A stretch of DNA of 34,495 nucleotides from Nitrospirota bacterium. GTDB taxonomy: Bacteria; Nitrospirota; Thermodesulfovibrionia; Thermodesulfovibrionales; UBA1546. A program made the translations under genes and the position numbers. Numbering within the stretch: the stretch's first letter is position 1; each line of letters opens with the position of its first letter. Location of the stretch: NCBI GenBank assembly GCA_016208875.1, contig JACQXD010000089.1, positions 1 through 34,495 of the forward strand. The letters run 5' to 3'. Positions 1-34,495 of the stretch are shown one piece after another. Below the pieces are notes generated by a model. That model searched no databases. It had not been told where the DNA came from and was given only the letters and a program-made list of their open reading frames with translations.

Positions 1-1
1 C

Positions 2-1270
2 GATAAGTATTATAGGGGGAAGGAAGAGGTGGAAGATATAATAAAGGCCGCGGATGTGTCTTATCCTGAAAAGGAAAAGATTATTATGGCGGCTGAGGCA
101 ATGCTTGAAGATACACCCATCGTAAAGCTTGTCAATACCATGATGACACAGGCCGTAAAGGACAGGGCAAGCGATATACATATAGAACCTTACGAGGCTT
201 CTCTGAGGGTCAGATTCAGGATTGACGGGAGACTGCACGATGCCATGACCCCTCCGAAGCATCTTCATGCCGGGATTATATCAAGGCTGAAGATACTTTC
301 CGGTATGGATATAGCGGAGAAGAGGGTGTCTCAGGATGGTAGATTCCCGATAAATATCGAGGGCAGGCAGTTCGATGTAAGATCCTCGACTCTGCCGACG
401 ATGCACGGAGAAAAAATTGTTATGCGGCTGCTCGAAAAGACCGCCGGACTTCCTCAACTCCAGCTTAAAGAACTCGGATTTTCCGAGAATGTACTGCGGG
501 AATATGAAAGACTTATTAGTAAACCCTACGGATTTGTACTGGCAACGGGACCTACCGGCTGTGGTAAGACGACAACAATGTATTCTTCTCTCAGGAACAT
601 AAGTACGGCTGAGAAAAACATAGTTACGATAGAGGACCCCATAGAATATAACCTTCCAGGTATAAATCAGGTACAGATCAATCCTAAGGCCGGTCTTACA
701 TTTGCGTCGGGTCTAAGGTCAATTCTCAGGCAGGATCCCGATATAATAATGATCGGGGAGATCAGGGATATCGAGACGGCATCGATTGCAACCCACGCAG
801 CACTGACAGGACATCTTGTCTTGAGCACACTCCACACAAATGATTCGGTTGGTGCGATAGCAAGGTTGATAGATATGGGTGTCGAGCCCTTTCTTATAAC
901 ATCCTCTCTCGTCGGGGTATTAGGCCAGAGGCTTATTACCAAGGTATGTCCTTACTGTAAGGAGAGTTTCACCGCCGAGATTGACATACTCCAGAGTATA
1001 GGCATAAAAGGCAAAATCCTTCTGCAGAGGGGTAAGGGTTGTAATGAATGCCGATTTACAGGATATCTCGGACGTGAAGGGTTATTCGAATTATTATTGA
1101 TCACGGAAGGGATAAAAAAACTTATAGTAGAAAAGGCTACGGCAACCGAGATTAAGGAACAGGCATTGAAAGAGGGTTTCAGTCCCATGAGGAATGAGGG
1201 ACTCCTTAAGGTTGTAGAGGGTCTTACAACAATAGAAGAGGTTCTGAGGGTAACACAGGAGATTGGATAA
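2..1270 (+). CDS. gspE: Type II secretion / type IV pilus assembly ATPase GspE/PilB (5' truncated by window edge)
   Basis: Walker A GPTGCGKTTT, Asp box, IGEIRDIETA, HAALTGHLVLSTLHTND, four-Cys zinc motif CPYC...CNEC; frame open to the window edge. Confidence 0.95.
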   Translation, partial: DKYYRGKEEVEDIIKAADVSYPEKEKIIMAAEAMLEDTPIVKLVNTMMTQAVKDRASDIHIEPYEASLRVRFRIDGRLHDAMTPPKHLHAGIISRLKILSGMDIAEKRVSQDGRFPINIEGRQFDVRSSTLPTMHGEKIVMRLLEKTAGLPQLQLKELGFSENVLREYERLISKPYGFVLATGPTGCGKTTTMYSSLRNISTAEKNIVTIEDPIEYNLPGINQVQINPKAGLTFASGLRSILRQDPDIIMIGEIRDIETASIATHAALTGHLVLSTLHTNDSVGAIARLIDMGVEPFLITSSLVGVLGQRLITKVCPYCKESFTAEIDILQSIGIKGKILLQRGKGCNECRFTGYLGREGLFELLLITEGIKKLIVEKATATEIKEQALKEGFSPMRNEGLLKVVEGLTTIEEVLRVTQEIG

Positions 1271-2481
1271 TGCCTGCGTATGTCTATAAAGTAAGGACCC
1301 AGGCAGGAGAGGTTGTAAGCGGTGTTCTTAATGCACCGACGCCTGACGCCGTTGCAGAACAGCTCTTTTCAAAGGGATACATTCCGATAAAGATAGAAGC
1401 CGGGGAGGTTAGCCCGGCAGATAAGGGTTGGCAGCTTTTCGATAGGATAAAGGCAGAGGATCTGATAGTCTTCAGCAGGCAGCTTGCAACCCTTGTTACG
1501 GCAGGTATCTCATTTATCAGAGGTCTGGATACCCTTTTGGAGCAGACAAGGAATAAAAGATTGCGGATTATTATAGAGGCGATAAGAAAAGATGTAGAAG
1601 GCGGAAGTTCCTTTTCGGATGCACTCGCAAAATTCTCCTCAGTATTCTCACCGCTGTATGTCAGTATGGTGAAGGTTGGGGAGGAGGCCGGAGTCCTCGA
1701 CGATATCCTTGAAAGATTGGCTTCTCTTTTAGAACACGAGGCTGCTACGAAGGCCCGGTTGAAGGCTGCGACAAGGTATCCCACTATTGTTGTGGTAGCC
1801 ATAACAATAGCGTTTTTCGTGCTCACCACATTTGTCGTTCCAAAGTTTGCCTCGATGTATGAGGCCTCAAAGGTAGTATTGCCTCTTCCGACCCGGATAC
1901 TTATCTTTATAAACAAGGCGATAAGGACGTACTGGCCTCTTTTAATAGCCGTTGCTGCAGGTATTTTTTTTATGATAAAAAGTTATATAAGTTCTGCGCC
2001 GGGTAGGTGGAACTGGGATAAGCTTAAACTCAGGATTCCCGTAATAGGGTCTGTTGTCGAAAAGACGGTTATGTCGAGATTCGCAAGGATTTTTTCCACC
2101 CTCTATCGAAGCGGTATCCCTATGCTGCACACGCTCGATATAGTTTCAGGGACATTGGGGAACGTAATAATTGCGAGGGCGGTCGAAGTGGTTAAGGAGA
2201 GTGTGCGCGAAGGCAAGGGGTTGGCTCAACCGATGGCAAGCACAATGGTCTTTCCGCCTATGGTTACGCAGATGGTTGCAGTCGGAGAAGAGACGGGCGC
2301 ACTCGACGATATGCTTATAAAGGTGTCCGACTATTACGACCTCGAGGTCGAGTATGCTATTAAAAATCTATCAACCACCCTGGAGCCGATCCTGATGGTC
2401 TTTCTTGCAGGGATAATACTTTTTCTTGCACTGGGGATATTCCTTCCTATATGGGACATGATACACGTTATGAAAAGATAA
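1270..2481 (+). CDS. gspF: Type II secretion inner-membrane protein GspF/PilC
   Basis: Two T2SSF-like repeats (FSRQLATLVTAGISFIRGLDTL; FARIFSTLYRSGIPMLHTLDIV), TM segments; overlaps gspE stop. Confidence 0.95.
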   Translation: MPAYVYKVRTQAGEVVSGVLNAPTPDAVAEQLFSKGYIPIKIEAGEVSPADKGWQLFDRIKAEDLIVFSRQLATLVTAGISFIRGLDTLLEQTRNKRLRIIIEAIRKDVEGGSSFSDALAKFSSVFSPLYVSMVKVGEEAGVLDDILERLASLLEHEAATKARLKAATRYPTIVVVAITIAFFVLTTFVVPKFASMYEASKVVLPLPTRILIFINKAIRTYWPLLIAVAAGIFFMIKSYISSAPGRWNWDKLKLRIPVIGSVVEKTVMSRFARIFSTLYRSGIPMLHTLDIVSGTLGNVIIARAVEVVKESVREGKGLAQPMASTMVFPPMVTQMVAVGEETGALDDMLIKVSDYYDLEVEYAIKNLSTTLEPILMVFLAGIILFLALGIFLPIWDMIHVMKR

Positions 2482-3809
2482 GATTTGCCTTCTTACAGAG
2501 ACGATTTTATCTCAGTCTCTATGTATTCCTGCCGGTATTTTTTTCCGTCTTTGCATTGGCTATCCCTCTTATCTTTTTGACAAAATTCAGATCCATCCTT
2601 CAAATGCGTGTCATCGCAACGAGCGAACTTTTTTTAATCTACAGGTCAATAGAGCAGTGGACGTATATCTTTGCGGCTGCGGCATTTGTCGCGGGTTTAA
2701 TCGTTGCGTATGGCCTTGTAATATCCGCAAGGAGATTGCTTAGGAATACAGGGGATAAAGATATAGAGGAATTCGGTTCGCTCGGGAAGGAGTTCACGAG
2801 GATAGCGACCTCGTTGAGGGATTATACGTCCCTGCTCGGAAGCATGACCGGAGGGATAATAGTGATGAATAAACGCGGGGAGATAACAATGATAAATCCT
2901 CATGCCTGTTATATCCTCGGATGTTCGGAATCGGATGCGACAGGTAAAAATATTGATTATCTGATAGATATATCAAAGGATTTTGAGAAGGTTATGAAAG
3001 GGGAAGAAGTAACCTCCGAGCTGACTGCAATGATAAATAAAAAGGAATGTATAATCGGTTATACGCTTTCACCGGTAAAGGGTAAAGACACGGTAGACGG
3101 AGCGGTTCTCGATTTTATGGATATTACAAAAATAAAGAAGATGCACGAAGAGATGCAAAGGACAGAGCGATTGGCCGGCATCGGAACGATGGCAATGGAA
3201 GTCGCACATGAAGTAAGGAATCCATTAGCCTCGATCAAGGGTCTGACCCAGCTTATAGGCGAAGATATGAAGGATGACGAGCAAAAAAAAATCTATATCA
3301 CCATGATACTCTCGGAAATCGAGAGACTGAACAGGGTTGTGGATACACTTTTCGAGAAAAAGACGACAGTCCCGGACAAGGAAAATCTCAGGGAGATGAT
3401 ACACAGAATTGTGCTTTTGTGCGGCCAGGCTGTGAAGGGCAAAATTGTAAAGGTTACGGAAGAGTACGACAAGACGGCTGATGGAATGCAGATAAAAGAC
3501 GAGCGGCTGTTTCACGCCATCTATAACATAGTCCTGAACGCGTACGAAGCAGTGAGGGAAGATGGGGAGATAAGCATAAAGACACAAAAGGCTGATAATA
3601 GGACAAAGATCGAGATATGCAGCGATTCGGAGGTAAGTCCTGCAATACTTGTAGACAGGATATTCGAGGTGGATGTAACCACTAAAGGCGGCGGGCACGG
3701 GATGGGGTTGAAGATTGCGAGGGATGCAATAAAGAATATCGGCGGGGATATAGAAGTAGAGACTGCAAGAGGGAAGACGAAATTCATAATCCGGCTGCCG
3801 GGCGTGTGA
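2451..3809 (+). CDS. NtrB-type sensor histidine kinase (2 TM, PAS, HisKA, HATPase)
   Basis: AHEVRNPLASIKGL H-box, NIVLNAYEAV N-box, TTKGGGHGMGLKIARD G-box. Confidence 0.92.
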   Translation: MGHDTRYEKIRFAFLQRRFYLSLYVFLPVFFSVFALAIPLIFLTKFRSILQMRVIATSELFLIYRSIEQWTYIFAAAAFVAGLIVAYGLVISARRLLRNTGDKDIEEFGSLGKEFTRIATSLRDYTSLLGSMTGGIIVMNKRGEITMINPHACYILGCSESDATGKNIDYLIDISKDFEKVMKGEEVTSELTAMINKKECIIGYTLSPVKGKDTVDGAVLDFMDITKIKKMHEEMQRTERLAGIGTMAMEVAHEVRNPLASIKGLTQLIGEDMKDDEQKKIYITMILSEIERLNRVVDTLFEKKTTVPDKENLREMIHRIVLLCGQAVKGKIVKVTEEYDKTADGMQIKDERLFHAIYNIVLNAYEAVREDGEISIKTQKADNRTKIEICSDSEVSPAILVDRIFEVDVTTKGGGHGMGLKIARDAIKNIGGDIEVETARGKTKFIIRLPGV

Positions 3810-3897
3810 GAAATATGTTTTACGCCTATGGTCTCTGCCGCAGTGTATTCGTTGCCCCAATAACACCAAATAACAGGTATTGACAAATCTTTCGAGA

Positions 3898-3927
3898 AGT
3901 TATACGTTTAAAATAAATCGTATAACT
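3898..3927. promoter_or_regulatory. Inverted repeat AGTTATACG-N12-CGTATAACT upstream of vapB, putative autoregulatory operator
   Basis: Perfect 9-bp arms between a TTGACA at 3880 and the vapB SD/ATG. Confidence 0.6.
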
Positions 3928-3949
3928 TTTTTTAAGGAGGTTAGAAATT

Positions 3950-4177
3950 ATGGCTACGGTTAAGACATTGTCTAAAGGACAAATTGTCATACCTGCCGAT
4001 ATAAGGAAGAGGCATAACATAAAACCCGGCACCAAAATCCAGATCATGGAGTACGGGGGGATCATCTATCTCATTCCGCCTGTTGAGGACCCGATCAAGG
4101 CATCTTGCGGCATATTACCATCTAAGCCCTCCCTATCGGAAAGACTTCTGAAGGAACGGAAGGTTGAATTCAGATAA
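3950..4177 (+). CDS. AbrB/MazE-fold antitoxin (VapB-like)
   Basis: SpoVT-AbrB motif TLSKGQIVIPADIRKRHNIKPGTKIQI; strong SD aaggagg; overlaps PIN toxin. Confidence 0.9.
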   Translation: MATVKTLSKGQIVIPADIRKRHNIKPGTKIQIMEYGGIIYLIPPVEDPIKASCGILPSKPSLSERLLKERKVEFR

Positions 4178-4581
4178 TGCACAAGGAATCATTTGTTTTC
4201 GACAGCTATGCCCTTTTGAAACTTTTTCAAAAAGAAAAGGGATATGAAAAGGTTGTTCATGTTCTGGAAGATATTAAAAAAACCGGCGGCAGTAAATATA
4301 TTAGTGCTATTAACCTGGGAGAGATAATCTATTCCACGAAAAGGGAATTCGGCGATCAGAAAAAATTAGAGGTACTTGCCAATATCGAGCGATTGAACTT
4401 TACCCTTTTGCCTGTGCCTAATAGCCTGATATTCCATGCAGCAGAATTCAAGGCTCAATACAGCATCTCGTACGCCGACTGCTTTGCACTTGCATCTGCC
4501 ATAGAACACAAAGCTGTAATTGTAACCGGTGATCCCGAATTTAAAAAAGTGGAGCATTTGGTGAAAATAGTCTGGGTATGA
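4177..4581 (+). CDS. PIN-domain toxin (VapC-like)
   Basis: Acidic PIN residues FDSYALLK, NLGEIIY, SYADCFALASA, TGDPEFK. Confidence 0.88.
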   Translation: MHKESFVFDSYALLKLFQKEKGYEKVVHVLEDIKKTGGSKYISAINLGEIIYSTKREFGDQKKLEVLANIERLNFTLLPVPNSLIFHAAEFKAQYSISYADCFALASAIEHKAVIVTGDPEFKKVEHLVKIVWV

Positions 4582-4779
4582 AAAAGGCTGATTGAGAGGA
4601 AAGAAACAGATAACAAAATGGTGCCGGTGACTAAGCATGACAGAAGCGCGTTTGAGATAGCAGTGTAGGATTTTTATGTGATGGCAATTCGCGGGGTGTT
4701 ATTCCTTTTTTTTCATCCCTTTTTTTCTTCTTGATAGAATCATTCAGGGTGTGATAGTTTAGGGCAGAGTAAAACTTAT

Positions 4780-4914
4780 ATGGAAACACAGGCATATTTT
4801 GAGGACATCCAGCATCACATCTTAAAGGAACTGCGTAGGGCAAGAACCAAAATCAGCGACACAGAAATTAAGAAATTCAAGAGCGAACATCCGGATGTGG
4901 AGGTTGAATTTTGA
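4780..4914 (+). pseudogene. Possible N-terminal remnant of a phospholipase D-like domain protein
   Basis: 44-codon ORF METQAYFEDIQHHILKELRRAR... resembles the N-terminus of PLD-like proteins but lacks the core. Confidence 0.35.
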
Positions 4915-5038
4915 AGGCAAGGAAGGAGAAAAAAATAAAAGGGGCGGTACATTTTGGGTATACATAGGAAGGAAATCAGTAAAAAATGACTGAATACTTG
5001 CAGCCTGAACTGGCAATAGTTGGCGTGGAGTTCATATC

Positions 5039-5767
5039 GTGAGCAACATAGACAACAACAAATTAGAATATAAGAAATCTTTTGTTTGCTATTTGGATAT
5101 TTTAGGATTTAAAGAATTAGTAGAAAGTCATGACCCAGAAACATTATACACTTTGATAGATTATTTACGGGGTGACCTGAAAATACTATGCCAAAAATCT
5201 TCTCTGCAGTGGTTATTTATATCTGATAGTTTGCTTTTATTTACACCCAATGATTCTAAAGAAAACTTCGACAGACTAACCGGCATTGTTGCCGCAATCA
5301 TTCCAATGGCTTTTAGCAAAAGCTTTCCAACTCGTGGAGCGATATCTCATGGTGATTTCTATTTTGACAATGAATCGGGATTTTTCTTTGGCCCTGCATA
5401 CGTAGATGCAGAAAAGTATGAAAGGAAGCAGGAATGGGCTGGCGTAATATTAACGCCTAATTGCACAAATTTTGTTATGTCTCATAATTATAATTTGGAT
5501 GCCACGCTTTTAGTTGAATATAATGTGTCCATGAAAGATGGAGTTTTAGTGAGAGATGATAAATGTGAGATGTCATATAAGGATGAAAAGATGCTTTGTA
5601 TCAATTGGATAGAAAATTATTCCATTGACAAAACTATTGATGAATCTCTACTTGAAGGCGATTTTTCGAGGTTAGGGAAGAAAGTGCGAAAAGAGCATTT
5701 AAATAAGGTTGAAAACACTCGGAAATTTCTGAAACATTGTAATCAACTGGAGAAAAAAAGATGCTGA
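5039..5767 (+). CDS. Class III nucleotide cyclase-like domain protein (orphan, possibly Pycsar-cyclase related)
   Basis: FVCYLDILGFKELV, ISDSLLLF, FPTRGAISHGDFYFD, GPAYVDAEKYE in the order of metal Asp 1, metal Asp 2 and strand motifs of class III cyclases; GTG start. Confidence 0.5.
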   Translation: MSNIDNNKLEYKKSFVCYLDILGFKELVESHDPETLYTLIDYLRGDLKILCQKSSLQWLFISDSLLLFTPNDSKENFDRLTGIVAAIIPMAFSKSFPTRGAISHGDFYFDNESGFFFGPAYVDAEKYERKQEWAGVILTPNCTNFVMSHNYNLDATLLVEYNVSMKDGVLVRDDKCEMSYKDEKMLCINWIENYSIDKTIDESLLEGDFSRLGKKVRKEHLNKVENTRKFLKHCNQLEKKRC

Positions 5768-5770
5768 CGC

Positions 5771-5790
5771 TCGTGCCTTCAAAATTCATT
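5771..5790 (+). repeat. 20-bp direct repeat tcgtgccttcaaaattcatt, copy 1
   Basis: Exact match at 6599-6618. Confidence 0.8.
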
Positions 5791-5864
5791 AAACATTTAA
5801 CATCAGGGACGAAGAAGGAAAAGGTTGTTCTATTACTAAGGAATACATAAATAAAGCCACACGC

Positions 5865-5946
5865 TCGTTATTCCCGCAAGCGAAGCGTGTCGGGACTCCT
5901 TCTTGCTGTAAGGAAAGATTCCGGACAAAGCCGGAATGGCGGAGAA
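5865..5946. repeat. Palindromic intergenic repeat of the attccggacaaagccggaat type
   Basis: Nested palindromes; related copies at 10130-10220, 10322-10348 and 33852-33878. Confidence 0.7.
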
Positions 5947-6059
5947 AAAACGAGTTCAGGGAGAATTCTCTTTGATGGCAAATGGTTTCGCATAACAATG
6001 ACACGACCGCGGACTGGATTTAGTTTGCTTTTTAAAGGGTGAGTATTTATAATTAATCT

Positions 6060-6299
6060 ATGCCTACAACGATAACAACAAAAAAAACAGTGAGTATATC
6101 CAGAAGCGAAGTTGATAAGAAGGGCGCCATCGTAATTCTGTCCCTGAAAGAGTACCGGAAGCTATGCGAAAGGGCCGTGCCGACCTACTATCTGAAGGGT
6201 AAAGAAGCAGAAAATCTTGATAAGCTGGTCGAAGAGGGTTTGAGGGAGCATCGTAAATGCAGATGTAAGACCATTAAGTCTTTATCTGATTTAGACTAA
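6060..6299 (+). CDS. Type II antitoxin (Phd/RelB-like)
   Basis: Small acidic/basic ORF with Phd-like start directly upstream of a RelE-like toxin. Confidence 0.65.
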   Translation: MPTTITTKKTVSISRSEVDKKGAIVILSLKEYRKLCERAVPTYYLKGKEAENLDKLVEEGLREHRKCRCKTIKSLSDLD

Positions 6300-6560
6300 A
6301 TGATGCGAATAACCGTTTCTCCCCGCTTTGAGAAAAGGTACAAAAGCCTTCCCAAAAGAATAAAAGAAAAAGCCAAAGAGCAAGAGCTCCTTTTTCGTAA
6401 AAATCCGTTTGACCCCCGTTTAAAAACTCACAGGTTAACTGGACTGGAAAAGGAAGCATGGGCATTTTCAATAAACTACTTTTATAGGATAAAATTTATT
6501 TTTCTTACCGATGACGAGGTACTATTCCTGGATGTCGGGACACACGAAATTTATAAGTGA
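6300..6560 (+). CDS. RelE/YafQ-family toxin
   Basis: SPRFEKRYKSLPKRIKEKA...HRLTGLEKEAWAFSINYFYRIKF...FLDVGTHEIYK. Confidence 0.85.
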   Translation: MMRITVSPRFEKRYKSLPKRIKEKAKEQELLFRKNPFDPRLKTHRLTGLEKEAWAFSINYFYRIKFIFLTDDEVLFLDVGTHEIYK

Positions 6561-6598
6561 ATCTGCCCGCAGAATTAGCGAGAAAAACTGTCCGAAAT

Positions 6599-6618
6599 TC
6601 GTGCCTTCAAAATTCATT
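6599..6618 (+). repeat. 20-bp direct repeat tcgtgccttcaaaattcatt, copy 2
   Basis: Exact match at 5771-5790. Confidence 0.8.
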
Positions 6619-6752
6619 TAACTTCATGAAGCAAAAAGCAGTAAATCCGATTTTTTTCTCAGAATACCGCTTCTATTTCCCCTCCCCATCCTCTGCCCTT
6701 CTTAATCTTGCTAAGAAAACATCCCACCGATTGCCATGTGTTAATATAATAT

Positions 6753-7067
6753 ATGATGAGCGGCGAAATCAAAACGATACATGAACTTGAGGAAAAGTCG
6801 GAACAAAAGACAAAAACTCCTCCCTATTATAATGTTTATTTGATCAACGACGACTATACGACTATGGAATTCGTCGTCCATGTCCTTGAGGAAGTCTTTC
6901 ACAAATCGTCTGTCGAGGCAACTCAAATAATGCTTCACGTTCATAAAAATGGAAAGGGGCTTGCGGGTGTTTTTGTTAGGGAGATTGCAGAGACAAAGGT
7001 AGATACGGTTCATAAGCTTGCAAAAGAGAATGAATTCCCTCTGAGATGCGCGATGGAGAAGGTATGA
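6753..7067 (+). CDS. clpS: ClpS adaptor (appears intact)
   Basis: PPYYNVYLINDDYTTMEFVVHVLEEVFHKS...MLHVHKNGKGLAGVF. Confidence 0.93.
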   Translation: MMSGEIKTIHELEEKSEQKTKTPPYYNVYLINDDYTTMEFVVHVLEEVFHKSSVEATQIMLHVHKNGKGLAGVFVREIAETKVDTVHKLAKENEFPLRCAMEKV

Positions 7068-8307
7068 TCAATAAAGAACTCGAATTAATTCTTGAGGCAA
7101 CGATAAAGGATGTGAGGGTAAAAAACTATGAATATCTTACTATAGAGCATCTCCTATATGCCGTACTTCATGATGAATCGGGTGCTTCCATAATCGTAAA
7201 CTGCGGCGGAAATATATCGAGGATGAAGCAGGAGATTGAAAAATATTTCGAGGCAAATATCCCGAAGATACAAAATGCCCCGGATGTCGTTCCACGGCAG
7301 ACCATAGGTTTCCACAGGACGATACAGAGGGCATTGAATCATGTCCGTTCTGCGGGTAAGGAAGAAGTTGATTCGGGCGATATACTGGCTGCGATATTTT
7401 ATGAACAGGATTCGTACGCAGCATTAAAGAAGTCGAAGATATTCTCTCTCGATATGGGGGCATTGCTTGCAGGCACAAGATTCAGGGGTGATTTTGAGGC
7501 TCGATTGAAATCAACTATCAAAAGCCTCGAGGCGATTCAGGGGGCGATACTTTTTATTGACGAAATACACACAGTGGTAGGTGCGGGTGCAACGAGCGGC
7601 GGTTCTATGGATGCATCGAATATCCTTAAACCGATACTGAATTCCGGAAAACTGCGCTGTATTGGCGCAAGCACTTATGAGGAATATAAAAATTATTTTG
7701 AGAAAGACCGCGCACTTTCGAGAAGATTCCAAAAGATCGAACTTCAGGAGCCCGACGTCGAAGATACTATAAAAATCCTCGAAGGATTAAAATCTTACTA
7801 TGAAGAATTTCATGGAGTCGGATATACGAAGAGTGCACTAAAGGCGGCAGCAGAACTCTCTGCAAAATACATAAACGACAAGTACCTTCCCGACAAGGCA
7901 ATTGATGTGATTGATGAGGCAGGGGCTGTTTTTAAACTCGGTATCTCTAAAAAGATCGGAAATACTATAGGCGTCCCTGAAATAGAAAGAACGGTTGCAG
8001 GTATTGCAAAGATACCCGCACAAACCATCTCGACATCCGAGACAAGAAAATTGATGCGCCTCGATACGGAGCTAAAAGATGTTGTATTCGGTCAGGATAA
8101 GGCAATCGTCTCTTTAGTGTCGGCCATAAAGAGGATCCGGGCAGGAATGGCTTCTCCCGACAAACCGATCGGGTCTTTCCTTTTCCTCGGACCTACGGGG
8201 GTAGGTAAAACGTCCTTTCCGATGAAGTGCTGTTTGGAAAGTTGAAAAAGGGCGGAAAGGTTTTTATTGATCTGAAAGAGGATAAACCGGTTTTCAGGTA
8301 TTCGTAG
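7064..8307 (+). pseudogene. clpA: ClpA remnant with two internal deletions: D1 Walker A region and most of D2 missing, frame change at second junction
   Basis: N-domain, then DSYA joined to ALKKSKIFSLDMGALLAGTRFRGDFE; D2 begins GSFLFLGPTGVGKT then passes out of frame into SDEVLFGKLKKGGKVFIDLKEDKPVFRYS* (8218-8307), a typical ClpA C-terminus. Confidence 0.85.
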
Positions 8308-8350
8308 TTCAGAAACCGAAAACCGGATGCAATATTTTTCATAAATTCTA

Positions 8351-8564
8351 ATGCCTATCTTTCAATTAACAGATGCTCTCATTTTCCCTTCCCCCGAAGG
8401 TTGCGTTTGTGACCCTCGTTCAAAGATCGGCAGAAAAGAAAATTCATTTCATTGACTGCCAGATAACAACCGAACACCTGAAGAATTTCGGGGCCAAGGA
8501 GATGCTGCGCGCAAGATTTCTAAAGCTGTTGGAAAGGGCATTAAAATCTACAACCTCCTCCTGA
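8351..8564 (+). pseudogene. aat: Leucyl/phenylalanyl-tRNA--protein transferase remnant: N-terminus joined out of frame to C-terminus
   Basis: MPIFQLTDALIFPSPE (frame of 8351) followed in another frame by KVAFVTLVQRSAEKKIHFIDCQITTEHLKNFGAKEMLRARFLKLLERAL. Confidence 0.8.
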
Positions 8565-9720
8565 ATAAGGCAAAGAATTTCTCTTTGATTTTTTCGAAGA
8601 AGTCCCGGCTTTTCCATTGTTCCGGTTCTATTTTAAGCGAATGTTTTATGTCATCGGTAAAGACGTTCGTCATCTGATGACCGAACCCTTCATCGAGTAT
8701 CCCCACGTTCCCCTCGTCATTCCATCTTAGGGATTGGAAATCGAGATTTGCAGAACCTATAATACTCCATCTCCCGTCGAACACCGAGGTCTTGGCATGC
8801 AATATCTCACCCTTGTAGTTGTATATCTCGACACCGGCTCTCAGCAGTCTCGTGAATGAAGCCCTGGCTGCATAATGTGCAGCAGGTACGTCGCTTTCCA
8901 TCGGTAAGAGCAGTTTAACATCTATCCCTCTTTCTACGGCCCCGGACAGTGCGTCTATCATCCTTCTGCTCGGGGTAAAATATGCGGTTGTGAGGTATAT
9001 GCTCTGTCTTGCATGATTAATGCTGTAATATAACAAACGTCTGAGTTTTCTCCTTCCCCTCGATGAGCTTGCGAAGATAGGAAGTGCGGGCAGCCCGTCA
9101 CCTATAGTTTCCGCACTCTTATCTATATCGTATATGATCGGTTCCCCTCCCCATATCACCCAGCTTTTTTTAAATTCCCTAAGCAGTCTCAGTGCGATCG
9201 GGCCTTCGATCATGATCCCGGTATCTCTCCATGCACTCTGACGCCGCCTTAGCCTTTTAAAGTAGTATCCTCTATACTCGTTTGCTATATTTAATCCGCC
9301 TGTGAATGCCTTTTCCCCGTCTATAATGATAAGCTTTTTATGGTCGCGGTGTGCGTATGTCAAAGGAGCAGTCCATTTGAAGGGATGCGATGCCCTGACA
9401 TTAATGTGCGCCTTTTTCAATTCCGTCCAGAACTGCAGCGGTGTTCCAAAGGATCCGAAATGGTCGTAGAGAATGTATATGTAGACCCCTTCGCGTGCCT
9501 TTTTTTTCAACAACCTCGCAAGTTTAATCCCGGTCTCATCATTGCGGAATATATAAAATTCAAGACAAATGAGCCTCTTGGCGCAGGCGATGGAATCAAA
9601 TATCCCTTTAAATAATTCTTCTCCTTTCCATAGTAGTTGTACCTTATTGCCGTCCGTGAAATTGCTGCCGTACACTTTTTCTATCTCAACTCTGGTAAAT
9701 GTCCGTTCCATATCTTTCAT
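8548..9720 (-). CDS. Phospholipase D family / cardiolipin synthase-like protein
   Basis: Two HKD motifs: HRDHKKLIIIDGEKAFTGG and HAKTSVFDGRWSIIGSANLD. Confidence 0.92.
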   Translation of the reverse strand: MKDMERTFTRVEIEKVYGSNFTDGNKVQLLWKGEELFKGIFDSIACAKRLICLEFYIFRNDETGIKLARLLKKKAREGVYIYILYDHFGSFGTPLQFWTELKKAHINVRASHPFKWTAPLTYAHRDHKKLIIIDGEKAFTGGLNIANEYRGYYFKRLRRRQSAWRDTGIMIEGPIALRLLREFKKSWVIWGGEPIIYDIDKSAETIGDGLPALPIFASSSRGRRKLRRLLYYSINHARQSIYLTTAYFTPSRRMIDALSGAVERGIDVKLLLPMESDVPAAHYAARASFTRLLRAGVEIYNYKGEILHAKTSVFDGRWSIIGSANLDFQSLRWNDEGNVGILDEGFGHQMTNVFTDDIKHSLKIEPEQWKSRDFFEKIKEKFFALFRRRL

Positions 9721-9898
9721 GATAAAATCATTACCTAAACGGAATATTCTGTCAACACCCTCTATGATGCCCGAATCCCATTGTAGAAAAAAATCCGAAT
9801 AGTTCGTTATATGAATGTGCCAAATGATTTTTATTGACGTTCTAAAAGGTTATAGAAAAATCAATTAAAAAGAAGAAGCAACGAGAAGCAAAAAACGC

Positions 9899-9928
9899 TT
9901 GACATAAATTTTTCCTTAATGCTATAAA
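9899..9928 (+). promoter_or_regulatory. Sigma-70-like promoter TTGACA-N18-TATAAA
   Basis: cttgacataaatttttccttaatgctataaaag; about 460 bp upstream of the ORF at 10391. Confidence 0.6.
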
Positions 9929-10023
9929 AGTACAAGTCAAAAAATAGGGGTCGGGTGGAAAAAAACTTGTCTCAGCGATTTGTTATGTTTTCAGCACTGA
10001 ATTTTAATCTGGCATCGCTATTG

Positions 10024-10079
10024 CAGTCAGTCAGTTAGTCAGTCAGTCAGTCAGTCAGTCAGTCAGTCAGTCAGTCAGT
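10024..10079 (+). repeat. (CAGT)14 tetranucleotide microsatellite, one unit imperfect (TAGT)
   Basis: Read directly from sequence. Confidence 0.97.
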
Positions 10080-10321
10080 ACTACTCCTTAATAAAATCTT
10101 TTTTCAAAAAATTGCGCTTCCTTTTCTGTCGCTCCCGCTTGTCCGCACTCAGGCGGATTCGCCGAGGAGAATCGGGAGTCTTTCAGAAAGATTCCAGACG
10201 AGCCGGAATGACGGGCGTTTCGTTGGGGAGGATATTTTGATCCCTCCGAATAATAAAGACACAAGTGTTTCTTCCGGTGTTCCGCCTTGAAGATTTGAAA
10301 TCGTTGCTTCAAAATTCGGTT

Positions 10322-10348
10322 TGTCATTCCGCACTTGATGCGGAATCC
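10322..10348. repeat. Palindromic repeat tgtcattccgcacttgatgcggaatcc
   Basis: Exact reverse complement at 33852-33878. Confidence 0.85.
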
Positions 10349-10390
10349 GGTAGTTTTTGGAAAAATAAAAAATAGCGGAGGTAATCAATT

Positions 10391-12031
10391 ATGAAAAAGT
10401 TTTTAATGTTTTCCATTATTTTGGTGTTTGGACTTTTCTTTTATGTGCCTGCATGGGCAGAAACAACGGATGGTATAACTTCATCGGATTACCTGATACT
10501 CGGCACAGTCGAAGGCACAGGTATTCATTTTGAGGTAGCAGACAGCGAATATCTCAATGTTACCCTTGATAGTTCAGAGACAATAACTCTGAGGCTGGAG
10601 TCGGTTCCCGAAATGGTTACTATGTATATTGAGCCAGCCTTAGCAGCGACATCAACGCAGATAACTGTCATCGGATTCTTAGCTTCAACAAAATATTACA
10701 AATATGAGGATGACTATCATAATCTTGTTGAATTCACAACAGACGGAAATGGCAGTTATTCATGGACACAAGATATAAGCCAGTCGCATCTTGTTTTTAT
10801 CCAGCCGAGAAAGAGCACAAAATTCATTAGAAACGATTCGACAGGTGGGGATTGCTATCTAATAGGAGAATGGAATTGGTCAGCCAGAACCTGTACACTA
10901 ACATCCGATGTCAATGAGACCATACAGATTGACAGTAGTTATGTTACTCTCGATGGCAATGGTCATACGGTAACAGGGGCGGGCACCGGTCATGGGATTC
11001 AGGTTACGTGGAAAAAAGGTGTTACTATTAAAAATCTGACCATCGAGGGATTTATCAGTGGAATCAACCCGTTATTTTCAACCAACAGCACATTCACAGG
11101 GAATACCATATCGAATAATATCTTTGGGATCGAAGTTGTGTACGATAGTATAAACAATACCTTTACAGGAAATAGTATATCGAGTAACAATATTGGAATA
11201 TATCTCGATCCCCTTAGTCACAGTAATACGCTATCGGGCAATACTGTCCAGTACAGCGATCGCGGAATTTATATACATTCCTACAGTAATATTCTCACAG
11301 ACAATACAACTGTCTCGAACGGATATGGAATTAATCTTGGATATGAAAGCAGTGGCAATACCCTCACGAACAATACTGCATCAAACAATTCCTATGGTAT
11401 ATATCTCGGTGATAGCAGTAACAATATTCTTACAACTAATATTGTATCAAACAATCGGTACGGAATTATTCTCGGAGATGCCAGTTATTCCATTCTCACG
11501 AACAATACCGTATCAAATAATCAGTACGGGGTATATATTTGGTATTTTAGCAGAGATGTTACTTTAACGGATAATACTGCTTGTAACAATAAACTGTATG
11601 ATTTTTGGACTGATACGAGTATAAGTATTCTGACGGAAAGCGGCAATAAATGTGATAAACTCTATGGTTATTCTATTAATTGTACGCCCTGCACGCCTGT
11701 AGATATCACGGTACCAAGTACTACTGCCACCATATCCGGATATCTTGGCATCAATGACTGGTACATTTCAGATGTGACTATTTCATTAGCGGCGGTAGAT
11801 TCCGATTCCGGTGTAAAGGAGATACATTATAATATTGATGGAGGGATTGCAAACAGTCTGATTTCGATGCTCAATAATGCCCTTGACGCCAAAAACAACG
11901 GAAACGACCATGAATCGGATAACATAATGCAGGCGTTTATCAACTATGTCGAAGCTCAATCAGGAAATCAAATAAGTGAAAGCACTGCGGATATACTGAT
12001 AAATGCAGCAACTTATATTATCAATAATTAG
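10391..12031 (+). CDS. Secreted NosD-like right-handed beta-helix protein with C-terminal FIMAH-like segment
   Basis: Signal peptide; repeated NTxxNNxYGIYLxxSSNNxL motifs; C-term SLISMLNNALDAKNNG...AFINYVEAQSGNQISESTADILINAA. Confidence 0.8.
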   Translation: MKKFLMFSIILVFGLFFYVPAWAETTDGITSSDYLILGTVEGTGIHFEVADSEYLNVTLDSSETITLRLESVPEMVTMYIEPALAATSTQITVIGFLASTKYYKYEDDYHNLVEFTTDGNGSYSWTQDISQSHLVFIQPRKSTKFIRNDSTGGDCYLIGEWNWSARTCTLTSDVNETIQIDSSYVTLDGNGHTVTGAGTGHGIQVTWKKGVTIKNLTIEGFISGINPLFSTNSTFTGNTISNNIFGIEVVYDSINNTFTGNSISSNNIGIYLDPLSHSNTLSGNTVQYSDRGIYIHSYSNILTDNTTVSNGYGINLGYESSGNTLTNNTASNNSYGIYLGDSSNNILTTNIVSNNRYGIILGDASYSILTNNTVSNNQYGVYIWYFSRDVTLTDNTACNNKLYDFWTDTSISILTESGNKCDKLYGYSINCTPCTPVDITVPSTTATISGYLGINDWYISDVTISLAAVDSDSGVKEIHYNIDGGIANSLISMLNNALDAKNNGNDHESDNIMQAFINYVEAQSGNQISESTADILINAATYIINN

Positions 12032-12086
12032 ATAAAAATGGTGAGAGGGTGGTAGAAGCAGTCTGCCATCCTCTCCACCCATTATG

Positions 12087-14486
12087 TCACCTTAGAATTC
12101 TATGAAGATTATTTCTCGAGCTTTCATCTTCCGGGTTAATGCGTAAAGCAGTGCGATATTGCATTACAGCCATATCAGGTAATCCTTTTTGTTCATAACC
12201 CAAACCAAGATTATTATAAGCCTCAGCATAATCGGGTTTTAATTTAATAGCAATCTGGAATTGTTTTATAGACATATCAATCCATCCCTTATCCATATAG
12301 GCACTGCCAAGATTATTGCGGGCATCTACATATTTAGGGTTTAGATTTATTGCAATTTTATATTCCTGTATTGCCGCATCCAGTAGTCCCTGAGCATAAT
12401 AAATATTACCAAGATTATTATGAGCCTCCGGATAGTCGGGTTCGAACATAATGGCGGTTTGAAACTCGTTCGATGCCTTATCGAGCAACCCCTTTCCCCA
12501 ATATGCAATCCCGAGATTGTTATGGGCTTTCGGGTAATACGGTTTTAAACGGATAGCAATTTCCAAATGTTTAATCGCCTCATCGGTTAATCTCTGAGCA
12601 GTATAAACAATACCAAGATTGTAATGTGTTTCCGGATTATCCGGTCTTAACCTTAATGCAATCTCTAAATATTCCATTGCCCTGTTAATTAAACCTTTAT
12701 TGTTATAAATAATACCGAGACTGTTATAGGCATCAACATAATTTGGTCTTAGCCTTAATACGGTACCTAATTGTTCTATCGCCTTATCGGTTAAGCCCTT
12801 TTTATTGTAGAAGACTCCAAGATTATTGTGTCCCCCCGGTTTATTAGGACTCTTTTTTACCACGTCTTCCCAGAGACTTCTTTCACTCTGCCATATAGTA
12901 TTTCTCCGATAAGTTGTAATTGGAAAAAAAATTATTAGAGCGACAGAGCAATAGAGCGACAGAGCGGCAGGAAGAAAAGAAAAACTACTGCTCTGTTTTG
13001 CCGTACTGTCGTTCTGTTGAACTGTCGCACTGTCAAGCCGTTGCAAAACATAAAATAACGCAGTGCTAAAGGCTATGATTAACCCTATGGATGGTAGATA
13101 CATCCTGTGCTCAAAAATAATCTCGATATCAAAAAAATATTTACCCATATCTTCGGACGTAACCAGAAAAAAAGGTGAGATGGGCATAATGCTCGATTCG
13201 ACGGATAATGTTATAAAGAACCAGAAGATTCCGAAGGCGATAAGCCGTGACACGTGACGCGTAATGCGTGACACCCCCCTATATCCCCCCTTGATAAGGG
13301 GGGAATTAAAGGGGGGTATCGTTGCCCGTGAGCGATAAAACAAATATATCCCAAGCCCGAATACAGAAAACAAAAAAAGGAATGATAAAACTATCTGAGA
13401 TTCAAAGAACGAACTGTACACCGGATAATCATAATCGAGGTTCTGGTTTATCGGAAAAAACAATAATCTTATATATGTGACTATTACCCTAAGCTGCGTA
13501 AGTAGATAATCCTGAACCGATACCTGTGCTCCCTTAGACACCTCATTTGCATGACTTATTAAGTTTAGTATTGAACCATTTACATTAATGAGCGAAAAAG
13601 GTATAAACAGCATTGTAAGCAAAAGCGGGCTTAAATATAAAATCCTTCTCTTAATTTTTCCCTCAAAGAACATGAATTCATAAAGGGCAATTACAACAGG
13701 AAGTGTAAATGCAATTTCCTTTGTTTTCATAGCAAGAACGGCGGAAAGGAGAGAGATTAAATAGAGCGACAGTCCGGCAGAGCGACAGTGCGGCAATCTC
13801 CATGCTATTTTTTCTTTACTGTCGTTCTGTCGTTCTATCGTACTAAGGAGCCTCCATTTTATATACATCACCAATGACAGCAAATAAAAAAAAGTTGCGA
13901 GGGAAGTAACCCTTTGCCAAGTAAACGTAACGGCCTGAGTCTGAATCGGATGGCTTACGAAAAGTAATGCAGAAAATAATGCAATAGAAGTTGAGAAGTT
14001 TAGAGGTTGGGAAGTTGAAAAATTCTTATCTTCCCATCTTCTTATCTTCTCATCTTCCGTATTATCCTGATAGCTGACTGCTGATAGCTGACTGCTAAAG
14101 TATGGTATCCTGAGCGTCAGCGTTACAAACCAATAAACAAGTATTGCATTAAGAATATGTATTGCAAGATTGAAAATGTGATAACCTCTAACATCGAGGC
14201 CATGTATTCTATAATTCAGAGCAAAGGTAAGATAGCCGATGTATCTCAGTTTGAATGTTTCGTATCCTGCAAGACCGTTATTTGATGTGTTAAACATCCT
14301 TGCCTTTGAAGGCTGAATAAAAAAGCTCAAGGTTTTAACTATAGGGTTTTCAGCAATAAAAGACTTATCATCAAACAGAAACGGTACATTAAAGGTATTG
14401 GAGTAGGCAAGAAGGCCGATAATGGCTATGAGGAATAGATGAGAGATTGGGTTACGGAATAAGTTATTCATTGGTACTTTCCCCAT
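12087..14486 (-). CDS. TMTC-like multi-TM membrane protein with C-terminal TPR array
   Basis: LAYSNTFNVPFLFDDKSFI, multiple TM helices, then about 8 TPRs (NNLGxxYxxKGLxDxAIxxF). Confidence 0.85.
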   Translation of the reverse strand: MGKVPMNNLFRNPISHLFLIAIIGLLAYSNTFNVPFLFDDKSFIAENPIVKTLSFFIQPSKARMFNTSNNGLAGYETFKLRYIGYLTFALNYRIHGLDVRGYHIFNLAIHILNAILVYWFVTLTLRIPYFSSQLSAVSYQDNTEDEKIRRWEDKNFSTSQPLNFSTSIALFSALLFVSHPIQTQAVTFTWQRVTSLATFFYLLSLVMYIKWRLLSTIERQNDSKEKIAWRLPHCRSAGLSLYLISLLSAVLAMKTKEIAFTLPVVIALYEFMFFEGKIKRRILYLSPLLLTMLFIPFSLINVNGSILNLISHANEVSKGAQVSVQDYLLTQLRVIVTYIRLLFFPINQNLDYDYPVYSSFFESQIVLSFLFLFSVFGLGIYLFYRSRATIPPFNSPLIKGGYRGVSRITRHVSRLIAFGIFWFFITLSVESSIMPISPFFLVTSEDMGKYFFDIEIIFEHRMYLPSIGLIIAFSTALFYVLQRLDSATVQQNDSTAKQSSSFSFLPAALSLYCSVALIIFFPITTYRRNTIWQSERSLWEDVVKKSPNKPGGHNNLGVFYNKKGLTDKAIEQLGTVLRLRPNYVDAYNSLGIIYNNKGLINRAMEYLEIALRLRPDNPETHYNLGIVYTAQRLTDEAIKHLEIAIRLKPYYPKAHNNLGIAYWGKGLLDKASNEFQTAIMFEPDYPEAHNNLGNIYYAQGLLDAAIQEYKIAINLNPKYVDARNNLGSAYMDKGWIDMSIKQFQIAIKLKPDYAEAYNNLGLGYEQKGLPDMAVMQYRTALRINPEDESSRNNLHRILR
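12937..13037. repeat. Octamer-period inverted repeat inside CDS (AGAGCGAC arm / CTGTCGTT arm)
   Basis: AGAGCGAC AGAGCAAT AGAGCGAC AGAGCGGC at 12937-12968; CTGTCGTT CTGTTGAA CTGTCGCA CTGTCAAG to 13037. Confidence 0.85.
13246..13318. repeat. Heptamer array (CGTGACA x4) abutting a CCCCCCTTGATAAGGGGGG palindromic element inside CDS
   Basis: CGTGACA CGTGACG CGTAATG CGTGACA at 13246-13273, then palindrome. Confidence 0.8.
13763..13840. repeat. Second octamer-period inverted repeat inside CDS
   Basis: AGAGCGAC AGTCCGGC AGAGCGAC AGTGCGGC at 13763-13794; TACTGTCG TTCTGTCG TTCTATCG at 13817-13840. Confidence 0.85.
13987..14095. repeat. Third octamer-period inverted repeat plus heptamer array TGATAGC/TGACTGC x4 inside CDS
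   Basis: GAAGTTGA GAAGTTTA GAGGTTGG GAAGTTGA (13987-14018); TTCTTATC TTCCCATC TTCTTATC TTCTCATC (14023-14054); TGATAGC TGACTGC TGATAGC TGACTGC (14068-14095). Confidence 0.85.
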
Positions 14487-14593
14487 GAATAACTATAACA
14501 CTTCTATTTTTAGTAGCTCAACTCTCATCTTAGGGTTTTTATACATATCGGTATGCTAAAATAAATCATCAACAGTACATTAGGATCCAAAAG

Positions 14594-15973
14594 GTGATGT
14601 CTTTTAAAGCGAGCGAGCATAGGATATTGGTTGCGGATGACGATGCCGGGATCCGGTTTTTTCTCGGAGAGCTTCTAAAAAAGGAGGGGTTCCAATTCGA
14701 TTTCGCCATCGCCGGACCCGAGGTTATTGACCGCCTGAAAAATAATGATTACAGCCTTGTACTTCTCGATGAAAAGATGCCGGGTATGAGCGGTATAGAA
14801 GTACTTGAACATATAAAAAGCGAAGGCTATTCTATGCCTGTGATAATGATTACCGCATATGGTTCGAGAGAACTTGCACTAAGGGCAATAAAACAAGGGG
14901 CATATGATTTTTTAACCAAGCCTGTCGATATAGAGGTTGTAAGGACGGTTATAAGCAGGGCTATCGAAAAATATGAATTGGAGAGGGAACTTGAGGCCCT
15001 GAAAACGGAAAGTATCGAGAATGCCCTCAGGGACGAGATTATTGCCGAGAGTCCCGAGATGAAGAAGACCGTCGAACTATCGAAAAAGGTAGCGGCAACA
15101 GACGTAACGGTTTTGATAACCGGTGAAAGCGGTTCGGGGAAAGAGGTAATCGCAATGACCATACATAAACTTAGTGACAGGAGAAATAACCAATTCGTTA
15201 GTGTGAACTGTGCTGCGATCCCCGAAACGCTGCTTGAATCGGAACTATTCGGTTACGAAAAGGGCGCCTTTACAGGTGCAACCAGACAGCATATAGGAAA
15301 ATTCGAGAGGGCGTCCGGGGGGAGTATTTTTCTTGACGAGATCGGCGATATTTCCCATGGATTACAGGCTAAGTTGTTAAGAGTCTTGCAAAATAAGGAG
15401 ATAGAGAGGCTTGGCGGTACAAAGACCGTAAAGGTAGATCTGAGGCTGATATCGGCAACGAATAAAGACCTTAATGCTGCCGTTTCGGATGGAAGGTTCC
15501 GGGAGGACCTTCTTTACAGGGTGAAGGTGTTCGAGATTAATGTACCGCCGTTGAGGAAAAGAAAAGACGATATCCCATTACTGGCAGATTATTTTCTGAA
15601 GAAATACAGCAAGATTATAGGAAAAAAATTTAAGGGTATCTCGTCATCCGCGATAAGATTTTTCCTGAATTATAACTGGCCGGGTAATGTGAGAGAGATG
15701 GAGAATCTTATGCAGAGGGCTATAATCCTTGAAAACGGCGATACGATAACCGGGGAGGCAATCGCAGAACTGGTATATAAGGGGGACAGGGTAATGCCTA
15801 TGGAGATGAAGGCAAAAGACAGGATAGAAGCGATAAAGGCAGAAGAAGAGAAAAAACTTATAATAGATGCACTTATGGAGACAAAATGGAAGAGATCGGA
15901 TGCGGCAGCACGTCTCGGTATCAGCAGAAAGAGCTTATTTAATAAGATGAGAAAATATGATATGCAGGATTAA
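14594..15973 (+). CDS. NtrC-family sigma-54-dependent response regulator (REC-AAA-Fis HTH)
   Basis: REC DEKMPGMSG, Walker A GESGSGKE, GAFTGA, C-term Fis-like HTH RSDAAARLGISRKSLFNKMRKY. Confidence 0.95.
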   Translation: MMSFKASEHRILVADDDAGIRFFLGELLKKEGFQFDFAIAGPEVIDRLKNNDYSLVLLDEKMPGMSGIEVLEHIKSEGYSMPVIMITAYGSRELALRAIKQGAYDFLTKPVDIEVVRTVISRAIEKYELERELEALKTESIENALRDEIIAESPEMKKTVELSKKVAATDVTVLITGESGSGKEVIAMTIHKLSDRRNNQFVSVNCAAIPETLLESELFGYEKGAFTGATRQHIGKFERASGGSIFLDEIGDISHGLQAKLLRVLQNKEIERLGGTKTVKVDLRLISATNKDLNAAVSDGRFREDLLYRVKVFEINVPPLRKRKDDIPLLADYFLKKYSKIIGKKFKGISSSAIRFFLNYNWPGNVREMENLMQRAIILENGDTITGEAIAELVYKGDRVMPMEMKAKDRIEAIKAEEEKKLIIDALMETKWKRSDAAARLGISRKSLFNKMRKYDMQD

Positions 15974-16221
15974 CCCGAAAAATGCAGACATTGTTCAAAA
16001 ATTTCTTTAACTCGATGATTTATTGAGATCATCTTGAATAGCGTTATGGATAAAAATATGCGTAGTAATCATCAGTTTAAGGTACACTAATGTATCGAAA
16101 AATAAATTTTTTCACAACATCTGCATTTTCTCAATTGCATTATTTGGATTAATCCAAAAAATATAAGATTCAGGTAATATAAATACTATTTCCTGAGAAG
16201 TAATGGAGAGGAGGAAAAGTA

Positions 16222-17478
16222 TTGAGAGTTGCAGGGATTAGTTTTGAGAATTATCTTCTGAGAATATCCGTAGTCGATAAAAAAATCGGTGTGATAAAGC
16301 CCGTTAAGTCGGAAGATATAAGTCTTCCTGTTTCGGAACAGGAGAGGACGGCGGTTATCAAAGAGACATTCCAGAAATTAAAGAAAAAATATAATACCGA
16401 TAAAATAGTAGTAGGATTAGCTTTCAACAATTTTTCACATCATATCATTGAGATACCGTTATCGTCCAGGACCGATATAAGGAATGCCATGTTTTATGAA
16501 CTGGAAAAATATCTGCCGCTGCCTCCCGAAGAATATATCTATGATTTTTCTATTCTTGAAAGGGCGCAAAAAAGAACAAGGAACCTGGTATTCTCGATAA
16601 GAAAGGACAGGATGAACTGGTTATTGAATATAGTCAGGGATTCCGGATTAAATATTCTTGCCGTAAGATGTTCCTTTATAGAAGCGGTCAATGAATTTAT
16701 CTCAACCGGTAAGGTAAAAGATGCCGTCTTTATATATGCTGCGGAAGACGCTTATTACATCGCAGTATTGAAGGATCAGAGACCCGTTCAATTCAGGGTC
16801 GTTTTGAAAGGTAAAAATATTGTAGCCGAAGTCGAAAAACTTGCCGAATCTTACGGCAGCATATATATTGCCGGTACCCCCGAACCGGATATCCGGGATA
16901 AGTTAAATGTAAAGACTTTCCCATTATCTCTGCCGAACTCGGTTGCCCTTTCCGTGCTGAGAAGATCGGGACTCGAATTGAATTTTATGCCGGCAGGATT
17001 TCTACCCAAAAAGAAAGACTATTATCCCTATGCGATAGGCGCAATGACGGTTCTGTCGGTTATGCTGTACTTTTTTACCGCGGTATATTCTTATTATAAA
17101 GATTATTCAGCTCTGAGAAACGTTGAAAAGAAAATAGAACGGATCAAAAGTAAGGCGTCGGGATTTCTCGATGAAAGGAAGAAGATGGAGTCGGTCTATG
17201 AGAAGAAAAAATTCTTGTATGACTTCCAGAGGAAAAAGAATCTTAATATAGAGGTGCTGACGGAATTAAGCAGGATTTTACCGATGGATATATGGCTTAC
17301 CGCTATGTCTGTGGATGAAAACGGCAAGGTCGGGATAGAGGGGTTTGCAAAAAGGGCGGCAAGTATTATAGAGCCTCTCAGTAAATCGAAGTTCTTTACA
17401 AAGGTTGAATTTGCATCGCCCATTGTATTGCAGAACGGCCAGGAAAAATTTTCGATAAAGATGGAGGTTTCGGAGTGA
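16222..17478 (+). CDS. GspL / PilM-PilN-like assembly platform protein
   Basis: Actin-like cytoplasmic region, ELNFMPAGF then TM, PilN-like C-terminal; TTG start with SD gaggagg. Confidence 0.75.
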   Translation: MRVAGISFENYLLRISVVDKKIGVIKPVKSEDISLPVSEQERTAVIKETFQKLKKKYNTDKIVVGLAFNNFSHHIIEIPLSSRTDIRNAMFYELEKYLPLPPEEYIYDFSILERAQKRTRNLVFSIRKDRMNWLLNIVRDSGLNILAVRCSFIEAVNEFISTGKVKDAVFIYAAEDAYYIAVLKDQRPVQFRVVLKGKNIVAEVEKLAESYGSIYIAGTPEPDIRDKLNVKTFPLSLPNSVALSVLRRSGLELNFMPAGFLPKKKDYYPYAIGAMTVLSVMLYFFTAVYSYYKDYSALRNVEKKIERIKSKASGFLDERKKMESVYEKKKFLYDFQRKKNLNIEVLTELSRILPMDIWLTAMSVDENGKVGIEGFAKRAASIIEPLSKSKFFTKVEFASPIVLQNGQEKFSIKMEVSE

Positions 17479-18005
17479 GAAAGTCGGTCGTCATAGCGGC
17501 GATCAGCATGGCGTTAATTGCCGGATATGTTTTTTTTATTATGCCCTTCGTCGGAAAGAGGGCGGAAATCAGGGAGTCACTCGAGGCAAAATATGCCGCC
17601 CTCAGGAAATATGAGTCATTTCTTAAATCTGCAGGAAAGACGGGGACCGGTTTTGAGACCGCAATAAAAGAAGTTAAAGATATGGAGTCCGGTGCTTTGC
17701 AGGATACGAACGAATCCCTTGCATTTGCAAAACTACAGGGATACATACAGGATTTTGCAGAAATGTCGGGTATCAGAATAGTCTCAATTAAACCGTTATC
17801 TGTGGTAAAGTATAAATACTATTCCGGACTGCCGATTCAGATTGAGGCCATCGGATGGGTAATGCAGCTTAGCGAGTTTTTGAAACAGGTCGATTCAAGC
17901 AAACGGTTTATAAGGATCGACAAATTATATATAAGTGTGGTGAACATACAGTCGCCCTGGGACTTGAAAATAAAGATGCAGATTTCAGGGCTGATGAGAA
18001 TATGA
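17475..18005 (+). CDS. GspM/PilO-like protein
   Basis: Short cytoplasmic N-term, one TM, coiled coil, ferredoxin-like C-term; position in operon. Confidence 0.7.
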   Translation: MRKSVVIAAISMALIAGYVFFIMPFVGKRAEIRESLEAKYAALRKYESFLKSAGKTGTGFETAIKEVKDMESGALQDTNESLAFAKLQGYIQDFAEMSGIRIVSIKPLSVVKYKYYSGLPIQIEAIGWVMQLSEFLKQVDSSKRFIRIDKLYISVVNIQSPWDLKIKMQISGLMRI

Positions 18006-18505
18006 TAAGACGATGGTTTATATTAAGTCTATTATGTATAGTAATCTTGATATTAATAAAAGATTTGTATGAAGAGGCAATAATGTATGATCCGATGCAA
18101 GGCGTCGAAGCCCGCGGCAGTGAAGTAGTAAACAGCAGTAAGGAACCTGCGCCTGTTTATAAGACCGGATGGGGTAACGAGATAGTGGACAAGGATCTGT
18201 TCAGTCCTACAAGGACATATGTTCAACCACAACCCAAATCACTGGTTCCGGTGAAGCCCGTAGAACTACCAAAGAGACCGGAAGTGAATCTTAGAGGGAT
18301 TGTTTTTGACCAATACGGAGACTATATTGCCTATCTGGAAAAAGATAGGGCCAAACCCGTTCCTGTAAGGAAAGGGGATAAGCTCGATGATATCGAGGTT
18401 GTCGATGTTAAGCAGAGAAGCGTTGAACTTAGATGGAATGAAGAAACGATATCTTTGAGTCTCGATAAGATAAAGACAATAAAAAATCCGAGGTCGGGGA
18501 AATGA
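18002..18505 (+). CDS. GspC/PilP-like protein
   Basis: N-terminal TM, linker, VNLRGIVFDQYGDYIAYLEKDRAKPVPVRKGDKLDDIEVVDVKQRSVEL (homology-region fold). Confidence 0.75.
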   Translation: MIRRWFILSLLCIVILILIKDLYEEAIMYDPMQGVEARGSEVVNSSKEPAPVYKTGWGNEIVDKDLFSPTRTYVQPQPKSLVPVKPVELPKRPEVNLRGIVFDQYGDYIAYLEKDRAKPVPVRKGDKLDDIEVVDVKQRSVELRWNEETISLSLDKIKTIKNPRSGK

Positions 18506-20583
18506 TATTTTCGAGAATTGTCTCATCCGTTGTGGTTATTTTTTTAATTGCCTCCTGTGCACCAAGACAGACTGCTAAAGAAGTAAAGACGGAGACGCCA
18601 TCCACGGCAGGGGAGATAAAGTTGCCGGAACTTCCGCCTCAAAGACCTGCCGAGACAAAAGAAACAAAGAAAGTTGAGCCGGTCAGGATTGAAAAAGAGG
18701 CGGATGAAAAATATGTAATATTAAATTTTGATGGGGCCGACATCGAGACGGTAATATCCACGATCGGAGAACTTCTTAATATGAATTATATACTCGGAGC
18801 GGGTGTCTCGGGAAAGGTTACGATCCAATCTTATAAGAAATTTCCCGTAAGGGATCTTTTTCAGATATTCCAGACCATCCTTGAATTGAACGGTCTGACC
18901 GCAGTGAAGGACGGAGCGTTTTATAGGATTGTGCCTATAGACACGGCAAAACAGCAGCCCGTTCCTATCGAAATAGGAAAAGAACCTAAATTTCAGATCG
19001 ACTCGAGTTTCATTACACAGATAATTCCCCTTGAACATGTTAAGGCAAATGACGTAGTTAATATCCTCAGAAACCTGATGCCTCGCGGTACCGATATTGT
19101 TGTATACGAGCCGACCAATCTTCTGATAATTACTTCTCTGCCTTCCGGGCTCGTTAAATTTATGAAGGTACTCGAGGCCGTTGATGTGTCTGCCGTAGAA
19201 CTCGAGTCGGTCAGAACATTCGTTTATTATGTCGAAAACGGCGAGGCGAAGAAACTTGCGGATATATTAAAGCACCTATATTCGGAAAAGAAAGAGACAA
19301 AGGGCGTGGTTCCAAGACCTATCGTACCGCCTCCTACTGCTCCCAAAGGTTTGCCTGTTACAACGGAAAGTTTGCCTGGAGAGATCGAGGGCGAGATGGT
19401 CATTGTTGCATATGAGGATATAAATAGTATTCTTGTCAAGACAAGCCCGAGGAGTTATGTTGCAATACTCGAGACATTGAAAAAACTTGACGTGCCTGTA
19501 AAACAGGTTCTTATTGAAGTTCTGATAGCCGAGATAAAGTTAAGTGATTCTACAAAGTTGGGGATTGAGTGGCTATTGAAGGCGCCTGTACACGCCGGAG
19601 GAGGTAAATTTACGAGTCTATCGGGATACGATTCGAGTTCCGTTGATTTTCCCGGCACTATCGATACCGATATAACTTCGGTTTCAGGACCGGCAGGATC
19701 CTATTTTGCGTCCATTATTAACCCCGATAGGTTTGGTGCCCTGCTTACTGCATTTGCAGGATTCGGAAAGGTAAACGTCCTTGCAAGCCCTCATATCCTT
19801 GCCATGGATAATAAAGAGGCGAATATACAGATAGGCGAGGATCTACCGGTGGCAACAGGACTAACGCAGCAGCCGTCTACAGCCGGCGGAACGACCCTTG
19901 TTTCATCGGGTCAGATACAGTATAAGACAGTCGGAACGATCCTGACGGTTAAGCCGCATATAACGGAAAAAAATCGTGTTACCCTCGATATAACGCAGGA
20001 ACAGAGTCAGCTCGGAGAAAAGATACCTATTGCCGGGCAGGACTTCCAGGGTTTTAATACGAGGAAGGCCAAGACCACTGCGGTTGTTCAAAGCGGACAT
20101 TCGCTTGTTTTAGGCGGATTGATAAGCGAGACGAAGAGCGAAGGAAGATCCGGAATCCCGTTCTTGAGCAATATTCCTGTCTTAGGCCATCTGTTTTCGA
20201 CAACGAGCAACTCGTTCAGTAAAACCGAACTGGTGGTAATGGTTACCCCGCATGTCCTGAATAATCAGGAAGAGGCAGATGCCCTTACAAGAGAATTTCA
20301 AAATCGGGTGAAGACTATTAAAAAGAGGCTTGATGAGATAAAACCTCTTGAAGAATCGAAGATTAAAAACTTTATGAATATTACCGTTGAAAGGGATTCC
20401 CCTTTAATGGACATAATAGAGTCAAGCGGGTATACTTTAACCGATGAAGATTACGGTGCTTTTTTAAGCGAGTTCCTAAGGTTGAATAGTGATATAAAAG
20501 ATATTAAATTAATAGAAAAGGGAAGCGTAATCAGGTTGCCTTTAAACTACCTTAAAAAACAGAAGTCGGCAGAAAGGAGGTGA
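18502..20583 (+). CDS. gspD: Secretin GspD/PilQ-like, lipoprotein, with short C-terminal extension
   Basis: Lipobox LIASC; N0/N1 domains; secretin motifs VLIEVLIAEI, LVLGGLISE, PVLGHLFS, ELVVMVTPHV. Confidence 0.93.
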   Translation: MIFSRIVSSVVVIFLIASCAPRQTAKEVKTETPSTAGEIKLPELPPQRPAETKETKKVEPVRIEKEADEKYVILNFDGADIETVISTIGELLNMNYILGAGVSGKVTIQSYKKFPVRDLFQIFQTILELNGLTAVKDGAFYRIVPIDTAKQQPVPIEIGKEPKFQIDSSFITQIIPLEHVKANDVVNILRNLMPRGTDIVVYEPTNLLIITSLPSGLVKFMKVLEAVDVSAVELESVRTFVYYVENGEAKKLADILKHLYSEKKETKGVVPRPIVPPPTAPKGLPVTTESLPGEIEGEMVIVAYEDINSILVKTSPRSYVAILETLKKLDVPVKQVLIEVLIAEIKLSDSTKLGIEWLLKAPVHAGGGKFTSLSGYDSSSVDFPGTIDTDITSVSGPAGSYFASIINPDRFGALLTAFAGFGKVNVLASPHILAMDNKEANIQIGEDLPVATGLTQQPSTAGGTTLVSSGQIQYKTVGTILTVKPHITEKNRVTLDITQEQSQLGEKIPIAGQDFQGFNTRKAKTTAVVQSGHSLVLGGLISETKSEGRSGIPFLSNIPVLGHLFSTTSNSFSKTELVVMVTPHVLNNQEEADALTREFQNRVKTIKKRLDEIKPLEESKIKNFMNITVERDSPLMDIIESSGYTLTDEDYGAFLSEFLRLNSDIKDIKLIEKGSVIRLPLNYLKKQKSAERR

Positions 20584-20984
20584 GTAGAATGAAGAAGTCA
20601 TTGACAAGATATATATCATGGTATTTAATGGTCGCGATGTTTATAATCGGGATTGCACCAAGGGCCGATGCAGGTCTTGTGCCTTCGGAATTGATGATCG
20701 TATCGCAGATAGATAGGACTGCTGACTTTGAAAAGATTCAGAAAGTTCTTGAGATGAAGATGGTCGGCGATAGACTGGAGAAATTCGGCCTCACAAAAGA
20801 TGAGATACAAAAGAAATTGACCACCCTGAGCGATCAGCAGATACATGGGTTAGCCCTCCGGATCGACGATCTCAAGGTTGGAAAAGATGATGTGGTCGGC
20901 GCAGTAGTCGTTATTCTTGTGGTAGCCATACTTGTTGTTTTGCTGCTTCAGCTTTCCGGCCGCAGGGTCATAGTTACAAGATAA
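20580..20984 (+). CDS. PA2779-like small membrane protein
   Basis: Signal/TM N-term, LxxFGLTKDEIQKKLTTLSDQQIHGLALRIDDL, C-terminal TM; next gene is a C39 peptidase. Confidence 0.65.
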   Translation: MSRMKKSLTRYISWYLMVAMFIIGIAPRADAGLVPSELMIVSQIDRTADFEKIQKVLEMKMVGDRLEKFGLTKDEIQKKLTTLSDQQIHGLALRIDDLKVGKDDVVGAVVVILVVAILVVLLLQLSGRRVIVTR

Positions 20985-20985
20985 A

Positions 20986-21543
20986 ATGGGAAATAAGAAA
21001 TTGGAAGTAAGAAGTGGAAAGTTAAAATTTCACTTCTTACTTCTTACTTTTTACTTCTTATTTGCCTGCGCTGCTACCGGTAATATTCAGGAATCGAAAA
21101 AGCACATCATTGAGAATGTCCCTTTTTATCCGCAGGAAACGGATCGGTGCGGTCCTGCATCCCTTGCAGGTGTAATGAATTACCTGAATATCGATGTAAC
21201 GGCCGGTGAGGTCTCGGAGGAGATATACAGCGAATCTGCGAGAGGCACTCTGGATGTCGATATGGTTGTTTATCCGCAGAAAAAGGGGTTGATCGCCGGG
21301 CAATATTCCGGCGGCATGGAGGATTTGAAAAACAATATAGATTCGGGATTTCCTCTGATAGTCCTTGTTGATTATGGATTCTCGATATTGCAGTCAAATC
21401 ATTTTATGGTTGTCATCGGATATAATGAACACGGCGTGATAGTAAATTCCGGAAGGGATAAGGCAAAGTTTATACCCGAGAAGGACTTCATAAAGTCGTG
21501 GAAGAGAACGAAGTTCTGGACGCTGCTTATAAAAAGAAAGTGA
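20986..21543 (+). CDS. C39-family (PA2778-like) cysteine peptidase lipoprotein
   Basis: VPFYPQETDRCGPASLAGVMNYL, HFMVVIGYNEHGVIVNSGRDK; lipobox LFAC. Confidence 0.8.
   Translation: MGNKKLEVRSGKLKFHFLLLTFYFLFACAATGNIQESKKHIIENVPFYPQETDRCGPASLAGVMNYLNIDVTAGEVSEEIYSESARGTLDVDMVVYPQKKGLIAGQYSGGMEDLKNNIDSGFPLIVLVDYGFSILQSNHFMVVIGYNEHGVIVNSGRDKAKFIPEKDFIKSWKRTKFWTLLIKRK
20991..21063. repeat. Heptamer-period inverted repeat (CTTCTTA) encoding the signal peptide
   Basis: CTTCTTA CTTCTTA CTTTTTA CTTCTTA at 21033-21060; reverse-complementary arm AAATAAGAAATTGGAAGTAAGAAGTGGAAAG at 20991-21021. Confidence 0.9.
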
Positions 21544-21629
21544 ATAGTAAACAGTATTTAGTGAACAGTTTAAAGAAAAAGGCACTGTATTTTTTTATCT
21601 ATTCACTATTCACTATTCACTATTCACTG
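21540..21629. repeat. Heptamer-period inverted repeat (GTGAATA / TATTCAC)
   Basis: Left GTGAATA GTAAACA GTATTTA GTGAACA; right ctattcactattcactattcactattcac. Confidence 0.9.
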
Positions 21630-22034
21630 CTTTCTTCTTGTTCCCTTCCAAGGATAATCGTTCTCGAAGACCCTCTTAGTCCCGAGGAACATATAAACCT
21701 CGGTGTCGCATATGAGAAAAAAGGCGAACTTGACAATGCACTGAAAGAATATAAGGAGGCATCAAAAAAACTGCCGGCTGCATATTTATACATCGGTAAT
21801 ATCTATTTTCAAGAAAAAAGATTTGATGAGGCGGAATTATATTACAAGAAGGCAATAAAAAAAGATTCCCAAAACGCCGCTGCATATAATAATCTTGCAT
21901 GGCTTTATTACACAAAGAAAGAAAATCTCGATGATGCGGTTACCCTCGTACTTAAGGCGATGGAACTCAACCCGTCAAGGAAGGACGTCTATCAGGACAC
22001 ACTTGAAAAGATAAGAAAACTTAAAAATTATTAA
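21540..22034 (+). CDS. TPR lipoprotein (likely GTG start at 21540, overlapping the C39 stop as GTGA)
   Basis: MNSKQYLVNSLKKKALYFFIYSLFTIHYSLLSSC lipoprotein signal then TPRs (HINLGVAYEKKGELDNALKEY). Confidence 0.75.
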   Translation: MNSKQYLVNSLKKKALYFFIYSLFTIHYSLLSSCSLPRIIVLEDPLSPEEHINLGVAYEKKGELDNALKEYKEASKKLPAAYLYIGNIYFQEKRFDEAELYYKKAIKKDSQNAAAYNNLAWLYYTKKENLDDAVTLVLKAMELNPSRKDVYQDTLEKIRKLKNY

Positions 22035-22073
22035 GGGTTCCATAATGGTGGCAACATTGATTAAATTTTCAAT

Positions 22074-22097
22074 ACCCCACAGTCTCTGCTGTGGGGT
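22074..22097. terminator. Hairpin ACCCCACAG-tctctg-CTGTGGGGT downstream of the TPR gene (weak U-tract)
   Basis: Perfect 9-bp stem. Confidence 0.5.
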
Positions 22098-22109
22098 GTC
22101 CTTATATTC

Positions 22110-22195
22110 CCCCTTTGGCAAAGGGGGATGAAGGGGGATTTTTGAATAAATAAATTTTCAATAAATCTCCCCTAACCCCTCTTTGCCAAAGAGGA
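22110..22195. repeat. CCCCTTTGGCAAAGGGG-type palindromic element (inverted pair)
   Basis: ccccctttggcaaagggggatgaagggggattttt ... aaatctcccctaacccctctttgccaaagagg. Confidence 0.85.
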
Positions 22196-22237
22196 AGTCC
22201 CGATGAAACCCGGATAATAGGTTATCGGCTTGGAAGA

Positions 22238-22615
22238 TTGCTCAAGGCCGGAGGGGTTATTTGTCTATATGGAGAACTTGGTGCCGGCAAGACGACGTTT
22301 GTTAAAGGTATTGCAGAGGCGGCGGGTATCCCTGCAAATATTGTTGCGAGTGCAAGTTTCGTGATAGTCGCCGAATATAATAATGAGATCCCTCTTTATC
22401 ACATAGACCTTTACAGGATTGAAAAGGATAAAGATATCGATGCTGCAGGCATCTGGGACTATATTTATAGCGGAGGGATTACGGTTATCGAATGGGCGGA
22501 GAGGCTCGGAGAAGTTCCAGAGGATTTTATTAAGGTAAAATTTGCTATTATAGATGATAAAACAAGGGATATTACGATTGAGGGAATAGATGAAAAAGAT
22601 TGGGATTATATGTAA
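22238..22615 (+). CDS. tsaE: tRNA threonylcarbamoyladenosine biosynthesis ATPase TsaE (N-terminal start region replaced by repeat)
   Basis: GELGAGKTTFVKGIAEAAG; upstream in-frame codons SPDETRIIGYRLGRLLKAGG; TTG start at 22238 is the ORF-track start. Confidence 0.85.
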   Translation: MLKAGGVICLYGELGAGKTTFVKGIAEAAGIPANIVASASFVIVAEYNNEIPLYHIDLYRIEKDKDIDAAGIWDYIYSGGITVIEWAERLGEVPEDFIKVKFAIIDDKTRDITIEGIDEKDWDYM

Positions 22616-23441
22616 GATCGGACGGCCCGAGCCGATAGAGATATTAAAGGAGTTCCTTCCATGGCTCGGTAATAAAGGGATCGAGATATTTTTAGATATC
22701 GAGACCGCTGCAAAACTTAATGTAAAAGGTTATTCCCGATCGGAGATGCCGTCGGTTGCCGATGTAATAGTTGTTTTGGGCGGCGACGGTACGATGCTTA
22801 ATGTTGCACGACTGGTTTGTGAAAGGGGGATCCCTATACTTGGGGTTAATCTCGGAGGTCTCGGTTTTATCACAGAGGTCCAGAGACAGGAACTCTATGA
22901 TGCGATGGAAAAGGTTTTATCCGGAGAATGTTTATCCGAAGACAGGCTGATGCTCATGGCTCATATTCACAGGCATGGAGAGAGGATTGCGGAGTATACC
23001 GTCTTGAATGATGTAGTTATAAATAAGGGGGCTCTCGCAAGGATCATAGACCTTGAAACCTGTATAAATAAAACGTATGTTACGACATTCAAGGCCGACG
23101 GGCTCATAGTATCAACTCCAACCGGTTCTACTGCATACTCTCTCTCGGCAGGCGGACCCGTTCTATATCCGACACTCGACAGTATTGTTCTGACGCCCAT
23201 ATGCCCGCATACCCTCACGAATCGGCCGACGGTTTTGCCCGACGATGTCTTGATAGAAGTTGTGCTGAAATCTCCGAGTGAAGACGTGTTTCTCACACTC
23301 GACGGCCAGGTGGGATTCTCTTTGAGAAAAGAAGATGTCGTTGAGGTAAAGAGATCACCTTTTAAGACAAAACTCCTTATCCCCTTTGAGAGAGATTATT
23401 TTCAGGTGTTGAGAACAAAACTCAAATGGGGAGAAAGATAG
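22590..23441 (+). CDS. nadK: NAD kinase
   Basis: VVLGGDGTML, NDVVINKG, FKADGLIVSTPTGSTAYSLSAGGP. Confidence 0.95.
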   Translation: MKKIGIICKIGRPEPIEILKEFLPWLGNKGIEIFLDIETAAKLNVKGYSRSEMPSVADVIVVLGGDGTMLNVARLVCERGIPILGVNLGGLGFITEVQRQELYDAMEKVLSGECLSEDRLMLMAHIHRHGERIAEYTVLNDVVINKGALARIIDLETCINKTYVTTFKADGLIVSTPTGSTAYSLSAGGPVLYPTLDSIVLTPICPHTLTNRPTVLPDDVLIEVVLKSPSEDVFLTLDGQVGFSLRKEDVVEVKRSPFKTKLLIPFERDYFQVLRTKLKWGER

Positions 23442-23475
23442 AAGACAGATATCAGGTATCGGTGCTCAGGAGAAG

Positions 23476-24219
23476 ATGCAAAAAAGCAATAAGGCAATTT
23501 TGAAAGATATCAAGGCTGTTCTTGAATTCTATCAAGCACTTGGATTTGAGAGGCTGCCGCTTAAAACGATACAAGATACAGGATACAAGATACAGGATAC
23601 AAAATCATGCACCATGAATCATGCATCGTGCATCGTGCATCGTGCATCGCCGCTCAATTCCGGGCAAAAGGAAACCGCTTTGAAAGAACTGCGTGATGAG
23701 ATCGGTGATTGTCAGAGGTGTAAGCTCTCGAAGGGTAGAAAAAACCTTGTTTTCGGAGAAGGAAGCGTTGATGCAGAGATTATGTTCATAGGCGAGGGTC
23801 CTGGAGAGGAAGAAGATATTCAAGGAAGGCCGTTTGTCGGCAAGGCGGGGCAACTACTTACGAGTCTGATAACAAAGATGGGCTTTAAGAGGGAGGATGT
23901 TTATATAGGCAATATAGTCAAGTGCAGGCCTTCGTTTAACCGCGACCCCGAAGATGATGAAATAAATGCCTGCCTGCCGTTTATCGAAAAACAAGTTGAG
24001 ATAATATCTCCAAAGGTTATAGTTTCCCTCGGCCGGATATCCACCCAGACCTTGATAGGCATGAAGACTCCAATAAGCAAAATAAGGGGACACTTCCATA
24101 CATTTAATGATATCCCCCTGATGCCGACATTCCATCCTGCCTATCTACTTAGGAATCCCAAGGATAAATGGCTTGTCTGGGAAGATGCACAGAAGGTTTT
24201 AGAACGACTGAATAAATAG
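23476..24219 (+). CDS. Type 4/5 uracil-DNA glycosylase (Fe-S)
   Basis: GDCQRCKLSKGRKNLVFGEG, FIGEGPGEEEDIQGRPFVGKAGQLL, NIVKCRPSFNRDPEDDEINAC, PTFHPAYLLRNP. Confidence 0.95.
   Translation: MQKSNKAILKDIKAVLEFYQALGFERLPLKTIQDTGYKIQDTKSCTMNHASCIVHRASPLNSGQKETALKELRDEIGDCQRCKLSKGRKNLVFGEGSVDAEIMFIGEGPGEEEDIQGRPFVGKAGQLLTSLITKMGFKREDVYIGNIVKCRPSFNRDPEDDEINACLPFIEKQVEIISPKVIVSLGRISTQTLIGMKTPISKIRGHFHTFNDIPLMPTFHPAYLLRNPKDKWLVWEDAQKVLERLNK
23568..23648. repeat. Heptamer-period inverted repeat inside UDG (GATACAA/G x5; ATGCATC/GTGCATC x5)
   Basis: Left 23568-23602, right 23614-23648, five units each. Confidence 0.9.
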
Positions 24220-24336
24220 AGTGTAATAGGAAAATTGCGGTAGACGATTGAAAAGTGAGAGAAAGAAACCTTTGTGATCTATGCGGTGGAGAATGCAGCA
24301 TAAAAATCAACGATCATGAACTGATGTGATTGAATG

Positions 24337-25548
24337 CTATCCCTGCAGAGAATTGACGACCGCATCCATGATTGCCTCGGCAGCTTCATCCTTTGTCATC
24401 AACGGAAAAGGTGTCTCTTTATTCTTCTCGATTATTGTTATCCTGTTCGTATCCACGTCAAAACCCGATCCCGGCGATGTTACATCATTAAATACAATTA
24501 TATCCGTTTTTTTTTGTAAAAGTTTTGTCCTTGCCCTATCAAGCCTGTTGCCTGTCTCTGCGGCAAATCCGACCAGTAGGGGTCTGTTCCTTAATCTTCC
24601 TATCTCTAAAAGTATATCGGGGGTATTCTTGAAATGGATATTGAGCTTATCCATCTTATCAATCTTAGTTTTTCGTTTAGTCTCGGGAGAAAAATCTGCC
24701 GGAGCAGCTGCCATGATAACTATATCCGTTCCCCTAAGGTTTTTAAAAACAGCATCCCTCATCTCCTGTGAGGTCTCCACAGAAATAAATGATTTTAAAT
24801 TCCCCGGCGTTCGAAGATATGAGTGCCCGCTTATCAATATCACATCGGCACCCCTTCTTATACATGCCCTTGCAACGGCATAACCCATCTTGCCCGATGA
24901 ACGGTTGGATATAAATCTTACCGGATCAAGATATTCGCGTGTCGGGCCTGCGGTTACGATAATTTTTTTTTTAGAAAGGTCTTTACTGCTCAGGGACGAC
25001 TTTATGGTTTCCATTATTTCACTTACCTCAGCCATTCTCCCGACTCCCTCCTCGCCGCATGCAAGGGTCCCCTTTTCCGGTCCTACCTGAACTATACCGA
25101 TAGATTTAAGGCGTTCAAGATTTTCCTGAACAATAGGATTCTCGTACATTCTCCAGTTCATCGAAGGTGCAATTACCACTTTCCCATTGAACGAAAGGAG
25201 GCATGTACTTAAAAGATCGTCGGCTATCCCGCCGGCAAATTTGCCGATCATATTTGCAGTTGCAGGAGCTACTACCATGAGGTCCGCATTGCGGGGAAGA
25301 TTTATATGCGACATCGGATTATCAAAAAGGTCCGAATAAACTCTATTTCCGGAGGCTATTTCAAGCGACAAAGAGGTTATAAAATTTTTTGAGGCATCGG
25401 TCATAATTACGGTAACCGACGCCTCTTCGTCCTTTAACCTTCTTATCAGATCAACTGCCTTATAAGCAGCTACTCCACCGGTTACACCGAGAAGTATATT
25501 CTTATTCTTCAGCAGCTTCTTCCTGTTTTTCACCAAAAAGCTCTTCAA
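24337..25548 (-). CDS. coaBC: Bifunctional phosphopantothenoylcysteine decarboxylase / phosphopantothenate-cysteine ligase
   Basis: LLGVTGGVAAYKAVDLIRRL, APSMNWRMYENP, VTAGPTREYLDPVRFISNRSSGKMGYA. Confidence 0.95.
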   Translation of the reverse strand: MKSFLVKNRKKLLKNKNILLGVTGGVAAYKAVDLIRRLKDEEASVTVIMTDASKNFITSLSLEIASGNRVYSDLFDNPMSHINLPRNADLMVVAPATANMIGKFAGGIADDLLSTCLLSFNGKVVIAPSMNWRMYENPIVQENLERLKSIGIVQVGPEKGTLACGEEGVGRMAEVSEIMETIKSSLSSKDLSKKKIIVTAGPTREYLDPVRFISNRSSGKMGYAVARACIRRGADVILISGHSYLRTPGNLKSFISVETSQEMRDAVFKNLRGTDIVIMAAAPADFSPETKRKTKIDKMDKLNIHFKNTPDILLEIGRLRNRPLLVGFAAETGNRLDRARTKLLQKKTDIIVFNDVTSPGSGFDVDTNRITIIEKNKETPFPLMTKDEAAEAIMDAVVNSLQG

Positions 25549-25900
25549 AGGCCTTTTTATCCATCGTCTCTTTTTCGTGCAGGTAAACCTTCAGGTCCTT
25601 CTCAAGTTCTGTCAGTTCCTCAGGTGTTGCCTCTCTTTTCTTTTCCTCGATCAACCTTCTGTAATCGAATTTTCTGGCCTCTTCTCTTGCCTTTCTGGCC
25701 TCTTCTCCGACAACAAACTCAAGTTTTTCGCTCATAGCCTCTTCGATTGCGAGAGTGGTTATCTTTTTTGCTTTTGACTGGATCTTCGGCTTTGCACCAA
25801 AAGAAAGCTCTTTTGCCCTCTGTGATGCTATCATAACGAGCCTGTATCTTCCGTCAATCTTTTTCTCATCAATCTCTACTGGAAGCGACATTATATCCAT
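25502..25900 (-). CDS. rpoZ: RNA polymerase omega subunit
   Basis: DGRYRLVMIASQRAKEL...KITTLAIEEA; position in the gmk-rpoZ-coaBC block. Confidence 0.85.
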   Translation of the reverse strand: MDIMSLPVEIDEKKIDGRYRLVMIASQRAKELSFGAKPKIQSKAKKITTLAIEEAMSEKLEFVVGEEARKAREEARKFDYRRLIEEKKREATPEELTELEKDLKVYLHEKETMDKKAFEELFGEKQEEAAEE

Positions 25901-25911
25901 TCAGCACCTCC

Positions 25912-26553
25912 TTATTTTTTTTTTTTTGTTAATCCGACGGGGCGAAAAAAGTTTTTCTTTACCCACAATGGGTCTATATTCTTTGTATGCAGACGCTCCG
26001 AGAGTATCACGGACTTGAGCTCCTCGATCGCGTCTTCAAAGTTATCGTTTATAATAACATAATTATACTTCTTATAATCTCTTATTTCATCCACTGCCCG
26101 TTTAAGCCTCTTTTCTATCTCCTTTCTTGAATTACACATCCTTCTTTTCAGCCGCTCTTTGAGTATCCTCATCGAGGGAGGAAGGATAAATATATAAACT
26201 CCGTCTATATATTTCTTCCTTATCTGCTCCGCACCCTGCGTGTCTATGTCAAGTATGACATTTATTCCCCTATTCAGCATCCTCTCGAGCCTTTTCCCGG
26301 ATGTCCCGTAAAGATTCCCGTGAACCTTTGCCCACTCGATAAACTCATCTTTCTTTATCATTTTACGGAATATATCTTCCTTAACAAAGGTATAATCTCT
26401 GTTATTTATCTCTCCCGGTCTCGCGGATCTTGTGGTGTAGGAAACCGAATGTCGCAGACCCGGAAAGATCGAACTGAGTTTTTGACACAGTGTAGTCTTG
26501 CCTGCGCCCGATGGTGCCGATACTATAAACAGATTTCCTCTATTCTTCTTCAC
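25912..26553 (-). CDS. gmk: Guanylate kinase
   Basis: [39 protein letters not shown]. Confidence 0.96.
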
Positions 26554-26821
26554 CGCCTATCACCTTGCCTTCGAGGAATCTCTGTGTGATGGTCTCGACC
26601 TGAATCGCACTGAGTATAATTTGATCGCTTTCGGTAATTATTATGGAACGGGTACGTCTACCCTCCGTTGCATCTATAAGTTTACCGTGTTTCCTCGCCT
26701 CTTCACGAAGCCTCTTCATAGGAGCAGAACCCGGCGTTACTATAGCAACAACCTTTGAGGCATAGACCATATTTCCAAATCCGATGTTTACCAATGTCGG
26801 CCCTAAATCACCTTTTTTCAT
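26540..26821 (-). CDS. remA: RemA-like (DUF370) protein
   Basis: [63 protein letters not shown]; start at [10 protein letters not shown]. Confidence 0.9.
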
Positions 26822-26839
26822 AATCCTCCTCTCGGTCAT

Positions 26840-26905
26840 GATACAGGATACATGATACATGATAAAAACATGCATCGTGCATCATATATCGTGCATCGTG
26901 TATCA
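26840..26905. repeat. Heptamer-period inverted repeat between remA and yicC
   Basis: GATACAG GATACAT GATACAT GATAAAA; TGCATCG TGCATCA TATATCG TGCATCG TGTATCA. Confidence 0.9.
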
Positions 26906-27751
26906 CTGTATATTCTGTCCCTGTTCCCTCATCTTCTCTATCTCGCTCTTCATCTCGATTATAATATCGGAGATTCTGTAATCAACTGCTTTTGATGCAA
27001 TAGTATTCACTTCTCTGTTTAGCTCCTGCAGTAAGAAGTCTAATCTTTTTCCTACCGTATCACCGCCCAAGAGGAGTTTTTTGAACTGCCTTAGATGGTT
27101 TTCTATCCTCGTCAGTTCTTCCGTTGTATCAGTCTTTTCGATAAGAATGGCCGCCTCTTGAAACATCCTATCCCTGTCGGATTCGACGCCGGCCAGTAAT
27201 TCTTTGATTCTATCATGGAACTTTTTTTTATAAACCGCCTCTACAGCGGGACCGAGCAATACAAGTTCCTTATTTATCGCCTCAAGCCTGTCAGCCCTGC
27301 CGGAGATATCTGCTGCTATGGCACTGCCTTCATCCGTCCTCATCTTCTCAAGTTGTACTATTGCCTCTCTAAACGCATCATACAATAAAGAAGTATCATA
27401 TTCCGGTTCTTCGGTAATAAACAGTTCTCTATAATTCAAAAGGGTTTCAACGGCTATATCGCCCGGGATCCCAAGTTCGGATTTGAGGGTGTTAAGACTA
27501 TTATATATCTCCTTCGCAACCCCCGTATTTAATTTGAGCCGGGCCTTACCTCTGCTATCTATAGATATGGAGACATCAAACTTTCCCCTCGAGAATTTTT
27601 CCTTGAGCATATTTCTCAGAGGCATCTCGTGTTCCGTCAGCATCGGAGAAAGCCTGAAAGACATCTCCATAAAGCGATGATTCAGAGAGCGTATTTCCAC
27701 CCTTAAACCGTCTTTTTCCGAGGCCCCAAATCCCGTCATGCTCTGTATCAT
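26903..27751 (-). CDS. yicC: YicC family endoribonuclease-like protein
   Basis: MIQSMTGFGASEKDGLRVEIRSLNHRFMEM; C-term DIIIEMKSEIEKMREQGQNIQ. Confidence 0.93.
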   Translation of the reverse strand: MIQSMTGFGASEKDGLRVEIRSLNHRFMEMSFRLSPMLTEHEMPLRNMLKEKFSRGKFDVSISIDSRGKARLKLNTGVAKEIYNSLNTLKSELGIPGDIAVETLLNYRELFITEEPEYDTSLLYDAFREAIVQLEKMRTDEGSAIAADISGRADRLEAINKELVLLGPAVEAVYKKKFHDRIKELLAGVESDRDRMFQEAAILIEKTDTTEELTRIENHLRQFKKLLLGGDTVGKRLDFLLQELNREVNTIASKAVDYRISDIIIEMKSEIEKMREQGQNIQ

Positions 27752-27804
27752 GGTAGATTACAATATAAAATAGTTGATCTATTTAGTCAAATTTGTAATG
27801 CGCA

Positions 27805-27878
27805 CACACCCCTTAATCCCCTCTTGATAGAGGGGAATCTTTCCTCCCTTTGGAAAAGGGAGGTTAGGAGGGATTTTT
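27805..27878. repeat. Palindromic GC-rich element copy 1 of an inverted pair
   Basis: Reverse complement nearly identical to 30389-30461. Confidence 0.88.
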
Positions 27879-27928
27879 CAAATAAACAATCTCCACCCTT
27901 CACCGAAGGGTTACAGTTTTATATACAT

Positions 27929-29644
27929 TTACGATGAATATCCCCATCCCATTTTTGAAAGCCTTTTATACACAAGCAGGCCGGATATAAATGCAAGGGA
28001 AAGAAGGGAAATCCCTGATATATAAAATCCGAGAAGTATCTTTCCTATTCCGAGAGTAAGGCATATAACAAAGAGACAGCCGTAAAACCACTCGATAACG
28101 GCATCCGAAAGTGTATTGTTTTTTCGTGTATCATTAATCAATTTTTTAATAGGTCCCCAACCGGGGCCTCCGGGAGTTGTCTTTCTATAGAATTCTATCA
28201 ATTTCCGGTTATCCGAAGGTTTTGTCAGAAGTGTTACAAATACCCACACAACAGTAGATATGCCGATTATCAATGCAAGTTTTGTGTAATACGGAGAATC
28301 TTTAAAGGCAGAATGTGTATATACAATAATGGTCGTCACGGTTGAACACAGCATTGCGGATATCTCGCTCCATGCATTCACCCTCCACCAGTACCACCTG
28401 ATAATATAGACAAGCCCTGTTCCAGAGCCGAAGGCTATTAAGAATTTGAACACGCCTATTATCGAAGTAACATGATAAGTAACGACACCCGTGATGACCG
28501 AAAGGACAAGTGTTGCAATACGCGATACAAATATCAAATGCCTTTCGTTCGCATCCTTCCTAACATAAGGTCTGTAAAAATCATTAACAAAATATGCAGA
28601 CGAGAGATTGAGGTATGTACTCAACGTTGACATGAATGCTGCGAAAAAAGATGCCAGCATCAAGCCCCTTAACCCGGATGGAAGAAGATCAACCATCATC
28701 TGCGGATAAACAGCCTCATGGTCTTTGACTGCCGGATAAAGCACAATTGATGCAAGGGCTGCCAGTATCCACGGCCATGTCCTTAACCCATAATTTGCGA
28801 TATTGAAATAAAAGGTTGCAATAAGGCTGTGTCTCTCGTCCTTGCAGGAAGACATTCTCTGAACGATCACGCCTCCTCCATCGGATGAATATTTAGACCA
28901 CCAGCTTAATCCGATATAACCGAGGAACGTCATGAATGTTAGTCCGAAAAATCCTCCGTCAAGCGGTGGAAAAAAATTTAATGTACTCGAAGCAAGCTGA
29001 GACTTCATTACAGATATTCCCCCTGCCTTGTTTACGGATGCAAATGCAAGTACGATCGCGCCGACCATGGCGATAATGAACTGGAAGAAGTCCGTTGTTA
29101 CAACCCCCCAGTATCCCGAAAGCATCGCATAGGCTACAGTAATACCGCTCGATATGATAATGCTCTCCCATTTCCCCCATCCCAATGAGACATCTAATAT
29201 CTTTGCCATCGCTAAGATCACCTGTGCCTTTATGATCGTGTGTATCGCAACGGAAAAATAGATCGCCTTAAACCCCCTCAGTATCTTTGCCGACCTACCG
29301 GAATACCGCATGTCTATAAGTTCGACATCAGTGAGAACGCCGAGCCTTCTCCAGAGCCTTGCGAAGAAGAACACCGACATCATCCCTGACATAATAAAAC
29401 ACCACCACTGCCAGTTTTCGTATATCCCGTGTCCCCTCACAAGACCTGTTACATACAGCGGTGTATCCGAAGAGAAAGTAGTTGCAACCATCGAAGTCCC
29501 CGCAAGCCACCATGGAAGGTTCCTGCCTGAAAGGAAAAATTCCGAGATACTGGAAGACGCCCGTCGGGTGAAGTACACACCGATAAACAAAGACGCCGCC
29601 ATATATGCGGCTATAATAGACCAGTCAAGTGTGGACAAACTCAT
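27929..29644 (-). CDS. Sodium:solute symporter family protein
   Basis: SSS family, many TM segments: DWSIIAAYMAASLFIGVYFTRRASSSISEFFLSGRNLPWWLAGTSMVATTFSSDTP. Confidence 0.9.
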   Translation of the reverse strand: MSLSTLDWSIIAAYMAASLFIGVYFTRRASSSISEFFLSGRNLPWWLAGTSMVATTFSSDTPLYVTGLVRGHGIYENWQWWCFIMSGMMSVFFFARLWRRLGVLTDVELIDMRYSGRSAKILRGFKAIYFSVAIHTIIKAQVILAMAKILDVSLGWGKWESIIISSGITVAYAMLSGYWGVVTTDFFQFIIAMVGAIVLAFASVNKAGGISVMKSQLASSTLNFFPPLDGGFFGLTFMTFLGYIGLSWWSKYSSDGGGVIVQRMSSCKDERHSLIATFYFNIANYGLRTWPWILAALASIVLYPAVKDHEAVYPQMMVDLLPSGLRGLMLASFFAAFMSTLSTYLNLSSAYFVNDFYRPYVRKDANERHLIFVSRIATLVLSVITGVVTYHVTSIIGVFKFLIAFGSGTGLVYIIRWYWWRVNAWSEISAMLCSTVTTIIVYTHSAFKDSPYYTKLALIIGISTVVWVFVTLLTKPSDNRKLIEFYRKTTPGGPGWGPIKKLINDTRKNNTLSDAVIEWFYGCLFVICLTLGIGKILLGFYISGISLLSLAFISGLLVYKRLSKMGWGYSS

Positions 29645-29695
29645 CTTACTTGTTTATTTGGCGGGCTGACTTTAAAAAACGTGAGAAATCTGCCA

Positions 29696-30249
29696 TTAAA
29701 AGATTTCTTCGACAGGAATCCTGAATCCATCGAGCAACCTTGATTTTACCTCTCCTCCACCTGCTGCCTTATCGAATAAAACAAATGCGTTCTCTTTATT
29801 TTCATATACCTCGATACTCTTTTCCATCGGATCAACTATCCAGTATTCCTTTACACCATGTTTTGCATAAATGTTATTTTTATGCTTCAGATCATAATAT
29901 GCAGTGGAAGGTGAGAGAATCTCTATAACCATATCGGGTGCACCCTCTATCTTTTTTTCTCCTATTATATTAAGTCTATCTTTCGAGATATAAATAATAT
30001 CGGGCTGGTATACCTCCGTATCCTCAAGATACACATCAATAGGAGAATCAAAAATCTCTCCGAGTTTTTCCTGCTTCTCTACAAACTCATATAGAAGAAA
30101 CTCAAGTTTTTTTGATATCTTCTGGTGATAAGGCATCGGCGATGGTGTCATTATTAACTCCCCCCCAATTAATTGATATGGCGAACCTTCCGAAAGTGCG
30201 GCATAATCCTTATATGTGTAAACTTTTTTCTGTTCTAACGTCGTCGGCA
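29696..30249 (-). CDS. Uma2 family (DUF820) putative nuclease-fold protein
   Basis: YQLIGGELIMTPSP...QPDIIYIS...GAPDMVIEILSPSTAYYDLKHKNNIYAKHGVKEYWIVDP; start MPTTLEQKK preferred over the repeat-derived upstream extension. Confidence 0.88.
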
Positions 30250-30388
30250 TACAAACCTTTCTACAAGTCCCTTGCTTTTCGATTTTATGATAACAGAACA
30301 GTTTAATACTGTCAAAAAAACTACTCTCTTTCTCTTTTGCCTTCCTATTACTAAGATGTGCATAATAATGTGGACATTGAATATTTAT

Positions 30389-30500
30389 AAAATCCCTCCT
30401 AACCTCCCTTTGCCAAAGGGAGGAAAGATTCCCCTCTATCAAGAGGGGATTAAGGGGTGTGTTCCCCTTTGGCAAAGAGGGGTGAGGGGAGATTTTCTGA
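30389..30500. repeat. Palindromic GC-rich element copy 2 (first 73 bp pair with 27805-27878) plus ccccctttggcaaagagg part
   Basis: aaaatccctcctaacctccctttgccaaagggaggaaagattcccctctatcaagaggggattaaggggtgtg. Confidence 0.88.
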
Positions 30501-30526
30501 ATAATGTCTATTCAATTATGAGAACC

Positions 30527-30886
30527 TTAGTATAAATGACGTTTCTTTGCAGCCAACAGAATATCAATATCCACTGTATCTTGTTTCCTCTTTAAGATAC
30601 GTTTATTTTTTATCAATTCATTCAATCCGATAAAGTTGACTCTCTTAATAACTCTTCGTAATCCTTTTCTATCTTTGCCATGTCTCAAACCTGCTTTCAA
30701 CTTAAAAGCCATTTCCCTCAAAAGCTGCATTGTTTCCAATCTTTCAGTAGGCGACATATTGAGATAATACTCAATATCAAAACGGCCGGCTGCCTTAAAA
30801 GAGCTTGATTTTTTTACCCATATTTTACTAATTTTTACGCCTTTCCCCATGCTAAAGTATAGCACAACTATTCGTTCTATAAACAA
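30527..30886 (-). CDS. Small hypothetical protein (true start possibly internal at MGKGVKISK)
   Basis: 119-aa ORF, FDIEYYLNMSPTERLETMQLLREMAFKLK. Confidence 0.5.
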   Translation of the reverse strand: MFIERIVVLYFSMGKGVKISKIWVKKSSSFKAAGRFDIEYYLNMSPTERLETMQLLREMAFKLKAGLRHGKDRKGLRRVIKRVNFIGLNELIKNKRILKRKQDTVDIDILLAAKKRHLY

Positions 30887-30897
30887 ATTCTTTCTAC

Positions 30898-31008
30898 GTC
30901 TTCTCCAAAAGCTCCATCACCTCTTTCCTCTCAGGCGAGTCGGATGGAAGAAGGCTCAGTGCCTTATTGAAATGTTTCCTTGCCTCTTTGAGATCGCCCT
31001 TTGCAAGC
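30898..31008 (-). pseudogene. 111-bp duplicated 3' end of the TMTC-like TPR gene
   Basis: Aligns without gaps to 31601-31711 with 4 mismatches; minus strand reads KGDLKEARKHFNKALSLLPSDSPERKEVMELLEKT*. Confidence 0.9.
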
Positions 31009-31067
31009 ATTGATAATACAGATGTGATAAAATTAAAACCAGGAATGAGGAATGGAGGTGACAATTT

Positions 31068-31331
31068 ATGAATATATCTGTAAGAATCGAACTATTCAAA
31101 GAGGGCGACGTATATGTAGCCTTATCACCGGAATTAAATGTTTCCAGCTTCGGTGAAACTATTGCTGATGCAAAACAGTCATTCAAAGAAGCTCTTGAGG
31201 CCTTTGTTGAGGAATGTCAAGAGATGGGGACGCTGGAGGACGTTTTAGAGGAAGCGGGCTTTTTAAAGACTAATGATTTGTGGCAATCGAGAAAACCCTT
31301 ATCCGAAGAAGAGCTTGCCCTCGTTGTCTGA
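31068..31331 (+). CDS. HicB-like antitoxin
   Basis: FKEGDVYVALSPELNVSSFGETIADAKQSFKEALEAFVEEC. Confidence 0.85.
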   Translation: MNISVRIELFKEGDVYVALSPELNVSSFGETIADAKQSFKEALEAFVEECQEMGTLEDVLEEAGFLKTNDLWQSRKPLSEEELALVV

Positions 31332-31344
31332 ACTGAAACAGTAA

Positions 31345-31587
31345 ATGTCTGAACACAAAATTACACCTATACACTATGAACTCCTCATAAAGATATTCGA
31401 ACTCGATGGATTTACTATCAAAAGGAAGAAGGGAGATCATATCCTAATGACAAAACCAGGTATTAAAAGACCTCTGGTAATAAAAACCAGTCCAAGGCTC
31501 GTTCCTATAACACACATCCGTACAAATATGACAACTGCCGGAATTACAAGAGAACGATTTTTTGAACTCTTAGAAAAGGCGAAATAG
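31345..31587 (+). CDS. HicA-like toxin
   Basis: FELDGFTIKRKKGDHILMTKPG...VPITHIRTNMTTAGITRERFFELL. Confidence 0.83.
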   Translation: MSEHKITPIHYELLIKIFELDGFTIKRKKGDHILMTKPGIKRPLVIKTSPRLVPITHIRTNMTTAGITRERFFELLEKAK

Positions 31588-31593
31588 AGATTA

Positions 31594-33789
31594 TCATTTT
31601 GTCTTCTCCAAAAGCTCCATCACCTCTTTCCTCTCAGGCGAGTCGGATGGAAGAAGGCTCAGTGCCTTATTGAAATGCCTTCTTGCCTCTTTGAGATCAC
31701 CCTTTGCAAGCGTGGCCTTTCCCATGCCGGTATAGGATAGAGCAAGATTAGGGGAAAGCTTTGCCATAACAGAAAAATGCTTATAGGCTGCTTCCGGATT
31801 ACCGCCTTCAAGGAATATCATTGCAACAGCATAGCGTATGTTACCATTCAGGGGATCCGTGATAATTGCCTTATTAAGACTCTCTATCCCCTTTTGGTTT
31901 TCTCCCAAATATAAAAAACTCTTTGCAAGCAATAAGTAATCTTCTCCGTTTTGCGGTATCCCTTTTGTTGCAAGATAAGAATATTCCTCTGCCTTATCTT
32001 TTAAGTCAAGACGATAATAACATTCTGCAATCAAACCAAGAGCCGCCGGAGATTGCGGCCTTATTTTTAAAACTTCCCTGTATTCATTTATTGCCTTGTT
32101 ATAATCTTTTTTGTCCTTATATATGCTGCCCAGATTATAATGATAGATTTCAAATAGACTCTTATCGTTTTTTATTTTTCTTGAATCAGCTATTGACAGG
32201 AGAATTGATTCTGCATTGTTCATATCTTTTTTAAAGAAATAGGCAGTTGCCAAATTGATATAAGTTTCCGTCTGTTTACTCCCTTTTTTAATAGCTGTTT
32301 TACATATCTCGATCGCCTTATCCATTTGCTGTCTTTCCACATATGATGCACAAAGATTTGTATAAGGTCTGATTTTTTCCGGAGATTTTTGGATAGCGTC
32401 TTTCCATAGGGTAACCGGATCTTTATAGACTTCATTCCTCATATGCGCAAGGACTCCTAAAGAGATAACAACACAAGCAATAGCGAATATCCCGATTCTC
32501 TTATGTCTTAAAAATAGGCCGAGCAGCAGTTCACCTATAAAAAGTGAAAAACCGATCGAAGCGGTATAAACCCACCTCTCCGCCATGTAATCTTCCAATC
32601 TGATTGTTAGAAAGGGAATGAGATTGATAAAGAACCACAGGATTGAAAAAGACAAAATCCTATTCCTATTTTTTAAGAAAATTGCAGTCAGTAAGAGACC
32701 CAAAATAATCACAAATGGGACTATAACCGATAGGGCAAAAGAGGTTGATACCTTTACAGTGTGGTCTATATTTAGACCAAAAGGCAGGATTAAGAGCTTG
32801 AGATATTCAATAAAGACCTTTAATTCCGTAAAGATATGAGTCAGCCACGGCCTATCTGACATTGCTGGTCTTGTAATATATCCTGAATAATAGAAAAAAC
32901 CTGCTGCGATTATTCCCCAGAAAGGCAGGTGATATTTTATCCTTGCCCTAAAGTTCTCGTTCTTATCGGATATAAAATAAAGGTCGAAAAACAAAATCAA
33001 TATCGGGGTCACTATAGCCGATTCTTTAGTTGACAGGCCGAGGATAAAGAAGATTATACTTAATGGATAAAAAAGCAGGTTGAATTTTTGCGAAGTTCCC
33101 CTGAAAAAACACAACATCGAAGCCAGCATAAAAAATGTAGATAATATTGACGAACGGCTTGAGATGTATGTAACGCTTTCGGTGTTGATGGGATGGAGCA
33201 AGAAAAGGGACGCGGCGAGGATGGCTGCGGCTGACTTGTCATTGATCCCTAAATACCCCTCACCCTTGCCCTCTCCCGCAAGGGGAGAGGGAATATTGGG
33301 AGTTCCTCCCTTTGTTTCCCCTCCCTCAATGGCAGACTCCTTCCTTATTTCCCCTCCCTCAATGGCAGACTCCTTCCTTATTTCCCCTCCCTCAATGGCG
33401 GACTCCTTCCTTATTTCCCCTCCATTGAGGGGAGGGGATTGAGGGGAGGGTGGATACACATACTTCGCCAGCAACAAATAAAACAAAAACGCCGTTGATA
33501 TGTGAATAAAGAGATTTACAATATGGTATCCAAAAGTGTCCAGGCCATTTATTAAATAATTCAGATAAAACGTAAAAAGGAGAAATGCCCTGCCTGTAAT
33601 TATCCTCGAATAACTCTCGGTTACCCAATTAAAAAATAGCGGAAATGATTTTATTGATATATTTTCTCTGAGAAACGACAGGTCATCATAGTGAAAGGGG
33701 ACGGTAAAAGAATTAAAATAGGCAATTAACCCTATTAATGTGAGGAAGATAAAGACTGTCCTTTTACGGATTTTAATGTGCTGTCTCAT
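31594..33789 (-). CDS. TMTC-like multi-TM membrane protein with C-terminal TPRs
   Basis: LIAYFNSFTVPFHYDDLSFLRENISIKSF, TYISSRSSILSTFFMLASM, TPR array. Confidence 0.85.
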   Translation of the reverse strand: MRQHIKIRKRTVFIFLTLIGLIAYFNSFTVPFHYDDLSFLRENISIKSFPLFFNWVTESYSRIITGRAFLLFTFYLNYLINGLDTFGYHIVNLFIHISTAFLFYLLLAKYVYPPSPQSPPLNGGEIRKESAIEGGEIRKESAIEGGEIRKESAIEGGETKGGTPNIPSPLAGEGKGEGYLGINDKSAAAILAASLFLLHPINTESVTYISSRSSILSTFFMLASMLCFFRGTSQKFNLLFYPLSIIFFILGLSTKESAIVTPILILFFDLYFISDKNENFRARIKYHLPFWGIIAAGFFYYSGYITRPAMSDRPWLTHIFTELKVFIEYLKLLILPFGLNIDHTVKVSTSFALSVIVPFVIILGLLLTAIFLKNRNRILSFSILWFFINLIPFLTIRLEDYMAERWVYTASIGFSLFIGELLLGLFLRHKRIGIFAIACVVISLGVLAHMRNEVYKDPVTLWKDAIQKSPEKIRPYTNLCASYVERQQMDKAIEICKTAIKKGSKQTETYINLATAYFFKKDMNNAESILLSIADSRKIKNDKSLFEIYHYNLGSIYKDKKDYNKAINEYREVLKIRPQSPAALGLIAECYYRLDLKDKAEEYSYLATKGIPQNGEDYLLLAKSFLYLGENQKGIESLNKAIITDPLNGNIRYAVAMIFLEGGNPEAAYKHFSVMAKLSPNLALSYTGMGKATLAKGDLKEARRHFNKALSLLPSDSPERKEVMELLEKTK
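33318..33416. repeat. Three tandem 33-bp units inside CDS (protein EIRKESAIEGG x3)
   Basis: cccctccctcaatggcagactccttccttattt x3, one substitution in the third. Confidence 0.95.
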
Positions 33790-33851
33790 AAATAAGTTTA
33801 CACAATTCTGTCATTTCGGCGAAAATAGGAATTCAGAGAAAAACAAGGACT

Positions 33852-33878
33852 GGATTCCGCATCAAGTGCGGAATGACA
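33852..33878. repeat. Palindromic repeat ggattccgcatcaagtgcggaatgaca
   Basis: Exact reverse complement of 10322-10348. Confidence 0.85.
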
Positions 33879-33941
33879 CTACAAACAGTATAAAAAACTA
33901 ATCGGGACACTAATTCTTTAACGATAAGAATTAACTAAAAC

Positions 33942-33966
33942 AAAAGGGGGCTTACACCCCCTTTTT
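33942..33966. terminator. Bidirectional intrinsic terminator AAAAGGGGG-cttaca-CCCCCTTTTT
   Basis: GC stem with A/T flanks, downstream of the pilin gene (minus). Confidence 0.8.
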
Positions 33967-33998
33967 ATCCGAAAATAGACTGCCCAATTTCCTTATCT

Positions 33999-34421
33999 TT
34001 AATCTGTTGGCCAGGTTGCGACTTCATTGGAAGTTCTTCGAACTATTGCCCTACCGGTAGCCGTCTCATTAGTAAGGATTGGAAAAGTACGGGTTCCTGC
34101 AGCAGCAGTATACACAAAATTATTGCCACTGACTGTCCAGTTACGCGGAAGACCACCATCCAGGCATCCCTCGAGCTCTGCTCCTGTGTCTATAAAATTT
34201 GTAGCTGGTAAACTGTTACATCGCGTATTGCTCGTTAAATATGCTGCATACGCTACAGATGCAGCAGAGTTCAAATTACCAATAACACCCTGTGCATTAC
34301 TTCTATCAGCGTCATCTCTCAGATCGGCATACCGCGGTATCGCCACTGCTGCCAGAATTCCAAGGATGACGATGATCATCACCAACTCGATGAGTGTGAA
34401 ACCTCCTTTGTTCTTCAACAT
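33999..34421 (-). CDS. Type IV pilin / major pseudopilin
   Basis: Prepilin cleavage and N-terminal helix KNKGGFTLIELVMIIVILGILAAVAIPRYADL; SD aggagg upstream. Confidence 0.93.
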   Translation of the reverse strand: MLKNKGGFTLIELVMIIVILGILAAVAIPRYADLRDDADRSNAQGVIGNLNSAASVAYAAYLTSNTRCNSLPATNFIDTGAELEGCLDGGLPRNWTVSGNNFVYTAAAGTRTFPILTNETATGRAIVRRTSNEVATWPTD

Positions 34422-34495
34422 AATTCTATCCTCCTTTCGTTTAAATATTTAGTGTTCTGTGTCAGTTATTAGTGTTAGTATAAACACTTACACTA

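Follow-up and report, generated by a model that had tools for sequence, protein, structure and literature searches.

Four loops of one membrane protein gene in an uncultured Nitrospirota genome (A to D; Table 1) are filled with repetitive DNA, and we interpret these segments as copies of small hairpin-forming dispersed repeats that have been invading the genome, are tolerated in protein loops, have spread among paralogous genes and are drifting in sequence, a reading to which we assign a probability of roughly 0.8. The gene lies within the window, the whole stretch of 34,495 nucleotides analyzed here, and encodes a protein of 799 aa. It is not special, representing instead the extreme case, with four inserts, of a genome-wide invasion that includes essential genes. 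The source is a MAG (G000; 2.93 Mb in 248 contigs) in which open reading frames were called mechanically, and translation of the inserts is assumed.

Table 1. Location of the host gene, its four insertions and two further insertions in the window.
Feature	Position	Strand	Description
Host gene, 799-aa membrane protein of predicted GT-C fold with C-terminal TPRs	12087..14486	-	Belongs to a genomic family of about 27 paralogs
Insertion A	13985..14097	-	TM2-TM3 loop, aa ~130-168; heptamers (14067-14096) plus LNFSTS octamer hairpin (13987-14054), ~120-nt unit, z -5.1
Insertion B	13760..13845	-	TM4-TM5 loop, aa ~214-243; GAGCGACA octamer hairpin, z -3.0
Insertion C	13243..13325	-	TM9-TM10 loop, aa ~388-415; heptamer arm (13246-13274) plus GC-rich palindromic core (13271-13318), z -5.1
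Insertion D	12935..13040	-	TM11-TM12 loop, aa ~483-517; GAGCGACA octamer hairpin of ~100 nt, z -4.8
Heptamer-arm hairpin without GC core	23568..23649	+	In frame near the N-terminus, before the catalytic domain, of a family-4 uracil-DNA glycosylase gene (23476-24219)
Independent insertion at loop A in another GT-C/TPR-like gene (31594-33789)	33315..33450	-	SPPLNGGE core-like segment plus 33-nt unit x3.3, in frame, 98% matches

All of the repeats named in a preliminary description of this DNA exist, close to where it had placed them, and they exceed chance expectation by both folding and period counts. Octamer-period inverted arrays were found at 12937-13037, 13763-13840 and 13987-14054, along with the GC palindrome of loop C and two heptamer arrays, of which that in loop C is weak (72% matches) and that in loop A consists of two identical 14-mers. 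Single-strand folding against dinucleotide shuffles gave z = -4.8, -3.0 and -3.0 for the three octamer elements and -5.1 for the loop C block. Counting these repeats as six independent insertions was rejected, as adjoining arrays merge into four blocks: each heptamer array adjoins its neighboring element and, in other copies, travels with it. The arrangement of a heptamer arm beside the GC core, as in insertion C, also recurs elsewhere in the genome. The arrays of insertions D and B (at 12937 and 13763), formerly taken for separate families, both carry the octamer GAGCGACA and form one sequence family. A search of the gene against Rfam returned nothing above the gathering threshold and no intron match; a structured RNA was discarded as a candidate, the palindrome giving just sub-threshold miRNA matches.

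The protein that hosts these insertions was modeled with AlphaFold2 both as a whole and as the membrane domain alone (pLDDT 85 and 80, respectively), the latter because Foldseek with the whole protein matched the TPRs only. The models are confident outside the inserts, and their low-confidence stretches are the inserts and a few others, such as residues 435-455. The best structural matches of the membrane domain (VIA-align; Z 8.7-19.1) were OST catalytic subunits, PMT, AglB/PglB, ArnT and others; the top 45 rows were all GT-C-type proteins, aligned over 293-378 residues, and the next row, an unrelated protein, had a Z of 7.9. In these models, the membrane domain has a GT-C glycosyltransferase fold. 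No Pfam or NCBIfam model matched the membrane domain at E <= 0.1. Among 42 sequences, D39 in the first extracytoplasmic loop is invariant and D40 almost so, and the insert segments contain none of the invariant residues. With the D39 loop outside, the GT-C layout would make loops A, B, B2, C and D cytoplasmic. The protein resembles GT-C enzymes (OST Stt3, PglB, PMT, ArnT, AftD) in its fold, with Z up to 19.1, and in its acidic first external loop (D39), and it resembles TMTC proteins in layout, a membrane domain followed by C-terminal TPRs; it differs from both in its repeat-filled cytoplasmic loops and in having no family model for the membrane domain. The earlier label "TMTC-like" therefore fits the architecture but not the sequence, as the membrane domain has no Pfam or NCBIfam match and its fold is of the GT-C type. 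On its predicted fold, the protein may be called sugar-transferase-like.

Comparison with 73 homologs from Nitrospirota, Geobacteraceae and other MAGs confirmed that segments A to D are additions and that they are located between helices. Native loops of about 27, 25, 20 and 21 aa (A, B, C and D) correspond to 53, 43, 41 and 42 aa in this gene, and among the homologs loop A typically measures 27-32 aa and loop B 25-29 aa. The membrane domain (residues 28-529) spans 502 aa against a homolog median of 415, and 67 of the 87 extra residues fall in A to D; further extra residues are found in a non-repeat external segment at 435-455 (17 residues) and in the first external loop (8 residues). The SD of length is 10.9 aa at loop A, 8.6 at B, 6.5 at B2 (266-284), 8.2 at C and 4.7 at D, whereas between the loops it is 0.0 for TM3-TM4, 251-265 and 516-529, 0.1 for 421-473 and 2.6 for 285-379. 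The region of the first external loop (28-121) is also variable (SD 6.3), and it is repeat-free in this gene. Relatives from another family of the order, among them a one-contig genome (G028), have native loops only and no repeats, and in unrelated lineages, too, the homologs carry short native loops at these places rather than equivalent residues. It is hardly credible that the segments are native, selected protein loops that are repetitive by chance: some repeat families do recur at the same loops in relatives from the taxonomic family, but most homologs are short, the inserts lack codon-position bias, their model confidence is low, and elements of the same kind occupy unrelated genes. The external insertion of 17 aa at 13122-13184 (residues 435-455) contains no repeats, is modeled with low confidence and occurs in several paralogs (L067, L068, L071); unlike A to D, it is a native variant.

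The same kinds of repeats extend far beyond this gene. A survey of periods, covering a 326-kb sample of the genome and complemented by targeted searches, detected strict arrays of period 7 (n = 17), period 8 (n = 5) and period 14 (n = 6); periods 4-6 and 9-13 gave 0-1, and shuffled sequence gave 0. Looser arrays lie within the open reading frames of KdtA, P-type ATPase, PurL, PurC, UbiX, AsnB, GH3 and DUF1015 proteins. The GC-rich core of about 47 nt, ACACCCCCCTnnnTCCCCCCTTnnTAAGGGGGGAATTAAAGGGGGGT, is dispersed through the genome in about 40 copies, and of the 41 copies that were read, 22 are located in long open frames, mostly in two frames on opposite strands. The hairpin arms are inverted repeats of period 7 or 8, the core being present in some hairpins and absent from others, and elements of 68-141 nt fold with z-scores of -3 to -8.8, the last value belonging to the L183 element, in which heptamer arms pair around a GC core. 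Where a filled and an empty site were compared, a heptamer hairpin was seen to carry the core at its apex, and the junction GATAAAG[AG]CA|ACACCCC was seen again in several unrelated genes; therefore, the composite units probably move together.

Several conserved proteins are interrupted in this way, and NCBIfam matches show an interruption at the insert. The insert in Tgt measures 24 aa by comparison with solved structures, the score of the protein still being above the NCBIfam cut-off, and in-frame inserts likewise occur in FolC, CheB, TatD, PurC, UbiX and P-type ATPases. In ValRS (L192:11908-14769, minus strand), a 12-aa core-like insert lies in the editing domain and is lacking in 20 relatives; the linker near residues 610-660 holds further repeat-like material and is variable in relatives, being filled with repeats in several genera. 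The preliminary description had explained the crowding of repeats in the 799-aa gene by either a tolerant target or a preference for inter-helix loops. Tolerance is supported by the data, as the inserts survive between helices and avoid conserved residues. A preference is not supported, because the same element families occur in frame in soluble housekeeping enzymes, so that the pattern reflects what survives selection and not targeting.

Other repeats in the window are of related or different kinds. More heptamer and 14-mer arrays were observed at or near gene starts and ends (20984-21060, 21599-21628 and 26837-26904). The array of 33-nt units in the second GT-C/TPR-like gene is probably a recent expansion. 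An intergenic (CAGT)14 microsatellite (10024-10079, 96% matches), with a NosD/FIMAH beta-helix gene downstream of it, may undergo phase variation.

The 799-aa protein has about 27 matches in its own genome. At least nine repeat families fill the same loops across these paralogs, including octamers (LNFSTS, RQNDS), heptamers (IHD, QLSA, RNSEFG, SRITRH, YQSFKDSD), two GC cores and a REP-like repeat, VRQAHHD; elsewhere in the taxonomic family, other genomes have different repeats in these loops. Insertion D has 12 other near-full copies, every one in paralogs at the identical site. The block of insertion A recurs five times at 86-92% identity, four of these copies being confirmed in paralogs at the same loop and the remaining one (C217) lying outside that check, whereas insertion B has a single further full copy (C196 = L055, 93%). 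Compared with the paralogs, coding flanks are mostly 61-82% identical and same-family inserts at the same loop mostly 79-93%. Resolved by codon position, insertion D diverges by.20/.15/.13 and its flanks by.26/.14/.53, and A is similar; selection on the insert codons was therefore discarded, as codon-position bias is absent from their divergence. Since the inserts evolve without codon constraint and yet differ by 0.13 at third positions in D, compared with 0.53 in the flanks, they must be younger than the paralogs. In G043, the paralogs L085 and L088 differ at loop A by a segment of about 38 aa that reads as a different REP-like repeat, SARNDRQGEARND...ARSVSDEAI, and represents a further coding repeat family at this loop.

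How the inserts came to be shared is suggested by the mosaic structure of the paralogs. Insertion D differs by only 2% between L063 and L077, against 27% and 38% in its two flanks, and in close copies the raised identity of the flanks stops within about 30 nt. The flanks are mosaic, the nearest neighbor differing segment by segment, and the divergences of adjacent segments show weak or no correlation, also where the two are not separated by an insert (F2a vs F2b, rho -0.06). A role of the inserts as special recombination breakpoints between modules was discarded on this ground, insert-free segment pairs being equally uncoupled; the flanks share little signal that could be set beside the insert tree. 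As the paralogs are mosaic throughout, short gene conversion among them is the simplest route, and the sequences suggest that the inserts were probably copied between paralogs in short conversion tracts. The initial view of several independent insertions is thus not upheld: the copies of A and D in paralogs are younger than the flanking DNA and most likely result from copying between paralogs.

The edges of loop D are sharp for ordinary gene conversion, and the full loop D element occurs only in paralogs, with no donor seen outside the gene family and no target-site duplication or mobilizer in evidence, which leaves some room for repeated targeted insertion. Under that explanation, each family would be a site-specific mobile element that recognizes the gene sequence and inserts repeatedly at one loop, as would suit the shared position and nearly identical edges of all 13 loop D copies, the short reach of the raised flank identity and the restriction of the full copies to this family. 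We consider it unlikely, because one loop hosts different families, the GC core family sits in unrelated genes, the flanks are mosaic everywhere, as gene conversion predicts, and neither an integrase nor a consensus target came to light.

The preliminary description also held that all insertions in the 799-aa gene keep its reading frame open. This is true of that gene, but about nine of its paralogs are broken, mostly at these loops: loops A, B, B2 and D, about 21% of the length, account for 6-7 of the 10 breaks (P about 0.001-0.009). Survivorship accounts for the open frame here, and some of the breaks in paralogs may be assembly errors. The concentration of breaks in loops, together with the mosaic paralogs and with periods of 7 and 8 that are not multiples of three, so that a change of one unit shifts the frame, could also indicate that the repeats are kept for a function, namely recombination or slippage at these sites by which the approximately 27 paralogs would be switched or shuffled. 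Such contingency is very unlikely, given that neighboring segments free of inserts are equally uncoupled, that degenerate units disfavor slippage, that the same elements occur in single-copy housekeeping genes and that no within-strain variation was seen in the MAG data.

Contigs end within the paralogs L065, L067, L069, L070, L074 and L076-L079, which makes the copy number and some of the breaks uncertain. With at least nine paralogs at contig ends in an assembly of 248 contigs, assembly errors may account for part of the mosaicism and some frame breaks, and in principle the inserts themselves could be an artefact of metagenome assembly in which paralogs were chimerically joined at repeats. 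That the inserts arose in this manner is highly improbable, since they differ from one another by 2-20%, are carried by single-copy genes and are of the same kind as those in relatives with contigs of 80-160 kb, even if some breaks or mosaics could still be artefactual.

Invasion by dispersed hairpins followed by copying among paralogs would account for these observations as follows. The elements would consist of inverted arms of degenerate 7- or 8-nt units, sometimes placed around a GC-rich palindromic core of about 47 nt, and would enter the genome at many places, with most coding insertions being lost. Those that survive here lie in inter-helix loops without conserved residues, loops that would be cytoplasmic and face away from the active site, and selection would have spared them there. 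Short gene-conversion tracts would then, most likely, carry the inserts to the same loops of other members of the family of about 27 genes. Resident inserts would drift without codon-level constraint, those of the wrong length breaking the frame, and would have no evident protein function.

The distribution of the core suggests a lineage-restricted and uneven history. The core pattern occurs 39 times in the genome studied, 43 times in G012 and 0-14 times in the other genomes of the taxonomic family (reversed control, 0), so that 12 of the 16 genomes of this family contain it; elsewhere in the sample of the order, only two copies were found, in one genome. Members of genus g2 differ widely, from 0 copies to 43, G012 having 43 and G006, G008, G010 and G014 having 0-1, which suggests bursts. 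Carriage by phages was considered and set aside, as viral contigs yielded no match to the exact core pattern. The genome has five matches to the Y1 transposase (PF01797), and in the family the number of PF01797 copies correlates with that of core copies (rho 0.76, n = 16, phylogeny ignored); Y1 genes also occur where the core is absent. By inspection of 41 aligned core copies, the GTAG/CGTC tag is not conserved at either edge. A REP-type Y1 transposase is a candidate for moving the elements between loci, the link being correlative.

Known elements offer several comparisons. Rickettsia palindromic elements (RPE), like other bacterial MITEs fused in frame, are hairpins of roughly 100-150 nt that lie in frame in conserved protein genes, are apparently tolerated and are free of stops (reviewed in PMC2229807). 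The elements described here are likewise hairpins, with sizes of 68-141 nt that include shorter ones than the RPE range of about 105-146 nt, in frame in conserved genes and missing from orthologs (ValRS, Tgt), but they differ in their Nitrospirota host, in the tandem 7- or 8-nt units of their arms, in the presence of several core and arm families per genome, in reaching four per gene and in being copied among paralogs. RPE are Rickettsia-specific, while the core here is confined to its own taxonomic family and one other genome of the order. In behavior, the elements are like RPE, from which they are set apart by lineage and arm structure. A stem of degenerate 7-nt repeats and their complements, with variable unit number and replacement of repeat classes, is known from P6b of the Nostoc trnL intron (PMC4476775). 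The likeness lies in degenerate heptamer units, period 7 being the commonest here, and in complementary arms within one stem, as in the L183 element; trnL P6b is an RNA within a group I intron, whereas the present stems lie in protein-coding frames, include 8-nt versions and may have an apical GC core. Cyanobacterial STRR and small dispersed repeats are a further comparison to the heptamer stems. REP sequences associated with RAYT, a Y1 transposase, are, in the outline given in PMC3733652, palindromes tagged with GTAG/CGTC. Set against that outline, the shared traits are GC-rich dispersed palindromes and PF01797 genes in the genome, and the differences are the missing tag at the core edges and the often intragenic location. 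A search of the open-access literature found no paper on such elements in Nitrospirota.

In-frame palindromic insertions are best known from Rickettsia, and here they are dense in uncultured environmental Nitrospirota with genomes of 2-3 Mb. The large paralog family provides filled and empty sites in one genome, so that the age, spread and frame effects of the insertions are directly measurable. These repeats may, at somewhat less than even odds, constitute an undescribed and still-mobile class of composite coding hairpins, with an optional apical GC core, that supplies in-frame loops at scale in free-living Nitrospirota, essential enzymes included. For annotation, the warning is that in many Nitrospirota proteins odd loops of low complexity are repeat DNA and not conserved function.

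Follow-up and report, generated by a model that had tools for sequence, protein, structure and literature searches.

At the junction of two genes in the genome of an uncultured Thermodesulfovibrionales bacterium (Nitrospirota), an inverted repeat of 7-base units at positions 21539–21628 encodes MNSKQYLVNSLKKKALYFFIYSLFTIHYSLLSSC, the predicted lipoprotein signal peptide (SP) of the downstream TPR protein, and this repeat probably belongs to a dispersed class that has been co-opted repeatedly as SP at translationally coupled genes. The window, i.e., the whole 34,495-nucleotide stretch analyzed, is contig C14 of this 2.93-Mb, 248-contig genome (G000), which we compared with Thermodesulfovibrionales MAGs at one assembly per species. 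Genes and SPs were called by home-made heuristics, the SPs by inspection of n-region, h-region, and lipobox together with hydropathy. The operon contains, in order, a PA2779-like gene, a C39 peptidase gene, and the TPR gene, with the following features.

20580–20984, plus strand: PA2779-family protein (DUF6627), first gene of the operon (Pfam PF20332, E 5.8e-13; NCBIfam NF033919, above cut-off).
20984–21063, plus strand: upstream heptamer hairpin, unit GTAAGAA / TTCTTAC, holding the ATG at 20986 and encoding the n- and h-region of the C39 SP (from the fold and the lag-7 array).
20986–21543, plus strand: C39-type cysteine peptidase gene, N-terminal half of PA2778, predicted lipoprotein (PF13529, E 2.6e-16; NF033920).
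21539–21577, plus strand: left, purine-rich arm of the focal repeat, with the C39 stop, the overlapping GTG, and the basic n-region VNSKQYLVNSLKK (repeat search, fold).
21540–21542, plus strand: GTG start of the TPR gene, in a 4-base GTGA overlap with the C39 stop (ORF reading).
21540–22034, plus strand: TPR lipoprotein gene, C-terminal half of PA2778 (TPR_2, E 7.5e-17; NF033920).
21541–21543, plus strand: TGA stop of the C39 gene (ORF reading).
21590–21628, plus strand: right, pyrimidine-rich arm, (TATTCAC)n, with the hydrophobic h-region FIYSLFTIHYSL (repeat search, lag-7 test).

The arms of the focal repeat are each 39 nt long and 77% complementary, and the right arm contains CTATTCA in four perfect copies at 21599–21626 and a lag-7 match at 18/18 positions (0/500 codon shuffles). 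Read from the GTG at 21540, the TPR frame begins (M)NSKQYLVNSLKKKALYFFIYSLFTIHYSLLSSC|S, with a basic n-region (VNSKQYLVNSLKKK), an h-region (FFIYSLFTIHYSL), and the lipobox LSSC, in agreement with the pattern [LVI][ASTVI][GAS]C after a basic n-region and a hydrophobic h-region. The first-pass annotation had placed both the C39 stop and an overlapping GTG inside the repeat and had read the repeat as the source of a lipoprotein SP, with its n-region from the left arm and its h-region from the right; the codon positions are as it claimed, and the SP is credible by inspection and hydropathy. We expect the GTG to be used through translational coupling, and the SP is predicted from its sequence to be cleaved and lipidated. 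The GTG lies within the basal stem of an RNA fold of −26.8 kcal/mol (z −4.2; 0/200 shuffles equally stable). Of the two strands of the unit GTGAATA, the left contains stops and the right is stop-free. The same element is found at the same place in G003 (JACQXE010000017.1), at 86% identity over 99 nt compared with 69–72% in flanking coding DNA, and is common to the two genomes by descent. A second heptamer hairpin, unrelated to the focal one, forms the predicted lipoprotein SP of the C39 protein, MGNKKLEVRSGKLKFHFLLLTFYFLFAC (arms by fold at 20984–21019 and 21028–21063; −33 kcal/mol, z −5.55). Further along the window, at 22100–22200 on the 3′ side of the TPR gene, is a different dispersed inverted repeat, translated TCCCCCTTTGGCAAAGGGGGA / NPPLPPFTKGGRGG, which also occurs in L079 and, in G003, lies in frame within the LptE SP alongside heptamers (L123). 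An in-frame heptamer hairpin is located at 23566–23652, near the start of the ORF at 23476–24219, and a comparable insert occupies the matching position in G006 (L225:6726-6755).

Periodicity of seven bases recurs in the SP of the TPR gene among relatives. In 42 orthologous TPR genes, which have the lipobox Cys at the same position, the 51 nt preceding the Cys codon showed a lag-7 identity of 0.463 versus 0.309 for codon shuffles (z 15.6), with lag 14 at z 12.0, lag 21 at z 8.0, and other lags without positive excess, these z-scores being overstated through the phylogenetic relatedness of the loci. The signal was individually significant at 21/42 loci (p ≤ 0.05). At least 10 unrelated units are distributed by lineage: TATTCAC (own genome and G003), TATTCTG, CTTCTTA, CTACTGT, CTTCTGG, CTACTGG, CTCTGTC, CTACAGT, CTTTTAA, and GTTACGT. 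The 4-base start/stop overlap is present at 20 of the 42 junctions (12 GTGA, 8 ATGA). At 12/42 junctions the pairing between the locus's own left and right arms exceeds that of 95% of arm pairs combined across loci (binomial p 7e-7), and the recurring theme in relatives is the right-arm heptamers rather than the whole hairpin. The C39 gene is a weak case of a heptameric SP: when periodicity was measured relative to the conserved HIIENVPF stretch no signal appeared, because the Cys is about 10 codons upstream, and after re-anchoring on the Cys, 9/51 loci reached p ≤ 0.05, only two of them strongly (L022, L029).

Two further families, selected after one or two of their orthologues had been found heptameric, gave a comparable picture: LptE SPs had a lag-7 identity of 0.505 (z 15.8; strong in 16/29), and those of a SurA/PpiC-like protein 0.412 (z 8.9; strong in 9/29), with no strong arrays in the mature parts of either gene. 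In families picked without regard to repeats, heptameric SPs numbered 1/15 for BamD and 0/21 for OmpH, these loci being taxonomically unmatched to the others in that most of the best-scoring matches belonged to different families within the order; PA2779 SPs of the same operon had a strong 7-base period in 0/47 orthologues. The effect is therefore gene-specific rather than a general rule of SPs. Within genus g2, LptE proteins with mature parts 84–96% identical have SPs of different heptamers, namely CTACTGT (G006, G012), TTCACTR (G008, G010, G013), and a TTTAATT/TTTTGCA mixture (G014). When about 1.8 Mb from five genomes was surveyed, arrays overlapped 17/269 SP-like N-termini versus 13/1029 cytosolic ones (odds ratio 5.3, Fisher p 1.3e-5), or 13/265 versus 11/1027 with the focal genes removed (p 2.4e-4); the counts were 1/181 for polytopic proteins with an N-terminal TM segment and 8/1560 for internal segments of SP-like genes. 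The SP-like class includes prepilins, in which heptamers form the prepilin leader. In L067:819-2552 of the own genome, three neighboring prepilin-like genes have leaders (before G/A|xTLxEL) made of ATCGTGC-type heptamers.

Heptamer arrays are dispersed through the own genome, in which they were counted in samples, part of these chosen for holding GTGAATA arrays. Strong tandem arrays with a period of 7 numbered 32 in 254 kb, against 0–2 for periods 5, 6, 9–11, and 13, and 12 for period 8, which partly represent the same low-complexity tracts or 8-base relatives. A larger sample contained 71 strong arrays of 38 units, many seen once and the commonest being AATAGTG. Arrays occupy 1.6% of bases between genes versus 0.4% within genes; the intergenic ones often directly follow a stop ahead of the next start, and dozens lie in frame inside genes. 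For about 80% of the sampled arrays no complementary partner could be detected inside 120 nt, so not every array is part of a hairpin, and among sampled hairpins purine-left outnumber the reverse 32 to 4. About 20 further sites in the genome have arrays of GTGAATA type (44 overlapping matches, compared with 0 when the pattern was reversed as a control), and the focal TATTCAC unit is likewise found in arrays elsewhere. A strict search of the own genome for matched double-heptamer hairpins returned a single locus (its two strands), the arms being too degenerate for such a pattern. In-frame heptamer hairpins in the genes for HisC (L058:2183-3407, array 3030–3108) and QueA (L081:18149-19274, array 18985–19056) correspond to about 20 extra residues relative to PDB relatives; GATACAC, a unit of these inserts, is stop-free on both strands. 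The proC gene was rejected as a further insertion example, its alignment with PDB structures being without a gap and replacement or chance being the alternative. In-frame arrays were also seen in homoserine dehydrogenase and several aminoacyl-tRNA synthetase genes (L079:1351-1426, L073:1941-1977, L056:12458-13471, L060:17312-17351). The distribution over the phylum is patchy: G084, from another class, has 15 matches to the TTCACTR array pattern, and most genomes between have none.

The genetic code offers a likely rationale for the placement of these repeats. Since seven is no multiple of three, a unit yields the same heptapeptide in all three frames, and a stop-free arm is therefore usable in whichever frame it lands. 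Across all 1184 heptamers without a stop on either strand, the mean hydropathy of the heptapeptide and that of its reverse complement are inversely correlated (r = −0.72); the common SP units have hydropathies of +0.7 to +2.3, and their complements, where open, −1.2 to −2.9. Because complementary strands code for opposite hydropathy, the two arms suit a basic n-region followed by an h-region, and the prevailing purine-left orientation puts the basic part ahead of the hydrophobic one, as in an SP. The focal element probably belongs to a set of several hundred short, dispersed heptamer repeats in this genome, many of them imperfect hairpins, and lies at a tightly coupled junction without an intergenic spacer, where its purine-rich left arm gives the C39 stop, the overlapping GTG, and the basic n-region, and its complementary pyrimidine-rich right arm the h-region leading into the lipobox. 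We infer that such repeats normally reside in spacers and that at coupled genes only the cleavable leader is available to them. Heptamer repeats have probably become, repeatedly, the SP of the TPR partner of PA2778, of LptE, and of the SurA/PpiC-like protein, with unrelated units per lineage and with replacement even between species of one genus. A stronger version, which we put forward tentatively as a possibility, is that the hairpins are a portable, frame-independent SP cassette, with the purine left arm as stop/start overlap plus n-region and the pyrimidine right arm as h-region, and that a set of Thermodesulfovibrionales envelope genes (TPR partner of PA2778, LptE, SurA-like, some prepilins) keep swapping repeat-made SPs under selection.

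Whether SP function as such retains the repeats bears on a reading that we consider somewhat unlikely, according to which neutral or selfish insertions are just tolerated in the leaders of exported genes, where constraint on the coding sequence of a junction is weakest, and are under no selection as SP. It would account for the arrays between genes and in cytosolic HisC, QueA, and homoserine dehydrogenase, and for the N-termini of tightly coupled genes being those most affected. However, once present the array is itself the h-region, so that its loss would be costly; the element is better conserved between G000 and G003 than the coding DNA around it; and the N-terminal TM anchors of polytopic proteins are rarely affected. 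Tolerance and co-option are compatible rather than exclusive, and we consider that SP function beyond mere tolerance probably retains the repeats.

The co-option reading also supposes that the repeats spread as elements; many copies are dispersed in the genome, in frame inside genes as well, a property shared with RPE- and MITE-like elements; fixed ends were not seen, and the orthologous junctions, which differ by whole arrays, included no clean empty/filled pair. If instead low-complexity hydrophobic SP codons grew in place into 7-base arrays by slipped-strand mispairing, with no dispersed element involved, one would understand the many arrays without a partner arm and the large number of units among the own-genome arrays, many occurring once; the SP units TTCTTAC and TTTTGCA in particular may have arisen in this way, being rare elsewhere in the sampled DNA, and heptanucleotides reportedly outnumber all other classes of long SSR in most bacterial genomes (Mrazek work as relayed in PMC4679880). 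We nevertheless consider such expansion unlikely for the class, as the same units are dispersed between genes and within cytosolic genes, matched left arms accompany a portion of the junctions, units change over a whole SP while the mature protein remains nearly identical, and the SPs of BamD, OmpH, and PA2779 are free of arrays, apart from the one BamD case.

Some of the evidence could be taken to indicate that the RNA is what matters, the hairpin masking the GTG and enforcing translational coupling of C39 to TPR with the SP as a by-product. The two folds, whose stems include the start codon (z −4.2 and −5.6), the frequent start/stop overlap, and the tight upstream coupling of heptameric-SP genes, for which the median distance from upstream stop to mature start is 89–115 nt versus 362 for BamD and 143 for OmpH, are all consistent with this. 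The arms, however, are specifically matched at only 12/42 junctions versus a periodic right arm at 21/42, and we judge this account improbable. A phase-variation locus in the manner of Neisseria opa, in which the addition or deletion of a single 7-base unit would put the gene out of frame and turn the lipoprotein off, is most improbable, for although the unit is no multiple of three and lies inside the SP, the copies are few (about four) and often imperfect, and one would expect outer-membrane assembly to require LptE as an essential protein.

The co-opted heptamers have partial parallels in known systems. In Neisseria opa, CTCTT coding repeats in the leader are a known phase-variation switch (PMC3960869, PMC5354566) and likewise constitute a tandem repeat, of a unit no multiple of three, in the leader-coding region of an exported protein; opa has one pentamer, one gene family, and switching, whereas here there are many unrelated heptamers in several genes, often with a matched left arm, and no evidence of switching. 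The 168-bp RU-2 MITE of Yersinia forms part of the SP of YPO1552 (Delihas, PMC2229807) and is similar in that a dispersed palindromic element read in frame gives a hydrophobic stretch serving as SP, but it is a single element family in one new putative protein, as opposed to conserved envelope genes with units replaced lineage by lineage. Rickettsia palindromic elements (RPE; reviewed in PMC2229807) also occur both between genes and in frame within conserved protein genes and differ in being unique sequences of 105–146 bp rather than short heptamer arrays. The TAACTGA repeats of marine Beggiatoaceae (PMC4679880) resemble ours as heptamer arrays near starts and stops, with three-frame stops on one strand and overlap with the upstream stop codon; they consist of a single unit and are for the most part noncoding and located 5′ of the start, with no SP role described in that paper, and the units here (GTGAATA, GATACAC, ATCGTGA, GTAAGAA, etc.) are of other sequence. 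None of these parallels unites unrelated heptamers, conserved envelope genes, and turnover, and the open-access literature yielded no direct precedent for heptamer-built SPs or for such repeats in Nitrospirota. If correct, co-option would be a concrete, repeated route from selfish or satellite-like DNA to a working protein-targeting signal, explained by the opposite hydropathy of complementary strands and by a repeat length that is no multiple of three. The orthologues with 84–96% identical mature parts and unrelated SPs provide a natural series for testing SP turnover, and automated gene prediction in genomes of this kind may put starts in the wrong place or overlook SPs.

The relation of the C39/TPR pair to PA2778 was resolved in part as the first-pass annotation had described it. 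The gene content and order (PA2779-like, C39, TPR) are those of the PA2778/PA2779 operon (NF033920, NF033919), of which the Pseudomonadota examples have C39 and TPR as one gene where there are two here; PA2778-type single genes of 747 and 966 nt were found in Azoarcus and Eleftheria, and NF033920 spans both parts, so its description as a single C39+TPR polypeptide was right. The 255-position model matches the C39 protein over positions 2–144 (E 1.5e-32) and the TPR protein over 156–255 (E 6e-10), i.e., in consecutive parts, with scores of 113 bits (P0001) and 38.9 bits (P0002) that are each below the 150-bit cut-off, for the C39 protein because its TPR half is a separate gene. By profile comparison the pair is the split equivalent of the PA2778 family cysteine peptidase, although neither protein is a member of the one-protein family by that cut-off. 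The accompanying proposal that the element split a fused gene was rejected, since C39 and TPR are adjacent, separate genes in the readable relatives whether these have the focal repeat, other repeats, or none at all (e.g., L042, L044, L045, L050), an outcome that the first-pass annotation had itself named as counting against the proposal. At the readable junctions both proteins usually have lipoprotein-type N-termini. Either the split predates the element or the fused gene is a derived state of Pseudomonadota. Other dispersed repeats occupy C39 or TPR N-termini in several relatives (L025, L154, L026, L030, L041, L046, L047), and these are of the FPLVGNPSEERLRTSRSD type, the MSLRGAKxTKQS..LLRFARND type, and the MSEAHSSAFSLKPSAF type.

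Follow-up and report, generated by a model that had tools for sequence, protein, structure and literature searches.

Repeat DNA as a probable source of the predicted signal peptide of a C39-like peptidase in a Nitrospirota bacterium

How does an exported protein come by a new signal peptide? Signal peptides diverge fast, and to our knowledge the origin of new ones is poorly documented. The question is raised by the gene of a C39-like cysteine peptidase in a Nitrospirota bacterium (assembly GCA_016208875.1, contig JACQXD010000089.1, positions 1 to 34,495; this whole stretch of 34,495 nucleotides is referred to as the window), whose predicted signal peptide is encoded by an inverted repeat containing a tandem heptamer array. 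The features concerned are the following.

20580..20984, + strand: PA2779-family gene (DUF6627), directly 5' of the C39 gene; NCBIfam NF033919 at 3.8e-22, above the cut-off, and Pfam DUF6627
20986..21543, + strand: C39-like cysteine peptidase, predicted lipoprotein, from the ORF translation; N-terminal half of the PA2778 family model
20988..21026, + strand: purine-rich left arm of the inverted repeat, codons 2-14, charged n-region GNKKLEVRSGKLK; from repeat search and translation
21028..21066, + strand: pyrimidine-rich right arm of the inverted repeat, codons 15-27, hydrophobic h-region FHFLLLTFYFLFA; from repeat search and translation
21032..21060, + strand: heptamer array CTTCTTA (rotation ACTTCTT), 4.1 copies, 90% match (TRF)
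21067..21069, + strand: lipobox cysteine codon (LFA/C), the first codon past the repeat; from sequence and translation

The C39 ORF, whose translation begins MGNKKLEVRSGKLKFHFLLLTFYFLFAC, matches Peptidase_C39_2 (2.6e-16), and a single base separates its ATG from the TAA of the PA2779-family gene (20982-20984). Codons 2-27 consist of an imperfect inverted repeat with arms that are 77% complementary and 1 nt apart, and Cys28 is the next codon; tandem repeat analysis of the right arm gives a period of 7 with the consensus ACTTCTT. Two claims of the preliminary description of this DNA, that the signal peptide of the C39 peptidase is encoded by a heptamer inverted repeat and that the right arm of this repeat is made of four CTTCTTA heptamers, are thus borne out. 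As judged by sequence features and by our own scripts and heuristics for calling genes and signal peptides, the N-terminus has the organization of a lipoprotein Sec/SPII signal, with MGNKKLEVRSGKLK as n-region, FHFLLLTFYFLFA as h-region and the cysteine following. A cysteine occupies the lipobox place in most C39 homologues, although the Phe at position -2 is atypical for a lipobox. From this we infer that the C39 peptide is exported and lipidated.

The downstream neighbour carries a second element of this kind.

21498..22034, + strand: TPR lipoprotein gene (start uncertain, overlaps the end of the C39 gene), PA2778 model positions 156-255, the half absent from the C39 gene
21539..21628, + strand: second heptamer palindrome, CTATTCA x 4.3, encoding the signal peptide FIYSLFTIHYSLLSSC of the TPR lipoprotein

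That the export signal of a neighbouring gene derives from another heptamer family had also been proposed, and the CTATTCA element is real. Against the PA2778 family model (NF033920) the C39 ORF scores 113 bits, below the cut-off of 150, and covers positions 2-144, whereas the upstream gene clearly belongs to the PA2779 family (NF033919, 78.7 bits with a cut-off of 40). Since the C39 and TPR genes together span both halves of the PA2778 model, the operon looks like a split PA2778 beside PA2779, and in relatives as well as here PA2778 appears to be divided between two lipoprotein genes. Lag-7 arrays are found at the TPR gene in 20 of 89 loci and at none of 106 other junctions, with 0-2 at other lags; their heptamer units vary by lineage, and a Desulfobacterota-type genome (L126) is among the carriers.

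Short-period repeats are abundant in this genome. In 466 kb of its sequence 101 lag-7 arrays were observed as compared to 1 in a third-order Markov resample, and 17 lag-8 arrays as compared to 0, while lags 4-6 and 9-12 yielded no comparable excess in the same 466 kb. A sample of stretches totalling 1.10 Mb (37% of the genome) contains 241 lag-7 arrays, of which 82 have a complementary arm, and 78 distinct heptamer units; the TTACTTC unit recurs at only a few places in the genome. The C39 element, being a period-7 array beyond chance, is therefore a heptanucleotide simple sequence repeat, whereas a MITE or palindromic family, with many copies of one conserved consensus, does not describe elements with 78 distinct units. 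Palindromic heptamer arrays run from purine to pyrimidine in 33 of 41 cases and in the reverse direction in one, and the hairpins at PA2779-C39 junctions that encode signal peptides do so in 33 of 35, with none reversed. A difference in polarity between signal-peptide-coding and intergenic junction hairpins was considered and rejected, the magnitude being equal (p=0.49) even though no coding hairpin was reversed. Similarly rejected was the idea that heptamers are intrinsically stop-free units and thus transparent to reading frames: units between genes lack stop codons on one strand or both in 39 of 57 cases as compared to 82% for random heptamers. As 135 of 137 coding units are stop-free, the coding set is filtered. 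Matches to Y1 (IS200/REP-type) transposases number eight in the genome of the window (G000) and none in two further genomes (G002 and G006), of which G006 nonetheless has similar palindromes, so that a strict dependence on Y1 transposases is not supported. No element-free site was found for comparison.

Several other peculiarities of the window and its genome were observed alongside. At 23568-23649 the gene of a type-4 uracil-DNA glycosylase (UDG) contains in-frame GATACAA and ATCGTGC arrays, which separate the N-terminal residues of the protein from its catalytic domain. Genes for PMT/TPR-type membrane proteins contain several heptamer and octamer palindromes within their coding sequences, in similar positions from one paralogue to the next (window 12937-14096; L157:1-573, L204, L206, L208:14399-15967, L210). 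An inverted repeat of the CCCCTTTGGCAAAGGGGGATGAAGGGGGATTTTTGAA type (22100-22190) lies 5' of a tsaE-like gene and has similar stretches elsewhere in the genome, for example in L139; a 33-bp repeat in 3.3 copies (33315-33450) is in frame in the gene of a TPR membrane protein and adjoins an inverted copy of GGGGAGGGG. The ClpA-like ORF after ClpS (7046-8245) stops early (399 aa, ...FPMKCCLES), possibly through a frameshift or an assembly error.

How could such a repeat become an export signal? The explanation that we consider probable is capture of a short-period, mostly 7-nt and often palindromic repeat as Sec/lipoprotein signal peptide of the C39 peptidase. The C39 element would be one of the several hundred short-period, mostly 7-nt repeats, many of them palindromic, that the genome is estimated to hold. 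In an open frame the purine-rich 5' arm would provide codons rich in K, R, E and G and thereby the n-region, and the pyrimidine-rich 3' arm codons rich in F, L and S and thereby the h-region. As the polarity of a palindrome is identical on both strands, this order of n-region and h-region should result from either orientation. Signal peptides would in this way be recruited repeatedly from unrelated purine-then-pyrimidine palindromes, perhaps with selection for an intercistronic stem-loop at work, and the element presumably became fixed because a signal peptide tolerates any sequence of such composition.

Comparison with relatives indicates how readily this segment is exchanged. A member of another genus of the same family (L010) retains the heptamer palindrome and a nearly identical C39 peptide, KLKFHFLLLTVYFLVSC; the DNA of the signal peptide is 78% identical between the window and L010, and that of the flanks 70% and 67%. 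The preliminary description had named as damaging to its case a relative with a near-identical peptide from which the repeat is missing; this did not occur, as L010 keeps the repeat. L015, the sister of L010, has at the same site a palindrome unrelated to that of L010: the flanks of these two loci are 93% and 86% identical, whereas identity across the signal-peptide DNA is 0.65, with a shuffled maximum of 0.63. In other C39 relatives the site is occupied by a CATTGCGA element, by a GCAGGCATGG hairpin, or by AAGGTTAAGG, GGGATGAAGG or TAGGCGATGG palindromes. The whole signal-peptide segment has thus been replaced by unrelated palindromes in close sisters. The idea that a heptamer of the window's type occurs at C39 in all relatives was rejected, as the window is the sole one of 84 loci to reach the lag-7 threshold. 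A C39 tree with 44 tips requires 19 changes of element type, and the two carriers of CTTCTTA are not sisters, which makes parallel capture of a like element, or transfer, more likely than simple inheritance as origin of CTTCTTA in both carriers; its inheritance with loss in the remaining C39 members is possible. As most C39 relatives use other palindromes, the common feature is a palindrome with a purine arm followed by a pyrimidine arm, or a stem-loop, at the PA2779-C39 boundary.

Is it then the peptide or the RNA that is selected? The selected feature might primarily be an RNA stem-loop between PA2779 and C39, acting as intercistronic attenuator or as protector of the mRNA end and lowering C39 relative to PA2779, an explanation to which we give a little less than an even chance and which is compatible with capture as signal peptide. 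The sequence of such a stem-loop would be free to change and, wherever the C39 start follows right after the PA2779 stop, the hairpin would have to encode the signal peptide as well. When the 120 nt 3' of the PA2779 stop were set against further tight same-strand junctions taken from the same loci, with z-scores from dinucleotide shuffles that ignore codon constraint, the median fold z was -2.98 for 88 PA2779-C39 junctions and -0.07 for 175 other junctions (p=1.7e-20), a conservative comparison since the control junctions include the repeat-rich C39-TPR ones. As related sequences are not independent, a mutually dissimilar subset is given in addition (28 junctions, median z -3.29, versus 45 controls, -0.15; p=8e-6). 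A stable stem-loop is therefore present at this boundary in most of the 88 loci, its sequence varying by lineage, and in the window itself the junction, with a z of about -6, is more extreme than any other among the 406 tight same-strand junctions of the 1.10-Mb genome sample. In some loci the stem-loop lies upstream of the C39 start codon and resembles a terminator (L122, L125, L134, L129, L132), whereas in about half of the lineages it lies inside the codons of the C39 signal peptide, as in L093, L112 and L032, where the stem corresponds to the n-region and a U-rich h-region follows. Tails rich in T occur more often on the sense side (24 versus 13 of 72, p=4e-4). Within the GCAGGCATG clade pairing holds for 95.6% of cells, and at two base pairs both sides have changed, a slight covariation that lends weak support because it comes from 6 sequences. 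A PA2779-family gene is among the candidates for strong constitutive promoters in Pseudomonas stutzeri (PMC10155442), and selection for an intercistronic stem-loop, perhaps separating a highly expressed PA2779 from its neighbour, is possible judging from these sequence comparisons.

An intrinsic terminator consists of a G+C-rich stem followed by a U-tract. Several relatives (L122, L125, L134) have this arrangement, but the stem of the window is A+T-rich and is followed by GCCTGCGC rather than a U-tract, and would thus make a poor intrinsic terminator. Several Desulfobacterota loci moreover lack significant junction structure (z about 0), and some of the hairpins are repeat elements that could be present through insertion alone. 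A known riboswitch or RNA family as identity of the window's stem-loop was dismissed, as no Rfam family matches at gathering score in the window. The two ideas could also be combined. If the boundary were under selection for an interchangeable RNA stem-loop, any palindrome supplying it would also have to encode n- and h-regions, and the signal peptide would be a replaceable by-product of RNA structure, renewed by unrelated repeats; such dual coding we put forward tentatively, with a probability somewhat below even.

The differing heptamers may alternatively descend from one ancestral array whose unit drifts by slippage and homogenization, so that they would represent descendants instead of new captures. 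This is conceivable but doubtful. The h-region of DacA is heptameric in 11 homologues, with TTGTCAC, TGTTCAC, TATTCAC, TTTTCAC, TTTTGCA and GCTTGCA among the units; the first four of these are alike and the heptapeptide phase is conserved, just as expected for drift. The M16 peptidase behaves like DacA, its signal peptide being heptamer-encoded family-wide with a unit that differs by species (control windows from the same loci reach the score used for DacA and M16 in 5%). These heptamers (L244-L254 for DacA and L226-L236 for M16) lie about 100-150 nt upstream of the mature proteins. The C39 elements, however, are not related in kind, and sisters whose flanks are nearly identical differ in the element that they carry, which argues against drift of a single array at this gene.

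Could the palindromes merely have been left in place? No coding DNA is less constrained than gene boundaries and signal peptides, and mobile or slippage-born palindromes might pile up there simply because they are not removed; we regard such neutral accumulation as unlikely to be the explanation, even though tolerance contributes to the pattern, as arrays also occur at the N-termini of non-exported proteins. Arrays lie inside the first 105 nt of 23 genes in the 1.10-Mb sample, and among the genes whose start is plausible most are assigned to the envelope by Pfam: the M16 peptidase, DacA (S11 D-Ala-D-Ala carboxypeptidase), an NHL lipoprotein and a multihaem cytochrome all have heptamer signal peptides, as have SpoIID, a TonB-dependent receptor, LptD and pilin-like proteins, the leaders of the latter (MNRASCIVHRDRG/FTLIE and variants; gene runs L045:888-3502 and L208:5222-6996) being encoded by ATCGTGC-type heptamers. 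Four non-exported proteins (UDG, glyS, thiE and an ABC ATPase) likewise have N-terminal arrays, and others lie inside a PMT/TPR gene, as neutral tolerance would predict. Genome-wide enrichment, which the preliminary description had proposed as a check, is marginal: lag-7 repeats were found in 5 of 212 signal-peptide genes and 5 of 703 others of the genome sample (Fisher p=0.058), with a crude signal-peptide rule and contigs picked via repeat hits left out, so that a strong enrichment at lipoproteins was not found. Most signal peptides in the sample have no repeat, and repeats are hence a minority route to signal peptides in which tolerance plays a part. The close precedents, too, are mostly described as neutral (PMC2229807). 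Against neutrality as the full account, the elements constitute the h-region itself and are not an added extension, unrelated palindromes substitute for one another at one site, and tight junctions before other signal-peptide or membrane genes of the window's genome are nearly unstructured (z<-3 in 3.7%). Finally, an assembly or binning artefact is extremely improbable, for although the window and most relatives belong to many-contig draft genomes, largely metagenome assemblies, identical anatomy is seen in many independent assemblies from different projects.

Capture of repeats as signal peptides thus remains the preferred reading, and the broader claim that short-period repeats can be exapted as signal peptides is largely right, its scope having been drawn too narrowly. 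Heptamers recur at the corresponding site in orthologues, though with other units, and the same genome uses them in signal peptides of envelope proteins assigned by Pfam; what did not hold as worded is the role of heptamers, which are not the essential unit, and an enrichment across the genome, which is weak, with arrays also at non-exported N-termini.

In-frame palindromes and a signal peptide derived in part from a palindromic repeat are already known. In Yersinia the palindromic repeat YPAL/RU-2 forms in frame a part of the predicted signal peptide of YPO1552 (Delihas review, PMC2229807), and this repeat and other ORF-bearing bacterial MITEs resemble the C39 element in that an in-frame palindromic repeat supplies signal-peptide sequence. 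As RNA, YPAL also folds into a stem-loop that reportedly acts on upstream transcripts (PMC2229807), which is reminiscent of the C39 boundary. YPAL is, however, one conserved sequence of about 168 bp, whereas here many different units, mostly 7-nt periodic, occur in numerous genes and replace one another at a single site from one sister species to another. The palindromic elements of Rickettsia, as summarized in the same review, are inserted in frame in protein genes (Ogata et al. 2000, per PMC2229807); in that summary they form families of 105-146 bp inside proteins and are roughly neutral inserts, unlike the C39 element, a functional-looking signal sequence lacking a conserved consensus. Heptanucleotide repeats are the most abundant class of simple repeats in most surveyed genomes (Mrazek 2007, cited in PMC4679880). 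These long repeats and the TAACTGA repeats, according to the portions of PMC4679880 that describe them (Mrazek 2007 per PMC4679880; MacGregor 2015, PMC4679880), are likewise period-7 tandem arrays, often before start codons, but consist of direct repeats with one or a few units, lying for the most part between genes, in contrast to the many units described here, which often form palindrome arms and encode n- and h-regions. Intrinsic terminators and intercistronic attenuators share with the C39 boundary a stem-loop that separates a first gene, presumed to be highly expressed, from the one after it, with a U-rich tail in a third of cases, and differ in that about half of the lineages have the stem-loop in signal-peptide codons of the next gene and that the window's stem lacks a U-tract. 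No earlier report of heptamer palindromes as recurrent signal peptides was found in the open-access literature. The stem-loop at the PA2779-C39 boundary, located before the start codon or within the signal peptide, is new.

What does this mean for the family? The export tags of C39 peptidases in uncultured Nitrospirota appear, from their sequences, to be swappable wholesale for repeat DNA. The locus amounts to a replicated natural experiment in which identifiable repeat DNA has many times taken the place of the whole signal peptide of one orthologous gene, leaving both flanks intact. It offers a simple and testable rule, namely that palindromes with the purine arm first would in an open frame encode an n-region and an h-region in either orientation, and it ties the evolution of signal peptides to an mRNA stem-loop at an operon boundary.
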